53,324 nucleotides of DNA from a virus. A model generated the notes under the pieces. It made no database searches. It was not told where the DNA came from and saw only the letters and a list, made by a program, of their open reading frames with translations. Below, in pieces: positions 1 through 53,324 of this stretch (the first letter of the stretch is position 1; each line of letters begins with the position of its first letter). The stretch is taken from positions 1-53,324 of the IMG/VR virus record IMGVR_UViG_3300035670_000280; one strand, written 5' to 3'. Position numbers and translations under genes: made by a program.

Positions 1-99
1 CACGTAGCAGCGTGGCAGTAAGCACCACGTAGCAGCGTGGCAGTAAGCACCACGTAGCAGCGTGGCAGTAAGCACCACGTAGCAGCGTGGCAGTAAGCA
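1..99. repeat. 25-bp tandem repeat, four copies
   Basis: Four head-to-tail copies of a 25-bp unit that begins CACGTAGCAGCGTGGCAG start at 1, 26, 51 and 76; the last is one base short. No gene covers the array. The inner word GCGTGGCAG is shared with the 18-bp palindromes near 7.6-7.7 kb. The copies are identical, which points to recent expansion or active maintenance. The function is unknown; it could be a protein-binding array or a packaging-related site near a genome end. Confidence 0.9.
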
Positions 100-198
100 A
101 AGAGAACAGCTGTATCACCGCCGGCCGTAGAGTGGGGCGGTTGTACTACAGGCGCCTAGCTACTGCTAATGCGACTCAGTCGCAATAGGCCTAGTTTA

Positions 199-255
199 CC
201 CGTACTATGGTGCACCCGTACTATGGTGCACCCGTACTATGGTGCACCCGTACTA
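199..255. repeat. 16-bp tandem repeat, three and a half copies
   Basis: The unit CCCGTACTATGGTGCA occurs three times from 199, 215 and 231, and a fourth copy breaks off near 255. It lies in the non-coding left end (1-424), with no open reading frame of note. The function is unknown. Confidence 0.9.
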
Positions 256-300
256 CACTAGGCGCCCCTTAGGGCTTATGCGTAGCGCATAGTGTGCGTA

Positions 301-410
301 GCAGCCTATGAAAAAACCCCTTAAGAACCGGCCTAGTGCAAGTCCCTTAGGGGTTTGGGTTTATGTAAGTTTATGCTTAAAGAACCGACCTAGTGCAAGT
401 CCCTAAGCCG
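301..410. repeat. Dispersed ~50-bp element, copies 1 and 2
   Basis: Two copies (about 301-351 and 361-410) share the core AAGAACCG, then CCTAGTGCAAGTCCC, then TTAG or TAAG. Two more copies lie at 2755-2865, so the four copies bracket the small-gene block at 0.4-2.3 kb. The spacing and the conserved core suggest a functional site (promoter, processing site or recombination site), but I cannot say which. Copy 1 also forms the terminator-like hairpin listed separately. Confidence 0.7.
311..356 (-). terminator. Hairpin terminator after the leftmost minus-strand gene
   Basis: Read on the minus strand, AAACCCCT (356-349) pairs with AGGGGTTT (321-314), and flanking AAG/CTT bases extend the stem. 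A run of six T residues follows (316-311). It lies about 70 nt past the stop of the 425-1012 gene and so could end the leftmost minus-strand transcript. The loop is long (about 25 nt), and T-rich sequence on the other side leaves a bidirectional role possible. Confidence 0.6.
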
Positions 411-424
411 TGGGGCTTAGCGGC

Positions 425-1012
425 TTAAACGGTCTCTAGAACTTCGCTTAGCGGCTTATCGGAATCATAGGTGGGGCCATCAATAACGGGCGGTAGGTCG
501 GCGTATTCGTGGCTGCCGTACATAGCTTGTTGCCACCTAGCGCTGCCTACGTTGGAGCTGCCCCAAAGCCCCTTAGCGATTATGCGGGCTAGTTCGTCTA
601 GTAGGTCGCGGTAAGGATCGCTACCTAGTTCTAGCTCGGCTGACATAGGCAGGCATGTATCCTTGCCGCCGTGAAAGCGGGCGAGGCGCCATACATAGTA
701 GGCGCGGGTTTCGTCGGGGCGCTTAGAGCGAAGGCTACGAGGTTTACGCCCCTTAGTGGCGCGTACCAGCTCACTAAGGTCGGGCGCGTGATACCAACCC
801 GCACCATCACAGCTAGAGCATTTAAGCCAACGTGAGGGAAAACGCTTATCCTCGGTGGTAAAGCCTTTGCTTAAGATGAATCCGTCGCCTTTGCAGCGGC
901 CGCATTCAAGGATCGCGGGAACGTGCTCGTTAAGCCCTAAGGGGAGTGGGCGCGGCGTAGGCGGCTCCGGCTTAACGGGTTGCGGGGGAAAAACCGTGTC
1001 GTAAGTGAGCAT
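425..1012 (-). CDS. Hypothetical protein with two DnaJ-type CxxCxGxG zinc motifs
   Basis: 195 aa, ATG start in the context CGAAGCTAATG, which recurs at the endolysin gene. Residues 37-44 (CGRCKGDG) and 65-72 (CSSCDGAG) form a pair of CxxCxGxG knuckles like half of the DnaJ zinc domain, so zinc binding is likely. The J domain and client-binding parts of DnaJ are absent. The rest is charged and Pro-rich, with a basic stretch near residues 85-100. Such knuckle proteins occur in phage early regions as small DNA- or protein-binding factors. The specific role is unknown. It is the last gene of the left minus-strand arm, followed by a terminator. Confidence 0.75.
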   Translation of the reverse strand: MLTYDTVFPPQPVKPEPPTPRPLPLGLNEHVPAILECGRCKGDGFILSKGFTTEDKRFPSRWLKCSSCDGAGWYHAPDLSELVRATKGRKPRSLRSKRPDETRAYYVWRLARFHGGKDTCLPMSAELELGSDPYRDLLDELARIIAKGLWGSSNVGSARWQQAMYGSHEYADLPPVIDGPTYDSDKPLSEVLETV

Positions 1013-1056
1013 TAGCTTCGTGGGGTAATTGGTGAATAGTAAGGTAGGCTTAGGGC

Positions 1057-1236
1057 TTAGCGGTGCGGCTTAGTGCTAGTGCCGATGGGCTTAGCGTCAC
1101 GAACTTTAATGTAGAGCCTATAAAGAGAGTCGAACGTAGGGCTCCCTAGTGTATGGGTAGCGAGCTGCGCTGCGATTAAGTCTGCCATAAGTTGCTGTTC
1201 TTCTGTTGTTAGGTTTGGGCGGTGATAAGTAGCCAT
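1057..1236 (-). CDS. Small hypothetical protein, 59 aa
   Basis: 59 aa beginning MATYHRPNLTTEEQQLMADL. The ATG overlaps the TAA of the upstream gene by one base (TAATG), a coupling typical of real phage genes. The middle is helical and amphipathic, and the C terminus is basic. It is below usual length cut-offs and easily missed. I do not recognise a family. Confidence 0.6.
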   Translation of the reverse strand: MATYHRPNLTTEEQQLMADLIAAQLATHTLGSPTFDSLYRLYIKVRDAKPIGTSTKPHR

Positions 1237-1709
1237 TAAGCAGCTTCCTCTGGCTTAGCTTCCTGCTTAGCCTCGCTTTGCTGCTTAGCGTGGCTGAGCG
1301 CAAAATTACGAACGGCGGTGCAATCGAGTGATTCTGCCCAGCCTTCCCATAGGTCTTCTGCTTCATAGTTCCAGCGTACGTTAATACCCTCTTCGATGAG
1401 GCAATACAGACCGGCGGCGAACGGGCCTGATGGCCAGTCACCATCAGCGGAGCCAAAGATTGCGACTAAGGTGGCGATTGCAGCATCATGGTGGAAGTAA
1501 GCCAGCTCGCTGAGATCGCTTGTGTAGATCGGCACGGCGCTATCTATAAGCGAACTTACATCGCCGTTGTAGTCAAGATCATTATGTAGGCAGGGCAGAT
1601 CGCCGCCGTTAGCTACGAAGTATTCGCGCAAAAGGTCGGTTACATCCTGCCAGGCGGATTCGATGATCTCGGGCAAACGGTCGGTAAGCTGAACGGTAGA
1701 GGCGGACAT
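1236..1709 (-). CDS. Hypothetical protein, 157 aa
   Basis: 157 aa, acidic, starting MSASTVQLTDRLPEIIES. It ends in a low-complexity tail rich in Ala, Gln, Lys and Glu (last ~20 residues). It is coupled by TAATG to the 59-aa gene downstream. No family is recognised. A frame on the same strand (1118-1456) overlaps it but has poor protein character. Confidence 0.65.
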   Translation of the reverse strand: MSASTVQLTDRLPEIIESAWQDVTDLLREYFVANGGDLPCLHNDLDYNGDVSSLIDSAVPIYTSDLSELAYFHHDAAIATLVAIFGSADGDWPSGPFAAGLYCLIEEGINVRWNYEAEDLWEGWAESLDCTAVRNFALSHAKQQSEAKQEAKPEEAA

Positions 1710-1768
1710 CGGTTTAGTAAGTGGAAGGGTAAGAGGGTGGGGGCTTAGTGGTTCGGCAGCGGGGTTAA

Positions 1769-2293
1769 CTAAAACCCGATTGTGTGGGCGTAGGGTTCTT
1801 CCTGCCCTGTAACTATTGCTGCAGCGGTCTGCATAGAGCGGATGCGATTATCTAGGGCGGCGGGAATGTAGGCGCAAGCTTGACGGCTTAGCTGGCGGAT
1901 TACGTCTAGGAAGTGGTCGTAGGATTCGCGCTCGGTTGTTGCGTTTGTGCCGTCTAAGCAGCAGGCCCATAGGGATTCGTGGCTTAGTAGAACACCGCTG
2001 CAGGCAACCTCCACCATCAGGCCTAGGTGCCAAAGGTTGGCGGAATCTTGCGCGGCGAATAGGCCGGGAGAATCCTCGCGGGTTGTCCAGTCGCTAAGCG
2101 AGGCATCATGATCGGTGGCGGCACGGGCCAGCAAGCTAAGCGGGCCAGCGGTGGCGATTGTCCAGTAGCGATCCCGCTCGTCTAGGGGCAGGAGATCGCG
2201 GACGGTCTGCCAGGTAAGGCGATCCAACGCAAAGGTGAAGAGGTCGGCAGGCTCCGTAGGGAGAGGGGCGCACACGCGGATCAGTTCAGGCAT
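1769..2293 (-). CDS. Hypothetical protein, 174 aa
   Basis: 174 aa, start ATG in the context GCCTTATG, with no Shine-Dalgarno. The sequence is Leu/Ala-rich and mostly helical, with no membrane segment or metal motif that I can see. It is the first gene after the 630-bp repeat region when read on the minus strand, so a promoter for this block should lie in or near that region. No family is recognised. Confidence 0.65.
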   Translation of the reverse strand: MPELIRVCAPLPTEPADLFTFALDRLTWQTVRDLLPLDERDRYWTIATAGPLSLLARAATDHDASLSDWTTREDSPGLFAAQDSANLWHLGLMVEVACSGVLLSHESLWACCLDGTNATTERESYDHFLDVIRQLSRQACAYIPAALDNRIRSMQTAAAIVTGQEEPYAHTIGF

Positions 2294-2525
2294 AAGGCAA
2301 CGGTGCTAAGGGGCAGCGGGGGCTTAGCCCGCTTGCACCGAACAATAGGCCCTAGGTGGGCAGCGGGGAATAGGTCGCGGCTTAGGCGTTAGCAAACCGT
2401 AACAATCGCAATAAGCCGCGCTGCAGCTGCGTTTATTGATTCGCAATAGGGGGCGGTGTTGATTCGCAATAGGCGGTGCGGGGGCCTGGCTGTTGATTCT
2501 CAGTAGACTGGCGGTGTTGCGAAGC

Positions 2526-2640
2526 AATAGGCGGCGTAGCTGAGTCGCAATAGGCGGCGTAGCTGAGTCGCAATAGGCGGCGTAGCTGAGTCGCAATAGG
2601 CGGCGTAGCTGAGTCGCAATAGGCGGCGTAGCTGAGACGC
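2526..2640. repeat. 23-bp tandem repeat, five copies
   Basis: Five copies of a 23-bp unit that begins AATAGGCGGCGTAGCTGAG start at 2526, 2549, 2572, 2595 and 2618. The last copy changes GAGTCGC to GAGACGC, the word that founds the next array. The inner word GAGTCGCAATAGGC recurs in diverged form at about 176-189 and 2448-2485. Confidence 0.9.
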
Positions 2641-2695
2641 AGGTGAGACGCAGGTGAGACGCAGGTGAGACGCAGGTGAGACGCAGGTGAGACGC
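2641..2695. repeat. 11-bp tandem repeat, five copies
   Basis: Five perfect copies of AGGTGAGACGC follow the 23-bp array directly. 11 bp is about one helical turn, so a protein bound to each unit would sit on one DNA face. The word GAGAC recurs at 3177, 3740, 7275, 7436 and 7661-7686. Confidence 0.9.
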
Positions 2696-2754
2696 AAGAG
2701 CGCCTAGTGAGACGCGCAGCGCAGCACCTAGCACGTAAACAAGCACCTATAAGC

Positions 2755-2865
2755 CGCGCAGCTTATGTGAAAAAACGCCTAAAGAACCGTATGTGTGCAA
2801 GTCCTAAGACTGCGCGGCTTATGCGAAAAAGCCGTATAAAAACCGGCCTAGCCCAAGTCCTAAGT
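2755..2865. repeat. Dispersed ~50-bp element, copies 3 and 4
   Basis: Two direct copies about 56 bp apart. Each has GCGC(A/G)GCTTATG, then GAAAAA, then AAAACCG or AGAACCG, then CAAGTCCTAAG. They match the two copies at 301-410 in order and spacing of words. The pattern gives a 62-codon open frame on the plus strand that is probably an artefact. Confidence 0.7.
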
Positions 2866-2924
2866 TTCTGCGCTAAGCAGCCTGGGACGAGATAACTTAA
2901 AACATTTTAACTTAGCTACTCAGG

Positions 2925-3185
2925 CTAAGTTCCACCAAGACTTAGCGGCCTAGACATAACGCACACGTGCCTGTCGCGGTAGTAACTTACCCAGTCGGCA
3001 CGGCAGAGGTCAGCAAGGGATTTTGTGGGGAAGCTGTATTCGGACCAAGGTTGCGTGGGGGTGGCGGGGTATTGGATTTTGAAGTGGAAGCCGGATGAGG
3101 AGGGGCGGACGCGGGTGATGATGGCGCAGCCTGGGTTAAGGGCGACGGCGGCGGCGGAACTGCAACGTGGAGGCGTGAGACTCAT
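2925..3185 (-). CDS. Small hypothetical protein, 86 aa
   Basis: 86 aa from ATG at 3185 (MSLTPPRCSS...). A longer form from 3221 would overlap the upstream gene by about 30 nt. The ATG lies in GAGACTCATGAGTCTC-like sequence six bases after the upstream stop. The centre (FHFKIQYPA through SFPTKSLADLC) resembles the neighbouring 60-aa protein in its Trp/aromatic-strand-helix pattern, suggesting an old duplication. The function is unknown. Confidence 0.55.
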   Translation of the reverse strand: MSLTPPRCSSAAAVALNPGCAIITRVRPSSSGFHFKIQYPATPTQPWSEYSFPTKSLADLCRADWVSYYRDRHVCVMSRPLSLGGT

Positions 3186-3192
3186 GAGACTC
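3177..3192. repeat. 16-bp inverted-repeat partner (left) with nested start codon
   Basis: GAGACTCATGAGACTC, whose exact reverse complement lies at 3740-3755. On the minus strand the copy holds the ATG of the 86-aa gene; the partner at 3740-3755 holds the ATG of the 72-aa gene. Both copies are themselves near-palindromic. They could be operators that overlap translation starts. Confidence 0.75.
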
Positions 3193-3373
3193 AGTTTGCG
3201 GAGACAGGGCCGCTTAGCCACTCGATGGCAGACCAGTTAGCTAGGAAGGCTGCAGCGGCTTCCTGTTTAGCTTCGGTGAAGCTGACAGCGTGGATGCAGT
3301 GGACTGTGTTGGTTGCTTTAATTTGAAACCAGTAGCGCTGAAGTGAAGCAACAGGCGGATTAGATGCTGACAT
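3191..3373 (-). CDS. Small hypothetical protein, 60 aa
   Basis: 60 aa, ATG at 3373 in the context CTTACCTATG. It has a strand-rich start (YWFQIKATNTVHCIHAVSF) followed by a helix (EAKQEAAAAFLANWSAIEWL), a layout seen in many tiny phage proteins. It belongs to a run of four closely packed minus-strand genes (3748 to 2925). The function is unknown. Confidence 0.6.
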   Translation of the reverse strand: MSASNPPVASLQRYWFQIKATNTVHCIHAVSFTEAKQEAAAAFLANWSAIEWLSGPVSAN

Positions 3374-3387
3374 AGGTAAGGGGCAGC

Positions 3388-3522
3388 TTAGCGCTTAGCG
3401 GGGCGGACGAGGGGTTGGGTGCCGCTATGAGTTGGCTGAGACTGCAGGCCGAGGTCGCTTACGAGGACGGCGAAGAAGCTGGATGTAAGCAGGGTGCAGA
3501 AGATGTTGGTGAGGGTTTGCAT
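3388..3522 (-). CDS. 44-aa peptide with hydrophobic N terminus
   Basis: 44 aa beginning MQTLTNIFCTLLTSSFFAVL. Residues 6-22 are hydrophobic, like a signal peptide or single membrane anchor, and the C terminus is basic (RPAKR). It fits exactly between two genes, 7 nt after one and 14 nt before the next, which supports it as real. It could act at the host membrane. No family is recognised. Confidence 0.5.
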   Translation of the reverse strand: MQTLTNIFCTLLTSSFFAVLVSDLGLQSQPTHSGTQPLVRPAKR

Positions 3523-3529
3523 GGGTGAT

Positions 3530-3748
3530 TTAGAGGTGAATGTCGAGGCTTACCAGGTAGCGGTGTTGTTTGGTGGAGTAGCTGGAGATGTCGAGGGAGG
3601 ATACGTTTACGGCATTGATGCGCAAGGACGTGGAATCGCTGAAAGCTTCGAGCAGCTGCTCAATGTCGGAGGCGAGCTGGAATTTGGCGGCGCGTAGATC
3701 GTCGAGGTCCATAAGGGGTAGGGTAAGCGGACTGGGGATGAGTCTCAT
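3530..3748 (-). CDS. Small hypothetical protein, 72 aa
   Basis: 72 aa from ATG at 3748; an in-frame ATG at 3712 (MDLDDLRAAKFQLASDIEQL) would give 60 aa and has the CCTTATG start context common here. It is predicted to have an N-terminal helix followed by beta strands (LRINAVNVSSLDIS, HRYLVSLDIHL). A plus-strand frame over the same bases is less protein-like. No family is recognised. Confidence 0.55.
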   Translation of the reverse strand: MRLIPSPLTLPLMDLDDLRAAKFQLASDIEQLLEAFSDSTSLRINAVNVSSLDISSYSTKQHRYLVSLDIHL

Positions 3749-3755
3749 GAGTCTC
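3740..3755. repeat. 16-bp inverted-repeat partner (right)
   Basis: GAGTCTCATGAGTCTC, the exact reverse complement of 3177-3192. It encloses the start codon of the 72-aa gene on the minus strand. The pair flanks about 550 bp that carries the small-gene cluster. Confidence 0.75.
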
Positions 3756-3809
3756 AGCCCCTAGGTGGCCACGCAACTTGATGGCGTGGCAGCTTAGCAG
3801 CGCCGCAGC

Positions 3810-4550
3810 CTAGGGCTTCAAACTTATGGCCCAGCGGGGGGCACGGGAATTGGAGCCGAGGTCTTGTTGTCTGGCGAGGGAGTTGAGTTTGACGGTTAGG
3901 CCGTCGCAGGGGAAGGGGAGCGTGTCGCGGCTGAGGCAGAAGGCGGCGAAGGTGGTGAGTACGTCGTCGGGGGTCTCGCAGAGGAGGCCATCAAGGACGG
4001 CGAAGCCGGCGCACTTGAGCCACTGCAGAGCGTCGAGCTGAGTGGCGATGGAGTCCACACCGCTTAGCTCGAAGGCGAGCATGGTGAGTTTGAGGGGGTC
4101 GTGCAGACCTTTGCGGCGCAGGGCGGCGGCGCAGGCGTTACGGGTGGGGTGCTTGGTGGTGTCGTCCGGTTGGAGCTGGGCGAGGGCCATGGCCTCGCAT
4201 CGGATTTCGATGCGACCCGAGCTTACGCCGGGGAGGTCGAGGATGATGCCGGAGCGCAGGGCGGCGTCGGTGCAGTCGCGCCCGCTGCGCAGGTGGGCGT
4301 GGCTGAAGCGTCCGTCGAGGTAGACAAGGTTGACGCTCACGCCGTCTGCTTTGAGCTGGATGGCGTAGGGGCCGGGGTTGCTATCGAGCCAGTCGGTGGG
4401 GTCTGGGGGGCAGTCGAGGCTGAGCAGTGTGGTGAGTGGGGGCAGGGCGTTAGGGGCTAAGCGGGTGAGGGCGTCGAAGGCTTTGTCGGACATAAGGGGT
4501 AGGCCTGCGCGGTAGGCGGCGTCGGCTAGGCGGATAAGGGGTGTAAGCAT
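3810..4550 (-). CDS. NAD+-dependent DNA ligase, adenylation domain only
   Basis: About 246 aa from ATG at 4550 (a GTG at 4571 is possible). It matches the nucleotidyltransferase core of LigA-type ligases. The motif I lysine lies in IQLKADG near residue 67, with IEIRCEAMA (motif III; the usual Gly is Cys), an RNACAAALRRKG segment like the LigA PRNAAAGSLRQ stretch, PCDGLTVKLN (motif IV) and RWAISLKP (motif V), where the protein stops. Part of the N-terminal NMN-binding (Ia) subdomain is visible (MSDKAFDAL). The OB-fold, zinc finger, helix-hairpin-helix and BRCT parts of the usual ~670-aa enzyme are absent. It probably seals nicks in replication or recombination; with no OB domain it may need a partner or may only adenylate. 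It lies with nuclease and SSB genes. Confidence 0.85.
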   Translation of the reverse strand: MLTPLIRLADAAYRAGLPLMSDKAFDALTRLAPNALPPLTTLLSLDCPPDPTDWLDSNPGPYAIQLKADGVSVNLVYLDGRFSHAHLRSGRDCTDAALRSGIILDLPGVSSGRIEIRCEAMALAQLQPDDTTKHPTRNACAAALRRKGLHDPLKLTMLAFELSGVDSIATQLDALQWLKCAGFAVLDGLLCETPDDVLTTFAAFCLSRDTLPFPCDGLTVKLNSLARQQDLGSNSRAPRWAISLKP

Positions 4551-4658
4551 TGGTGCTAAGGGATGTGACACGGTGCAGTGTAGCAGGTTGCTTAAGCGGG
4601 GGTGTAAGGGGTGTAAGAAAAATTTGCGTAAGGCTAGGTGGTGTGATTGCTACGCAGC

Positions 4659-5351
4659 TTAGCGTAGCGCTTTGGCCAGTTCTTCGCCTAGCAGCTTAGG
4701 GAGGCGTTGTTGGGCGAGGCGCTGGCTGATGCCGTAGAAGTCGAAGGGAGTGCTGACCTGTGGGGGGCGGTCGAGCAGGGCGAATAGGAGGTAGGCGGAG
4801 CGGCCACGGCGCTTGTAGATGCCTGGGGATAGGAGGCCGCCTGGGGAGCCGTTGGGGAGGGCAAAGATGTTAGAACCCTTGGTTTGCAGGCCCCTTAGGG
4901 TTTCTTGGTATTGGCTAGGGAGCATGTTGCCGTAGCTGTTGCGGCGAACCTCGCGGCCCTGGGCGTAGGCGACAGGGAATTTGTTGGTGATGCCCGCTTT
5001 GCTTAGGCCTCTGCCGAAGCGGGTGGTATAGGCGGTGTTATCGGCGCTACCGCGATCAGCAGGGTAGATGTAGGAGGCGGGGGAGTTGCCCTTAGAGCCT
5101 TCGGGATTGATAAATAGGCGTAAAGCTAGGCTGCTGTTCTCTTCAATAATGTTTCTATCATAACGTGGTGAACTAAGCGTAAAGCTTACGGGGTTCTCAA
5201 AGCGGCCTGCCATCTGGAGGCCCAGGTGCTGTTGGGCCTCAAAACCGAAGCGCTGCAAGGACCGCTTAGCGGCGTATTTGATCTGTGTGCCTTCTAGCGC
5301 GTTCAGCCTACGGAAGATGCGCTCAACGTCGAATTCGATTGTGCGAGCCAT
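4659..5351 (-). CDS. Lambda gpZ-like minor tail (tail completion) protein
   Basis: 230 aa. The N-terminal helix with an Ala/Arg-rich segment (KYAAKRSLQRFGFEAQQH), the middle with basic strands, and a C-terminal ending RLPKLLGEELAKALR resemble phage minor tail protein Z, whose end reads RLPKELGYALQHQLR in lambda. gpZ-type proteins act at the head-proximal tail end during completion. In lambda order Z sits between FII and U; here that slot (43.4-44.0 kb) holds another protein and this gene is among early genes on the left arm. The family call is by eye and moderately sure. Confidence 0.6.
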   Translation of the reverse strand: MARTIEFDVERIFRRLNALEGTQIKYAAKRSLQRFGFEAQQHLGLQMAGRFENPVSFTLSSPRYDRNIIEENSSLALRLFINPEGSKGNSPASYIYPADRGSADNTAYTTRFGRGLSKAGITNKFPVAYAQGREVRRNSYGNMLPSQYQETLRGLQTKGSNIFALPNGSPGGLLSPGIYKRRGRSAYLLFALLDRPPQVSTPFDFYGISQRLAQQRLPKLLGEELAKALR

Positions 5352-5387
5352 AAGCTGCGCTGCCGCGAGGCCCTGGGTACCTAGAGG

Positions 5388-5564
5388 CTAGGAGGCGTGA
5401 GTGTCAAGGGCGGGGGCTAGGGCGTAGCAGGTGCCATCACTGTTGCGTAAGGAGGCGACGTGGGTGTAGCCGGTGTCCCGAGTGAGCCAGCGGAGACACA
5501 CTGCGCGATTGGGGCATTGGTCATCGTGACAGCGGCAGATGTCGTTGAGGAGGCGAGGAGTCAT
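5388..5564 (-). CDS. Cys-rich small phage protein, 58 aa
   Basis: 58 aa starting MTPRLLNDICRCHDDQCPNR. Cysteines at 10, 12, 17 and 23 with a His at 13 suggest a small zinc site. The ATGA overlap with the stop of the nuclease gene shows coupled translation. Proteins with this CRCHDxxCPxRxxCLRW pattern occur in many unrelated phages, to my knowledge without a known function. It is too short for common gene callers. Confidence 0.65.
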   Translation of the reverse strand: MTPRLLNDICRCHDDQCPNRAVCLRWLTRDTGYTHVASLRNSDGTCYALAPALDTHAS

Positions 5565-6394
5565 GGAGTAGTAGGTGCGGTAAGGGTTTGGTGCAGCGCG
5601 TCGAAATACTTGTTGCAGCGCTCTAGGTAACGCGATTCGGCACCGCGTACCTCCAACGCGCTTAGTTCGCGCACGTCCGGCTTACCGGCGCGGCGTGCTA
5701 CGACAATTAGGCCGCCGATTGCTTGAATGCCGGTGAGGTGGCGTAGGCCGAGGCTGTATGCGCCGATTTGATCGGTGTAATCGGTAAGGAGTTCTTCGGA
5801 ACGTTTGTTGAAGGATGTTTTCCAGTCTGCTACGAAGGGTCCCTTGCCTCTGTAGTCGATAAGAGCGTCGCAGGTTCCGGCGAAGCCTGCAGGATGATGC
5901 ACGCTAAACTCAATGGCGTGGATTGCGGTTACGTTTTCGCTTATCCAGCCGAGTAAGCCGCGTCGGTAACCAGATGCGCTAAGTCCGACTTTGGGGACGC
6001 TTGGAAGCACTTGGGTAAGCGCCCACTTAGTGAGTGGAGCGGGGGCGCGGCCTAGGCCGTCAGGTTTGACGTACCAGGAGTTGCGCTTCTTAGCGGTTGA
6101 GTCGGCCATGCGCTTGGCGGTGCGCAGCAGGTACTCGGCGCAGTTGTGTGTGAGGGTGCCGCGCTGTGCTGCGGTGTCGCGTTCTTGGGCGGCACGTTCT
6201 TCGCCTAGGCGGGCGGCCCATGCCTCTATCACAGCTTTGCTAAGGCTCGTATCTTTAAGGATGCGCGTAACGCTATGGTAAATTTCGCCCTGCTTATCGT
6301 GGTAGATGCGGCCACCCGGATCGCTTACATCGTCGCGCTCCAGCTGCCACTTGGCGAGGTGCTGCAGTGCTTCCTGCGGGTCTGTAAGGGGCAC
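5561..6394 (-). CDS. PD-(D/E)XK exonuclease, RecB/Cas4 type
   Basis: About 277 aa from GTG at 6394; TTG codons at 6409 and 6430 are alternatives, but 6430 would lie in the terminator upstream. The catalytic core is visible: RGTLTHNCAEYLL (helix with the RecB-type His), GFAGTCDALIDY, then VADWKTS (the D-x-K pair) and DYTDQIGAYSLGL (QxxxY). RecB/Cas4-like phage nucleases resect DNA ends for recombination or degrade host DNA. Its place next to ssDNA-binding protein and ligase supports a recombination role. It is coupled (ATGA) to the 58-aa Cys-rich protein. Confidence 0.8.
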   Translation of the reverse strand: MPLTDPQEALQHLAKWQLERDDVSDPGGRIYHDKQGEIYHSVTRILKDTSLSKAVIEAWAARLGEERAAQERDTAAQRGTLTHNCAEYLLRTAKRMADSTAKKRNSWYVKPDGLGRAPAPLTKWALTQVLPSVPKVGLSASGYRRGLLGWISENVTAIHAIEFSVHHPAGFAGTCDALIDYRGKGPFVADWKTSFNKRSEELLTDYTDQIGAYSLGLRHLTGIQAIGGLIVVARRAGKPDVRELSALEVRGAESRYLERCNKYFDALHQTLTAPTTP

Positions 6395-6428
6395 TGCATA
6401 ACGAATCAACTTATGTGAGTATAAGCAC

Positions 6429-6462
6429 AAAAAAGGGATAAGTGCAATAAAGCACTTACCCC
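6429..6462 (-). terminator. Rho-independent terminator after the SSB gene
   Basis: Minus-strand reading: GGGGTAAGTGC, loop TTTATT, GCACTTATCCC (11 bp with one G-U pair), then six T residues. It lies about 90 nt past the SSB stop and before the nuclease gene. It therefore separates the highly needed SSB from downstream genes, which need read-through or a promoter in 6395-6430. Confidence 0.88.
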
Positions 6463-6551
6463 CTAAGCGTACTTCATGCCTAGGAAAACCTAGGCTGTAA
6501 ATCTGAGCGCTAAGCGGTTTGTATTGAAACGCCTACCTAGCGCTTAGGGGC

Positions 6552-7133
6552 TCAGTTGGTGTCGGCCTTGAAGGGGTCGCCGCCTTCGAGGAGGCGGTTG
6601 ATGTCGAAGCCGGCGGAGCGGGATTCCTCCCAGGCTTCGGCAATGGCCTTGTCGGCGCCCTTTTTGCGGGGGACGGGGGTGAGCTTGTATTCGGTGTTGA
6701 GGCCGCTGCCCTCCTTACCGAGCAGGAAGTCGATGGCCAGGATGTCGGAGTAGTCCTCCATCTGACTTACCGCGTCGAGTTCGCGGATGATCGACTTTTG
6801 GCTGAGCTGCAGGACTTGGACCTGGGCCGCCTCGAAGTTGTAGACGGGGAGGGCGAGGCAGAACTTGGTGGGTTCGACGCTGGTGCCCTCGCGGTTCATG
6901 CGGCGCTTGTAGTCACCGAATGCCAGCGCGATCTCGTCGGGGCTGGGCTCGGAGTCAAAGCGGAAGGGTTTGGCCTTGCCGTCGGGGCCTTCGCCCCAGC
7001 ACTCGTAGAACTCAAGGGGTTCTTCGGTGAGCAGGCAGAAGCGGACAGAGGAGCCGGCAGCGATTTTGCCGGGGTTCAGGTAGGCGCCACCGCCAGCGAC
7101 GGCGGCTTGAGCGTTCTTGGAAAGGAGTCCCAT
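6552..7133 (-). CDS. Single-stranded DNA-binding protein
   Basis: 193 aa. The middle (LALPVYNFEAAQVQVLQLSQ, then KSIIRELDAVSQMEDYSDI) and the following DTEYKLTPVP-like strand (NTEYKLTPVPRKK) match the OB-fold layout of gp32-like phage ssDNA-binding proteins, in which a 'PVYN..tg.v.vlelsq..i' block precedes 'l.teY.vtP'. The C terminus is partly acidic and flexible (EGGDPFKADTN), as in SSBs that recruit partners. It probably coats ssDNA at forks and assists the neighbouring nuclease. It is first in its unit, next to the origin-like region, with a strong terminator after it. Confidence 0.65.
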   Translation of the reverse strand: MGLLSKNAQAAVAGGGAYLNPGKIAAGSSVRFCLLTEEPLEFYECWGEGPDGKAKPFRFDSEPSPDEIALAFGDYKRRMNREGTSVEPTKFCLALPVYNFEAAQVQVLQLSQKSIIRELDAVSQMEDYSDILAIDFLLGKEGSGLNTEYKLTPVPRKKGADKAIAEAWEESRSAGFDINRLLEGGDPFKADTN

Positions 7134-7303
7134 AGGTGGTTGTGGGGTGTGGGTGCAGATGGCGGTGCCTTAGTGGCGGTGCCTGAGCGAGGTGCTGGCT
7201 GCCTAAGAAGCGTAGGCGAGCAAGGGGGAGCGGTCAATAGGCAGCGCAAACCTTGGGGTTGGACTTACGTGACACGTTTTGAGACTTAGGGGCAGAAGCG
7301 TGA

Positions 7304-7583
7304 ACCCGTGACTAACCCGTGAGTGGGGTTTTCACGGGTTTGGCGAACACAAGAACCTAGGCAGGAGAAGGGGTTTAGAGAGAAAAGAGAGTAAACCCGT
7401 GAACCCGTGAAGGTTTTTCCCGTAGCTCATCTGTCAGTCTCATCAGTCTCCCGCTCACCTGTCGATTTTTTTCCTTCCTACCCGTTCACGCGTCGCGGGT
7501 TCACGGGTTGCCTCACTCCCCTTGCGCTGCAGTCGATTTGCCTACTCACGGGTTGCCCTACCGACCCGTGACTTTTCACGGGT
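7304..7583. repeat. Nine ACCCGTGA/TCACGGGT octamers (iteron-like)
   Basis: Exact copies start at 7304, 7315, 7332, 7395, 7403, 7501, 7546, 7564 and 7576, in both orientations (five ACCCGTGA, four TCACGGGT). A near match (CCCGTTCACG) lies at 7481. Several are extended to AACCCGTGA or TTCACGGGTT. Clustered octamers in mixed orientation, next to replication genes, are the usual look of an origin bound by an initiator. The primase-helicase at 7969-10494 is the obvious candidate partner. Confidence 0.75.
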
Positions 7584-7608
7584 TGACAGCGCCGCTTTTT
7601 TGCTGCTA

Positions 7609-7724
7609 AGCTGCCGCGTGGCAGCTCGACACGAGCGCACGGGCTGACCTGCCAAACCGCCTGTCTCAGTTGAGACACATGAGACGGCCGCGATATGGCT
7701 GTGCTAAGCTGCCGCGTGGCAGCT
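7609..7724. repeat. Two copies of an 18-bp palindrome
   Basis: AGCTGCCGCGTGGCAGCT at 7609-7626 and again at 7707-7724, each preceded by GCTA. The arms AGCTGCC/GGCAGCT are perfect around GCGT. They sit between the octamers and the 24-bp array and could be dimer-binding sites or cruciform-forming DNA in the origin region. Confidence 0.8.
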
Positions 7725-7762
7725 GAGCGACACCGCAGCCAAGCCACCACGCAACAAAGCCC

Positions 7763-7914
7763 CTTAGCTGCGTAAGTGCCAAGGGGCTTAGCTGCGTAAG
7801 TGCCAAGGGGCTTAGCTGCGTAAGTGCCAAGGGGCTTAGCTGCGTAGGTGCCAAGGGGCTTAGCTGCGTAAGTGCCAAGGGCTTAGCTGCGTAAGTGCCA
7901 AGGGGCTTAGCTGT
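7763..7914. repeat. 24-bp tandem repeat, six copies plus a partial one
   Basis: The unit begins CTTAGCTGCGTAAGTGCCAA and ends GGGG. Copies start at 7763, 7787, 7811, 7835, 7859 (one G short) and 7882, and a decayed seventh begins at 7906. The inner word GTAAGTGC also forms the arm of the terminator at 6429-6462. The array ends about 55 bp from the primase-helicase stop. Confidence 0.9.
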
Positions 7915-7968
7915 GTGGGGCGTGGCGGCCTAGCTGCATGGCGGCTTAGCCGCGTGGGGCGTAGCCGC

Positions 7969-10494
7969 CTAGCTGCTTACCCAGCGGATTTGGTCACGGC
8001 GCACGGCGTTCACCAAGCGGCCTACCCCGTAGTCGCTTACGAGGCGTTCGAGCATTCCGCGTGCCTCGGCGCCGTTCTTGGCCCACTTCTTGATCACGAG
8101 GTCGCGGTGGGTAACGACGCCAGTGCCATTGGTCTCGGCAAAGTTGACGATCTTGACGACCCAGTGCGGGAGATCGCCGCCGCCGACCTGGGGAGCGAGC
8201 ACGTCGAACTGGCAGATGAAGTAGCGACAGAGGATGACGGCGCGTTCCATCACGGCGCGGTCGATTACGTCGCCCATGGGTTCGCCGGGGGCTTCGGCGG
8301 CATAGTCGAGGGCGTGGAGGAGGCCGGCGGTGCGAGCGAGGTAGCCACGCATCTTGCCCAAGAAGGCTGCGCGACTGGCGTAGGTGGCATCGGCCTCGGC
8401 GCTCCACTCATCACACACCTCAGCAAACAAGCTCCACGCCTCAGCGCTGAGCCTTACGACCTTCCGCTTACCGATTGACGTATCCAACTCGTAAATAAGT
8501 TGCTCAAGTTCCCGCGTGATTTCCACTTCACTCAGGTTCTGCTTAGGGAAGACGTATTCGGGGACGATCCAGAGGAAGCGGGCCCAGAAGCCGTCGCCGG
8601 ACTTGGCGGTGGCGTCGTCGCCGTGGAGGAGTTCGGTGAGCTTGTCTTGTTGGATGGCGCCAAAGACGTTGACGGCGGTGCGGTCCACCATGATGGGATC
8701 GCAGCCTTTGCGGACGATGTTGACAGAGCCGCCGCTCCACATGCTTAACCAGTGGGCGCGGTCGGAGTTGTTGCTGCGGTATTTGTCCATGTCGCCTATG
8801 AAGGCAGCCAGCTCGTCGTGGAAGCTCACCACGCCGTGGACGGTTTCACGCTCAAGCAGGGTGCATAGGCCTTCGAGGGTTGCGTCCATCACTACGCGCT
8901 GGCGTGGCAGTTCGGGTGGTTCCTCGCGGTCCTCCTTAGGTAGTGCCTTGTAGCGCATCAGCTCACGCTTGTAGGCACGTTGGTCGTTGGCGTCGAGGGT
9001 GAGCAGAGGGCCTAGGAACTGGTTGGCAACAGGCGTTTTCAGCGATGAGGCGGGGGCGACGGTGCCCATCCAGAAGACGAGGGGCTCGCGCCACCCCTCC
9101 TTGATCTGCACACGAAACCGCTTTCCAATTACGGCGCACATTGTTGTGATAAAGGGCGCGATGAGCGCAGTGTGGGCTACGGGGAAGGCTTCAGCACGCC
9201 CACCGAGTAGCTCTGCAATGCGGGGGTGGAAAACGGATTTCAAGGTCAGATGCGCTGCGGCAGACTTAGACCACTGCTTGAAACTACTATGACGCAATTC
9301 CCGCAGGAGTTCATCATCCTCGCTGTTGCGCTGCTCCTTACGAATCTCCCGTAGTACAGGCCACGGCCTGGACCACCCGTTGAATTCGGCAGTGTCGAAG
9401 ACGTGGTAGATGCGCTTATACGCGGCGCCTTGTCGGTCTTGGCTGCTGCGGCGGATGGCATCTGCCTGCTCCTCTAGGTTCCAGTGCTCCGTAGACCAAT
9501 TAGCACTCTCCGCAATACTTACCGCCTGCTTAGCTCCGAATTCGTTGACTATTGCGGCGTAGATTGTGAAGGCGGTTCCATAGGTGTTGCTGCCGGGTTC
9601 TAGGCGCTGAGGGCAGTAGGTGAGGGCGGCTGTTACAGTGCGGACCTTTTCATCGTGAGTTAGGGCGCTGTAGTGGAGGCCGGCTGGGCGGTATTCGTTG
9701 TCGTAGGCCTCTTGGGCGGCGACGAAGGCGGCGTAGGCCGAGGCGTCGATGTCGCGCTCAGGTAAGGGGGAGGCGGTGCGCGGAGCTTCAGTGCGGGGGA
9801 GGGCCTTACCGACGTGGGCGCGTGCCGAAGCGCTGAGCAGACCGCTGCGCTGTTGAGCCCACTTAGGGGGTTGGGGTGTCGTGGTGCCGGGACTAAGTAG
9901 AGCGAGGAGCTGAGCTAGGGGAAAGCGCTCGCCTGTGGCGCTGATTACGCGGCTTAGTTCGCCGGTTTCGGGGTGGGTGCCCCCGGCGAGGCGCATGACA
10001 CGGGCAGGGTTGCAAAGCTTTTCGTCGAGCTGGACACCGGGAACAGTGGCTTTGACATGCGCGAAGAGGGCTTTCTGGCCTTGGCGGAACTCGATGCCGC
10101 TGCAGGGCGTTTCAAGGATCCAGTAGTTGTGGACCGACTTACCGCCTGTCCACACCTGCAGTGAGGGGTGGGGGAGGCCGGCGGTTTCCCATTGGCTGCG
10201 CTTGTGGTCGAGGTCAGTATCGGGATTGTCGTCCTCGTAGAAGAGGGCACGGCAGAAGGCGATCTCGGCGTTCTTGGTGCCGCCGTGGTTAGGGATGTAG
10301 CCAAAGCCGTAGCCGGGCAGAGCGGCCACGCGCCGTTCAATGGCCTCGCGGTTGAGGGCGCCGCTTACGTGGATGTGCTCGCAGGGCAGGCCCTCGCGGT
10401 TGTGCTTGGGCGGGAACAGGGCAAGCACAAAACCCTCATCAGCACTGATGCCCAGGTGGGTGAGCTGCTTTTCGGCTTGGGACCAATCCACCAT
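7969..10494 (-). CDS. Primase-helicase (AEP-like primase plus DUF3987 ATPase)
   Basis: 841 aa from ATG at 10494; in-frame GTG (10518, 10536) and TTG (10545) starts could add up to 17 residues. The N-terminal third looks like an archaeo-eukaryotic-type primase: an FYEDDN acidic motif, WTGGKSVHNYW (the G-x-H motif) and LDEKLCNPARVMRLAGGTH. The central part matches DUF3987-type phage helicases: GTVAPASSLKTP in the P-loop place (the usual GK pair reads LK), MDATLEGLCTLL, then VVSFHDELAAFIGDMDKY as Walker B. It would unwind and prime the phage fork. It borders the iteron region and diverges from the RHH and polymerase genes. Confidence 0.8.
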   Translation of the reverse strand: MVDWSQAEKQLTHLGISADEGFVLALFPPKHNREGLPCEHIHVSGALNREAIERRVAALPGYGFGYIPNHGGTKNAEIAFCRALFYEDDNPDTDLDHKRSQWETAGLPHPSLQVWTGGKSVHNYWILETPCSGIEFRQGQKALFAHVKATVPGVQLDEKLCNPARVMRLAGGTHPETGELSRVISATGERFPLAQLLALLSPGTTTPQPPKWAQQRSGLLSASARAHVGKALPRTEAPRTASPLPERDIDASAYAAFVAAQEAYDNEYRPAGLHYSALTHDEKVRTVTAALTYCPQRLEPGSNTYGTAFTIYAAIVNEFGAKQAVSIAESANWSTEHWNLEEQADAIRRSSQDRQGAAYKRIYHVFDTAEFNGWSRPWPVLREIRKEQRNSEDDELLRELRHSSFKQWSKSAAAHLTLKSVFHPRIAELLGGRAEAFPVAHTALIAPFITTMCAVIGKRFRVQIKEGWREPLVFWMGTVAPASSLKTPVANQFLGPLLTLDANDQRAYKRELMRYKALPKEDREEPPELPRQRVVMDATLEGLCTLLERETVHGVVSFHDELAAFIGDMDKYRSNNSDRAHWLSMWSGGSVNIVRKGCDPIMVDRTAVNVFGAIQQDKLTELLHGDDATAKSGDGFWARFLWIVPEYVFPKQNLSEVEITRELEQLIYELDTSIGKRKVVRLSAEAWSLFAEVCDEWSAEADATYASRAAFLGKMRGYLARTAGLLHALDYAAEAPGEPMGDVIDRAVMERAVILCRYFICQFDVLAPQVGGGDLPHWVVKIVNFAETNGTGVVTHRDLVIKKWAKNGAEARGMLERLVSDYGVGRLVNAVRRDQIRWVSS

Positions 10495-10583
10495 GGGACG
10501 CTTAGGGGGTTCGCTCACCGTACTGGGAGTTGCCACGACTCGCAATGGGTTGTAGGGTAGGCCGGTAGCGATCTCACTTCAGA

Positions 10584-10760
10584 GTGTCCCCCGTCAAACG
10601 GACCCGAATCCAGGCTTACTTGGATCAGGAGCTTGCTGAGCTGGTAAGGCGACGCGCTGCGTCGAACGACAGGTCGGCAAGCAGGGAGATCACGAGACTC
10701 GTGCGTCTAGGTCTTGAGGCGGATAAGTCCGGGCCTTGGTCCGATGACCTAGACGACTAG
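10584..10760 (+). CDS. Ribbon-helix-helix (Arc/CopG-type) DNA-binding protein
   Basis: 58 aa from GTG at 10584. MSPVKRTRIQAYLDQELAEL gives the short beta strand (KRTRIQAYL) and first helix; the second helix follows after RAASNDRSASREITRLVRLG. This is the classical RHH pattern: strand, helix A, turn, helix B, about 45 residues. It would bind as a dimer to short palindromes. It is the first plus-strand gene, 90 bp from the divergent primase-helicase start and 36 bp before DNA polymerase, so it is well placed to control both arms. The GTG start and small size hide it from simple ORF lists. Confidence 0.8.
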   Translation: MSPVKRTRIQAYLDQELAELVRRRAASNDRSASREITRLVRLGLEADKSGPWSDDLDD

Positions 10761-10796
10761 GCTACTGCGTTCTAAGTAACTTCTTTTCTGCAATTC

Positions 10797-12647
10797 ATGG
10801 ACCTTTTGTTTGGTTTGGAGAATCTGTGTTGTCTAGATGCGGCGCAGATCATTGCATTTGATACAGAAACCACTGGCTTAGCACCGGTTTACGGTGGTTT
10901 GCGGCTTATGCAGATGACGGCAGAGGGGTGTCCTGTTGTCGTTGTTGATCTGTGGGAGCTGGATGAGCAGGGGCTGGACACGCTGCGGGAATGGTGTGCA
11001 GCTAAGCACCGTGTCTGGGTCGCGCATAATGCCACGTTTGATTTGGGCTGGTTACAGGAGCACCGGATTGATCTGGCGGGAGATGTGCATTGCACGATGC
11101 TTGCTTCACGGCTATGCACCAATGGCGAGATCAATCTGCGGCATGGCTTGGCCCCTGTCGCAGAGCGCTTGCTCAAGATTGAGTTGAGCAAGGAGCAGCA
11201 AGCATCTGATTGGTCTGCTGCGGTACTTAGCGCTGAGCAAATCACCTATGCCGCTAAGGATGTGGAGGTGCTGATGCAGCTCTATCCTCTGCTTATGCAA
11301 CGGCTGCAGAAAGGCGAGCTGCTTAAGGCTTATGCGATTGAGTGCGCCGCGCTGCGGCCTATTGCGCACATGCAGCGCACAGGGCTTCCGTTTAATAAGC
11401 AGAAATTGTTGGATCTGCAGGCTGATTATGAAAAGCAGATTGCTGAGCTGGGTGTGCAGTTTGTTGAAAAGCTAGATGCAGCATTGCCGGAAGGCGATAA
11501 GCTGCCGCGTGATGAGGATGGCAGCTTCAACCTACGGGCTAAGGCGGAAGGGTCGGTAAGGCTTGGTACCAAGCGCCTAGCGGGTTTCAACCTCAACTCA
11601 CCTAAGCAGTTGGTGGAGAAGTTCACGGTTTTGCTTGGTACTGCTCCCGTTGAGGAGAAGACAAATAGGCCTAGCGCTAGTACGGCTGCTCTGCGGTCCT
11701 ATGCTGCGGATCACGAGGTTATTCAGATTTATCTGGCGTGGAAGAAAGCGGAGAAGCGTAGGCAGATGGTGTGCGCTCTACTTGAGCATCAGCAGGAGGA
11801 TGGATTTATTCGTGCTGGGTATATGCAGCTGGGGGCAGATACAGGTCGCATGAGCTGTAGGAATCCGAACCTTCAGCAAGTGCCTCGGGATAAGGGGTTC
11901 AGGGCTGCTGCTGAAGCCCCAGAGGGGTGGAGCTTTGTGGTGTGTGATTTCGGGCAGATGGAACTCCGCCTAGCTGCAGCGATTAGCAAGGATCAGCGGA
12001 TGATTAAAGCGTTTCAGGATGGAGAGGATCTGCATACGATTACGGCTGCGGCTATTTATGGGCAGCCGGTTGAGGACACCGCAGAGATGAAGCAGCGTAG
12101 GCAGGTAGCTAAGTCTGCTAATTTTGGTCTTTTGTTTGGTTCTGGGGCTAAGGGGTTGCGTAATTATGCTGGTGCGATGGGAATTACTATGGATATTGAG
12201 GAAGCCGACCAGATCCGCAACACTTTCAGAGACACTTATGTAGGTATCACTAAGTGGCAGATGTGTAATGCGCGTGAGGCTGATGATACTCAGCATGACA
12301 GGTGGGCTCAGGTAAGAGTTCCGGTGAGTGGGATGCGGAGGTATTTGCCCGGTGATCTCAACCGGCTTACGACGCGGTGTAATACGCCGGTGCAAGGAGC
12401 AGGTGCAGCTGTGCTTAAGGTGGCGCTTGCGTCGCTGTGGAGAGAGCTGTGTGCTGCTGGTGAGGACACTGCACGCTTAGCTGCTGTGGTACATGATGAA
12501 GTGGTGCTACTTGTACGCGAAGGCTTAGAGGAAAAGTGGCTGCTTACATTGCAGCGGTGTATGGAGGACGCTGAGGCTATGTGGCTTGGCGATATTCCTG
12601 CGCTGGCGGAGGGCGCCTACGGGAAGACCTGGGCTGACGCAAAGTAG
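10797..12647 (+). CDS. DNA polymerase, family A, with 3'-5' exonuclease
   Basis: 616 aa. Exonuclease: FDTETTG (Exo I, D22 and E24), VAHNATFDLGW (Exo II), YAAKDVEVL (Exo III). Polymerase: VVCDFGQMELRLAA (motif A, near residue 384), RRQVAKSANFGLLFG (O-helix, motif B, about 434-448) and VVHDEVVLLV (motif C, near 563). There is no 5'-3' exonuclease domain, as usual for phage replicative Pol A. The O-helix residue equivalent to E. coli Phe762 is Phe; published surveys link Phe or Tyr there to virulent phages and Leu to temperate ones. It is the replicative enzyme, expressed right after the RHH gene; no Shine-Dalgarno is seen before the ATG. Confidence 0.96.
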   Translation: MDLLFGLENLCCLDAAQIIAFDTETTGLAPVYGGLRLMQMTAEGCPVVVVDLWELDEQGLDTLREWCAAKHRVWVAHNATFDLGWLQEHRIDLAGDVHCTMLASRLCTNGEINLRHGLAPVAERLLKIELSKEQQASDWSAAVLSAEQITYAAKDVEVLMQLYPLLMQRLQKGELLKAYAIECAALRPIAHMQRTGLPFNKQKLLDLQADYEKQIAELGVQFVEKLDAALPEGDKLPRDEDGSFNLRAKAEGSVRLGTKRLAGFNLNSPKQLVEKFTVLLGTAPVEEKTNRPSASTAALRSYAADHEVIQIYLAWKKAEKRRQMVCALLEHQQEDGFIRAGYMQLGADTGRMSCRNPNLQQVPRDKGFRAAAEAPEGWSFVVCDFGQMELRLAAAISKDQRMIKAFQDGEDLHTITAAAIYGQPVEDTAEMKQRRQVAKSANFGLLFGSGAKGLRNYAGAMGITMDIEEADQIRNTFRDTYVGITKWQMCNAREADDTQHDRWAQVRVPVSGMRRYLPGDLNRLTTRCNTPVQGAGAAVLKVALASLWRELCAAGEDTARLAAVVHDEVVLLVREGLEEKWLLTLQRCMEDAEAMWLGDIPALAEGAYGKTWADAK

Positions 12648-12657
12648 CAGAGGCGTG

Positions 12658-12698
12658 GTATTGGTAGGTATTGGCGTTTACGCTGTACTTACCAATAC
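12658..12698. promoter_or_regulatory. 9-bp inverted repeat after the polymerase gene
   Basis: GTATTGGTA (12658-12666) and TACCAATAC (12690-12698) are perfect inverted arms about 23 bp apart. The space contains a second short hairpin (GCGTTTACGC). No T run follows, so this is either an operator for a dimeric regulator or an RNA hairpin between the polymerase gene and the next small gene. Confidence 0.55.
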
Positions 12699-12730
12699 TT
12701 CGCAGCTTGGTGCGTACGGGACGCGAAATT

Positions 12731-12910
12731 ATGGTTGCGTGGCTGCGCGATGAGATCCGGCAAGCCAGTGTGGCGGATCTGCAGAGGGCTGCTGAGTTCC
12801 TGGAGTTTGCGCGGCAGGTCCGTAAGGGGTGTGCTAGGCAGCGTGGCCGAGCGCGTAGGCAGCAAAGTAATGCGTGGCGCAAGTATGTGGATTCTGATTT
12901 GCGTTGGTAG
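12731..12910 (+). CDS. Small basic protein, 59 aa
   Basis: 59 aa from ATG at 12731 (MVAWLRDEIRQASVADLQRA); a TTG at 12671 could extend it. It is mainly helical, with a strongly basic second half (RQRGRARRQQ). The charge suggests nucleic-acid binding. The family is unknown. Confidence 0.5.
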   Translation: MVAWLRDEIRQASVADLQRAAEFLEFARQVRKGCARQRGRARRQQSNAWRKYVDSDLRW

Positions 12911-12981
12911 TGTCGCCTGCGCTTGACGCTTGATTGGATTCCGTGTAAGCTTTTGCTTTCCATGCGTTTTACGCACAGCTT

Positions 12982-13317
12982 ATGACTTTCCCGGTTCTTT
13001 CAGCTGCGGAAGTGCCCGCACGCGCAACAAGGACATCTAAGACCACACCGTTGCGCACTGCCTTGGCTGCGCTCCAGATTGGAGAGGCCATCGAGGTGGA
13101 TTACGATTCACACGATCCTGAGGCGGGCTACAGGCCTACGACCATCAGCCAGATCGCCGGTACAATGACGGCGCGTTCCAGTGATGTGAAGTTCTCGGTG
13201 CGCAGAAAGGCTGATGGCACTGGGTGTTATCTGATTGCTGGTCCGAAGCCGGAGCCCGGTGCTCCTAAGCGTGGCCGCAAGCCCAAAGCGGCTAAGGCTG
13301 AGCTAGAAGCAGTTTGA
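12982..13317 (+). CDS. Putative DNA-binding protein with AT-hook-like tail
   Basis: 111 aa, ATG after ACGCACAGCTT. The C terminus holds PKRGRKPKAAKAE, an AT-hook core (RGRKP). The central part (LQIGEAIEVDYDSHDP, then ISQIAGTMTARSSDVKFSVR) looks like a small beta-rich domain; similar small proteins occur in phages and plasmids without known function. An architectural role on phage DNA is possible. It is followed by a strong hairpin. Confidence 0.6.
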   Translation: MTFPVLSAAEVPARATRTSKTTPLRTALAALQIGEAIEVDYDSHDPEAGYRPTTISQIAGTMTARSSDVKFSVRRKADGTGCYLIAGPKPEPGAPKRGRKPKAAKAELEAV

Positions 13318-13328
13318 CCGCAATGCTG

Positions 13329-13354
13329 GCTGCGCTTGGTTTGCCAGGCGCAGC
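13329..13354 (+). terminator. Strong intergenic hairpin without T run
   Basis: GCTGCGC (13329-13335) pairs with GCGCAGC (13348-13354), and TTGG/CCAG extends the stem around loop TTTG, so 11 bp in all with one G-U. It begins 11 nt after the stop of the AT-hook gene. Without a T run it may be an mRNA-stabilising hairpin or a weak terminator. Confidence 0.6.
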
Positions 13355-13379
13355 TACTACTTACTAAGTTTCTGAGATT

Positions 13380-13823
13380 ATGCTTAAGTTTTTCAGTAAT
13401 GTTTTGTCTGTTGAGGTCGAGTTTGAGCGGATTGGGAGCCTGACGAAGCATGAGTTGGAGGTCTTCCATGATGAGCTGTCCGAGATGGTTACAACACTTA
13501 ACTCGGTGCTCACAGAGGCCAAGGCAAAGGAGCGGGCCAGTGGTGTGCCGTTGAATGGTGACTGGTTGCACCGTGTGAATACGAAGAAGCGTATCGCGCT
13601 TAAATTTGCTACAGAAGTGCATAGTTGCCTGCAGGGGGGCACGACGGTAGAGCAACGGTCTGAATACGACCGTATTTACAAGGCCCAATTACGTGCTATC
13701 CTCTTAGAGGAGTTCGGTGAAGCCGGGCTTCAGGAGCTAGAGCAGGAAGTGCTGGACAAGGCGCGAGCTGCGTACCAGACCTGGATCGACTCCACAAAGC
13801 AGCGCATGTGGTTTGTCCCTTAG
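13380..13823 (+). CDS. Hypothetical protein, 147 aa
   Basis: 147 aa, highly helical and charged, starting MLKFFSNVLSVEVEFERIGS. The second half (RAILLEEFGEAGLQELEQEV) suggests a coiled coil. No motif is recognised. It sits between the AT-hook protein and a 62-aa gene on the plus-strand arm, with no Shine-Dalgarno. Confidence 0.6.
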   Translation: MLKFFSNVLSVEVEFERIGSLTKHELEVFHDELSEMVTTLNSVLTEAKAKERASGVPLNGDWLHRVNTKKRIALKFATEVHSCLQGGTTVEQRSEYDRIYKAQLRAILLEEFGEAGLQELEQEVLDKARAAYQTWIDSTKQRMWFVP

Positions 13824-13863
13824 GCGCTGCGCACACACGCCCCATCTTGCAATCACTCGTCTT

Positions 13864-14052
13864 ATGACACCAGAACAGACAGTACACATGCTGCTAAGTG
13901 CAGCGCATTTTGGAGGAAGTTTTATGCGTAACATTGCACAAGCCGGGCTTGTAGCAGATCCTGTAAATCGACAGCGCTTAGTTGATGCTTTTCCTGAGTT
14001 GTGCGCAACTTATGGCCCGCATACCGCTTTGTATAGAGAGGACTTGGGCTGA
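13864..14052 (+). CDS. Small hypothetical protein, 62 aa
   Basis: 62 aa from ATG at 13864 (MTPEQTVHMLLSAAHFGGSF). A longer frame from 13813 is less likely because the ATG at 13864 has the CTTATG context shared by neighbours. Its TGA overlaps the next ATG (TGATG). It links the sparsely packed polymerase arm to the dense small-gene block. The function is unknown. Confidence 0.55.
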   Translation: MTPEQTVHMLLSAAHFGGSFMRNIAQAGLVADPVNRQRLVDAFPELCATYGPHTALYREDLG

Positions 14053-14528
14053 TGGACGACCTTGTACGCACCGATCGTCAGTGGCAAACACCGGCACATG
14101 GGGATCCTTTAGCTGCAATTCTGGAGCTGCGCGCTCGCGTGGAGGCGCTAGAAGCTACTCGGCGCCCCGCTTCAAAGGTCCACGAAATCAGCGAACCTCT
14201 GCAGCTCACGCCGGAGCAAGCGCAGCAGGTGAGGGATCTGCTTGCGCCCAACTCCAAACCAACTCCTAATCTCAGTCAAATTAGGAGTTCGCTGCAGCTA
14301 ACCCCGGAGCAAGAAACGGAAATCGCCGCGCTGCTGCGGCCTGACCATTTTGGTCAGGCCAACAAAATGGTCGCCGGCTCGCTGGTGGAGCGATTGATGG
14401 ATCTGTTCGGTCACCAGGGGGCCGGCGCATCCCGCGCCGCGATCCGCGAGGTGGCGGCGTGGTTGCGGGAAGCCCACGGATGGGAACAAGGCGCCCAAGG
14501 GCTTGAGCGGGAGGCCGAGCGTGGCTGA
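14052..14528 (+). CDS. Cyanophage-type hypothetical protein, helical
   Basis: 158 aa. Two similar segments, LQLTPEQAQQVRDLLAP and LQLTPEQETEIAALLRP, form an internal repeat. The C-terminal part ASRAAIREVAAWLREAHGW resembles a motif I recall from Synechococcus and cyanophage small proteins. From here to 18.0 kb base composition and start signals change: genes overlap by 4-8 bases and CTAG words almost vanish. The function is unknown. Confidence 0.7.
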   Translation: MDDLVRTDRQWQTPAHGDPLAAILELRARVEALEATRRPASKVHEISEPLQLTPEQAQQVRDLLAPNSKPTPNLSQIRSSLQLTPEQETEIAALLRPDHFGQANKMVAGSLVERLMDLFGHQGAGASRAAIREVAAWLREAHGWEQGAQGLEREAERG

Positions 14529-14736
14529 CATCACCACCTACAAGCTCGATGCAGCCTTTGCGCCGCTGCGCGAGTTTGACCACCTCGCCAAGCCTGACGA
14601 CTTCATTGAGGTGTCGCTATGGCACAACGGTGAAGGCTTTGATGCTCACCTGAGCAGCCATGCCGAGCAAACCATCAGGCTCTCCTGGGGAGAGTTCAAG
14701 GCCCTGAAGAAACTCATTAAGGAGCTGGATCAATGA
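14521..14736 (+). CDS. Small hypothetical protein, 71 aa
   Basis: 71 aa from GTG at 14521 (MADITTYKLDAAFAPLREFD), preceded by GGGAGG six bases upstream, a true Shine-Dalgarno that decides the start. It overlaps the previous gene by 8 bases and the next by 4 (ATGA). The C terminus is a helix rich in Lys and Leu. The family is unknown. Confidence 0.7.
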   Translation: MADITTYKLDAAFAPLREFDHLAKPDDFIEVSLWHNGEGFDAHLSSHAEQTIRLSWGEFKALKKLIKELDQ

Positions 14737-15041
14737 GCAACATCACCCCACCGCCGGAGCTATTACAGCTTTGGTTTGAGCAGCACCATGATTACAACAA
14801 AGGAATCAATGAGCTATTGATTGAAGCCGTTCAGTATGGCGCCGATCGGGAGCTGGAGGCGTGCTGTGAGCTGATGGACCGCGATTTCATGGCTGGTCCC
14901 TCCGACCTCCGCGCCGCCCGCCGCCCCAAGCCTCCGAGCTTGAAGGAGCAGGCGTTGGCTGAATTAGCCGAATGGGAGAACGTTATGGACATTGCACCCG
15001 ATAGCCCCATCCGCCGCGCCTTGGGGCAGCTCGATGACTGA
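14733..15041 (+). CDS. ITPPPEL-family small protein, copy 1
   Basis: 102 aa. It begins MSNITPPPELLQLWFEQ, contains YGADRELEACC, then DLRAARRPKPPSLKEQAL. The same three blocks in the same order occur in the gene at 15102-15476, so the two are paralogues. I recall this family as common in Synechococcus genomes and their phages, without a known function. The conserved ELEACC and basic RAARRPKP blocks suggest a helix followed by a nucleic-acid or protein contact. Confidence 0.75.
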   Translation: MSNITPPPELLQLWFEQHHDYNKGINELLIEAVQYGADRELEACCELMDRDFMAGPSDLRAARRPKPPSLKEQALAELAEWENVMDIAPDSPIRRALGQLDD

Positions 15042-15105
15042 CTATCAAGCTACTTTGCTTTTCGCAGCCGTGTTTCTTGCCATTATTGCGTGGAGTACCA
15101 AATGA
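15034..15105 (+). CDS. 23-aa single-pass membrane peptide
   Basis: The peptide starts MTDYQATLLFAAVFLAIIAW; residues 6-20 form one membrane-spanning stretch. Its ATG lies inside the end of the previous gene (8-base overlap) and its TGA overlaps the next ATG (ATGA), so it is locked into the coupled operon on both sides. A random frame is unlikely to meet both junctions and be hydrophobic throughout. It could be a small membrane toxin, holin modulator or stress peptide; the function is unknown. Confidence 0.5.
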   Translation: MTDYQATLLFAAVFLAIIAWSTK

Positions 15106-15476
15106 CTGACCACACCATCACCCCACCGCCGGAGCTGGTACAGCAGTGGGCGCACGAGTGGAACACGCTCGGAATCCGGCACCCAGACGCCACGAACACG
15201 GCCTCGTACGTTGCCACACGCGCTTCCCAGTGGGGAGCCGACATGGAGCTGGCGGCCTGTTGCAGACAACTTACGGATCCCAAGTGGTACGACGAAATCA
15301 AGAACTTGCGTGGGCCTTTCCGCGCAGCAGAACTCCGCGCCGCCCGCCGCCCCAAGCCGCCGAGCTTGAACAGCATTGCGCTGCAGATGCTGGGGACGAT
15401 TGAGCGCGACGCGCACTACTTACCCGAGATCACCGACACCATACGCCGCGCACTTAACCAGCTTTCTGATAGCTAA
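15102..15476 (+). CDS. ITPPPEL-family small protein, copy 2
   Basis: 124 aa from ATG at 15102 (MTDHTITPPPELVQQWAHEW), with GGAG nine bases upstream. The blocks ITPPPEL, WGADMELAACC and ELRAARRPKPPSL match the paralogue at 14733-15041, while the parts between them differ. A GTG at 15090 could add four residues. It is coupled to the 23-aa peptide by ATGA. The function is unknown. Confidence 0.75.
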   Translation: MTDHTITPPPELVQQWAHEWNTLGIRHPDATNTASYVATRASQWGADMELAACCRQLTDPKWYDEIKNLRGPFRAAELRAARRPKPPSLNSIALQMLGTIERDAHYLPEITDTIRRALNQLSDS

Positions 15477-15483
15477 CATTACT

Positions 15484-15951
15484 ATGGAATTGACACTACT
15501 AGAGGTCCACCGTTTTTGGTCAAAGGTTGATGTAGTGACAGCCGATATGTGCTGGCAGTGGACTGGCTACTGCCTTCCGTTTGGCCATGGCCAGGCTTGG
15601 CTACAGGGAAAAACTTTTTTATCCCACCGTGTCGCTTACTCCTTGGCACAAGGACAAGTGCCTTCAAAGCTGCATGTTCGCCACCTTTGCGACAACCCTT
15701 GCTGTTGCAATCCTGCTCATCTTGCGCTTGGATCAGATCAGGATAATTCAGACGATAAATGTCGACAAGGTAGGCAGGCCCGTGGCTCTGGCAATGGGCG
15801 GTCAAAGCTTTCCGATCAAGAGGTGCTATGTATCTATAAATCAAGCAAGACACAAGAGGAGCTTGCATCGGAATTTGGCATACACCAATCAATGGTGAGT
15901 CGCATTAAGAACGGTGTTTACTGGAATTGGCTAACTGGAGCAACTCGATGA
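15484..15951 (+). CDS. HNH homing-type endonuclease
   Basis: 155 aa. The N-terminal half holds LSHRVAYSLAQGQVPSKLHV, then RHLCDNPCCCNPAHLALG, the His-Asn-His core of HNH_3-type homing nucleases, followed by QDNSDDKCRQGRQ. The C-terminal part SDQEVLCIYKSSKTQEELA...IHQSMVSRIKNG is a helix-turn-helix. Free-standing HNH genes spread by cutting unmodified relatives. It interrupts the run of cyanobacterial-type small genes, leaves 7 bp after the previous gene and ends in ATGA with the next. No flanking intron is seen. Confidence 0.88.
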   Translation: MELTLLEVHRFWSKVDVVTADMCWQWTGYCLPFGHGQAWLQGKTFLSHRVAYSLAQGQVPSKLHVRHLCDNPCCCNPAHLALGSDQDNSDDKCRQGRQARGSGNGRSKLSDQEVLCIYKSSKTQEELASEFGIHQSMVSRIKNGVYWNWLTGATR

Positions 15952-16190
15952 CTGACTTCCGAACACTTTGCGCTGAGCTTGTTGACTGTTTGGAAAAAGC
16001 CAACTGGCCCTTGCGGCATAAGACTGTCTTTGGGATCTGCCTTGACGACGCCCGAGCCGCTTTGACTCAGCCCGAGCCGCAGGGGCCGACGGATGAGGAG
16101 CTGGTTGAACTCTTCAATGAGAACGACTGGAACTACATCAGCCCAGAAACTTTCCTTGACATTGCTCGTTCTGTACTGGAGTTACGATGA
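15948..16190 (+). CDS. Small protein with QPEPQGPTDEEL linker, copy 1
   Basis: 80 aa starting MTDFRTLCAELVDCLEKANW. The N terminus and the QPEPQGPTDEEL block recur in the 205-aa protein at 17398-18015 (MTDYRALCARM..., QPEPQGPTDAEL). I recall this block from marine Synechococcus and cyanophage proteins. It is translationally coupled on both sides. The function is unknown. Confidence 0.7.
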   Translation: MTDFRTLCAELVDCLEKANWPLRHKTVFGICLDDARAALTQPEPQGPTDEELVELFNENDWNYISPETFLDIARSVLELR

Positions 16191-16432
16191 CTGAACCTTT
16201 CTCCCCCGCCGCGCAGGCGGTGTTGGATGCTGCCTTCACACTGGCCGACAACTTTGACCGTGATGTCACCGAAGCGGAAATGATCGCCGCCGCCCTCCGC
16301 GCTGCTGCTGATCAGATCGAAAACCTGTACTGCGACTCCGATGTGGAAGACAGCCCTGGCATTGTCTTTGCCATGCGCCACTTCCTAGCCATCGCCGCCG
16401 AGCTGGAAACCTCTACCACTGAAAACCGATGA
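16187..16432 (+). CDS. Small helical protein, SPAAQAVLDA family
   Basis: 81 aa, MTEPFSPAAQAVLDAAFTLA and later IAAALRAAADQIE. The SPAAQAVLDA...RAAADQ pattern is one I recall from cyanophages. ATGA overlaps occur at both ends. It is acidic and helical; the function is unknown. Confidence 0.7.
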   Translation: MTEPFSPAAQAVLDAAFTLADNFDRDVTEAEMIAAALRAAADQIENLYCDSDVEDSPGIVFAMRHFLAIAAELETSTTENR

Positions 16433-16692
16433 CTGATTCAACTCTCGAACACGTGACCTTCGACGAGTGGGCCATTGACGTGACCTGCGCCAAATACAGC
16501 GGTGCCATCGCCTTCGTACCGATCTGCGGCGATGAGGTGGTCTGGGGCCTGACCATGATCCAAGACCGCGCACCAGGCCCGCTGGTGGGTGTCGTCTCGC
16601 AAGACGGCATGGCTGACGTTGAAGAATGGGTAGCCGCCAACCCTGACTGGAAGCTGCGGTACACCAAAGCCGAGGAGCTGTGCGATGTCTGA
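16429..16692 (+). CDS. Hypothetical protein, 87 aa
   Basis: 87 aa, beta-rich in the middle (GAIAFVPICGDEVVWGLTMI) with a helical end. It overlaps the previous gene by 4 bases and the next by 8. No family is recognised. Confidence 0.65.
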   Translation: MTDSTLEHVTFDEWAIDVTCAKYSGAIAFVPICGDEVVWGLTMIQDRAPGPLVGVVSQDGMADVEEWVAANPDWKLRYTKAEELCDV

Positions 16693-17011
16693 TTACCTCA
16701 CCTCCCGCGCCCAGCGCCTGATCGACGAGTTCGAGGAAGGCGAGAGCATCCGCCATGGCATTGCCAGGGTGCTCACGCACCTGGCCTACGCCTTTGACAT
16801 GATCTGCGACGGTGATGGCGAAAGCATGGTCGGCGTTCCTGTATCAACGCTCGACGCGCTTGCCGCCGAACTCACCGCCCCATCCCTGCTCGACCGCGCC
16901 TTGGCTGGCGACCGCGCTGCCGCTCGGCAGTTCCTGCACGAGGCAGGCTTCACTGACGCAAATGGCCAGCTTTTGCCCCATTACCGTTCGGAGGATTTGA
17001 ATGATGACTGA
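16685..17011 (+). CDS. Hypothetical protein, 108 aa
   Basis: 108 aa, MSDYLTSRAQRLIDEFEEGE. It is helical and acidic, with a C-terminal segment ARQFLHEAGFTDANGQLLPH like those on other cyanophage small proteins. It overlaps the next gene by 11 bases. The function is unknown. Confidence 0.65.
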   Translation: MSDYLTSRAQRLIDEFEEGESIRHGIARVLTHLAYAFDMICDGDGESMVGVPVSTLDALAAELTAPSLLDRALAGDRAAARQFLHEAGFTDANGQLLPHYRSEDLNDD

Positions 17012-17405
17012 CTACCTCTCGCTGCGCATAAGCGCCGTCAGCGCTCGGTGCAAATTTGGCGCCATGATCCAAGACTGGTACCGCTGCAACGGTTGGCAAC
17101 GCTGGACACTTGCGTCCTGGGCTGAATCGGCAGGCTTCTATGCCATTCCTTATGGCCGGATGCCTGACATCTTCGGCGGCACTGCCGGGGAGCTATCCCG
17201 GCAAGACTTTGAGGCCCTCGGTGAAGCGAACCGCCGGCTTGCCGCTAGGGACTACGGCACCTTCGCTAACTACCGGGATGCGCAGGCCATCAGCAATGCC
17301 GTGCCACTGCTCCATGAGAGCGGCGCCCCCTGGACTGCTTCTGATTTCTGGGCCTGCTATTGCGGGCTGCTTGCACCTACTCGCCCCATGACTCGCCATG
17401 ACTGA
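17001..17405 (+). CDS. Hypothetical protein, 134 aa, Trp-rich
   Basis: 134 aa, starting MMTDYLSLRISAVSARCKFG (the second ATG is equally possible). It is rich in aromatic residues (WYRCNGWQRWTLASWAESAG). It overlaps its neighbours by 11 and 8 bases. No family is recognised. Confidence 0.65.
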   Translation: MMTDYLSLRISAVSARCKFGAMIQDWYRCNGWQRWTLASWAESAGFYAIPYGRMPDIFGGTAGELSRQDFEALGEANRRLAARDYGTFANYRDAQAISNAVPLLHESGAPWTASDFWACYCGLLAPTRPMTRHD

Positions 17406-18015
17406 CTACCGCGCCCTGTGCGCCCGCATGGCTGACGAGCTGGATCATTACCACCAGCTCCTGATGGATGATCGCCGCGAGACTCATGCGTTGGCGGCTG
17501 AAGCCCGCGCCTCCCTGGCCCAACCCGAGCCGCAAGGGCCGACCGACGCGGAGCTACACCAGCTGTGGCAAAACCTCTACGCCTTTCACGACGGCCCCAC
17601 CAGCGGCGATGTTGCGGAAATCTCCCGAACTGCTCTGCAGCGCTGGGGCAACCTTGCTACTAAGCCAGATGGACCGGCTGTGCCTCATGGCAGGGAACCG
17701 GCCTCTGTCACTCACCAGCCTACCGATAAAGAGCTACACCGGCTAATGCACAGTTTTGTATTAGGCGGTGAATCACCAGAGTACTTCAGCTTTGATCACT
17801 GTGGCTTCGCCCGCGCTGCCTTAGCCCGCTGGGGCAGCCCCGCCATCGAGCCGGTGTCCGTCTCCGAGCGACTGCCGGGAGCTCAGCTCTGCTGGTGGTT
17901 TGAGGCGGACGAAGACGGAGGCTATGGCAGCAACTGGACCTTGCTGCGCATTCGTGGCAGCGCCACTGGCTACACCCACTGGCTCCCCCACCACGCGCTG
18001 CCGGTGCCGCAGTAA
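17398..18015 (+). CDS. Cyanophage multi-block protein with DUF551-like C terminus
   Basis: 205 aa. Block 1 (MTDYRALCARMADELDHYHQ) and QPEPQGPTDAEL match the 80-aa protein at 15948. A second PTDKELHRL block follows, showing internal duplication. The C-terminal 55 residues (VSVSERLPGAQLCWWF, then THWLPHHALPVP) resemble DUF551-type domains, which begin with a V-x-E-R-L-P motif and end in a WLP/WMP-x-P motif. It is the last gene of the dense block; a 42-bp gap precedes thyX. Confidence 0.7.
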   Translation: MTDYRALCARMADELDHYHQLLMDDRRETHALAAEARASLAQPEPQGPTDAELHQLWQNLYAFHDGPTSGDVAEISRTALQRWGNLATKPDGPAVPHGREPASVTHQPTDKELHRLMHSFVLGGESPEYFSFDHCGFARAALARWGSPAIEPVSVSERLPGAQLCWWFEADEDGGYGSNWTLLRIRGSATGYTHWLPHHALPVPQ

Positions 18016-18057
18016 GTCTTTGTACCTCGCACCAAACCACACGTACCCACACTTCCT

Positions 18058-18705
18058 ATGACTACAGCGCGACTTATCTGGATTACACCAGATGCCGAAA
18101 ACATGATCACATATACCGCCCGCGTTTCTAATCCCAGAAATCAAGCCAATACGGACACAGCCCCTCGCCTACTTAGATATTGCCTAGAGCATGGACACGT
18201 ATCTATTTTTGAGATGGCGAACATGTGTATAGAGATCGAAACAACAAGGGCTATCTCCGCACAAATACTTAGACATAGATCTTTTTCTTTTCAGGAGTAT
18301 AGCCAAAGGTACGCCAGTACAGAAGCCCTAGGTGCTGCTAAAGTGCCAGAGCTGCGTAGACAGGACACCAAAAATAGGCAAAATTCGATTGACGATTTAA
18401 GCGATGAAGTTCATGAGATGTACACTAATAGAATTGAAAACCTTTTCGCGGAAGCCGAGCATCTGTATGAGTGTATGGTGCAGGATGGAGTTGCTAAAGA
18501 GTGTGCGCGTAATGTTCTGCCGCTAGCAACGCCTACACGGCTATACATGAACGGTACAATTAGGTCGTGGATCCATTATCTACAGGTCCGTACAAGCGCT
18601 GGAACACAGCTCGAACACAAAAACCTAGCGCTCCAGATTCAGCGCATCTTCACTGAGCGGCTGCCTACCATAGCTGAGGCGGCCTTCCCCTCGGCTGCAC
18701 CGTAG
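18058..18705 (+). CDS. thyX: Flavin-dependent thymidylate synthase
   Basis: 215 aa. The ThyX signature is complete at residues 72-84: RHRSFSFQEYSQRY (RHRxxSxxExSxRY). The protein converts dUMP to dTMP using FAD, NADPH and methylene-tetrahydrofolate, as a homotetramer in the cytosol, and feeds dTTP to phage replication. ThyX is frequent in cyanobacteria and cyanophages. Codon use turns AT-richer here than in the block before it, so the block border lies at about 18.02-18.06 kb. The ATG has the CACTTCCTATG context without a Shine-Dalgarno. Confidence 0.96.
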   Translation: MTTARLIWITPDAENMITYTARVSNPRNQANTDTAPRLLRYCLEHGHVSIFEMANMCIEIETTRAISAQILRHRSFSFQEYSQRYASTEALGAAKVPELRRQDTKNRQNSIDDLSDEVHEMYTNRIENLFAEAEHLYECMVQDGVAKECARNVLPLATPTRLYMNGTIRSWIHYLQVRTSAGTQLEHKNLALQIQRIFTERLPTIAEAAFPSAAP

Positions 18706-18759
18706 GTAAGCACTCGCCTGCTTATCGACACTCATGCACTATCTGTCTCCATACCGCTT

Positions 18760-18915
18760 ATGAACGCCGATTGCAACCCTGTAGAGCAGCAGCTTAGGCA
18801 GGATCATCTTGACCGTCTGTACGAGGAGGATGGTCGCCACGACCCTGCCCATCCATTCCATGCCGTGTACACCGGCCTTGTTTATAAACCCGACGAAGCT
18901 CCTCGCCGTGCGTAA
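18760..18915 (+). CDS. Small hypothetical protein, 51 aa
   Basis: 51 aa starting MNADCNPVEQQLRQDHLDRL, ATG at 18760 in the CGCTTATG context typical of this arm. It is acidic with a His cluster (GRHDPAHPFHAVY). Its stop overlaps the GTG of the next gene by 8 bases. No family is recognised, and it is below common length limits. Confidence 0.5.
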   Translation: MNADCNPVEQQLRQDHLDRLYEEDGRHDPAHPFHAVYTGLVYKPDEAPRRA

Positions 18916-19132
18916 ACGAGACCGCTTAGCGCTGAGTGCACACCAGTCCGTCGAGACTGGAATCGACCGCGCAGGCCGCTACTGGATCGCCTACAAAGGC
19001 GACTCCAGTATGTTCACGCGGCATGAATACGAATTGCAACGGTTTTTCAAGGGCATCCGGGATGCAGCAACACGCGCTGCCTTGGATTCGTGGCTTGTAA
19101 GTCTTGTTGCAATGGACAGGGAAACGCTCTAA
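18908..19132 (+). CDS. Small hypothetical protein, 74 aa
   Basis: 74 aa from GTG at 18908 (VRKRDRLALSAHQSVETGID). An upstream frame from 18809 is open but overlaps the 51-aa gene almost entirely. It has a strand pair (GRYWIAYKGDSSMFTRHEYE) and a C-terminal helix. The function is unknown. Confidence 0.5.
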   Translation: MRKRDRLALSAHQSVETGIDRAGRYWIAYKGDSSMFTRHEYELQRFFKGIRDAATRAALDSWLVSLVAMDRETL

Positions 19133-19200
19133 GCATTGCCTTTACGCCTGGTAAGTGCTATTGTACCGCTGCTACAAAACATCACACAACTCAACTCCTT

Positions 19201-19422
19201 ATGAAATGTCCTGATTGTGGATGCCACCGCGTTGAGGTGGTAGTCACTACTTACAGTACCGATGAGCAGATTGTACGGAGGCGTCACTGCTTTGCGTGCG
19301 ACGCCAGGTGGTACACTCTGCAGGCCCAGGAGGTACTGCTTGACAAAAAAGATTTCACGTGGATAGAGCGTGTAGGAGGCCGGAAAGCCGTAAAACTGCA
19401 CACCAACGAGACCCTCGCTTAG
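19201..19422 (+). CDS. NrdR-like zinc-ribbon protein
   Basis: 73 aa from ATG at 19201. MKCPDCG ... VRRRHCFACDARWYTLQ is the CxxC/CxxC zinc ribbon of NrdR, including the Arg run before the second pair. The ATP-cone domain that lets NrdR sense dATP is missing. NrdR represses ribonucleotide reductase genes, so a ribbon-only phage version could relieve or mimic that control; this is inference. It lies between ThyX and the sigma factor and 11 bp before the latter. Confidence 0.7.
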   Translation: MKCPDCGCHRVEVVVTTYSTDEQIVRRRHCFACDARWYTLQAQEVLLDKKDFTWIERVGGRKAVKLHTNETLA

Positions 19423-19433
19423 TTACCTATCCC

Positions 19434-20324
19434 ATGTCCTACTCTGTTGATTCTTTTAAGTCCTATCTAACTGAAATAGCAAGATACCCTCTGCTTACGG
19501 TCGAGCAGGAGATCCAACTTTCACGACAAGTCGAAGCAGGTAGGCAGCTCAGTGGTAAGGAGGAGCTGAGTTCGGCTGAGCGGCGTACTGCACGCACTGC
19601 TGAAAGGGCTAAGCATAAGCTCATTAATTGCAACTTACGCTTAGTGGTAAGTGTGGCCAAACAATACACACGCCGTCTTAATGGCAGCAGCATGGAGCTT
19701 ATGGACCTCATCCAAGAGGGGGCTTTAGGGCTGCATAGGGCTGTAGAGCTATTTGATGGAGCTAAAGGCTATAAGTTTTCTACCTATGCTTATTGGTGGA
19801 TAAAACAAGCAATTACACGCGGGATTGATACCAAGGAGCGGCTTATTCGCGTTCCGCAGCACGGATTAGATACTGTTTATAGGGTGGTTAGGTTCCAGAA
19901 AGATTACATGCAGAGGCATGGACGGATGCCTACGCTACAGGTAATGGCAGAGGAAAACGATGTTAATCCTGAGTATTTAGAAATGCTTATGTCGCGTAAT
20001 TCGTGGCACAGGAGCTTGGACGCATTGGCGGTTGAAGACGGTGCTCCGATTATGGATTTGATACCGGATATAAGCGGTCTAGATGCCCAACAGGATCTTT
20101 TAGAAAAAGAAGAAAAGCAGGTAATGCTCAGCCTAGCGCTTGACTGCTTAAATGAAGCAGAACTTGACATGATCACTAAGCGGTATGGGCTTAAGGGCAG
20201 TCCCCCGATGTCATTATCCGGGATTGCAGCGGAAGCTGGTATTACCCGCGAAAGTATCCGCCAGCGCTTACTGCAAGCACACACAAAAATGCGCTTAAAA
20301 CTTAACACTGCACGTTACGTTTGA
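19434..20324 (+). CDS. RNA polymerase sigma-70 family factor (phage-encoded)
   Basis: 296 aa from ATG at 19434. Region 1.2 is visible (SFKSYLTEIARYPLLTVEQE), then regions 2.1-2.4 (NLRLVVSVAKQYTRR, LMDLIQEGALGLHRAVE, YKFSTYAYWWIKQAITRGID), region 3 (GRMPTLQVMAEENDV) and region 4 with its helix-turn-helix (LSGIAAEAGITRESIRQR). This resembles cyanobacterial group 1/2 sigma factors rather than the small T4-like gp55, so capture from a host is likely. It should direct host RNA polymerase to phage promoters, most simply those of the late minus-strand genes. It is 3 bp upstream of the dNMP kinase gene. Confidence 0.95.
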   Translation: MSYSVDSFKSYLTEIARYPLLTVEQEIQLSRQVEAGRQLSGKEELSSAERRTARTAERAKHKLINCNLRLVVSVAKQYTRRLNGSSMELMDLIQEGALGLHRAVELFDGAKGYKFSTYAYWWIKQAITRGIDTKERLIRVPQHGLDTVYRVVRFQKDYMQRHGRMPTLQVMAEENDVNPEYLEMLMSRNSWHRSLDALAVEDGAPIMDLIPDISGLDAQQDLLEKEEKQVMLSLALDCLNEAELDMITKRYGLKGSPPMSLSGIAAEAGITRESIRQRLLQAHTKMRLKLNTARYV

Positions 20325-20327
20325 ACC

Positions 20328-20894
20328 ATGACTAAACAGCTTATTGGTCTCTATTCCCCCGCTCCCCAGTGCGGCAAAACTACAGTCAGTAGAGTGTTGG
20401 AAGGGAAGGGTTTTGTGCGCGTGCCTTTTGCTGAGGCGCTGAAACTGATGCTGCATCCTCTGTTAATGGAGCTGGGCTACACTCCTGCAGAGGCTACACA
20501 TCTGCTCTATGTCGCCAAGGAAGAGCGCCTCAGCTGCCTAGATGTCACGTCACGCCATCTACTTCAGACCTTAGGGACGGAGTGGGGAAGGCAGTGTGTG
20601 CATCCAGATATGTGGTTGCGGGTATGGGAGGTACGTGCAAGACGCTACGAGAGGGTTGTTGTCGATGATGTGCGCTTTGTCAACGAGGCAGAGCTTGTCC
20701 GCAGCCTGGGCGGTGAGCTTTGGAGGATTGATAGGCCTGGTACTGTGAATACAAGCACGCACGCATCGGAAGGAGGCCTGGATGCGTGTGATTATTTCTC
20801 CCAGTATATTTGTAACGATGGATCGCTAGACCAGCTTACTAATGCCGTCACTTCGCTACCACTCTGGGAAGATGGTACTAATCCCTCAGGATGA
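20328..20894 (+). CDS. Deoxynucleoside monophosphate kinase-like protein
   Basis: 188 aa. The P-loop SPAPQCGKTT at residues 10-19 lacks the usual first Gly. VPFAEALKLML, then LLQTLGTEWGRQCVHPDMW and VVVDDVRFVNEAE are the family landmarks of phage dNMP kinases, in which the substrate is held by the Arg/Trp-rich middle. It phosphorylates dNMPs, complementing ThyX in dNTP supply. It starts 3 bp after the sigma gene and overlaps the next gene by 23 bp. Confidence 0.85.
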   Translation: MTKQLIGLYSPAPQCGKTTVSRVLEGKGFVRVPFAEALKLMLHPLLMELGYTPAEATHLLYVAKEERLSCLDVTSRHLLQTLGTEWGRQCVHPDMWLRVWEVRARRYERVVVDDVRFVNEAELVRSLGGELWRIDRPGTVNTSTHASEGGLDACDYFSQYICNDGSLDQLTNAVTSLPLWEDGTNPSG

Positions 20895-21153
20895 GGGGTG
20901 GTTATTGCGCTTAAAAACTAAGCAAGGACTTATTGAACTGCCACTTCTTAGCGAGAGCTTAGAGGTGGCATTGATGGAAGCTGAGCAGCTCTATGCGGAT
21001 GCGTGTGTAGCTGCTACTGGCAAGGTAAGGTGCCAGAAATGTGTGCATTGGGATTTTGTGGCCGGTGCCTGTAGCTTGGGCTTTCCCGAAGGCAAACGCA
21101 GCGGCGGCAAGCACGCGCAAGACTGCGCAGCTTTTTGGTTAAGCACGCATTAA
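20872..21153 (+). CDS. Small zinc-binding-type hypothetical protein
   Basis: 93 aa from ATG at 20872 (MVLIPQDEGWLLRLKTKQGL). The second half has CQKCVHWDFVAGACSLGF and then CAAFWL, four Cys with a His, typical of a small zinc site in phage proteins of unknown role. It is the last gene of the plus-strand arm; its end overlaps the convergent gene by 4 bases. Confidence 0.65.
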   Translation: MVLIPQDEGWLLRLKTKQGLIELPLLSESLEVALMEAEQLYADACVAATGKVRCQKCVHWDFVAGACSLGFPEGKRSGGKHAQDCAAFWLSTH

Positions 21154-21500
21154 GATGCAGGCTTATACTTGTCTAACAGCTCCTTAGCCCACTCATAATG
21201 TTGCTGCTTAGGTTTCGTAGAACTTACTGTGGATCCACTTAGTGCTAACTCGACTTCTAAACATCGTACACGTCGAAGTAGGCTGTCAATTAAAGTGCTG
21301 TGTGTGTACCAGTCTTGAATTAGCTTATCGGCAAGCTCTGAAAGCTGCAAGCGGGGAAGGGAGGCGGCGGCGCGGCGATCTAGCTCTTGCCGTAGCTGTG
21401 TAGCCAAGTCGAGCTGAGGTACAAACCACGGCTTAGGTTTATCAGCTTCCGAGGCAGTAGCCATATAAGCGCTTAGATTGTTATTGATACAGCTTAGCAT
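21150..21500 (-). CDS. Hypothetical helical protein
   Basis: 116 aa, or 104 aa from ATG at 21464 (MATASEADKPKPWFVPQLDL). It is rich in Leu and Arg with a probable coiled coil (LADKLIQDWYTHSTLIDSLL). The function is unknown. It converges with the plus-strand arm, which suggests overlapping transcript ends; no clear terminator is seen. Confidence 0.6.
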   Translation of the reverse strand: MLSCINNNLSAYMATASEADKPKPWFVPQLDLATQLRQELDRRAAASLPRLQLSELADKLIQDWYTHSTLIDSLLRRVRCLEVELALSGSTVSSTKPKQQHYEWAKELLDKYKPAS

Positions 21501-21506
21501 AGTTCT

Positions 21507-21692
21507 ATGGAGTCGCCACGTCTAAGCTCTAGTGCGGGGCAGTCCGCGAGTATATGGGTCGTGTCTTATGCAGGTATGGAATGGGTGTTTGTGGAAGACT
21601 GGAGAGCCCTAGAGCTATTCAATAACATACTCAACCGTCCAACCAGCCCTGAATTCTTACTACGCGATCTAAGGTATATGAAGGCTGCTTAG
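21507..21692 (+). CDS. Possible small protein, 61 aa
   Basis: 61 aa starting MESPRLSSSAGQSASIWVVS. It is plausible as protein (VVSYAGMEWVFVEDWRALEL) but its end overlaps the convergent HNH gene by 62 bp, and it is a lone plus-strand gene among minus-strand ones. It starts 7 bp from a divergent gene. Uncertain. Confidence 0.35.
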   Translation: MESPRLSSSAGQSASIWVVSYAGMEWVFVEDWRALELFNNILNRPTSPEFLLRDLRYMKAA

Positions 21693-21930
21693 CGTACCAA
21701 GACAGCCATTCTTCGCTGCCTTTTTTGCGGTTGCAATCGCGGCAAGCTGGTACAAGATTATTCGTTACTGTGGCACCTCCCTTATGGCGAGGTTTTACGT
21801 GGTCGAGAGTGTCAGCAGGGGAAGCGCAGTAGGCGCACACGTGTTGCCATGCGGTGAAGATTTGCTGCCTAAAGCGGTGCTTGGCACTTCTTTTGGGGAT
21901 GAGAGAAGAGCCATCAATCTCGTGGTCCAC
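21631..21930 (-). CDS. HNH endonuclease with CxxC/CxxC zinc site
   Basis: 99 aa. VCAYCASPADTLDHVKPRHK, then NNLVPACRDCNRKKG is the classic HNH fold: Cys pair, D-H with the catalytic His, Asn and a second Cys pair. The same class works in phage packaging (HNH near terminase), restriction (McrA) or homing. Here it lies beside the metallophosphoesterase and away from terminase, so a homing or DNA-processing role is more likely. It overlaps the 60-aa gene upstream. Confidence 0.85.
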   Translation of the reverse strand: MDHEIDGSSLIPKRSAKHRFRQQIFTAWQHVCAYCASPADTLDHVKPRHKGGATVTNNLVPACRDCNRKKGSEEWLSWYAKQPSYTLDRVVRIQGWLDG

Positions 21931-22096
21931 GCAGCTCAGGGATAGGGAGTGTCTGGACCGAAAGGCCCAGGATGTGATCGTCCGATGCAGCTAATTCAGT
22001 GAGACGAGAAATGAAATTGTCGCTGACGTGCTCGGGGTCGTTACCACAGCTCTCTACAACAACGGTGTACTCGATTTCAAGGACGTATTGTTTCAT
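21914..22096 (-). CDS. Small hypothetical protein, 60 aa
   Basis: 60 aa from ATG at 22096 (MKQYVLEIEYTVVVESCGND), coupled by ATGA to the metallophosphoesterase upstream. The layout is beta strand, helix, strand (IEYTVVVES, FISRLTELAAS, ILGLSVQTL), like small ferredoxin-fold phage proteins. The function is unknown. Confidence 0.6.
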   Translation of the reverse strand: MKQYVLEIEYTVVVESCGNDPEHVSDNFISRLTELAASDDHILGLSVQTLPIPELRGPRD

Positions 22097-22944
22097 ACGG
22101 TTGGGGCGCAGGTGATCTCGACGCCGCCTCGGTAGCGTGGCTTCAGTGTAAGCCAGATACCGCCAAGTGATTTTGGCATCACGATGCGTTCGACCGCCCA
22201 GCCACCCGTTCCACCGAACTCCTCCTTGTAGGTTCCGCACTGCAGATGCCAGCGCTGCTCAACCCAGGCTTTCCCTGTGACATCAACGCGATAGCAGGAG
22301 TGGGCTACCATGCTCCGCTCGTGGTTGTGCCCATTGACGATCAGATCTGCGTCGGGAGCGATTGCGGCATAGCGACCTCCGCCCATGGTGCCCTTCGTGA
22401 TAATTCCGCCCCAAGCACCGTGATGGAAAAACAACATACACCGTCTAACTTTAGCGTTATTATTAGTAAACATAAACCTTACCCAGCCTTGGTAGCCCAT
22501 GTGCTCAATAGAGCTACCGTTATTGCGCATGGTACGCACGACGTTTTCTAGGGGGTCTATTTCTTGGTTATTTAGGACTGCGGTTTCGTGGTTTCCATCG
22601 CCTGCCATCAGGATGATGTCTTGCCAGGGCTTAAGAAAATCTGCTGCTTCGTTGAAGACCAGATCGAAGTAGTTTCCGCCCATGTGCTCGGGCCGCACGT
22701 CTCCCTTACCGCCGCGACGATCTTTTTTGCCCTGCATAAGGCATAGAATATCGCCAAACATAAGTACGTGGCCTTTGCGCTCTCTGCACTCGTCTAAATG
22801 CTTAGTGAGTAGTTTGCGGTTGCACTTAGGGTTATCTAAGTGGATGTCGCTAAGCAGGAGAAAAGTGGAGGAGTCGTTGAAGGATGTATAGGGTATGCGT
22901 AGCTCCAGTAGCTCAGGCGTTTTTCTAGATGTAGTTAAAGCCAT
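22093..22944 (-). CDS. Calcineurin-like metallophosphoesterase
   Basis: 283 aa. The metal-site motifs appear in order: LLSDIHLD (D33, H35), LMFGDILCL, MAGDGNHET (GNH), FFHHGAWGG and LIVNGHNHER (GHxH). These bind two metal ions in Mre11/SbcD-like nucleases and phosphatases. No SbcC partner is present. In phages such proteins may trim DNA ends, remove RNA 2',3'-phosphates or degrade signalling nucleotides; which of these is open. A 7-bp inverted repeat directly precedes its start codon. Confidence 0.85.
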   Translation of the reverse strand: MALTTSRKTPELLELRIPYTSFNDSSTFLLLSDIHLDNPKCNRKLLTKHLDECRERKGHVLMFGDILCLMQGKKDRRGGKGDVRPEHMGGNYFDLVFNEAADFLKPWQDIILMAGDGNHETAVLNNQEIDPLENVVRTMRNNGSSIEHMGYQGWVRFMFTNNNAKVRRCMLFFHHGAWGGIITKGTMGGGRYAAIAPDADLIVNGHNHERSMVAHSCYRVDVTGKAWVEQRWHLQCGTYKEEFGGTGGWAVERIVMPKSLGGIWLTLKPRYRGGVEITCAPTV

Positions 22945-22946
22945 GA

Positions 22947-22963
22947 GTATCTGGTACAGATAC
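22947..22963. promoter_or_regulatory. Inverted repeat next to the metallophosphoesterase start
   Basis: GTATCTG, three bases, CAGATAC: perfect 7-bp arms ending 2 bp from the ATG, between the endolysin stop and this start. In RNA it would form a hairpin over the ribosome-binding area; in DNA it could be an operator. Confidence 0.6.
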
Positions 22964-22970
22964 GCTTAGT

Positions 22971-24155
22971 CTAGTTTTGACGGCTTACAAGCAATGCCCA
23001 GCCTGTGCCGGGGCCGTCCACTTCCCACCGACGTAGCCAATTTTTACGGCTATAGGCGATCCCATTACCTTTAGTATTATTCACATAACCGCCGTTTATT
23101 ATATCCGCTTCGCCGTTTGGGTCGTTGTGGATGAAAGCAGATAGTGTGCTACCGATGATGACGCTCCAATGGCCTCCACCTGTGGGCGCGGTCACTGGTC
23201 CTTTATGAAGCCAGCCAACCATGACGGGGCGCCCTGCCTGTAACTCGGCATCAATAAGCGCGGCTTTTGCATTTGTAACTAGGCGAGCGGACAAACCTAG
23301 GCTTTGTAGTGCCTTGATTTGCGCTTGTGCATCGGTTGTATCACCAAACTTAGCGCGGATCTTATTGTAGGCATCATCTCCAATAACCTTACCGTAAAAA
23401 GCGGCTACCATAGCTGCGCTACTGCTAAAGCACTCTCTATAGCCTGTGCCGCTGGTATTATCGTTCTGTGCGTAGTAAGGTACACGCAATAGAACATCTG
23501 TACTAGGGGTTTGTTGCGTGCTTAGACCGGAGCGCCATAGGTCCGCCTCTGCTTTTCTACGGCGAAGTAGGCCGGCTTCTACGTCTGTGCCTGGATTACG
23601 GTATAGGAGCAAGGCATCGGGCACAGAGGACCAGTCTTTAGCTTTAAGTTTGGCACTAAGCGTTTCAAAGCCTGCACTACCGTAGAAATTATCGCCCAAG
23701 TTGTAAGCAAAACTTACAAGTGCCGACTTCTGCTTATCGCCCATTTCGGGCCAATAGGGGACGGTAGAGCGTAGGCGTTCGGCTATACGGTCCACCTCAA
23801 GACGGAGCAACATATCCGCTTCGATAACGTTAATCTTATCGCCGCGTTTTACAGGTGTATTACCATTATAGCGTGTTGTGCCGTAGCCGATCGTCCAAGG
23901 AGCGTCGCCCGTGAGTGGATCGGGGTAGGCGCTGAGTCTGCAGCCTTCAAAAGATTTGATGAGCTGTATGGAGGTAGATAGGTCAGCCTGCTTACCGGCC
24001 ACACTCCAGGTTTTGAACCACGTCTGCGAACGATCTAGCAGCGTAGGTGCGTGTTTGAGTAGGGCCTCTTCCAGCTCACCTACTGCGGCGATTTGATGGG
24101 GTAAGCCCTTGTAATAACGGAACAGATCAATTAGGCGCAGGCGTTGTGTAGACAT
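22971..24155 (-). CDS. Two-domain endolysin: GH24 lysozyme plus C39-like peptidase
   Basis: 394 aa. Residues 60-210 are a T4-type (GH24) lysozyme: catalytic Glu70 in SFEGCRLSAYPDP, TIGYGTT and the C-terminal LLRRRKAEADLWRSG. Residues 220-394 resemble a peptidase C39-like papain fold: Cys242 in YRECFSSSAAM, His329 in GGGHWSVIIG and Asp345 in HNDPNG. The first 55 residues (LIDLFRYYKGLPHQ) have no signal peptide and could bind cell wall. It would cut both glycan and peptide bonds of peptidoglycan. Two small membrane proteins upstream (24179-24616) are likely holin partners. Start context CGAAGCTAATG as in the leftmost gene. Confidence 0.9.
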   Translation of the reverse strand: MSTQRLRLIDLFRYYKGLPHQIAAVGELEEALLKHAPTLLDRSQTWFKTWSVAGKQADLSTSIQLIKSFEGCRLSAYPDPLTGDAPWTIGYGTTRYNGNTPVKRGDKINVIEADMLLRLEVDRIAERLRSTVPYWPEMGDKQKSALVSFAYNLGDNFYGSAGFETLSAKLKAKDWSSVPDALLLYRNPGTDVEAGLLRRRKAEADLWRSGLSTQQTPSTDVLLRVPYYAQNDNTSGTGYRECFSSSAAMVAAFYGKVIGDDAYNKIRAKFGDTTDAQAQIKALQSLGLSARLVTNAKAALIDAELQAGRPVMVGWLHKGPVTAPTGGGHWSVIIGSTLSAFIHNDPNGEADIINGGYVNNTKGNGIAYSRKNWLRRWEVDGPGTGWALLVSRQN

Positions 24156-24178
24156 TAGCTTCGACTTACCACTACGGC

Positions 24179-24364
24179 TTAGCGCTTGACGAGGGGGCTG
24201 ATCACGCCGGCCAGGATCTCAATAGCGCGATAGGCCTTTACGGCCAGGCGGGTGTAGGCGTCGAGGGCCTCATCATCACGCGGAGTTGGCGTAAGGTTCA
24301 CCACCACGACTGCAACGCCGTGAACGGCGACGGCCAGAGCCAGGTAGTCGGAGAGGTGGTCCAT
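24179..24364 (-). CDS. Holin-like small membrane protein
   Basis: 61 aa. Residues 8-25 (LALAVAVHGVAVVVVNLT) span the membrane, and a second hydrophobic helix lies near the C terminus (IEILAGVISPL). The end is basic (VKR). Size, topology and position directly before the endolysin fit a class II-like holin. I recall similar LAVHGxAVxxVNLTPTP proteins from cyanophages. The role is inferred. Confidence 0.65.
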   Translation of the reverse strand: MDHLSDYLALAVAVHGVAVVVVNLTPTPRDDEALDAYTRLAVKAYRAIEILAGVISPLVKR

Positions 24365-24367
24365 GGG

Positions 24368-24616
24368 TCAGCGGCCGGGGCGTGCTTCTAGCTTAGATAC
24401 CCGCTGTTCAACTGTTGAGAGGCGGCCGAAGGTTTCGCGGCGATCCTCTTTCATGTCTGTGTGTAGAACTTCTAGCTGAGCTGCTATGTGCTCTACTGCT
24501 GTGGTTAGTTTTATTACGGCGTCACGGGCTTCGTCGCTGCGTCTGCTAAAGCCCATGGCGCCCATCGCTGCGACTGAGATGGAGGCTCCCGCAATGGCGG
24601 CGATGACTTCGATCAT
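24368..24616 (-). CDS. Membrane-anchored coiled-coil protein of the lysis region
   Basis: 82 aa: an N-terminal membrane helix (MIEVIAAIAGASISVAAMGA), then a charged coiled coil (AVEHIAAQLEVLHTDMKEDR, RLSTVEQRVSKLEAR). This layout matches XhlA-like or spanin-like lysis proteins. It lies 3 bp before the holin-like gene. A 10-bp hairpin carrying an AGGAGG sequence lies 20-50 nt upstream of the ATG. Confidence 0.65.
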   Translation of the reverse strand: MIEVIAAIAGASISVAAMGAMGFSRRSDEARDAVIKLTTAVEHIAAQLEVLHTDMKEDRRETFGRLSTVEQRVSKLEARPGR

Positions 24617-24634
24617 GAGCTTCGCGTTAGGGAA

Positions 24635-24666
24635 GCAGTCCTCCTAGGGGGCGGGTGGAGGACTGC
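24635..24666 (-). promoter_or_regulatory. Hairpin upstream of the lysis genes
   Basis: GCAGTCCTCC (24635-24644) and GGAGGACTGC (24657-24666) form a perfect 10-bp stem with a 12-nt loop. On the minus-strand transcript it precedes the first lysis gene by about 18 nt and holds AGGAGG in its 3' arm, so it could hide a ribosome-binding site or act as a weak terminator for the tail genes. Confidence 0.6.
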
Positions 24667-24680
24667 ATGGAGTTCACAGC

Positions 24681-24821
24681 CTAACGACCCTGCCCGCGTG
24701 ACTTCTTTTTGCCTACGCGGCGGGGTCTGCTGTGGAGGCCCTGGCCTTGGCTGGTTGTCTTGGGCGGTCCCTGTGTATGGCCGCTGCGGCCGAGGGATCC
24801 GGTCTTGGCTTTTACTGCCAC
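24681..24821 (-). CDS. Short basic SGHTQGPPKTT protein, 46 aa
   Basis: 46 aa from GTG at 24821: MAVKAKTGSLGRSGHTQGPP, ending RVGKKKSRGQGR. It is very basic and Gly-rich. The block GRSGHTQGPPKTTSQG resembles a family of very short proteins I recall from cyanophages, which raises confidence that this is a real gene. It overlaps the upstream gene by 10 bases. It may bind nucleic acid or be a virion component; the function is unknown. Confidence 0.6.
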   Translation of the reverse strand: MAVKAKTGSLGRSGHTQGPPKTTSQGQGLHSRPRRVGKKKSRGQGR

Positions 24822-25132
24822 GGCAGATCAGGCGAGATGATCGGCGGGTTAGCCAGCGCGGCCAGTTGGCCGGCGAGGTTCCGCTCAAGCTCCTCAACAT
24901 CCAGCTGAGCCTCAAGCCAAGCAATCACTTGGTCCTTGGTCAGTTCGGCGTAAGGGGTGAAGTTGTCAGGATCCACCTCGCCAACGCCGATGCTGCCGTA
25001 GCAGTCAGCGGTGTGCGTGCCATCCGTGGCCTGGTAGCGCCAGTGGACGGTTTTTACCACGTCCGCTAGGTTGTCCTCCTGGGGGGCGCAGTCCAGCTGG
25101 GCGATGACCCAGGTGTAGGTGATGTCAGGCAT
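24812..25132 (-). CDS. Conserved cyanophage protein near tail-fibre genes
   Basis: 106 aa. MPDITYTWVIAQLDCAPQED, then TVHWRYQATDGTHTADCYGS, then DNFTPYAELTKDQVIAWLEA follows a pattern I recall from many myo- and siphoviral cyanophages near structural genes. It probably has a small beta domain followed by helices. The virion or chaperone role is unknown. It overlaps both neighbours by 8-10 bases. Confidence 0.7.
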   Translation of the reverse strand: MPDITYTWVIAQLDCAPQEDNLADVVKTVHWRYQATDGTHTADCYGSIGVGEVDPDNFTPYAELTKDQVIAWLEAQLDVEELERNLAGQLAALANPPIISPDLPWQ

Positions 25133-25316
25133 TGGCTTGCTCGGCTTCGGTTTCGGTCAGCTCGGCGTTAGCCGGCCGAGCTTCGGTGATCTCGACGCTT
25201 TCCAGGTAACCGACCAGCGTGGCGCCGGCGGACTGGATAAGGAGGGCGTTGCCGGTCGCTTTCGCGGTGGCATAGGCCTCGATTAGCTCCACGAGTTGTT
25301 GCTTGGATTCAGGCAT
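25125..25316 (-). CDS. Small helical protein, 63 aa
   Basis: 63 aa from ATG at 25316 (MPESKQQLVELIEAYATAKA). It is helical and acidic at the end. It overlaps the stop of the upstream XkdW-like gene by 8 bases, which sets the start; a longer frame to 25367 would overlap more. It accompanies tail-fibre genes; the function is unknown. Confidence 0.6.
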   Translation of the reverse strand: MPESKQQLVELIEAYATAKATGNALLIQSAGATLVGYLESVEITEARPANAELTETEAEQANA

Positions 25317-25596
25317 TGATTGCGCTTGTAGCATCTGTAGTATAAGGCGATCGGCCCAGCAGCGCATCGGGCCACGTAGCTTTCAACTCGTCGGCTGTGG
25401 TGGCTGCGTCGATGCTGGGATCTGCGGGGGCGTCACGCAAGACCTGTTTCTGTGCAGCGATGGGTGCGGTGTTGGGTTCTGGGCGCTCCAGTTCACGCTG
25501 GAAGGCAGCGTCAAGCTGCTTGAAACGAGGTGTGCGAGCTGCACGGATATGGCTGCGGTGAATTTCCCGCGCCTTGTCCATGTTGATGCTGATCAT
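25309..25596 (-). CDS. Tail-fibre accessory protein, XkdW/DUF4376-like
   Basis: 95 aa from ATG at 25596 with GGAG eight bases upstream. MISINMDKAREIHRSHIRAA, LDAAFQRELE and QKQVLRDAPADP, then TADELKATWPDALL follow the family of small proteins found after phage tail fibres (N-terminal 'DMxKAKEIHxxxIR', C-terminal 'LRDxPADP...LKxxWP'). They are thought to help fibre assembly. It is coupled by ATGA to the next gene upstream. Confidence 0.75.
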   Translation of the reverse strand: MISINMDKAREIHRSHIRAARTPRFKQLDAAFQRELERPEPNTAPIAAQKQVLRDAPADPSIDAATTADELKATWPDALLGRSPYTTDATSAINA

Positions 25597-25835
25597 TGGG
25601 GGGTCTCCTGTTGAGCAAACCAAGCAACGGCTCCGATGCCATAGCCATCCGGGTCCGTGAAATCAGCGTCCCAAGCGGCCCGGAAGTCACGGTCTTGGGG
25701 CAGGTCGTCGGAGTCGATGAAGCGGTAGGGCGTGCCGGCGGGCACGTCCTTAGCGGCTACGTCTTCAATGGACAGCTCGCCCGTGGGGATGATGACAGCA
25801 ATGCCGTCAGCGGTGGGGTAGATAATGCGGGTCAT
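25593..25835 (-). CDS. Tail-fibre accessory protein, 80 aa
   Basis: 80 aa: MTRIIYPTADGIAVIIPTGE, then PYRFIDSDDLPQDRDFRAAW and DGYGIGAVAW. This 'P.RI.D..dLP.DR.FR.AWe.d' block is typical of small proteins directly after phage tail-fibre genes. It lies 3 bp after the fibre gene and is coupled to the XkdW-like gene. Confidence 0.7.
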   Translation of the reverse strand: MTRIIYPTADGIAVIIPTGELSIEDVAAKDVPAGTPYRFIDSDDLPQDRDFRAAWDADFTDPDGYGIGAVAWFAQQETPQ

Positions 25836-25838
25836 TGT

Positions 25839-28382
25839 TTAGCGGGTAATTGCGACAGATACAGTTGCAGAATCAACAAAGTTTGTTGTGTCGTAAGTGT
25901 AGACGCCAACAGAGCCAGTGGCATAGGAGTGTGGGCGGGCTGCAACAACGTCTACCGCGCTAACTAATGCTGCATAATTTGCGTCAGAAATAGCCGAGGT
26001 AAAGTTTACGGTGTATTGGCCAACAGTATTATCCGTAATACTACTCACATTGCCACTAGCTCTAATTGCGACGGTTCCGGTACCATTGAAGTTGACCCAG
26101 GCAACGGTCTTGAAGGATGACTGCCAAGACGGCGCCGATCCAGAGCCATTGCTGGTGAGCACCTGGCCGCTGGTGCCGTAGTTAGCGCCGGCGATGCCGA
26201 TTTGGCCGGAGGTCCCGATGCGCAGGCGTTCTGTTTCAGAACCAGCTACTTGGGTGCTGATCCGGAACTCATGATCGGTGCTGGTTCGTTGACCAAAGAT
26301 CCATTCAGCAGTGCTGCCGCCGTTGTAGAGGTGGAAGCGCGCTTGGCCGGCTGTAGATGGTGCAACGTAGACGTTACCGATTGAGGCGCTGGTTGTTGGC
26401 AGAGCGAAGTGAACAGGCGCTGCGGGGCTGGAGGTGTTGTGGCCAAGGAAGCCGGCTGAGGTGATGCGGAGGCGTTCGACACCATTAGGATAAAATACTA
26501 AGTTGGCATCAGTAGCGTTGCCGCTATTTTTTATATACGAAAGGCCGCCTAGTCCGTTTCGCAAAACCATTTCATAATTATCTGAAGCGTCTCGATAAAA
26601 GCCAGACTCGTTTGCAAGACCAATGCTGTCAAGACGTAGTTGCCAGCCAGCCGTTGTTGCAGGTGTTTTAACATGAAGAAAGCCACTCGGACTGCTCGTC
26701 CCAATCCCCACGCGGCCGGAGCTGTCGATGCGGAGGCGTTCATTATTTCCTGCTCCAAACTTAAGGTTAGATGAAGTATCACAAGCAATAAATCCATATT
26801 GCGTAGAAACTGGATTATTTGTAAACTGTAGCGCTCCAGCACCAGCTGTTGTATTAGTTCTTATCCGCAACGCATAGCCAAGGCCAGCCGTTGCGTCAGC
26901 GCTGGAGATGTCTAGCGCGTATCCAGGATCAATGTTGCCTATTCCAATGGCGCCGGTGGTGGTAACTGTCAAATAGTCATTCTCAACACCAGCCACCATC
27001 TTGGACAGTTTGAATGCGTGGTCGGTGATGGTCTTCTGGCCGAATAGCCACTCGGCCTGACCGCCGCCATTGAACAAGCGGTAGCGTGCTTGGCCGCTGT
27101 TGGCGATATAGATATTGCCGGAATCTGCATTGGGCGGGTTGCCTGATACCTGAAGGATTGTCCCTGGGGCGGTGGTGCCTAGGCCGACGTATCCGCCTGC
27201 GCCGTTGAGAATGAGGGAGCTTGGGTTGTGGGCGTCGTAGGCTTGAATAGAACCCACGTACGATGTAGGCCCTTGAAAATACCCAACCTGAAGCCTATAT
27301 CCAGAGTTTGCTGTTGCTTCGCCAACCGTAATTTGATTGGCAGCTGCAGGAGTGGATGGACTGGATGCTGGGACTACGGTAAAGCGGCTGTAGGGAGCGG
27401 TGGTGCCTAGGCCGAGGTTGCCAGAACCGTTGATCCTAAGTCGCTCAAATGTTCTTGCCGCAGCATCATTACCGGCTCCGTTACGACCAACGCCAACCGA
27501 TAGAAACTCACTTCCCCACGCTCCCCCATTGAAGCCAGCTACAACATCCGCAGTTCGTCGAGGTACATTATCAGCAGTCCCTTCAAAGGTTGAGTAGAGA
27601 GAAAAAGTAGCCCTACGTCCTTGCGCAGTGCTAGGTGCTGTAAGCTTCAGCGTCATTCCATCTGTTGTCCCGTCCGCGACAACATCTAGGCCAGCGCTCG
27701 GACTTATGGTGCCTATGCCAACACGACCACTTGTGTCAACAGTCAGATAATCAGTCTCCGACCCAGCAACGCTCCTGCTGAGCTTGAAGCTGTGGTCTGT
27801 GCTCGTTTTCTGGCCAAACAGCCACTCGGCTGTGCCGCCACCGTTGAACAAGTGAAAGCGAGCTTGACCGGCAACGCTTGGTGCGATACGGACGTTGCCA
27901 ATCGTTGCACTCGCCGCCGCTAGTGTGACATCAACGCTTGTACCTGGTGTTGCGGTGCCGACGCCCAGCTCACCAGCAGCGTCAATAAACACGCGGCCGG
28001 CACTATTGGTGGCCAAGCCAATCGTGTTGGTGCCCGCTAGGTAGAGCCCGTTAGCTGGCGCGGAGCTGCCCGTGGGTATCAATGCGGTGCCACGTACGCT
28101 GCCGGTGCTGGTAATCGCCCCAGAGCCCAGCGTGCCGCCGATACTGGCGTTGCCAGTGGTGCTGAGACCGGTCAGCGCATAGGTACTGGTCAGCTCAGCC
28201 CAGCTGCTGCCATTCCACTTCTGCCAGCGGTTGACCGAGCTGTTCCAGCGGATGGCGCCGGTGGGGATGTTGCTGCTGGTCGTGCCGTCAAACTGCAGCG
28301 CCAAGTCCGTGTCGCGGTCCTTCACCTCCGTAAGGAAGTTGGTATAGGTGCTGGTCAGCAGTGGGTTGGACCAGTTGGCCAT
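25839..28382 (-). CDS. Tail fibre protein with internal repeats
   Basis: 847 aa. The N terminus (WSNPLLTSTYTNFLTEVKDR) recalls virion-attachment domains. The body holds at least three copies of a module of about 75 aa: QARFHLFNGGGTAEWLFGQK, TDHSFKLSRSVAGSE, then GRVGIGT-SP; QARYRLFNGGGQAEWLFGQK; and QARFHLYNGGSTAEWIFGQR. Shorter GIGTxxP turns recur throughout. The C terminus (VAWVNFNGTGTVAIRASGNV onwards) is a separate tip domain. It probably trimerises and binds the host surface. Repeats can change number by recombination and so alter fibre length. It lies 3 bp after gene J. Confidence 0.85.
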   Translation of the reverse strand: MANWSNPLLTSTYTNFLTEVKDRDTDLALQFDGTTSSNIPTGAIRWNSSVNRWQKWNGSSWAELTSTYALTGLSTTGNASIGGTLGSGAITSTGSVRGTALIPTGSSAPANGLYLAGTNTIGLATNSAGRVFIDAAGELGVGTATPGTSVDVTLAAASATIGNVRIAPSVAGQARFHLFNGGGTAEWLFGQKTSTDHSFKLSRSVAGSETDYLTVDTSGRVGIGTISPSAGLDVVADGTTDGMTLKLTAPSTAQGRRATFSLYSTFEGTADNVPRRTADVVAGFNGGAWGSEFLSVGVGRNGAGNDAAARTFERLRINGSGNLGLGTTAPYSRFTVVPASSPSTPAAANQITVGEATANSGYRLQVGYFQGPTSYVGSIQAYDAHNPSSLILNGAGGYVGLGTTAPGTILQVSGNPPNADSGNIYIANSGQARYRLFNGGGQAEWLFGQKTITDHAFKLSKMVAGVENDYLTVTTTGAIGIGNIDPGYALDISSADATAGLGYALRIRTNTTAGAGALQFTNNPVSTQYGFIACDTSSNLKFGAGNNERLRIDSSGRVGIGTSSPSGFLHVKTPATTAGWQLRLDSIGLANESGFYRDASDNYEMVLRNGLGGLSYIKNSGNATDANLVFYPNGVERLRITSAGFLGHNTSSPAAPVHFALPTTSASIGNVYVAPSTAGQARFHLYNGGSTAEWIFGQRTSTDHEFRISTQVAGSETERLRIGTSGQIGIAGANYGTSGQVLTSNGSGSAPSWQSSFKTVAWVNFNGTGTVAIRASGNVSSITDNTVGQYTVNFTSAISDANYAALVSAVDVVAARPHSYATGSVGVYTYDTTNFVDSATVSVAITR

Positions 28383-28385
28383 GGT

Positions 28386-31300
28386 TTAGCTTCCTCGGGC
28401 TTGCCAGCTGAAGGGGCCGCTCACCCGGTTGCCCGAGGTATCGAACAGCAGCACCTTGAAGCTGGTTGGGTTGGGGGCGTCAACAAAATCATAAATCGCA
28501 ATTCGAGGGGTCGTCCCGCTCGGCGTTACGGCAATGCTTTCGATGTCCACGAAAGGCACGTTGAAGTTGACCGTTGTTCCGCCCGTGTCGGCAGCGTTAG
28601 CGGTGCCGTTACCCATGTCGTTCTTGATCTTCACGTCGAGGCGGACGTTGAGACCACTGAGCTGCAGCAGGTCGTCGCCGCCCACGCTGCTGAAGTCATA
28701 GCGGACCTTCACGTAGCGGAAGTTGGTAGCGTAGACCGACTCGGTGTTGGCGTAGTCGGTCCAAGCGCCCCCGGCTGTGGTTTTCACGCTGAGCATGGGG
28801 GTCACCGTCACAGAGCCCGCCACTGCCTGCCGTGTGAGTGTTGAGGTGATCTTGGTGCCGGCCAGCACGGTGCCGTAGTCGAACTCCTCGACATAGCTGC
28901 CGGTCGTCGTCGACGGCATGGCGTAGATGGTGAAGCCGGCGTTGACCTGATCCTGCGGGGTAGTCCAACCGCGTGAAGTGAAGTGCTGCTGCCAGGTCTC
29001 AGTCGGATCCACGGTGGCCAACAGGCCGCCGGCGTTGACCTTCAGGTTGGTGGAGGTGCCGGTGAAGGTGCTGTCAATGTTGGAGCGCAGCAGGTAGTCC
29101 GGCGGTTGGTTGACCTGCGCTGTCACACTGGCCGGTGTGCCGACGTTGCCGGCAGTGTCGATGCCCGCCAGCCAGTAGGTGTAGTTGCCTGAAATGGTCT
29201 CGAATACCGTGGTGAACAGGCCCTGCTTAGTGCCAACTGAGGTGCCGCCTGCGTAAGTTGCGCCACGGCGTAGCTCGTAGTAGACGATGGGCAGGGTTTG
29301 CGTGGAGTCGGTCCAGCGCAGCAGGACGTTGTTGTCGATGACCTGCTGGCTGATTGATGGTGCTGAGGGTGAAGTCACCACCACGTCTTGGAACTGCTGA
29401 GCGCCTTGATTACCAACAACGTCGAACGCGACGACCCAGAAGCGTTGCGTGCCGCCCCAATTCACCTTGAGGCTGTAAGCGGTGGACTTGATCTCGGCCA
29501 GCACCGTGGCTGACGCAAAGGTGCTGCCCCTGAGCACTCGGTAATAGGCCGTGTCGAGACTGCCCTGAACGGCGCCCCAAGTCAGCAGTACCTCTTCACC
29601 GGCAAACGTGTTGAGTACGGTGGGGGCTGGGGGCGCCTGTACCGTGGCCACGACGGAGCCGGGGGTGCCCAGATCGCCGTTGCTGTTGATGCCCGTCACC
29701 CAGAAGGTTTGGGCACCCAGCCAGCTTGCTTCAGTCTTGAACGTGGTGGATTGCACCCGTCCTAAGACTGTTGCGGTTGCATAGGTCGCGCCGCGTCTCA
29801 GTTCGTAGGCCGTAATGGGGAGCAGACTGCTGGCGCCACTCCAAACAAGGGTGAGCAGGTCACCGGCAAAGCTCGCCGTGATAGTCGGAGCAGTTACGGC
29901 AGTGATCGAGACAGTGCGCGGACCTGCGGCGCCGACATTGCCGGCCGTGTCCACCGCTGCGACGTAGAACGTGCGGTCTCCTGCCCACGCACCGTTGACG
30001 GTGAAGCTATTGGAGTTGATGATGCCAAGTGGTTGGCCGGCGGCAAAGCTGCTGCCGTAACGCACATCGTAGTAGGCAGTGGGTAGGGTGCCCTCAACGC
30101 TGTTCCACGACAGCACCACCTGAGCACCCGAAAAGGTGCTGCTGACAGTTGGCGCTGCTGCTGCTGCCGGGCTGACCGTGACTGTTGCGGCGGTGCCAAG
30201 GTTGCCGTTGGCATCAACAGCCTGGACGCTGAACGCCTGCGAACCCGTCCAGTCCACCTTCACGCTGAAGCTGGTGGTCTGGATCGTTGCGACTACCGTT
30301 GCCCCACGGCTGATTCGATAGAACCGGGTCTTCGTGGTGCCGTTGACTTCACCCCAGGTCAGCACCGCGTTCTGGCCTGCGTAGGCCACTGACACCGTGG
30401 GAGCCGGGGCTTGGGTCACGTTGACTACGACAGACCCTTCGGCGCTTTGGTTGCCTGCTAGGTCTACAGCCTTGACGTAGAAGGTTCGTGCGCCGTTCCA
30501 AGTAATCGGCAGCGAGGTGGTTGTGGTTTTGATTTCGCCAATCGCCCCAACGTTTGAGCGCACCACGTAAGCGGCGATGGAGTAGGTGCCGGTTGAAGCC
30601 GGCCAGCTCAGTGTCACTAGGTCGCCGGCCACGGTAGCGGTGACAGTCGGCGCAGTAGGCGGACTGATGGTGACGGTAGTGCTTGCCGCAGTAGCGCTGT
30701 AGATGTCCGATGTATCAATAGCGCGAATTGAATAGGTGAGGGTACCGGGGGCCAGCTGGCCAAGTTTGTAACTAGTTGCAGCGACCCTAGTAACGAATGA
30801 GGATGAGGCCCAGGTGCTGCCTTGGCGAATTTCGTACTCGCTTAAGTCGAGGTCCGCGATTGGGTTCCACGTCAACGTAACACCGATGTTCCCATCTAAG
30901 ACTGATGTAAAGCCGGTGACGTTGGCCGGAGGAGCGGTCTTGCCTAGTGCATTGATGCTGTCTGTTGCTGCGGTAGTGGACAGCTTCATTGCGGCGTTCA
31001 TTGAGAACACCTGTACCTCGAATAGGCCGGGAGTGATGTCTAGGATTTCGTAGTCATTGGTCAAGACATCAGCGATGCTCCAGTTGGCGTTGTCCTTACG
31101 CCACTTAACGCGGTACTGGGCGATACCTAGGACACTAGGCCATGAGGCAATTACCTTGGCGCGGACTTGGCTTTGGTATGTGTAGAGGGTTTCGCTGAGG
31201 TTTAAGGCGGTGGGGGCATCTGGTATTTCGTTTAGATCGGATACATCGCGCTGTGTTAAGGGGCGCCCCCGCTCGACGTAGGCGTATTTGCTTGAGTTAT

Positions 31301-33566
31301 AGGCTAGTGCGCTTATTTGATACTGTGCTTGGTCTTGCTCGGTGACGCTTAGGACACGCCATGTGGAGGTCTGAATACTGGCGTTTTCTAGGATCCAGAT
31401 GCTATTTGTGTTGGGGGCGGTAGGCAGCGCAGATGTGAGTGTGATTACCTTGCTAACGATTGTAGATACGTTTCGTGTTGCAACTGTTCCGTCTGGAAGA
31501 ATGACAGATAGAGTAGCGCCGGTTGCGCTAAGTCCTGTTGCGTCGTCAACTGTGACTGTGGTGGTAGTTGCGGCCGCGATGCGACCACCGCGACGGGCGC
31601 CAGCTCGCACGGGGTCACTGATCTCAATGATCTGGCCAGGACGCACCACCACACCCGCGTCGATGCTGGCGGTAAAGGTGACTACTTCGCCCTCATACTG
31701 CTCTGAGTAGAGCAGCCACTCACCGATACGCCCTGCCTGCGCTCTACTTGTACAGGCAAATGCACTAATCTCCGTAGTGATTGCTCCGTACTTGGCAATA
31801 GATGCCTGATCCTCTACTACCTCATAGGCTGTATCACGCAGCTCTAAGTCGATATAACTTACGACAGCTACGTTTGGACGGGTTTTTAGGCTGCTGCTTG
31901 AATAGGTGAATCCCTCTTCTGCGACGTTGGCAAGCGTGAATAGGTAAGCGGTATCGCCGGGCTTATCCTGGCTTAGGGTTAGTGCGCCTGCGCTCCAATA
32001 CGGCATAGCTCGAAATACCGAGCACATGTCATTGATGAGTTTGTAGGCTTCTTCTTGGGTTTGGATGTTTACGTTGCAAGAAAAGCGGGGTTCTTGGCCC
32101 CCGAAGCCATTGGGTACTAACTCCGCGCAGTATTGACTTGCGGAGTAGAAGGCCCACTTATCAAGCTGAGCGGCGTTGATATGGTTGCCGAAGCCGTAAC
32201 GAGTTGAGGTAAGTAGGTCGTAAAGGATCCAAGCGGGATCGCTACACCATTGGGCAGCTCCAAAGCTGCCGTTCCACATACCGGCGTAAATAAGACGACC
32301 GGTAGCGGAATCAACGGTCGCGTTTGATGGGATGCGGATTTTGATACCACGGATGAGGTAAGAGCGTGTAGGTATGGAGTTAAACTGCTCAGCATCAACG
32401 CGAAGAGCTACGAGGGCGCTGTTCGGGTACCGGAGCTTGGCATAGGTGAGTTCTGTGTAGCTGGCCCAGCTGAAGGCATTTGTGATTTTGGCGGAAGCAC
32501 CTCCAGGGGCATCCTGCTCTGAGCTGTCGCCTGTGATCCGCGTAACTTTAATGTTTACAGGCTTAGATCCGGTAAGAGGTACTAGGTAAGTGCGCTGGTA
32601 AAGGTCGGCGGTGCGCCCTCGTACAATTTCGTCGATGACTGTTGTGTAACCGCCGCCGGAATACTGCGTAGCGATTTGTAGCCTAAAAACGCTGCCTACA
32701 ATATCTCCTTGATCTGTAATGCGTTGTAGGGCGGGTACGTTAATGGTTACCCGTGCTGCATCGACAGTTGTATCTGTGATGGTGCGTACAACTGGGGTAG
32801 CTTGTAACACCGTGACGCCTACAGCTACTTCGTTCTCAACTGCATCTGTTGAGGGGATGTAGTTCTGGTCTTGTGTGCCGTTACGTGCCCATACAGTTAC
32901 GTTGGAGAAGTTGTAGGAACCGTCGGCATTCTGTAGGGGAGTATTGTTTAGGAAGATCGACTTATAGTTATCCTTCAGTCCCTCGATTTCGCCTTCACTA
33001 ATTAGGTCAATTAAACTGGCATATTGAGTGGAGTCAAGGGTGTCGGCGGCTTCAGTGGGGGTGTAGGTCTGACCGCCACCACTGCCTTTTGTCGGTTCTG
33101 GTCCGCCCGCGCCAGCGATGAGCCCGGTGCCGAGGCCGGCGTTATGGACGCGGAGGCCGCCGGCGATGAATGTGTGATGGCCCTCAACGGTGAGGTTGTA
33201 AACGGTATCGCAGCCGAGGGCTGTCCGCTCTACGATCGGCCGCAGATGCCCGTTTTCATCTACCAGGCAATCATCGCCGCCCAGCGTGCCAATCTCTACG
33301 AAAGCGTTGTATTGGTTAAGGACCCAATGGTTGGGGGTTGCGTCCAGTACGGCGCCGCCCCAAAGCCTGTAGCGAACTACCTCCTCGCCTTCATGAACGT
33401 GGACCTTGAGGATTTTGGCAGCATGGAGCTTGCCATGATCATCGAAGCTGAGTACCGCATCGCCTGGGTGCAGTTCGTCGATGCGGCGGTGGCCGTCTGG
33501 TGTGCGAACCAGCGTGTGGCCAAGAAAACAGCCACCTGCACCACCTGCACCGACGATCCGTGTCAT
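28386..33566 (-). CDS. Tail tip / host specificity protein J with N-terminal Hint domain
   Basis: 1726 aa. Residues 1-12 (MTRIVGAGGAGG) lead into a Hint domain, residues 13-142 (own entry). Then AGLGTGLIAGAGG and the normal J start (PTEAADTLDSTQYASLIDLI, SEGEIEGL) follow. Hub domains run to about residue 800, then about eight fibronectin-III-like repeats (W..V.G or GAQTFWV, DTAGN and NVG turns) to about 1500, and a beta-rich C terminus. In lambda, J forms the tail tip and binds the receptor. The ATG overlaps the stop of gene I (ATGA). Loss of residues 13-142 by splicing would restore a Gly-rich J N terminus like that of relatives. Confidence 0.93.
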   Translation of the reverse strand: MTRIVGAGGAGGCFLGHTLVRTPDGHRRIDELHPGDAVLSFDDHGKLHAAKILKVHVHEGEEVVRYRLWGGAVLDATPNHWVLNQYNAFVEIGTLGGDDCLVDENGHLRPIVERTALGCDTVYNLTVEGHHTFIAGGLRVHNAGLGTGLIAGAGGPEPTKGSGGGQTYTPTEAADTLDSTQYASLIDLISEGEIEGLKDNYKSIFLNNTPLQNADGSYNFSNVTVWARNGTQDQNYIPSTDAVENEVAVGVTVLQATPVVRTITDTTVDAARVTINVPALQRITDQGDIVGSVFRLQIATQYSGGGYTTVIDEIVRGRTADLYQRTYLVPLTGSKPVNIKVTRITGDSSEQDAPGGASAKITNAFSWASYTELTYAKLRYPNSALVALRVDAEQFNSIPTRSYLIRGIKIRIPSNATVDSATGRLIYAGMWNGSFGAAQWCSDPAWILYDLLTSTRYGFGNHINAAQLDKWAFYSASQYCAELVPNGFGGQEPRFSCNVNIQTQEEAYKLINDMCSVFRAMPYWSAGALTLSQDKPGDTAYLFTLANVAEEGFTYSSSSLKTRPNVAVVSYIDLELRDTAYEVVEDQASIAKYGAITTEISAFACTSRAQAGRIGEWLLYSEQYEGEVVTFTASIDAGVVVRPGQIIEISDPVRAGARRGGRIAAATTTTVTVDDATGLSATGATLSVILPDGTVATRNVSTIVSKVITLTSALPTAPNTNSIWILENASIQTSTWRVLSVTEQDQAQYQISALAYNSSKYAYVERGRPLTQRDVSDLNEIPDAPTALNLSETLYTYQSQVRAKVIASWPSVLGIAQYRVKWRKDNANWSIADVLTNDYEILDITPGLFEVQVFSMNAAMKLSTTAATDSINALGKTAPPANVTGFTSVLDGNIGVTLTWNPIADLDLSEYEIRQGSTWASSSFVTRVAATSYKLGQLAPGTLTYSIRAIDTSDIYSATAASTTVTISPPTAPTVTATVAGDLVTLSWPASTGTYSIAAYVVRSNVGAIGEIKTTTTSLPITWNGARTFYVKAVDLAGNQSAEGSVVVNVTQAPAPTVSVAYAGQNAVLTWGEVNGTTKTRFYRISRGATVVATIQTTSFSVKVDWTGSQAFSVQAVDANGNLGTAATVTVSPAAAAAPTVSSTFSGAQVVLSWNSVEGTLPTAYYDVRYGSSFAAGQPLGIINSNSFTVNGAWAGDRTFYVAAVDTAGNVGAAGPRTVSITAVTAPTITASFAGDLLTLVWSGASSLLPITAYELRRGATYATATVLGRVQSTTFKTEASWLGAQTFWVTGINSNGDLGTPGSVVATVQAPPAPTVLNTFAGEEVLLTWGAVQGSLDTAYYRVLRGSTFASATVLAEIKSTAYSLKVNWGGTQRFWVVAFDVVGNQGAQQFQDVVVTSPSAPSISQQVIDNNVLLRWTDSTQTLPIVYYELRRGATYAGGTSVGTKQGLFTTVFETISGNYTYWLAGIDTAGNVGTPASVTAQVNQPPDYLLRSNIDSTFTGTSTNLKVNAGGLLATVDPTETWQQHFTSRGWTTPQDQVNAGFTIYAMPSTTTGSYVEEFDYGTVLAGTKITSTLTRQAVAGSVTVTPMLSVKTTAGGAWTDYANTESVYATNFRYVKVRYDFSSVGGDDLLQLSGLNVRLDVKIKNDMGNGTANAADTGGTTVNFNVPFVDIESIAVTPSGTTPRIAIYDFVDAPNPTSFKVLLFDTSGNRVSGPFSWQARGS
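33141..33530 (-). other. Minimal Hint (intein-like, BIL type A) domain in J
   Basis: 130 residues, 13-142 of J. Block A starts with Cys13 (CFLGHTLVRTPDG), with RIDELHPGDAVLSF; block B has the TxxH motif (LDATPNHWVL); block F is VYNLTVEGHHTFIAGGLRV; block G ends His141-Asn142 (VHN). The next residue is Ala, not Cys, Ser or Thr, so standard splicing lacks its nucleophile; type A bacterial intein-like domains share this and can cleave or splice slowly. There is no homing endonuclease insert. All catalytic residues are present, so N- or C-terminal cleavage of J is expected. Confidence 0.85.
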
Positions 33567-34153
33567 ACCGTCACCTGTACCGTGTCGATGCCTGCAGAGA
33601 TCACTACAGAGCCCACCAGGGTTTCGCCATAGACAATAGGCACCGGTACCCCTTGTCTAGACGTATTTTGGATTCCACTAAAACTGTAGGACTTGCGGGG
33701 ATCTTTGGCTGTATCTACCGTGGTTTGCGTTGTCGGTATGACTGGTACAGGGGTAAGTAATTGGGATACGCCACCTAAGACTAGGCTCGCTCCTAGACCT
33801 CCAATAAGAGTTGCAATACCTGAACCTGCGGCAGCAATACCTAATGGAATAATAAAAAAGGACAAGGCAACTAACCCTATTCCGGCAAGGATGCGACCTG
33901 TGGCACCAGCACCGGCAACGACGGGAATGATCTTGATTTCTTGCGTACCAGAGGGGTTGTGGATTTCGTCGAAACTTAGGTCGTAGCCTCCTACGCTTAC
34001 ACGGTAGTGCTGGTCAGCCATGTGCTTTTCCAGCTGAGGGAAATTGGTCACTAGAAAACGCACCGCCTCGGCAGCGCTGCTTATTTCGGCTTCAAATTTG
34101 CGGCGCTTCAGAAACTTAGCTAAGCGCCCGTAGATGCGAATTGTACGCAGCAT
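33563..34153 (-). CDS. Tail assembly protein I
   Basis: 196 aa from ATG at 34153 ([20 protein letters not shown]); the open frame upstream is not part of the gene. It has the lambda gpI layout: N-terminal ubiquitin-like beta-grasp (IRIYGRLAKFL, AAEAVRFLVTNFPQLEKHMA, YRVSVGGYDLS), then a hydrophobic helical segment (ILAGIGLVALSFFIIPLGIA), and the C-terminal SYSFSGIQNTSRQGVPVPIVYGE motif. It is needed for tail tip assembly. TAATG overlap with K and ATGA overlap with J. Confidence 0.9.
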   Translation of the reverse strand: MLRTIRIYGRLAKFLKRRKFEAEISSAAEAVRFLVTNFPQLEKHMADQHYRVSVGGYDLSFDEIHNPSGTQEIKIIPVVAGAGATGRILAGIGLVALSFFIIPLGIAAAGSGIATLIGGLGASLVLGGVSQLLTPVPVIPTTQTTVDTAKDPRKSYSFSGIQNTSRQGVPVPIVYGETLVGSVVISAGIDTVQVTV

Positions 34154-34908
34154 TAGGTTAACCCAAGCCTTTCTGCATCGTAATGGCGGAGGCGGCGGCC
34201 TGTGCATTTCTGTAGCCAGCCCCCGTAGATATCGCGGCTGCTGAGGCGGCCTCGGATGTGATGCAGTACGAGCTGATCACCGATGTACACCCCGACGTGG
34301 TTGAGGCCAAGGCCGCTGATGCTCATCAGCACCGCGTCGCCGGGCTCCAACGGTTCCTCCTCTTCGTTCAGTTCTCGGAAGCCCGCGTCCTTCCAGTAGC
34401 GATCGAACAGAGGATCTGCCTCGAAGGCTTCAGGGGTAAGCGGACGCTCCCAATCTGGAAGATCTAAGCCGTTCTCGGCGTACCAATCCCGCGCCAGCGT
34501 CCAGCAATCGCTTAGTCCCCAGACCCACTCGCGGCCAATCAGCGGTGCTTTGTAGCCGGAAGGAAGCAACTCATCGCTCCACGCCTCGGTTTTTGGATTG
34601 ACGATCCACCAGGGGAGATCCGTGCGCTCAATGGCGAGAAGGTCGGCTTGGCTGGGGATCGGCGGTGTGACTGGATGGCTATGCACGACTGCTGTAATCT
34701 CACCAGCATCCTCGGCTGCGGCATAGTCCTGCGGATCGAGGATGAATTGTTCGGTGCCGGCAGCAAGGTTGCGGCAGGGCCAGTAGCGTTCGCGGCCTTT
34801 GACGACCACCACTAAGCCGCACGCCTCGCGCGGATCCTCTGCTTTTGCGTGCATGAGTGCAGCATCGCGCCAAGTAAGTGGTGTGGGATCCGTAGGTGAG
34901 GTGTTCAT
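34153..34908 (-). CDS. Tail assembly protein K: JAMM plus NlpC/P60
   Basis: 251 aa. N-terminal JAMM/Mov34 metalloprotease: H76-S-H78 in [10 protein letters not shown] with Ser86 and Asp89. C-terminal NlpC/P60: Cys135 in [13 protein letters not shown], His204 in [10 protein letters not shown]. In lambda the homologue is needed for tail tip assembly, and the NlpC part may trim peptidoglycan on entry. All catalytic residues are kept. It is coupled to gene I and follows L by 6 bp. Confidence 0.92.
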
Positions 34909-34914
34909 AGGGGC

Positions 34915-35637
34915 TTAGGCGAAATAAGTACCTACTCCAGGGAAAGACCCGAAGGGTAATTCAGCGTTTGCTCCAAACCGTACTTTACAGCTATTTAACC
35001 GCTTACCGCAAACGTCCTGTGCAGCACTGGCTACGGACTGATCGCTTTCGTTGAAATAGTTGGTTCCTGTGTATCCACATTCGGCAGAGCGATATACCCA
35101 CTGGCATATGTTACTGATGCACTGGCGCTTGGGGGCTCGAACACCGATGAGGTCAAAGGCGGCTGCCAGCTCAAACTCCACTACATCGCGGGTTTCGGCT
35201 GCTTTGCGATCAACGTAGTAGACCTCGCGGGGAAATTCAGCCGTGGGATCCGGGGTGCCGTAGGGATTAACCCCGCCGGGGAAGTTCACAGCGTCGATGT
35301 ACCGGGCTAGGGTGCGAATCCGCGTTACCTTTGCGCCCTCAAGCCCTGCAGGAAGACTCAACAGGATCGAGGTAATGGTGCCGAGGATGTTGCTGCAGCG
35401 AATCTTGGGTCGAGGCAAAGAACCCTTGCCTTCGTACGCAAACCCTTCAGCCTCGACGGGAAAACGTGTGTAGGAATTACCTGCCCACACCAGCTCGCCG
35501 TTGCTGTTGAGGCTTGTGCCCGCGTGGAAGCGGTATGTGGTTGTTACGCCATGCTGCAGTGCGTTTAGCTCTAGGGTAAATAGCTCGATTATGGCGCTTG
35601 GGGAAATCGCCTGTAGATCGGAGATAGGGACGGCCAT
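34915..35637 (-). CDS. Minor tail protein L
   Basis: 240 aa, MAVPISDLQAISPSAIIELF. The C-terminal cysteines (CISNICQWVYRSAECGYTG, then CGKRLNSCKVRFG) match the conserved Cys set of lambda gpL, which has been described as holding an Fe-S cluster. It forms part of the tail tip. It lies 5 bp after gene M and 6 bp before K. Confidence 0.9.
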   Translation of the reverse strand: MAVPISDLQAISPSAIIELFTLELNALQHGVTTTYRFHAGTSLNSNGELVWAGNSYTRFPVEAEGFAYEGKGSLPRPKIRCSNILGTITSILLSLPAGLEGAKVTRIRTLARYIDAVNFPGGVNPYGTPDPTAEFPREVYYVDRKAAETRDVVEFELAAAFDLIGVRAPKRQCISNICQWVYRSAECGYTGTNYFNESDQSVASAAQDVCGKRLNSCKVRFGANAELPFGSFPGVGTYFA

Positions 35638-35642
35638 AAATT

Positions 35643-35978
35643 TTAAGGTTCGTAGACCTGACGGAACGTGGCTCTAATCTGGTTATTATTGCAGTTACTA
35701 AGGGTCAGCTGCCAGTCGTCGCAAACGTATTTACCGGCGGTCCCACGGGGAGGAGTCCAGTCGAAGCTCTCTACTCCGCCTCGTGCGTCTAGGAAGGCGA
35801 GGATCAGATCGCGCTCGGCGTCTGTGCGGTTAGAAAATACCAACTGCCACTCCTTGGGGTTAGTGTTAAGACCGAATCGTATGCGTTGTTCGTAGCCATC
35901 TCCTGATGCAAATTTGCGTACACGAGGCTTACTTACCTCTGTGGGCTCGTAGGAACTGACGTAGGTAAATGTCGCCAT
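35643..35978 (-). CDS. Minor tail protein M
   Basis: 111 aa. VSKPRVRKFASGDGYEQRIR, LVFSNRTDAERDLILAFLDA and FDWTPPRGTAGKYVCDDW are the phage minor tail (gpM-like) landmarks, with a beta-rich end. It joins tape measure and tip proteins in the lambda tail. It starts 9 bp after the tape measure stop. Confidence 0.9.
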   Translation of the reverse strand: MATFTYVSSYEPTEVSKPRVRKFASGDGYEQRIRFGLNTNPKEWQLVFSNRTDAERDLILAFLDARGGVESFDWTPPRGTAGKYVCDDWQLTLSNCNNNQIRATFRQVYEP

Positions 35979-35987
35979 GATTACACC

Positions 35988-38900
35988 TTACCTATTCAAG
36001 AGGCCGCCAGGTCGGCGTTGCTTAATCAATTCTGCCTGAACTGCCTGGGCAACTACTCGGCCAAGTTGCTCGCCTTGGCCGGCGTCACCTTGAACTGCGG
36101 TACCGCTTGCGTCAACGCTGACGTTCACGGTAACAGGAGCGCCTCCACCTGCCTGCTCGACGCCTAGGCGGCCATTGGGGAGACGGCGGAGGGGCATGAT
36201 CGCCTCTGGACCGGCCTCGCCCATAAGGCCGAGGCGCCCGGCGCCGCCGTTGGCGAAGGCAAACATCGTGGGGCGCTTGACGATGCCGCCCATAGCGAAG
36301 GGCTGGATGCCGTTGGCGGCGTAGGCGTTACCTAGGGCATTGGGCATGTACTGCGCCGCAGCGGCATTGAAGCTACTTACTTGATCGGCCCCTGTAGCAA
36401 GCTTGGGACCACCCCCAATGGCGCCGATAATCTGCATCACACTACGCAAGATTAGCTGCTGAATAATCATACGTGCCGTATTTTCCAAAATACTCTTAGC
36501 GAATTCTTGGAAATTCGCTTTACCCGTCGTAGTTAGGCTGAAGATGGCGTCCTCGACACCCTTGATGCCGGTCTGGGCGAGCTGGGCCGTGGCCTCGCGC
36601 ATGGTGCCGATGGATTCGACGTATTTCTGAGCGCCTTCGCGTATGCCTGCACCTATATCACTATCTTGCCGTAAGCGTAGTAGACGCTGTTGCTTGTCTA
36701 GTTCTTCTGTTTGACGCATAAGCACACTATACTGATCGTTTAATATACTTAAGCGCCCTTCGTAAAGGGTGTTAATTGCCTGTACATCTAATCCTTGCCT
36801 TATGGCTTCCTGGCGTTCAGTGTCCAGACGTGCTTTACGTTTGCTGTAACTTAGCTCTTCCTGTGCAAACTGCCGGGCAAGCTCAGTATTCACGCCCGTG
36901 CTTAAGTATTTTGCCTGTAGATTGAGTAAAGCATTTTGTTCCTGTAAATTTTGTACCTGTTTATTACTTTCTTCTGTTATGGAAATAAAGCGATTCCTAA
37001 TAGCATCTGCTTCTTGTTCCGTTACTAGCCTTTTTGCTGTACCACGTTGCTCAGCTGTAGCGCGGTCGAGGGCGCTAAGGCTTGGTATATCTATTTGCTG
37101 CGATCTAGGTAGTGGACGGACAGGCCCGACTGCGGGAGCTGCAGGTAGACTAGGAGCGAGCTGCTGTAGACGGCCCTGTAATTGTTGTAACTGTTCGTCT
37201 ATTTGTATAATGCTACGGATAGGTAGCTGTGCAGGTGCGCCAATACGCGAGTTCAGAAGAGTTCCTGCAGTTACTGCATTCTCCCCTTTCTTATCCGGCT
37301 CAGAAACAACAACCCCAGTCGCCTGTGCTACCACAGCATTCAAGGAAGCCCGCTGCATGTAAAGAGCAGCGATTTTACTGGACACCTCTAACCGCTTACC
37401 TGCCGCGCCCGTACCTTCTTCGACAATCTTGGCTACATTTTTAGCGTACTCACGCTGTATGTTACCGATCTGCCTAGCGTAGGTTTCGTTGGCTTTATTT
37501 ATGTCATCGGCTACTTTTTTCTGAAAATCTGCAAGAAGGCGAGCGCGCTGAGTCTGCTTATCGCTATACTCCGCGTCAATACGGATACGCTCTTCTCTAC
37601 TTCTACGGAGGATCTCGCTGATCCCGCGCTCTGCATCAACAAGAAATGGGTTTTGTGTAGTTTCTGCACGGAAGGAAAGCTGTGCGGATGCCTGTAGATC
37701 GTTTAGCTCTCTGCGATTCTTAGCGATATCTCGCTCTACTGCAGTACGCTCGTCGGCAAACTGGCGTTCCAGTTGACGCGCCTGCTCGATCGCCTGCTTA
37801 CGAATCTCTGCAATCTGCTCTTCGCGCTGGATACGTGCTTGTGCAAGGGCTTCTTCGCGTTGTTCAATAGCACTTAAAAGCGATTTTGCGCGGTCTGCCG
37901 CAGCCCGATCTTCACTACCACTACCACTACCACTACCCGCACCTCGTTTACCGCGACGTGTGTAATCATCGGCAAGCTTTAGGGCTTCGCGTAAGCTCTG
38001 TATCCGCGACTCAAAAGAAGCTACAGTCTTACCTGTCTGTTGTTGAGTAGGTGTACCTTGTCCAAAAGTCTCGTCAAAGATAAATTGCAATATATTGCGT
38101 GTCTTTACTGCGTTAAGACGGTCCTTAGCTTCTTGTACTTTTCCTTCGTATGTACGAATAGCCTCTTCGATAGCTGCTACGGTCGTACCGCCCCCGATGA
38201 TGCGCTCCGCAATCTCCTTGGCATTTCCAGTGGGGCTTGGGGTTCCTCCAAGGGCGCGTTCGGCGGCATCCCCGAAGGCATACAGCTGCTGGCCCAGCCA
38301 GAGCAGAGATTCAGCGGTTTCGGCTGCAAAGTTTTGGAAGCCTGCGCCGCTTTCCTTAAGGCTTCTGCCAACAGCTAAGCGCATACTCTCAAGCGCCTTT
38401 TCCATACGCCTACCTGCGTACTCGGTGCTGTCAGCAAGGATTTCCGCATATTTACCACCGTCTTTATAATTCTTACGAGCAAACGTGATGAATTGTTCAA
38501 TAGTTACACTGCCGGCTTGGAACGCTTGATCAAGTTCTTGCACGGACATCCTGTTCGCCTGCGCGAATTTGATGACAGCACCGGGAAAACGCTCACCAAG
38601 CTGGCCCCTGACCTCCTCAGCTGCCACTTTTCCCTTGCTGAGAATCTGTACGACGGCACGCATAGCGCCATCTACATCAGCAAGACTTCCCCCTGTTCTA
38701 AATACGGCAGAGGCGGTACCTTCTAGGATTTGTCGCGTATCATTAGCGCTATAGTTAAGCTCTACAGTAGAAGCCCGCAGCTGTGTGTAGTACCTGTAAG
38801 TATCCGCAAGTGGTATAAGTAGCGACTGGCTAGCGCCTTCGACCGCCCTTGTAGACGCCTCAAACTCCCTTAGGTCTGTAGATACGCTTGCAAGTCCTAT

Positions 38901-40922
38901 GCGCAGTTTGCTTATCGCTGCTGCCTGTTCGGTAAACACGCCTATCTGTTGGCGTACCATGCCGACCTGCGCACCAAACGCCGCGCCGGCGAAAGCGCCT
39001 CCCACGCCTCCCACGGCCAAACCGCCGAGACCGCCGAGTAGGCCTTCGGGGCCGCCGAAGATGCCACCGCTGAGCGCTGCGCCAACGCCCTGGGCCAGCT
39101 GCATCCCACTAAGCCGGCGGCCCCCGGTAAGACGCTCGCGTCGTGCCGTGAGCTGCTCCAGTTTCTTAGTTGCTGTATCAAAAGCGGGCGCGGTACGGCC
39201 AACGGCATTGCGTAGTTCGGTCCAGACGCCTATCTGCGCTTCCAGACTATTTACGCTGCCGTTACTCGCTTTTGTAGTCTTATCAATATCGACGTAAATA
39301 TCACGCAAGGGGCGCCGAGAACGCTCCACTGACTTACCTAAGATGTCGTATGCTTGCGAGGCTTCAGTTATGACTCGCGTTCTGTTTTTGCTCTCCTGAT
39401 CTGGGGTCATCACAGGACCGATCGGAGTCACCCCACGACCAGGGGCATTAGCACCCCCAAGTTCGCCTCTGCCGAAGAAGCGCTCGACGCCGCCTCCAGG
39501 CTGTACGCCGTAGGCAGGAACTATTCCCTCAGCTCCAGGGGTTTGGTACGTGACGCTGGCACGCCTACCTCTACGCACTCGTACACCCTCGCCAGCGCTT
39601 ATTTCCAGTCCCGTACCACGGGCTGAAGTTTGCCCAGCGGCAGGAAGCAGAAGAGGTGTACCGCTTACACCAGCGCGTACACGTTGACCGAGTTCGGCAA
39701 GTGCAGCCTCCTGCTGGCGTACCATCCCTCGATTGAGGTAATTATCGCGGATACGCTTATTAGCGGCGTTCTGCTCGGCTGTGGCAGCCTGCGTCGCCAT
39801 ATCGCCTACATTACGGTATGCACCGGCAAGCTCATTAAGCTGCTTCTCTAGGCGATTGGCGGCGTTCGCGTTTTCGGCGTAGTGTCTAGACCCTTCTGCA
39901 GTTGTTGTATCTAGTTGCTCCATTTCAGCCCGCAAGGCTGTAATAGCTTCTTTAATGTTCTTTGCACTACTAGGAACTGTATTGGTGCGCAGACCCATTA
40001 CAAGCGACTGAGCATATCCCTGAGTAACGCTCGTAAGTTCGCGTTGTACTCCAGCCATCTGCATGGCTACGGTAAGATACTCTACTGTACCTCGTGTTGT
40101 ATTTGCTAAGCGATCACTTAGCTGGGATAGCTCTAAACTTAGTGCTGCTGTTGTGTTAGGTAATTCTAGATTAGCTGCACGCCCTTCTGCATACTGAGCG
40201 TACTGTGGACTTTCATACATTGCGTTACGCGCACGAACCTGCTGCCGAGATTCCGTAAGCGATCTAACCGTACCAATAAGTTGTATGCGTTGTTGGTAAC
40301 GAAGAAACTCGTCAGAACTTATGTTCAGCTTCTGCATCTGGCCTGTTAGGCGACCTATCTGAGCAGTAATTTTTTCCAGAGATGCGGCAGGAATTTGAGT
40401 GAGCGTAGCTGCAGCAGCACTAGCCTCATTTTTGAAACGGCCTAGGTTTTTAGTGGCTTGCTCAATATCCTTACCTAATTGCAGAAAGGCTGCAGATCCA
40501 GGACGAGTCTGTCGCTGCAGACGCTCCAGGCCATCTATTTGCTGCTGAAGCGACTTAGCGTTCTGAACTCCGGTGCGTGCGTGCTCAAGCAGAACTGCAC
40601 GCTGCCTATCAATAGCAACTGTAGAGCCGCGCAGCACGGATTCCATCCGTGTAATCTCTGCAGCAAGCTCTCCGTAAGCTTTACCGTTTACGTCTACTTG
40701 GGATTTAAGACCCTTAAAAGCTTCAATAAGTCCTTTGTTTACCGTTTCAGTATTACCCGCCTGCTTGGCTAGGTCGAGTAACTCTTCGCGTGTTCTTTTA
40801 ATCTGAGATTCAGAGGCATAAGTTACCTTGTTCAGCTCTCTAAACGAGCCGCGCAGTTTATCAATGTTCTCGAATCCTTCGGCCTTCAGCTTTAGAATCA
40901 GCTCCTCAATAGTCTTAGCCAT
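35988..40922 (-). CDS. Tape measure protein
   Basis: 1644 aa. Long coiled-coil stretches make up most of it (for example IERDIAKNRRELNDLQASA-like segments). A Gly/Ala-rich hydrophobic core near 600-660 (GAALSGGIFGGPEGLLGGLG, FAGAAFGAQVG) is followed by the classical AGASQSLLIPLADTYRYYTQ-like block, and a C terminus of lambda type (MGEAGPEAIMPLRRLPNGRL). Tape measure proteins fix tail length at roughly 0.15 nm per residue, so about 240 nm is expected. It overlaps the T frame by 8 bases. GSGSGSGS near 37.93 kb is a flexible linker. Confidence 0.93.
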   Translation of the reverse strand: MAKTIEELILKLKAEGFENIDKLRGSFRELNKVTYASESQIKRTREELLDLAKQAGNTETVNKGLIEAFKGLKSQVDVNGKAYGELAAEITRMESVLRGSTVAIDRQRAVLLEHARTGVQNAKSLQQQIDGLERLQRQTRPGSAAFLQLGKDIEQATKNLGRFKNEASAAAATLTQIPAASLEKITAQIGRLTGQMQKLNISSDEFLRYQQRIQLIGTVRSLTESRQQVRARNAMYESPQYAQYAEGRAANLELPNTTAALSLELSQLSDRLANTTRGTVEYLTVAMQMAGVQRELTSVTQGYAQSLVMGLRTNTVPSSAKNIKEAITALRAEMEQLDTTTAEGSRHYAENANAANRLEKQLNELAGAYRNVGDMATQAATAEQNAANKRIRDNYLNRGMVRQQEAALAELGQRVRAGVSGTPLLLPAAGQTSARGTGLEISAGEGVRVRRGRRASVTYQTPGAEGIVPAYGVQPGGGVERFFGRGELGGANAPGRGVTPIGPVMTPDQESKNRTRVITEASQAYDILGKSVERSRRPLRDIYVDIDKTTKASNGSVNSLEAQIGVWTELRNAVGRTAPAFDTATKKLEQLTARRERLTGGRRLSGMQLAQGVGAALSGGIFGGPEGLLGGLGGLAVGGVGGAFAGAAFGAQVGMVRQQIGVFTEQAAAISKLRIGLASVSTDLREFEASTRAVEGASQSLLIPLADTYRYYTQLRASTVELNYSANDTRQILEGTASAVFRTGGSLADVDGAMRAVVQILSKGKVAAEEVRGQLGERFPGAVIKFAQANRMSVQELDQAFQAGSVTIEQFITFARKNYKDGGKYAEILADSTEYAGRRMEKALESMRLAVGRSLKESGAGFQNFAAETAESLLWLGQQLYAFGDAAERALGGTPSPTGNAKEIAERIIGGGTTVAAIEEAIRTYEGKVQEAKDRLNAVKTRNILQFIFDETFGQGTPTQQQTGKTVASFESRIQSLREALKLADDYTRRGKRGAGSGSGSGSEDRAAADRAKSLLSAIEQREEALAQARIQREEQIAEIRKQAIEQARQLERQFADERTAVERDIAKNRRELNDLQASAQLSFRAETTQNPFLVDAERGISEILRRSREERIRIDAEYSDKQTQRARLLADFQKKVADDINKANETYARQIGNIQREYAKNVAKIVEEGTGAAGKRLEVSSKIAALYMQRASLNAVVAQATGVVVSEPDKKGENAVTAGTLLNSRIGAPAQLPIRSIIQIDEQLQQLQGRLQQLAPSLPAAPAVGPVRPLPRSQQIDIPSLSALDRATAEQRGTAKRLVTEQEADAIRNRFISITEESNKQVQNLQEQNALLNLQAKYLSTGVNTELARQFAQEELSYSKRKARLDTERQEAIRQGLDVQAINTLYEGRLSILNDQYSVLMRQTEELDKQQRLLRLRQDSDIGAGIREGAQKYVESIGTMREATAQLAQTGIKGVEDAIFSLTTTGKANFQEFAKSILENTARMIIQQLILRSVMQIIGAIGGGPKLATGADQVSSFNAAAAQYMPNALGNAYAANGIQPFAMGGIVKRPTMFAFANGGAGRLGLMGEAGPEAIMPLRRLPNGRLGVEQAGGGAPVTVNVSVDASGTAVQGDAGQGEQLGRVVAQAVQAELIKQRRPGGLLNR

Positions 40923-41600
40923 CCCGCTTATCCTCCCCCTTAGCCAACGCGCTGAGAGCGGCAGTTTCCATGGTTTGCAGGCCCTCCAGCATCCCGAGGC
41001 GATCTTCTACTGAGTATAGGTCCATTAGACCGCCTGGCATCAGCAGCACCTCGTATTTCAAACCGAGGTAGCCCGCCATGGTGGTGTTCCACTGCGTCTG
41101 CATTCTAAGGAACATCATTACGATGTCCCAGTTCTCGTCCCAGACCTCGTATATGGCGGCAGAGTCCTGCTTGGGGTCCTGCGGGAGAACCAGACCGAAG
41201 ACCTTGGCATCGTCGTCGGTCTTGTCCTCCTCGCGCTTGGTACTTCCACTTACCCAGAACTCTGCCGCGCCCTTCAGTTTCCCTGCTTAGCGCCGTCGAA
41301 GGTCTCGGTGTACGCCTTCAGGACACCGCGCACCCAGTAGGGATCGTCGGCAAACTCGGTGAGGGAGTCGATGGAGAAGAAGAGATCGGCGCCGTCTTCG
41401 TCGGTGATGCCGTTCCAGTCGAGCACGACGGCTTTGAGCAGGGGCAGGTCCCCTTTTTCGCTCAGTTTGCCAAACTCCTTGCGGCCGAGGCGCTTGAAGG
41501 TGATGTCGAAGGTGCTGGAATCAAATGTGCCACCGTCTGCAGGCTCCTCAATGGTTACAGGCCACTTGAAGGTTTTGACCTTTTTGCGCACAAAAGCCAT
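40915..41600 (-). CDS. Tail assembly chaperone G-T fusion by -1 frameshift
   Basis: The 228-aa product forms when ribosomes slip back one base at GGGAAAC (41283-41277), directly before the G stop codon. G gives the first 108 residues; translation then continues LKGAAEFWVSGSTKREEDKT and on through MMFLRMQTQWNTTMAG to the T end GEDKRDG. In lambda gpG and gpGT in a fixed ratio guide tail tube assembly on the tape measure protein. The T frame has no convincing own start for its first half, and the -1 frame is open across the whole gap, so the shift is required to explain 41118-41274. Confidence 0.88.
41274..41600 (-). CDS. Tail assembly chaperone G
   Basis: 108 aa, MAFVRKKVKTFKWPVTIEEP through TETFDGAKQGN. 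Beta-strand start followed by a helical part with RLGRKEFGKLSEKGD and VVLDWNGITDEDG, where 'dW.gv.ded' is the hallmark of gpG-type chaperones. It is the more abundant product; a fraction of ribosomes shift into T at its last codons. Confidence 0.9.
   Translation of the reverse strand: MAFVRKKVKTFKWPVTIEEPADGGTFDSSTFDITFKRLGRKEFGKLSEKGDLPLLKAVVLDWNGITDEDGADLFFSIDSLTEFADDPYWVRGVLKAYTETFDGAKQGN
41277..41283 (-). promoter_or_regulatory. Slippery heptamer GGGAAAC
   Basis: The minus-strand reading CAG GGA AAC TGA holds G GGA AAC in zero frame, the X XXY YYZ pattern, with the stop codon next. The lambda site is GGGAAAG. After the slip the next codon is CTG. Confidence 0.9.
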
Positions 41601-41639
41601 AAGCTGGAAGGGGTGATAGGTGTATGTGTAGCTTACGCA

Positions 41640-41674
41640 GAAAAAGCCGCACTGCCAAGTGGAGCAGTACGGCT
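41640..41674 (-). terminator. Terminator between tail tube operon and chaperone G
   Basis: Minus strand: AGCCGTACTGC, loop TCCACTTG, GCAGTGCGGCT (11 bp with one G-U), then TTTT directly after the stem. It sits 40 nt before gene G and about 30 nt after the Pro-rich 65-aa gene. In a late operon it would reduce expression of chaperones and tip proteins relative to tail tube and capsid. Confidence 0.8.
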
Positions 41675-41701
41675 AAGGGGTGCTGCAATACGCTGTGTGG
41701 C

Positions 41702-41899
41702 TTATTCGGCGGCGGAGTCCGGAGCAGGAGAGGGGGGAGTAGGTTCCGTGGGGGCTGCGGGTTCGGGGCTAGAAGAAGGGAGAGGAGCTGGGAGAGTGCG
41801 GTCCAGCAGAATCCATTTGCCTGTTTGCTCGTCGAGTAGGTAGCTGCCTCCCTCAGATGGAAGGGGGTCTGGGGTGGGGGGTGTGCTGATCCGGGCCAT
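41702..41899 (-). CDS. Pro-rich small protein, 65 aa
   Basis: 65 aa. The first half (GGSYLLDEQTGKWILLDRT) is structured, the second is a Pro/Glu/Ser-rich flexible tail (PAAPTEPTPPSPAPDSAAE). It lies between the tail tube gene and the terminator. It may be a tail-associated or chaperone-related peptide; the function is unknown. Confidence 0.6.
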   Translation of the reverse strand: MARISTPPTPDPLPSEGGSYLLDEQTGKWILLDRTLPAPLPSSSPEPAAPTEPTPPSPAPDSAAE

Positions 41900-41951
41900 A
41901 AGTGCGTGGAGTAAGGGGGCAGAGAGCGACGCAGCGTGTAGGCGCCGCAGC

Positions 41952-42881
41952 TTAGGTGAACGCGAGGCTTACCTCGTCATTACCGGCGGTGGTGGGAACG
42001 GCGAGGTAGGGGATGTTCAGCATCTGCACACCGTCTTGATCGCCGTAGGAGGGGTTGCTGATGTCGCACTGAGCGGCGGTGAAGGTGACACGGTTACCGG
42101 CGGTGGTGCCGTGCAGGAAGGTCAGGTTGCCGGTCGTCTCGGTCTGGGCAAGGTTGAAGTAGTCCTTGGTGGCCAGGGTGGGAGCTTCGATCATGACCGT
42201 ACCGGCAGGCTTACGGTCAGTGATGATGACTTCCTTGGTGCAGCCGACCAGTTCGCGGTAGACGGTGCTGACGGCAATGTCGAAGGTGACGGACTGGAGG
42301 CAGCCAGCGTAGGAGAAGAACTGGAACGCCGAGGTGTTGCCCTGCTTGAAGACCAGGGGGCTGGCTTGGGCGCTGTAGGTGACGGCAGGGGCGGCGGTGT
42401 CGGTGGGAGCGTTGTACACGCCGGTCATCGTGAAGTCGATGGTGGGGATCTCGCCCACAGCAGCGTTCAGCGTGAAGGTGCCACGGCAGCCAGTGGCTTT
42501 GTGCAGCACGCCGTCGTTGTTGAAGTAGATCGTGGCGCTGGCGAAGGTAGCGCTGACTGGGGCGTAGGTGACGCTGGTGGTAGCGACGATCGTCTCGCTC
42601 ATGCCGCACGCTTGGAGAATGCTACCGAAGCGAGGAGCGGTCCCAGCGGTGCCAGAGCCGGCGAGTTCCACTTGGAACGTGATGCTTACGCGGCTATTGG
42701 CGAGCAGCTGGGGGCTGTTGCCGAGGTAAGGACGGATCAGGTCTCGGCTAACGAGATCGGCTTCGATGGGGGTGATGTCAAGGTTGCGCACCAGCAGCGC
42801 GTCGGTGCCTGCCGGCGAGCTATCGGTGCCGTAGGTGCTCTCCTTCTTTACGAGGATTAGACGCTTGCGAGTAAGTGCCAT
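41952..42881 (-). CDS. Major tail tube protein
   Basis: 309 aa. MALTRKRLILVKKESTYGTD, PIEADLVSRDLIRPYLGNSP, then FQVELAGSGTAGTAPRFGSIL with LQACGMSET is the phage tail tube pattern, in which a 'yGt....' loop and 'G.a...P....LL.acG' precede a beta sandwich. It should stack as hexamers to form the tail. Its start lies after a small hairpin holding AGGAGG. A plus-strand open frame of 328 codons covers the same bases but is a composition shadow. Confidence 0.85.
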   Translation of the reverse strand: MALTRKRLILVKKESTYGTDSSPAGTDALLVRNLDITPIEADLVSRDLIRPYLGNSPQLLANSRVSITFQVELAGSGTAGTAPRFGSILQACGMSETIVATTSVTYAPVSATFASATIYFNNDGVLHKATGCRGTFTLNAAVGEIPTIDFTMTGVYNAPTDTAAPAVTYSAQASPLVFKQGNTSAFQFFSYAGCLQSVTFDIAVSTVYRELVGCTKEVIITDRKPAGTVMIEAPTLATKDYFNLAQTETTGNLTFLHGTTAGNRVTFTAAQCDISNPSYGDQDGVQMLNIPYLAVPTTAGNDEVSLAFT

Positions 42882-42889
42882 GTGTGCCT

Positions 42890-42906
42890 AGGAGGTTTAC
42901 CCTCCT
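42890..42906 (-). promoter_or_regulatory. AGGAGG hairpin before the tail tube gene
   Basis: Minus strand: AGGAGG, GTAAA, CCTCCT, then AGGCACAC and the ATG. The perfect Shine-Dalgarno is paired in a 6-bp stem and lies farther than usual from the ATG (about 19 nt), while AGG after the stem is closer. It may time or tune tail tube translation. Confidence 0.55.
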
Positions 42907-42970
42907 GCCCGTGGTATGCAGACCTAAGCCTACGTGGAGGGGGTTGTAAGGATTAAGGGGTGCGGGGAGG

Positions 42971-43396
42971 TTAGGTGCTTAGATCGGTGACGGATGTGCG
43001 ATAGAGAATACGAAAATTGCAAAAAATTACGCCTACGGGTACGTCGGCGGATTCAAGAGTGAATTCGGTGGGACCGGGCTGTACGTCGATGCAGAGGCCG
43101 CCTAGGGTTAGATCGGCCATGAGTTTGCTGTGGAGCGACTCAACAACGGGGTCTGCTGCTTGATCGGGAGTGTTGTCACGTACAATCACAACAACACGCA
43201 TGTTTAATACGTGGTCGAGTGTGGGCAGCGATGTGTTTTGTGTGGGCACATCGTTTATGGGCTCGACGATGAGGGCGGGGCTCTCGGCGCGGGCTACGGG
43301 CTCTACGCGGCTGCGGTAGATGCGGGTACCTACGCCGACGGTGCCGACGAGCGTGGTCCGCACGGCGCTAAGGATTTGTTCGCGCTTGGTTGTCAT
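42971..43396 (-). CDS. Tail terminator protein (gpU-like)
   Basis: 141 aa, MTTKREQILSAVRTTLVGTV. N-terminal helix, then VEPVARAESPALIVEPINDV, LNMRVVVIVRDNTPDQAADP and the C-terminal strand layout of phage tail terminators, which cap the growing tube. Its position between head-tail genes and tail tube is that of lambda U. TAATG overlap with the gene upstream. Confidence 0.75.
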   Translation of the reverse strand: MTTKREQILSAVRTTLVGTVGVGTRIYRSRVEPVARAESPALIVEPINDVPTQNTSLPTLDHVLNMRVVVIVRDNTPDQAADPVVESLHSKLMADLTLGGLCIDVQPGPTEFTLESADVPVGVIFCNFRILYRTSVTDLST

Positions 43397-44010
43397 TAGC
43401 GCACCTCAGTGGCGACGAGACGGCCGCGACCAAAGCTGAGGTTCTCGGTGCCGCTGTGGTTGGCGATTCGCAGCGCCACTTCATCGCCGGAAGCCATGCT
43501 GATCATCCAGTTGGTGACGAGTTTGGCTTCGTCGCCAGCGGAGCCGGTGAAAGCGCGGCACTCCGTTTGGTCTATGGCAGTGCCGTTCTTGGCCAGCTTG
43601 ATGCCTAGGACTTTGTTATTACCGCTTACGGTCTTGGCGTCGATGCTACCGTAAATTTGCATTAGACGAGTAGCACCGCTTGTGTTCTTTATGGCGAAGG
43701 TGTCGGTGGTGCCGAGCGCCATGCCGCTTGTGGATGCGGTGTCGAAGATGCCGGTAAGTCCCGTGGTGACGTAGACGCCTTGGGTGGTGATCGTGATGGT
43801 GCCGGCGTCCATCTTGCTGGCCTGGCCGCGTACCAGGTCGGTGTCAGCGAAGATGTAGGGGAGGGCGGTCCAGGCTGTTGAGCCGGTGCCGACTTTGATT
43901 CTGCGGGTGTCGGACTCGATGCCCAGCTCACCGGAGAGGAGCGTAGGGTTGGCGGCAGTCCAGGCTGCGGCGGTGTCTGTGCGCAGTTGGATCTGGGCGG
44001 TGGTGCTCAT
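43396..44010 (-). CDS. Virion fibre/decoration protein with Mtd-like N terminus
   Basis: 204 aa. The N-terminal 50 residues (IQLRTDTAAAWTAANPTLLS, GELGIESDTRRIKVGTGSTA, WTALPYI) match the small fold found at the start of major tropism determinant and many fibre proteins. The rest is a beta-rich, C1q-like domain. It may decorate the head-tail connector or form a collar fibre. It occupies the slot where lambda has Z. Coupled to both neighbours. Confidence 0.7.
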   Translation of the reverse strand: MSTTAQIQLRTDTAAAWTAANPTLLSGELGIESDTRRIKVGTGSTAWTALPYIFADTDLVRGQASKMDAGTITITTQGVYVTTGLTGIFDTASTSGMALGTTDTFAIKNTSGATRLMQIYGSIDAKTVSGNNKVLGIKLAKNGTAIDQTECRAFTGSAGDEAKLVTNWMISMASGDEVALRIANHSGTENLSFGRGRLVATEVR

Positions 44011-44441
44011 GCTGTACCCCCACTGATGTCGTTGCCATCAATGTAAGTGGTGGAGGCAGTACCACCGCTGATTAGCGGATCGAGCTGATCCAAGCCGAGG
44101 TCGTCGATCGAGGCCGCAGCACCATTAGCGCTAAGCGGTGTGGTGGAGGTGGTGTGCGTGGTTTCTAGGTCGCGCTGTAAGGAGAGTTGCGTGAACACCC
44201 CGTCGCTAATTAGGACGTTGGCGCGTACTGTGTAGGCGGCACCGTTTACGGTAAGTTTTGAGCCGTAGAGTAGGTCGCCAAACTTAGCGGATTCGCAAGT
44301 AAGTGTGTATTCGGTGCTGATTACTTGGCCATCGACAATTAGTTCGCTGGGCATGTCTAGGATGCCCAGGCCGGATGCGGCGCCTGCCACGACGCTTACG
44401 CCGAAGTCGGCTAAGTAGAGGCCGGTGTCTTCGGTGATCAT
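44007..44441 (-). CDS. Head-tail joining protein (gpFII-like)
   Basis: 144 aa. MITEDTGLYLADFGVSVVAG, then ILDMPSELIVDGQVISTEYT and LLYGSKLTVNGAAYTVR follow the FII-type attachment protein: 'F...V......GIfD.P........' and 'l..Gd.l.v.g..y.V'. The last 45 residues are a low-complexity acidic extension. It joins heads to tails. ATGA overlaps on both sides. Confidence 0.75.
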   Translation of the reverse strand: MITEDTGLYLADFGVSVVAGAASGLGILDMPSELIVDGQVISTEYTLTCESAKFGDLLYGSKLTVNGAAYTVRANVLISDGVFTQLSLQRDLETTHTTSTTPLSANGAAASIDDLGLDQLDPLISGGTASTTYIDGNDISGGTA

Positions 44442-44641
44442 GACGCAAACACCCGCACCGGCTGCTCAGGGCTTACCACGTACTGCTCCCACCCATCCGG
44501 CAGCTCACCCACGTAGTTCACGTGCCAGCCATCCAGCACGGTCGGAGGGGTGCAAAACTGCTGTCGTATCCGAATGGCATGATAGCCTCGCTGATCAGTG
44601 CGTAAGTGCAGAGTGGTTAGGCTGCATGGCACGAACACCAC
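44438..44641 (-). CDS. Small structural-region protein, 67 aa
   Basis: 67 aa, MVFVPCSLTTLHLRTDQRGY with LDGWHVNYVGELPDGWEQYV, then a CMP-like end VRVFAS. It is coupled by ATGA to the head-tail joining gene. The sequence is beta-rich; I recall similar proteins between capsid and FII genes of phages, of unknown role. Confidence 0.65.
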   Translation of the reverse strand: MVFVPCSLTTLHLRTDQRGYHAIRIRQQFCTPPTVLDGWHVNYVGELPDGWEQYVVSPEQPVRVFAS

Positions 44642-44662
44642 GCAGCCAGGCTGTACAGCAGC

Positions 44663-45046
44663 TTAGCCGTACTTCTTCACGCCCACGCCGTTCACCGAGA
44701 AGGTGAAGGAGGGGTTGCTACCGCCCACGGTGTAGACGATACGGATCCAGCGGCGAGCTTCGTCCTTGGAGATAGTGATCGCCTGCTGAGCAGCAGTACC
44801 TGTGACTTGAGTAAAGACAGCGCCGGTGATGTCGGTGAATGTACCGCCGGAGGTGTCAGAGGACTGCACCTTAATGTCCAGAGTCGGGGCGGTGCCGGTA
44901 CCGGCGGCCGAGTCCAGGATCAGAAAGATGTCGCCGTCCAGGGTTTGAACGTCAACAGCGGCGCCGTTACCTGTAACCGGACGGGCAGCCGTGGGATGAA
45001 AAGAGGTCAGCTGGAGCTTGTCCAGTGCCTGACGGAGGATGGTCAT
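44663..45046 (-). CDS. Capsid decoration-like protein
   Basis: 127 aa. GNGAAVDVQTLDGDIFLILD, then APTLDIKVQSSDTSGGTFTD and PSFTFSVNGVGVKKYG form a beta sandwich pattern common to small phage proteins located after the capsid gene. It probably binds the capsid surface. It stands 2 bp from the 73-aa gene. Confidence 0.7.
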   Translation of the reverse strand: MTILRQALDKLQLTSFHPTAARPVTGNGAAVDVQTLDGDIFLILDSAAGTGTAPTLDIKVQSSDTSGGTFTDITGAVFTQVTGTAAQQAITISKDEARRWIRIVYTVGGSNPSFTFSVNGVGVKKYG

Positions 45047-45048
45047 GA

Positions 45049-45270
45049 TCAGTTCTCCTCAGAATCGGGGGTGGGTTGAGGCTTGCGACCGCGCTTGGAA
45101 ACCTCGCATACGGGCTGAGGGGCGGGCTCTGGTTCCGGCTCGGCGGGGGCAAGCTGAGCCTTGTTCATGCCAATCAGGAGATTGGCGTCGGCATCGCTGA
45201 CCTCAAGGATGGAGCCAGCCTGGACTGGCTCCCCTGAGATCACGACCGAGCGAAGAATCTCGATCTTCAT
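45049..45270 (-). CDS. Small head-region protein with Pro/Glu tail, 73 aa
   Basis: 73 aa. MKIEILRSVVISGEPVQAGS, ILEVSDADANLLIGMNKAQL is a small beta domain seen in many phages after the capsid gene; a Pro/Glu-rich linker and a basic KRGRKPQPTP tail (AT-hook-like) follow. It lies 5 bp after the capsid gene. It may assist head assembly or bind DNA. Confidence 0.65.
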   Translation of the reverse strand: MKIEILRSVVISGEPVQAGSILEVSDADANLLIGMNKAQLAPAEPEPEPAPQPVCEVSKRGRKPQPTPDSEEN

Positions 45271-45275
45271 CTGGA

Positions 45276-48200
45276 TCAGGTGCCGTAGCAGAAGGCGCCA
45301 GGCTGCTTGACGGCGAAATCAACGTCCTGGAGGGCGATGATGCGCACCGTGCCAGCGGTGGAGCCGGCGTAGGGATCTACGGTAAGATCGAGGCCGGACC
45401 ACATGCCCACGATGAACTGGCTGAAGTCTCCGAACAGGGCGTCGTTGCTCTGCAGCTGGTTGCTCACGATCACGGGGTAGCCGTTGATCTGGTCGTCGGC
45501 GTAGACGAACTGAGCAGTCGAGGTGGTGGATTTCTCAGTGCTCTTCAGAGCGCCACGGGCGGCGGCGTTGATGATGTAGCGCAGGGCGCCTGCATCAGCG
45601 TTAGCGCTCGCCACATCGGTCTCCATGCCGATGTACTCGGCAAAAGTACCGTAGGTGGTGATGGTCTGGCTGCCGATGCCGGTGGTGTTCACCAGGCCCA
45701 GGGGCTGATTGGTGCTGCCGGTGCCGTAGATGGCTGCGCGGTCCAGTTCCAGGGCGATGACCTTGGCGAGGTCAGAGCGGATCATCGACTCCACGTCAAT
45801 GCTGGACTGGAGCAGCAGACGGCGGCTGTAGTCCACGAAGGCGCCCACGGTCTTAGGCGTCATGTTCACCTGGTCGATAGCCTGCTGGCTCTCGGTGGGC
45901 GAACCGGACTCACCGACCCAATAGGCGGTGGCGGCAGAGGTTTGGCGGGGGATGCTGACGTTGCCCTGGAGGCCACTCAGCATGGTCACGCCGGCCTGCA
46001 TCATCGCCATGCGATTGCGCAGCAGGTCGATGAAGCTGCCGCTCAGCAGATCGGTGGAGACGAGGTTGCCACCGGCGGTGGAGGTGCCCACCACGAGGTC
46101 GCGGCGCAGCACTTCGTTCGGGATGACGATACCGTTGGAGGAGCGCTCGTACTTGGCAGCGGCGGCCTTACCAACTTCGATCTCGAAAGCAGCGGCTTCG
46201 CGGGCAGCGCGGTCGCCAGGGTTGACGAGGTAGTTAAGGGCGCGGACGAAGGAGAAGCTACGGGTCTCCTTGTCGGTCAGACCGAGGGAGGTGGAGTTGT
46301 CGTCGTGGATGCGGCCTTGGATTTCCACGCGGGTACGTCCCAGTTGAGTCAGCACGGCTTCACGAGCTTGGTCGATGGTGGCGTCGTCGTTGATCAGGCG
46401 CTCAGCCAGATCAGCACCGACTTGGTGTTGGTCGCACATGGCGCGGATGGTCGCAACCCGCTCACGCTCGGACTGCCGAGCGGCGGCTTCGACCTCCTGA
46501 ACATTGATGGTTTGTTCCATGGATGGAGGAGTTTGGGTGGAGTCAGGTCCGCGCTCGGCGGTCTGCTTAGTTCCAAGTGTAGGGGTCGATGCTTGGATTG
46601 TCTTTTCTGTTGTAAGTGGTTGGGGATCTGGATTGGTTTCTTGATGTGAACGTCCTAGGCCCACGGTTTGGTCGGCAGGGACGCTCACGGAGGAGACCTC
46701 CAGAACGTTCCATTTGACGACTTGCATATCGCCATTTTGTGCTTCACGCACGTCGTTAATTTCGTAAGCAAAGGATACGTTGCGGACGATACCGGCTTCG
46801 ATGTCTTGACGGCGCTTGTATTCTTCGGTCCCTTTTTCGGTGGTATTTGGGCTCCATTTTGTTTTGACGTAGAGGCGGCGGTCGCTGCCGAGCCAAGCTT
46901 TCTCTGCTACACCGAGTACGACATCACGGTTGTGGTTCCAGAGCCAGGGGCCGCCATCGTTCATGCGGGCTAGATCCATTGCGCCGTCGTCGTGCATCAG
47001 CACTTCACGGCCCCACCAGCGTTCGACCGGAGCCTCAGAGCTGAAGCTGAAGGTGAGGCCGGCGTCGGTGGACTCTTCTACGCGGAGGCCCTGCGGTGCT
47101 TCGCGCCTAAGCACCTCTTTATTGATGGCTTTGATGTCGAGGCGGTCCTGCATGGCTTTGCCGGTGGCGGGCTCGAAGGAGACGGGCGTGAAGTCGTGAT
47201 CGCTTAGCCACTTCTTGGCTTCGGCGGGAGTGAAGCGGGCGGCGTCGAAGCGGAGAGCCTGGAGTTTGAGGGGGTTGTCGCCTTTGATGCCGTAGATGGA
47301 GTCGATGCCTTGGGCGAAGTCGTTGTTTTTGCGGCGGAAACGGTCGAACTGCGCGGGATCGAGGAGGCGAGCGGCGTGTTCGTTGGGGTAAGGGCGCTGC
47401 TCGGCGGTGCGGTCGTCCTCACTATCGCTGGATGGTGCCTTGAGGGCGTCGATTTTGCGCAGCGTTGAAAACTTATGGCCTACGAGAGTTTCGGTTTCGG
47501 CCCAACCGTCCTGCTTAGGGCGGTAGATGCGGATGAGGGCGGCGGGGTCATCAGAAGAGGCGTCGATGCTGAAATCGCTGCCCGGAACGCCGAGTGTGCC
47601 AGTGCGCATGATGTGTTCAATGCGGCCCCGGGCGGTTCCGCCGCTGGACTGCCATGCAACAAAATCACCTTCACTAAGTTCGCCGGCGGCGGCACGCACG
47701 GAACCAGCAGCGGCACGAACGGCGTCGGGATCAGCCAGGGCACGTCCGTCGGAGGAGGCGGAGGCTTCGGTGCTGAGCAGTTGCTCGGGAATGATCCAGA
47801 ATTTGCAGGCGCCTTCTGGGGCGATGTCACCAGAGACGACTTCACAAGCGCGGGGACCGGCGTAGAAGATGCAGTTGGAGCACTGCATTCCTTCGTTGGC
47901 GAAGGGGCTAGCAGGCATGTAGTGAGCGCCGTGAGCACCGATACCTTGATCAAACTGGCCAAGTTCATCGACGATTTCCTCTAGGGCTTCGTATAGGGCG
48001 ACCTGAGAAGCCGTGAGGTCCGGGGTCAGTTCGCGTGCTTCAGTGGGCCGGGCGCTCATATCTGTAGTGCCTGCTGTGTTGTGGAGTCTATCGGAAGCGT
48101 TTTTAATCGTTTTAGCCTTAGCGGTGGCCCAGGTCTGCCCGGGATCGCCGCCCCAAGCGGCCCAAGCGACGCGACCGGGGGATGGGTAGGCGGGGCTGTC

Positions 48201-48434
48201 GGGTGAGTAGCCTTCGCCTTGCTTGTCTACCTCGTGGCGGGCGAACCAAGCGGACATCGTGATGACGGTCGAGGGGCTCAGCTCGTTACCGCTGAGGATT
48301 TGGGTGGCGCGGCGGGCAGCCACGCTGGTTCCGCCTGCACGGCCCTCGCGCTTCCAAGCACGGTAGCGCTCGGCCTCTTCCCGCATACCTTCGGTAGGCA
48401 TCAGGTCGATTTCGGTGCCGTTGATGTTGGCCAT
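45276..48434 (-). CDS. Prohead protease - major capsid protein fusion
   Basis: 1052 aa with four parts. Residues 1-115: IDLMPTEGMREEAERYRAWK, WAAWGGDPGQTWA, a domain often found near phage proteases. Residues 180-215: four Cys (185, 188, 197, 210) in a metal or Fe-S motif. Residues 250-330: a tudor-like HVA1 domain (EGDFVAWQSSGGTARGRIEH). Residues 450-600: U35-type prohead protease with His501 (WNHNRD) and Ser554 (RNVSFAYE). After a Gln/Thr-rich linker, a helical scaffold (640-710) and HK97-fold capsid (730-1052) follow. The protease should free the capsid and remove the scaffold. An internal ATG at 46520 could give capsid alone. Confidence 0.92.
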   Translation of the reverse strand: MANINGTEIDLMPTEGMREEAERYRAWKREGRAGGTSVAARRATQILSGNELSPSTVITMSAWFARHEVDKQGEGYSPDSPAYPSPGRVAWAAWGGDPGQTWATAKAKTIKNASDRLHNTAGTTDMSARPTEARELTPDLTASQVALYEALEEIVDELGQFDQGIGAHGAHYMPASPFANEGMQCSNCIFYAGPRACEVVSGDIAPEGACKFWIIPEQLLSTEASASSDGRALADPDAVRAAAGSVRAAAGELSEGDFVAWQSSGGTARGRIEHIMRTGTLGVPGSDFSIDASSDDPAALIRIYRPKQDGWAETETLVGHKFSTLRKIDALKAPSSDSEDDRTAEQRPYPNEHAARLLDPAQFDRFRRKNNDFAQGIDSIYGIKGDNPLKLQALRFDAARFTPAEAKKWLSDHDFTPVSFEPATGKAMQDRLDIKAINKEVLRREAPQGLRVEESTDAGLTFSFSSEAPVERWWGREVLMHDDGAMDLARMNDGGPWLWNHNRDVVLGVAEKAWLGSDRRLYVKTKWSPNTTEKGTEEYKRRQDIEAGIVRNVSFAYEINDVREAQNGDMQVVKWNVLEVSSVSVPADQTVGLGRSHQETNPDPQPLTTEKTIQASTPTLGTKQTAERGPDSTQTPPSMEQTINVQEVEAAARQSERERVATIRAMCDQHQVGADLAERLINDDATIDQAREAVLTQLGRTRVEIQGRIHDDNSTSLGLTDKETRSFSFVRALNYLVNPGDRAAREAAAFEIEVGKAAAAKYERSSNGIVIPNEVLRRDLVVGTSTAGGNLVSTDLLSGSFIDLLRNRMAMMQAGVTMLSGLQGNVSIPRQTSAATAYWVGESGSPTESQQAIDQVNMTPKTVGAFVDYSRRLLLQSSIDVESMIRSDLAKVIALELDRAAIYGTGSTNQPLGLVNTTGIGSQTITTYGTFAEYIGMETDVASANADAGALRYIINAAARGALKSTEKSTTSTAQFVYADDQINGYPVIVSNQLQSNDALFGDFSQFIVGMWSGLDLTVDPYAGSTAGTVRIIALQDVDFAVKQPGAFCYGT

Positions 48435-48465
48435 AGGAGGGAGGGGGTAGTGGGGCGGAGGCGCG

Positions 48466-50052
48466 CTACTTAGGGCGCTTGGCGGCAGCGCTTAGGTCGG
48501 TACGGAGCTTGAGGGGCTCATCCTCGCCCTCTAGGTAGAGGGGTTCGATGTCGCGGCTGGGAGTGTTAGTGGAGGCCTCGGCGGACGCGAGGGCACCGCC
48601 GCTTAGGCCGAGCTGCTGTTTGATTTCGTTTTCCTTGCTGATGGTTGTCATGGTGTTCATGAAGTCGTTTCCGGTATACTCCATGATCTGCTCGGCGTGA
48701 GTTTGAAGCTGAAGGGCGCGGCTCATTTCCATGGCCTTCATCTCCTTGGCGGGGTCAACCCAGCTCCAAGCGCGGGCTTGCCAGTGCGGGGAGTTGTAGC
48801 GCTCCGGGCGAGTCCAGATGTCGGAGAACATTGGCATAGGCAGCTCGGTGAGTGCGGCGGCCATGAGCCACTCCTCGAATACACGCTGATGTACTTGTTG
48901 GATTAGTACTGATTGGATGACGCGCCAGTGATCACGATCCTCCAAAATGCTAAGCCTGGAGGAGCTGTAATTTGTGTCCGAAAAATCGCGGCTGAGTGTT
49001 TCGTAGGAGCATCCGTAGCCGGCGGCAAAGCGGCGGGCGAGGGTGCGAACAACGGCTTCGTACTGACCGTCGTCGGGTCCGAAGTCAGGGGGGATTGCAG
49101 TTTCGCCGGGGAGGAGGAAGTTGTAGCTGCCGGGTTCGGTGTTCCAGAGGCGCTTGCTATCTTCGAGGGCCGGGGTGCCGTCGGGATTTGTGCTGCCGAA
49201 CGTTTCGGGCTCGGGTGTTTGGATCCAGCCCAGGCTGTTGGCTTGGACGCGCTTACGGGTCCAATGAGCCTCTTCGTACTTGCCGAGGTTCCAGGAGGTC
49301 GTGATGACGGGGGCGAACCAAGGTACGCCTCGTGTCTGGCCTACCCGCTCGGGGAGGTAGACGTGGATGAAGTCGGCTGCGTCGATAAACAGGTGCTTAG
49401 CGCCGGCCTCTACAGGGTTGGCAAATTCAACGTCGCCGGGATGCTTACGCAAAATTGCGTAGCGGGTTGGCCTACCCCATTCATTTAGTTCAACGCCCAT
49501 ACGCCAATAATGCTTAGGGCGATCACTTACGCCGGTGTACTCGTCGTCGATCTGATCCGATTCAATTAGTTCGAGACTTAGGGGGACTTTGCTGCGGCCC
49601 ATGGCTTGGCGGACCAAGCGGATGCCGATCTCGCCGGACTCGGGGAGGGCTCCTGTGATGCTGAGTTCGATTCCGTGGAAGCTGAGGCGACCTGTTACGT
49701 CGCAGGAATCAGCACGGCACCAACGGTTCCAGTAGGCGAGGAGGGCAGCGTTGCGGCGCTCGTCCTTTTCGCTGCCGTCAGGGCGCAGCACTTGGGGCTG
49801 CATTTGGATGCCGCGTGCGCCGATGACGTTGATCTGGGTGGTGCGTTTGGCTTGGCGGGCGTAGGGGTTGTCACGGACCAGTGCGCGGCTGCGGTTGCGC
49901 AGCGTTTTGAGGCTGCCACGGATCTCGGCGTCGGCGCTATTACCGGAGGCCAGGAAGTCGGCAGTAAAGCGGTTCCAGCGGGCGGCGTCGTAGGCGCGGC
50001 GTCCGTGGCGGACGGCTTGAAATTGGTTGCGGATCCAGGTGCGGAGGCCCAT
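48466..50052 (-). CDS. Portal protein, lambda family
   Basis: 528 aa. RRAYDAARWNRFTADFLASG, LRNRSRALVRDNPYARQAKR, NVIGARGIQMQPQVL and the LIESDQIDD block are landmarks of lambda gpB-type portals, with ETLSRDFSDTNYSSSRLSIL near residue 365 as the most conserved part. It forms the dodecameric DNA gate at one vertex and nucleates the head. It stands 31 bp upstream of the protease-capsid gene and 6 bp after the head-tail gene. Confidence 0.95.
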   Translation of the reverse strand: MGLRTWIRNQFQAVRHGRRAYDAARWNRFTADFLASGNSADAEIRGSLKTLRNRSRALVRDNPYARQAKRTTQINVIGARGIQMQPQVLRPDGSEKDERRNAALLAYWNRWCRADSCDVTGRLSFHGIELSITGALPESGEIGIRLVRQAMGRSKVPLSLELIESDQIDDEYTGVSDRPKHYWRMGVELNEWGRPTRYAILRKHPGDVEFANPVEAGAKHLFIDAADFIHVYLPERVGQTRGVPWFAPVITTSWNLGKYEEAHWTRKRVQANSLGWIQTPEPETFGSTNPDGTPALEDSKRLWNTEPGSYNFLLPGETAIPPDFGPDDGQYEAVVRTLARRFAAGYGCSYETLSRDFSDTNYSSSRLSILEDRDHWRVIQSVLIQQVHQRVFEEWLMAAALTELPMPMFSDIWTRPERYNSPHWQARAWSWVDPAKEMKAMEMSRALQLQTHAEQIMEYTGNDFMNTMTTISKENEIKQQLGLSGGALASAEASTNTPSRDIEPLYLEGEDEPLKLRTDLSAAAKRPK

Positions 50053-50058
50053 GGCGGC

Positions 50059-50607
50059 TTAGGTGAAGCGAACGTAGAGGGAGCGGCCGTCGCCTTTGCC
50101 ATTGACGACGTTCTCAGCGAGCTGTTCGCGGGCCACGTCGGCCTTGAGGCGATCACGCCAGGCGATCAGCTGAGCGAGGTCGGCCCTCTTCACCATCCGA
50201 CCACCGGTAGCAGTCCCGATCCTGTATTCCTGTGCCCCTCCGACGAGGGCCCGGATCGCCGCTTCAACTGCTTCTAAGTCCTTTTGGGCTTGGCTACGCA
50301 GATCGAGGGCAGTGGGGGAGCCGGCATAGGACAGCGAGGTGGAGACGGTGAATTCGCCGGTGCGCTCTGTCTTAGGGGCGCCTGCTGTGGTACTTACTGC
50401 TTGGTAGAACCACGCGCCTGTGCTAAATCCTGCTGTAGTTGCTGCAGGTAATGTAAAAGTCCAAATGCCGTTGCTTAGGGTGCCGGACACTGTGGCTCCG
50501 GATGCAGCGTTAGTGCGAAAATAATAGGTATAGGAAGCGGCTGTAGGGGCGAGCGTATCTGTCCAGGTTACAGCATCTCCTGTGTATATTTCTTGTGGAA
50601 ATGCCAT
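50059..50607 (-). CDS. Ig-like domain plus gpW-like head-tail protein
   Basis: 182 aa from ATG at 50607; a GTG at 50616 is possible. The N-terminal 95 residues (AFPQEIYTGDAVTWTDTLAP, YTYYFRTNAASGATVSGTLS) are an immunoglobulin-like beta domain. The C-terminal 80 (LEAVEAAIRALVGGAQEYRI, GRMVKRADLAQLIAWRDRLK) resemble gpW-type connectors, small helical proteins with a beta hairpin that close the portal. The fusion sits exactly where W lies in lambda, between terminase and portal. Confidence 0.65.
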   Translation of the reverse strand: MAFPQEIYTGDAVTWTDTLAPTAASYTYYFRTNAASGATVSGTLSNGIWTFTLPAATTAGFSTGAWFYQAVSTTAGAPKTERTGEFTVSTSLSYAGSPTALDLRSQAQKDLEAVEAAIRALVGGAQEYRIGTATGGRMVKRADLAQLIAWRDRLKADVAREQLAENVVNGKGDGRSLYVRFT

Positions 50608-50691
50608 TTCCGGCACGCATTTCGCCTAAGTCTAGATGGTTTGGGGTGCGTTGTTTTTGTAAGTCGCGGGGCGGCTAGGCGGCGCCGCAGC

Positions 50692-52560
50692 TTAGCGGCC
50701 TAGGACGTTGAAGGCGGCGGCGGTGCGTGGCGTGGGGGGTGGAGTGTCGTCGGAGCTGGGGCGGAGTTTGCGCTCTAGCTGGTCCCAGATGGTGCGGCGG
50801 TCGTAGAGCTGGTAGAGGCGGTGCAGGGAGGCGTAGGCGTACACGAGTTCGTCGAGGGCCTCGTTGGGCTGGCTGCTCTTTTTTACCCAGACACGTTGGG
50901 GGTAACCGTTTTTGTAGCGCATTACCTGCTTTTCGGCGGTGAGTTCCTCGAAGTAGTCGAGGGGGGTTTTGGCGTGGAAGTGGAGGTAGCCGGGACCGGG
51001 ATCGTTGTGCTTTAGACGGCCGAACAGCAGCGATTTGATGGCGTCGGAGCCTACGGGGAACACTTGGGCGCCTTTGCGTAAGGTTTGGCCTTTGTGGTTG
51101 AGGTCTACCTTGCTGGCCTTGCCGATCGGCGGCTTCCCCTTAGTGGACATGCCTTTGATGGCGATGACGCCCTGGGCGGCACGGTCGCGGGCGTAGGCGT
51201 AGACCGTGGCGGTGTGGTGGCCGCCAGAGTCGATTGCGCACACACTTACACGTAAGTCGATGCCGTCTTCACTCAAGAACGGTCGGCTTAGCACTTCGTC
51301 GAGTTGTTTCCATACGTCGGGGCGGGAGGGGTCGCCGTAGAGCTTGCTGCGGTCGATGAGCCACGCCTCCTCTTCGCGTCCCCATGCCCACACGCTGAGG
51401 CTTAGGCGGTCGTCCTGGCAGTCGCAGCCGATAGTGAGCGCCAGGGCGGACGAGGGGATGATGAGAGGTTCGTAGGTTTCCTTGGCGGCGCGTTCCAGCA
51501 AGGAGGTGGCGCCAACCTTGGAAGCGTATTCGTCTTCCCAAACCTCGCCTAGGACGGTATTTACGAAGGTTTTTAGTTGCTCGGCGTCGTTCTTGGATTC
51601 TAAGAATTCTTCAACTAAATTTGACCAGGTGGCATTTGGCGAGTAAGAATAGGCGGCCCATATATGGAAACTTACGTGCTTGCCGTTGCCGGGAACTGTG
51701 GGGCGCCATTCGCCGCGTTCTACCATCCAACGCTTCTTAGAGTGGGGGATGAGTTCGTTGCAGGATTCGCATTTGTAGGCGGCGGTGGAGGGGTCGTTGT
51801 CGCTCCAGGTCATCTGTGACCAGCGCAGGTACTGCATGTGATTGCAGTGGGGGCAGGGCACGAAGTAGCGGCGTTGATCTCCTTGAGCGAAGAGGCGCTC
51901 GATGCGGCTGAAGTCTTTGATTGTGGGGGTGGAGCCGGCGACGATTTTGCGGTTCCAGTAATACTCGGTTCGGCGGATGCCGAGTTTGATTTGGTCGCCT
52001 TCGGTACCGGCTGATGGGGGATAGCCGTCCGTTTCGTCGAAGAGGACGACGCGGCGGCTAACACGGCGGAAGCCTCGTGGGGAGTTGGCGCCGACAAGGC
52101 TTAGTGTTCCCCCAGGAAATTGCTTCTGAAGGATCGTGTTGGCGCCATCCTTGGCTTTGGCGTCACTGACGAGACCGGCTAGGCATGGGGTATCGCGCAG
52201 CATTGGCGCAATCTCTTCCTTGGAATAGCCCTGCGCATCTTCAATGGTGGGCTGTACAAGCATTAATGGGCAAGGATCCTGGTGTATGTGGTAAGCAATT
52301 ACGTGGTTTAGAATTTTGCTGTAGCCCACACGGGCTGACTTCATTAGCGATATTTGTTCAATTAGCGGATCACTGATGGCATCCATGATGCCTTTCTGGT
52401 AGGGGAGGGTATGCCAGCGCCCGCCCTCGGCACTACTTTCGGAGCTGAGGTAGGCGTAGGTATCTGCCCATTCGCTGAGTGTTAGGCGGCGTGGAGGTTT
52501 GAAGGCGCTGTAGGCAGCGCGCTCTAGGCGGGTGAGGGTGGGCAGAGGGGCAGACTGCAT
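50692..52560 (-). CDS. Terminase large subunit (gpA family)
   Basis: 622 aa. ATPase: the P-loop region SLMKSARVGYSKIL (71-84) and Walker B VVLFDETDGYP (171-181). A zinc knuckle CPHCNHMQYL and CESCNELIPH lies near 237-270. Nuclease: IGCDCQDDRLSLSVWAWG and CAIDSGGHHTATVYAYARD supply the acidic metal site. It packages DNA into proheads and cuts it; gpA-type enzymes make cohesive ends, so cos packaging is likely. It follows the small subunit by 23 bp. Confidence 0.96.
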   Translation of the reverse strand: MQSAPLPTLTRLERAAYSAFKPPRRLTLSEWADTYAYLSSESSAEGGRWHTLPYQKGIMDAISDPLIEQISLMKSARVGYSKILNHVIAYHIHQDPCPLMLVQPTIEDAQGYSKEEIAPMLRDTPCLAGLVSDAKAKDGANTILQKQFPGGTLSLVGANSPRGFRRVSRRVVLFDETDGYPPSAGTEGDQIKLGIRRTEYYWNRKIVAGSTPTIKDFSRIERLFAQGDQRRYFVPCPHCNHMQYLRWSQMTWSDNDPSTAAYKCESCNELIPHSKKRWMVERGEWRPTVPGNGKHVSFHIWAAYSYSPNATWSNLVEEFLESKNDAEQLKTFVNTVLGEVWEDEYASKVGATSLLERAAKETYEPLIIPSSALALTIGCDCQDDRLSLSVWAWGREEEAWLIDRSKLYGDPSRPDVWKQLDEVLSRPFLSEDGIDLRVSVCAIDSGGHHTATVYAYARDRAAQGVIAIKGMSTKGKPPIGKASKVDLNHKGQTLRKGAQVFPVGSDAIKSLLFGRLKHNDPGPGYLHFHAKTPLDYFEELTAEKQVMRYKNGYPQRVWVKKSSQPNEALDELVYAYASLHRLYQLYDRRTIWDQLERKLRPSSDDTPPPTPRTAAAFNVLGR

Positions 52561-52583
52561 TGTTTAGTGGCTTACGTGGTGGC

Positions 52584-53168
52584 TTAGTCGGTGGCAGTAG
52601 TGGATAAGTCTTCTAAGGTTTCTCTTACGATGTCGTCTAAGACTGTGATTGCGTCTGTGTCTAGGTCTGGGATGCGCTGCTTGGCTTTGGTTGGGATGCC
52701 CAAAATCTTAGTGCGAGCTAAAGTAATAATTTCTACCCATTTTGATTCAATATCCTCGGCTTTTACAAGAATTTGCTCTTTTTGTTTGCGATCTAGCTCT
52801 AATAGCTCTGCTTTTAGGTGTTCTGTACGGGCTCGGGATTCCTCGTAGTCGGGGATGTGTTCGGCGGTGCGGGCGAGGTCAGAGGAGGCAGAAGAGGGGG
52901 GCTGCGCCTCGGCGCGGCGTTGCGTGGGGGTTAGCTCGCCGGGGCGAAGGGGAGTGCGTTCCACAGTTCCTGCAGGGGGTTTGGGGCCTCGACCGATGCG
53001 TTTTTGGGTGTTGCGCTGCCACTCCTCGCGCATGGTGGAGGAGTTGATGAGTTCTCGGCCGTCTCCTGTGCGTACTACAGATAGACGGTTTGTACGAATT
53101 GCTGCGTAGACCGCTTCCTTAGTAACGCCTAGGGCTCGTGCAGCGTCTGCTTTTGAGATCAATGCCAT
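52584..53168 (-). CDS. Terminase small subunit (Nu1-like)
   Basis: 194 aa. The N terminus is a helix-turn-helix (KADAARALGVTKEAVYAAIR, winged turn RLSVVRTGDGRELIN), a flexible Pro-rich linker follows, and the C-terminal coiled coil (YEESRARTEHLKAELLELDR, KQKEQILVKAEDI) would bind gpA. It recognises the packaging site on phage DNA. It is the first gene of the late minus-strand operon. Confidence 0.85.
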   Translation of the reverse strand: MALISKADAARALGVTKEAVYAAIRTNRLSVVRTGDGRELINSSTMREEWQRNTQKRIGRGPKPPAGTVERTPLRPGELTPTQRRAEAQPPSSASSDLARTAEHIPDYEESRARTEHLKAELLELDRKQKEQILVKAEDIESKWVEIITLARTKILGIPTKAKQRIPDLDTDAITVLDDIVRETLEDLSTTATD

Positions 53169-53324
53169 GTTTCTAAGTGTAGCGTTACTTGTAGGGCGGT
53201 GTGTGTTTTTCGTGGTATGATGGCCGGTTTTTCGTTTTTACGGGTAAGGGTAGGTCTGTTTTTACAAATAGCAAAACAACTTTTTACAGCTGTGCCTAGG
53301 AATAATTTGCGCTCCGAAACCCCT
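53169..53324 (-). promoter_or_regulatory. Leader of the late (terminase) operon, possible cos-proximal DNA
   Basis: 156 bp before the terminase small gene. Read on the minus strand, GTAAAAA words lie at three places (GCTGTAAAAAG, TTGTAAAAACAG, CCGTAAAAACG) about 20-30 bp apart, followed by GAAAAAC twice. Such spaced A-tracts would bend DNA and could be terminase or promoter sites. TACACT 7 bases before the ATG could be a -10 box for a leaderless transcript. No cohesive end can be assigned. Confidence 0.4.

Follow-up and report, generated by a model that had tools for sequence, protein, structure and literature searches.

On the minus strand of the 53,324-nucleotide window (the whole stretch of viral DNA that was analysed, an IMG/VR virus record) lies an open reading frame of 1726 aa that reads MTRIVGAGGAGG, then CFLGHTLV...DATPNHWVL...VYNLTVEGHHTFIAGGLRVHN, a Hint domain that ends in RVHN, and then AGLGTGLIAGAGGPEPTKGSGGG. 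Outside the Hint domain the frame is gpJ, the tail-tip protein (FNIII-A_GpJ, Phage-tail_3, PHROG 31 and PHROG 1727, E<1e-250), and its upstream neighbours are I, K, L, M and the tape-measure gene, in the lambda order M-L-K-I-J. The features of this region are listed below.

28386..33566, minus strand: gpJ tail-tip/central-fibre open reading frame, 1726 aa, with the Hint domain inside (domain and PHROG matches)
28386..33101, minus strand: gpJ hub and fibre body (FNIII-A, Phage-tail_3, Ig/FN3-like repeats)
33102..33140, minus strand: C-flank AGLGTGLIAGAGG, in which the leader motif occurs a second time; +1..+4 AG(L/I)G conserved while codons change synonymously
33141..33146, minus strand: His141-Asn142, C-terminal cleavage motif
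33141..33530, minus strand: 130-aa Hint domain (residues 13-142) like those of the BIL (bacterial intein-like) kind, endonuclease-free
33168..33203, minus strand: block F VYNLTVEGHHTF (residues 122-133), which like BIL 2lwy has Asn at F:4
33327..33338, minus strand: block B TPNH (TxxH), residues 77-80
33393..33401, minus strand: H56-x-H58 (Hint H44 and H46), family-invariant
33528..33530, minus strand: Cys13, the Cys1 of the Hint domain and putative N-S acyl shift nucleophile; Cys in 124/124, TGC/TGT codons
33531..33566, minus strand: N-terminal leader MTRIVGAGGAGG, residues 1-12, Gly at Hint -1
33563..34207, minus strand: gpI-like tail assembly protein, probable start 34153
34153..34908, minus strand: gpK-like protein, peptidase domains JAB (JAMM motif intact) and NlpC/P60

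The N-terminal domain of gpI is ubiquitin-like, ends in PVVAGAG and has SAMP1 and MoaD as its top PDB matches. The BIL domain is thus adjoined by a ubiquitin-like protein and its likely peptidase, gpK (33563-34908 of the window); the pairing of ubiquitin-like gpI with the JAB peptidase gpK in lambdoid phages was noted by Iyer and others (PMC1779556). In lambda, the N-terminal region of gpJ is part of the hub and adjoins gpL and gpI; combined with gpI and the C-terminus of gpL, this region is the counterpart of a single hub protein of T5 (PMC10721106). Because this lambda trio corresponds to a single protein, the Hint domain sits at the junction of the gpL, gpI and gpJ parts. Elsewhere in the window, the tail fibre gene directly downstream of J (25839-28382, minus strand) holds a module in three similar copies, for example ATIGNVRIAPSVAGQARFHLFNGGGTAEWLFGQKTSTDH. 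A 1052-aa capsid gene (45276-48434, minus strand) matches the major head protein in its C-terminal part as well as head maturation protease families, and looks like a protease-capsid fusion.

The initial annotation had placed a full set of Hint motifs in the Gly linker of J at 33141-33530. Indeed, Cys13 to Asn142 map exactly, in agreement with Pfam and NCBIfam matches and an AlphaFold2 model. The best Pfam match of the domain is PT-HINT (PF07591; E=4e-8, above cut-off), which has a single match in the whole 53 kb window; NCBIfam intein_Cterm also scored above cut-off and intein_Nterm slightly below it. When the family profile was compared with PDB sequences, the solved BIL domain 2lwy came first (E=3.9e-11). 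AlphaFold2, using a 44-sequence alignment, gave the Hint domain a pLDDT of ~92-98 per ten-residue block and the flanks less than 50; the insertion site is a Gly-rich leader that varies in length and is predicted to be disordered. With Foldseek against the PDB, BIL2 of the Tetrahymena BUBL1 locus (6y75/6tmm) ranked top (TM(target) 0.75-0.79), the Clostridium thermocellum BIL 2lwy reached a TM(target) of 0.86 at 1.7 A, and mini-inteins and Hedgehog ranked after both BILs. Motifs and predicted structure fit a complete, A-type BIL-like Hint domain at residues 13-142, closest to 2lwy and 6y75/6tmm. A J start downstream of the Hint domain was ruled out, as the C-flank in the window holds no in-frame ATG, GTG or TTG. 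Chance or artefact is likewise excluded, because far more than a hundred distinct J genes, on independent contigs, show this full arrangement.

Relatives of the domain were found in 146 viral contigs by a single-sequence scan, in 547 by an alignment scan and in at least 583 by a further scan. All J-Hints that could be read with enough sequence lie at the identical place and continue into gpJ. Their length is 130 residues in 124 of the 128 distinct J sequences and 131 in the other four, which fall in a second clade with an Oxalobacter prophage. Cys1 and the terminal His-Asn are kept in 128/128 distinct copies (His-Asn in 124/124 of the 130-aa set), and the -1 residue is Gly in all but one of the 128. 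The residue at +1 is Ala, or Gly in the Oxalobacter-type second clade. The domain had been described at the outset as endonuclease-free and type A intein-like, with Ala at +1; this holds, with Ala in 123/123 readable members of the 130-aa set and a fold that matches BILs.

The catalytic residues and those at +1..+4 are constant as amino acids while their codons vary synonymously (nearly all key residues, the +1 Ala included), and the median dN/dS is 0.13 for the Hint domain versus 0.25 for the J body. The Hint active site and the +1..+4 residues are therefore under constraint at the protein level. As TPNHWVL and NQ[YF]NAF served as patterns in several of the searches, the invariance at Hint residues 64-78 is partly ascertainment, which leaves Cys1, the other His, Asn130 and +1 unaffected. 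One further J-Hint (L043, at ~residue 58 of its open frame) has a 15-residue internal deletion just before the block F HHTF, possibly a decaying copy or an assembly error. No other clear decayed copy was seen among the sequences examined, and for that reason the active-site invariance could alternatively be read as retention for a useful function.

Set against the definition of A-type BILs (PMC7765530, PMC5874633), the J Hint has the fold with the Cys and blocks A/B, the His-Asn end, a +1 residue that, as often in this class, is other than Cys, Ser or Thr, and a site in a variable region. It resembles C. thermocellum BIL 2lwy in its Hint fold, Cys1, block F (VYN...HT) and His-Asn end, and it shares with 2lwy and A-type BILs at large the lack of C/S/T at +1, the lack of an endonuclease and insertion in a variable region. 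Unlike them, it occupies one fixed tail-tip site at a fixed 130 aa, is followed by a near-invariant AG(L/I)G at +1..+4, and shows allelic presence/absence and cassette exchange. The J Hint is a BIL domain by each structural feature that could be tested; its novelty lies in the site, the flank and the cassette behaviour. With Tetrahymena thermophila BIL2 (6y75, 6tmm) it has in common a His at the place of H48 (H58) and a ubiquitin-like partner in the locus, gpI, encoded by a separate gene. The equivalent of the BIL2 Zn ligand H48 is invariant, that of H125 is Asn, and an invariant H56 lies two residues upstream of H58. However, BIL2 is located between ubiquitin-like domains of a single polypeptide and conjugates them, whereas the J Hint lies within J; BUBL-type flanking Ub-like domains in one polypeptide are absent, since the Ub-like domain has a gene of its own, I.

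Class 1 mini-inteins (gp41-1, Ssp DnaB, Mtu RecA) are similar in fold, motifs A/B/F/G and sporadic presence in the host gene, but the J Hint differs from them in having no +1 nucleophile, in lying outside a conserved functional motif and in carrying Asn rather than Asp at F:4. A class 1 intein was ruled out on the lack of Cys/Ser/Thr at +1 and the variable-linker site. Class 3 inteins have no N-terminal nucleophile and a block F Cys (WCT motif; PMC7664689); this class was rejected as well, as Cys1 is present in all J-Hints and the block F Cys is absent. The best Pfam match, above cut-off, is to the PT-HINT of polymorphic toxins (PF07591), yet no toxin domain is present and the downstream part is the phage hub protein J, so that a polymorphic toxin was also ruled out.

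No J gene with a Hint domain was found among 50,697 deposited phage records (INPHARED), of which 1523 matched the J body; the Hint-type hits in that collection belong to inteins or to Hint domains of helicase, reductase or hypothetical genes. The closest model in the viral library, 'Putative gp62 [uncultured virus]', is 37% identical to the J Hint, and thus at least one relative is already public, although not described as such. A literature search, which did not extend to the original BIL papers of 2003-2004, found no J protein in which an intein or BIL is named. J-Hints are rare in host genomes: one of 399 in the cyanobacterial order of the L159 contig (that MAG contig itself) and clearly one of 399 in the order of Oxalobacter. 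A Flavobacterium MAG (L160, 6389-6790) encodes a non-phage protein that has a 44% identical Hint domain close to its C-terminus, with just 14 residues beyond the His-Asn. The window also carries a gene for a sigma-70 family RNA polymerase sigma factor (19359-20324, plus strand), and Synechococcus phage S-LBS1 has a sigma-factor gene too. The host is likely a freshwater Synechococcus, since the window's terminase is closest to that of S-LBS1 (46%), a sigma-factor gene is present and one close Hint relative is in a cyanobacterial MAG contig.

The initial annotation had proposed a search of related J genes for alleles with and without the domain. Using a query of the J body only, with the Hint left out, both kinds of allele were recovered: among 51 distinct tips of the J tree, 24 have the Hint domain and 27 lack it. 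On this tree the Hint label needs at least 11 changes, four of them forced by strongly supported branches, against a mean of 17.1 when shuffled. In the five closest pairs of alleles with and without the domain, the DNA of the J body is 89-93% identical and that upstream 87-92%, and what sets the two apart is the Hint with AGLGLGxIA, enclosed by two GAGGGG-type repeats. For example, Hint-less L111 has the leader MSRIVGAGGGGGGGKGGGGG whereas L101 has MSRIVGAGGGG, the Hint domain and AGLGLGVIAGAGGGGGKGGGGG; their J-body DNA is 93% identical. No AGLG remnant was seen in the leaders of Hint-less J alleles, which makes AGLG part of the cassette. The leader motif (hydrophobic, then G-A/S-GG) stands on both Hint flanks in 106/125 cases.

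Exchange of the domain is also evident. In 20 pairs the Hint is at least 8% more divergent than either flank; there are pairs with flanks 92-95% identical and the Hint 81%, with borders at the Hint edges. L224 and L208 share 90-100% identity until the Hint begins, drop to 65-85% across most of the domain and return to ~88-100% just past AGLG. A further 48 pairs have a Hint closer than both flanks, which could reflect transfer or stronger constraint. Since the divergence of Hint and flanks differs and the borders fall at the Hint edges, the domain travels as one piece from J gene to J gene: its 130 codons, together with AGLGxxIA, behave as a cassette that J genes gain, lose and exchange and whose borders in the poly-Gly tract are sharp. 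Most simply, the exchange would proceed by recombination between the GAGGGG/poly-Gly repeats that flank the Hint.

We therefore consider how such a cassette might be accommodated in a virion protein. As conserved motifs and the modelled fold suggest, the A-type BIL-like Hint cassette in the gpJ leader probably excises itself after translation. Cys13 would form a thioester with Gly12, and cyclisation of Asn142 would free Ala143 and let the Hint domain depart. The ends could then stay separate (cleavage), with J beginning at AGLG, or the freed amine of Ala143 could attack the Gly12 thioester and join them (non-canonical splicing); either outcome would yield a Gly-rich leader resembling that of a natural Hint-less J. 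That removal leaves a normal Gly-rich J start had been suggested from the window alone, and natural Hint-less alleles such as that of L111 support it: because they carry such leaders, the leader left after removal should be usable. For BILs mainly cleavage products have been reported, and some A-types splice by an alternative route (PMC7664689, PMC5874633). Canonical splicing would be impossible for the J Hint, because Ala or Gly at +1 provides no nucleophile and the trans-esterification step is blocked, while the retained Cys1, TxxH, block F His and His-Asn should permit both an acyl shift at the N-terminus and cyclisation of Asn. From intein mutants, C-terminal cleavage alone is not known to need either Cys1 or TxxH. 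As both are invariant in the family although that reaction should not call for them, the N-terminal reaction also appears to be under selection, which suggests that the N-terminal step matters too. Block F:4 is Asn in the J Hint whereas Asp is usual in inteins, and its chemistry may differ from theirs.

A conjugation device offers another, unlikely, reading, by analogy with Tetrahymena BIL2, which conjugates a ubiquitin-like domain to Lys through an isopeptide bond and is Zn-activated via H48/H125 (PMC8616854). Here a lysine on a tail-tip protein would receive the leader, or become joined to J, through the Cys13 thioester. The top Foldseek match is BIL2 from the BUBL1 polyubiquitin locus, the family-invariant H58 aligns with its Zn ligand H48, and the adjoining genes encode Ub-like gpI and the JAB peptidase gpK (a pairing described in PMC1779556). 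Together with the place of the Hint domain where the gpL, gpI and gpJ parts meet, this lets a role in covalent assembly be imagined. However, H125 is replaced by Asn, the leader to be transferred is of low complexity, varies in length and does not differ in kind from that of Hint-less J, close relatives of the phage lack the Hint, the gpI/gpK pairing is equally present in Hint-less phages, and the gpK JAMM motif is the same in both. Conjugation by BIL2 is ATP-free. Very unlikely is the fuller version in which the J Hint is an ATP-independent module that links the J leader, or by exchange gpI, to tail-tip lysines, with gpK trimming or reversing the link. If true, J-Hint conjugation would be a ubiquitin-like covalent assembly step inside a phage virion.

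The initial annotation had also raised a timer for tip assembly. As a maturation timer, C-terminal cleavage at Asn142 would set when J enters the tail tip. An intact C-terminal motif, the strongly conserved AG(L/I)G at +1..+4 and the position of the lambda gpJ N-terminal region in the hub beside gpL and gpI (PMC10721106) speak for such a role, but cleavage at the C-terminus alone leaves the invariance of Cys1 and TxxH unexplained, and a needed role found no support, with the Hint missing from J genes whose DNA is up to 93% identical and ~11 changes of label on the tree. An essential assembly timer is unlikely because sister phages do without the domain, and we consider the maturation timer quite improbable. 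It is hardly credible that the domain is inactive and retained to decorate the tip structurally; a globular insert could be accommodated in the linker, as the flanks are predicted to be disordered, yet all catalytic residues are invariant while their codons change synonymously.

To conclude, self-excision from the gpJ leader is the reading we prefer for this BIL domain. Such domains have reportedly been known since 2003, and to our knowledge their natural purpose is largely open. Here, the Hint domain moves as a cassette without a homing endonuclease, and with a length fixed at 130 aa and a conserved AG(L/I)G flank it may also serve as a compact tool for cleavage or ligation. Hundreds of phage J genes with and without the domain, in near-identical backgrounds and at one defined site, form a large natural series, so that a virion protein now offers a direct test of whether it is a selfish self-excising element or a working part.
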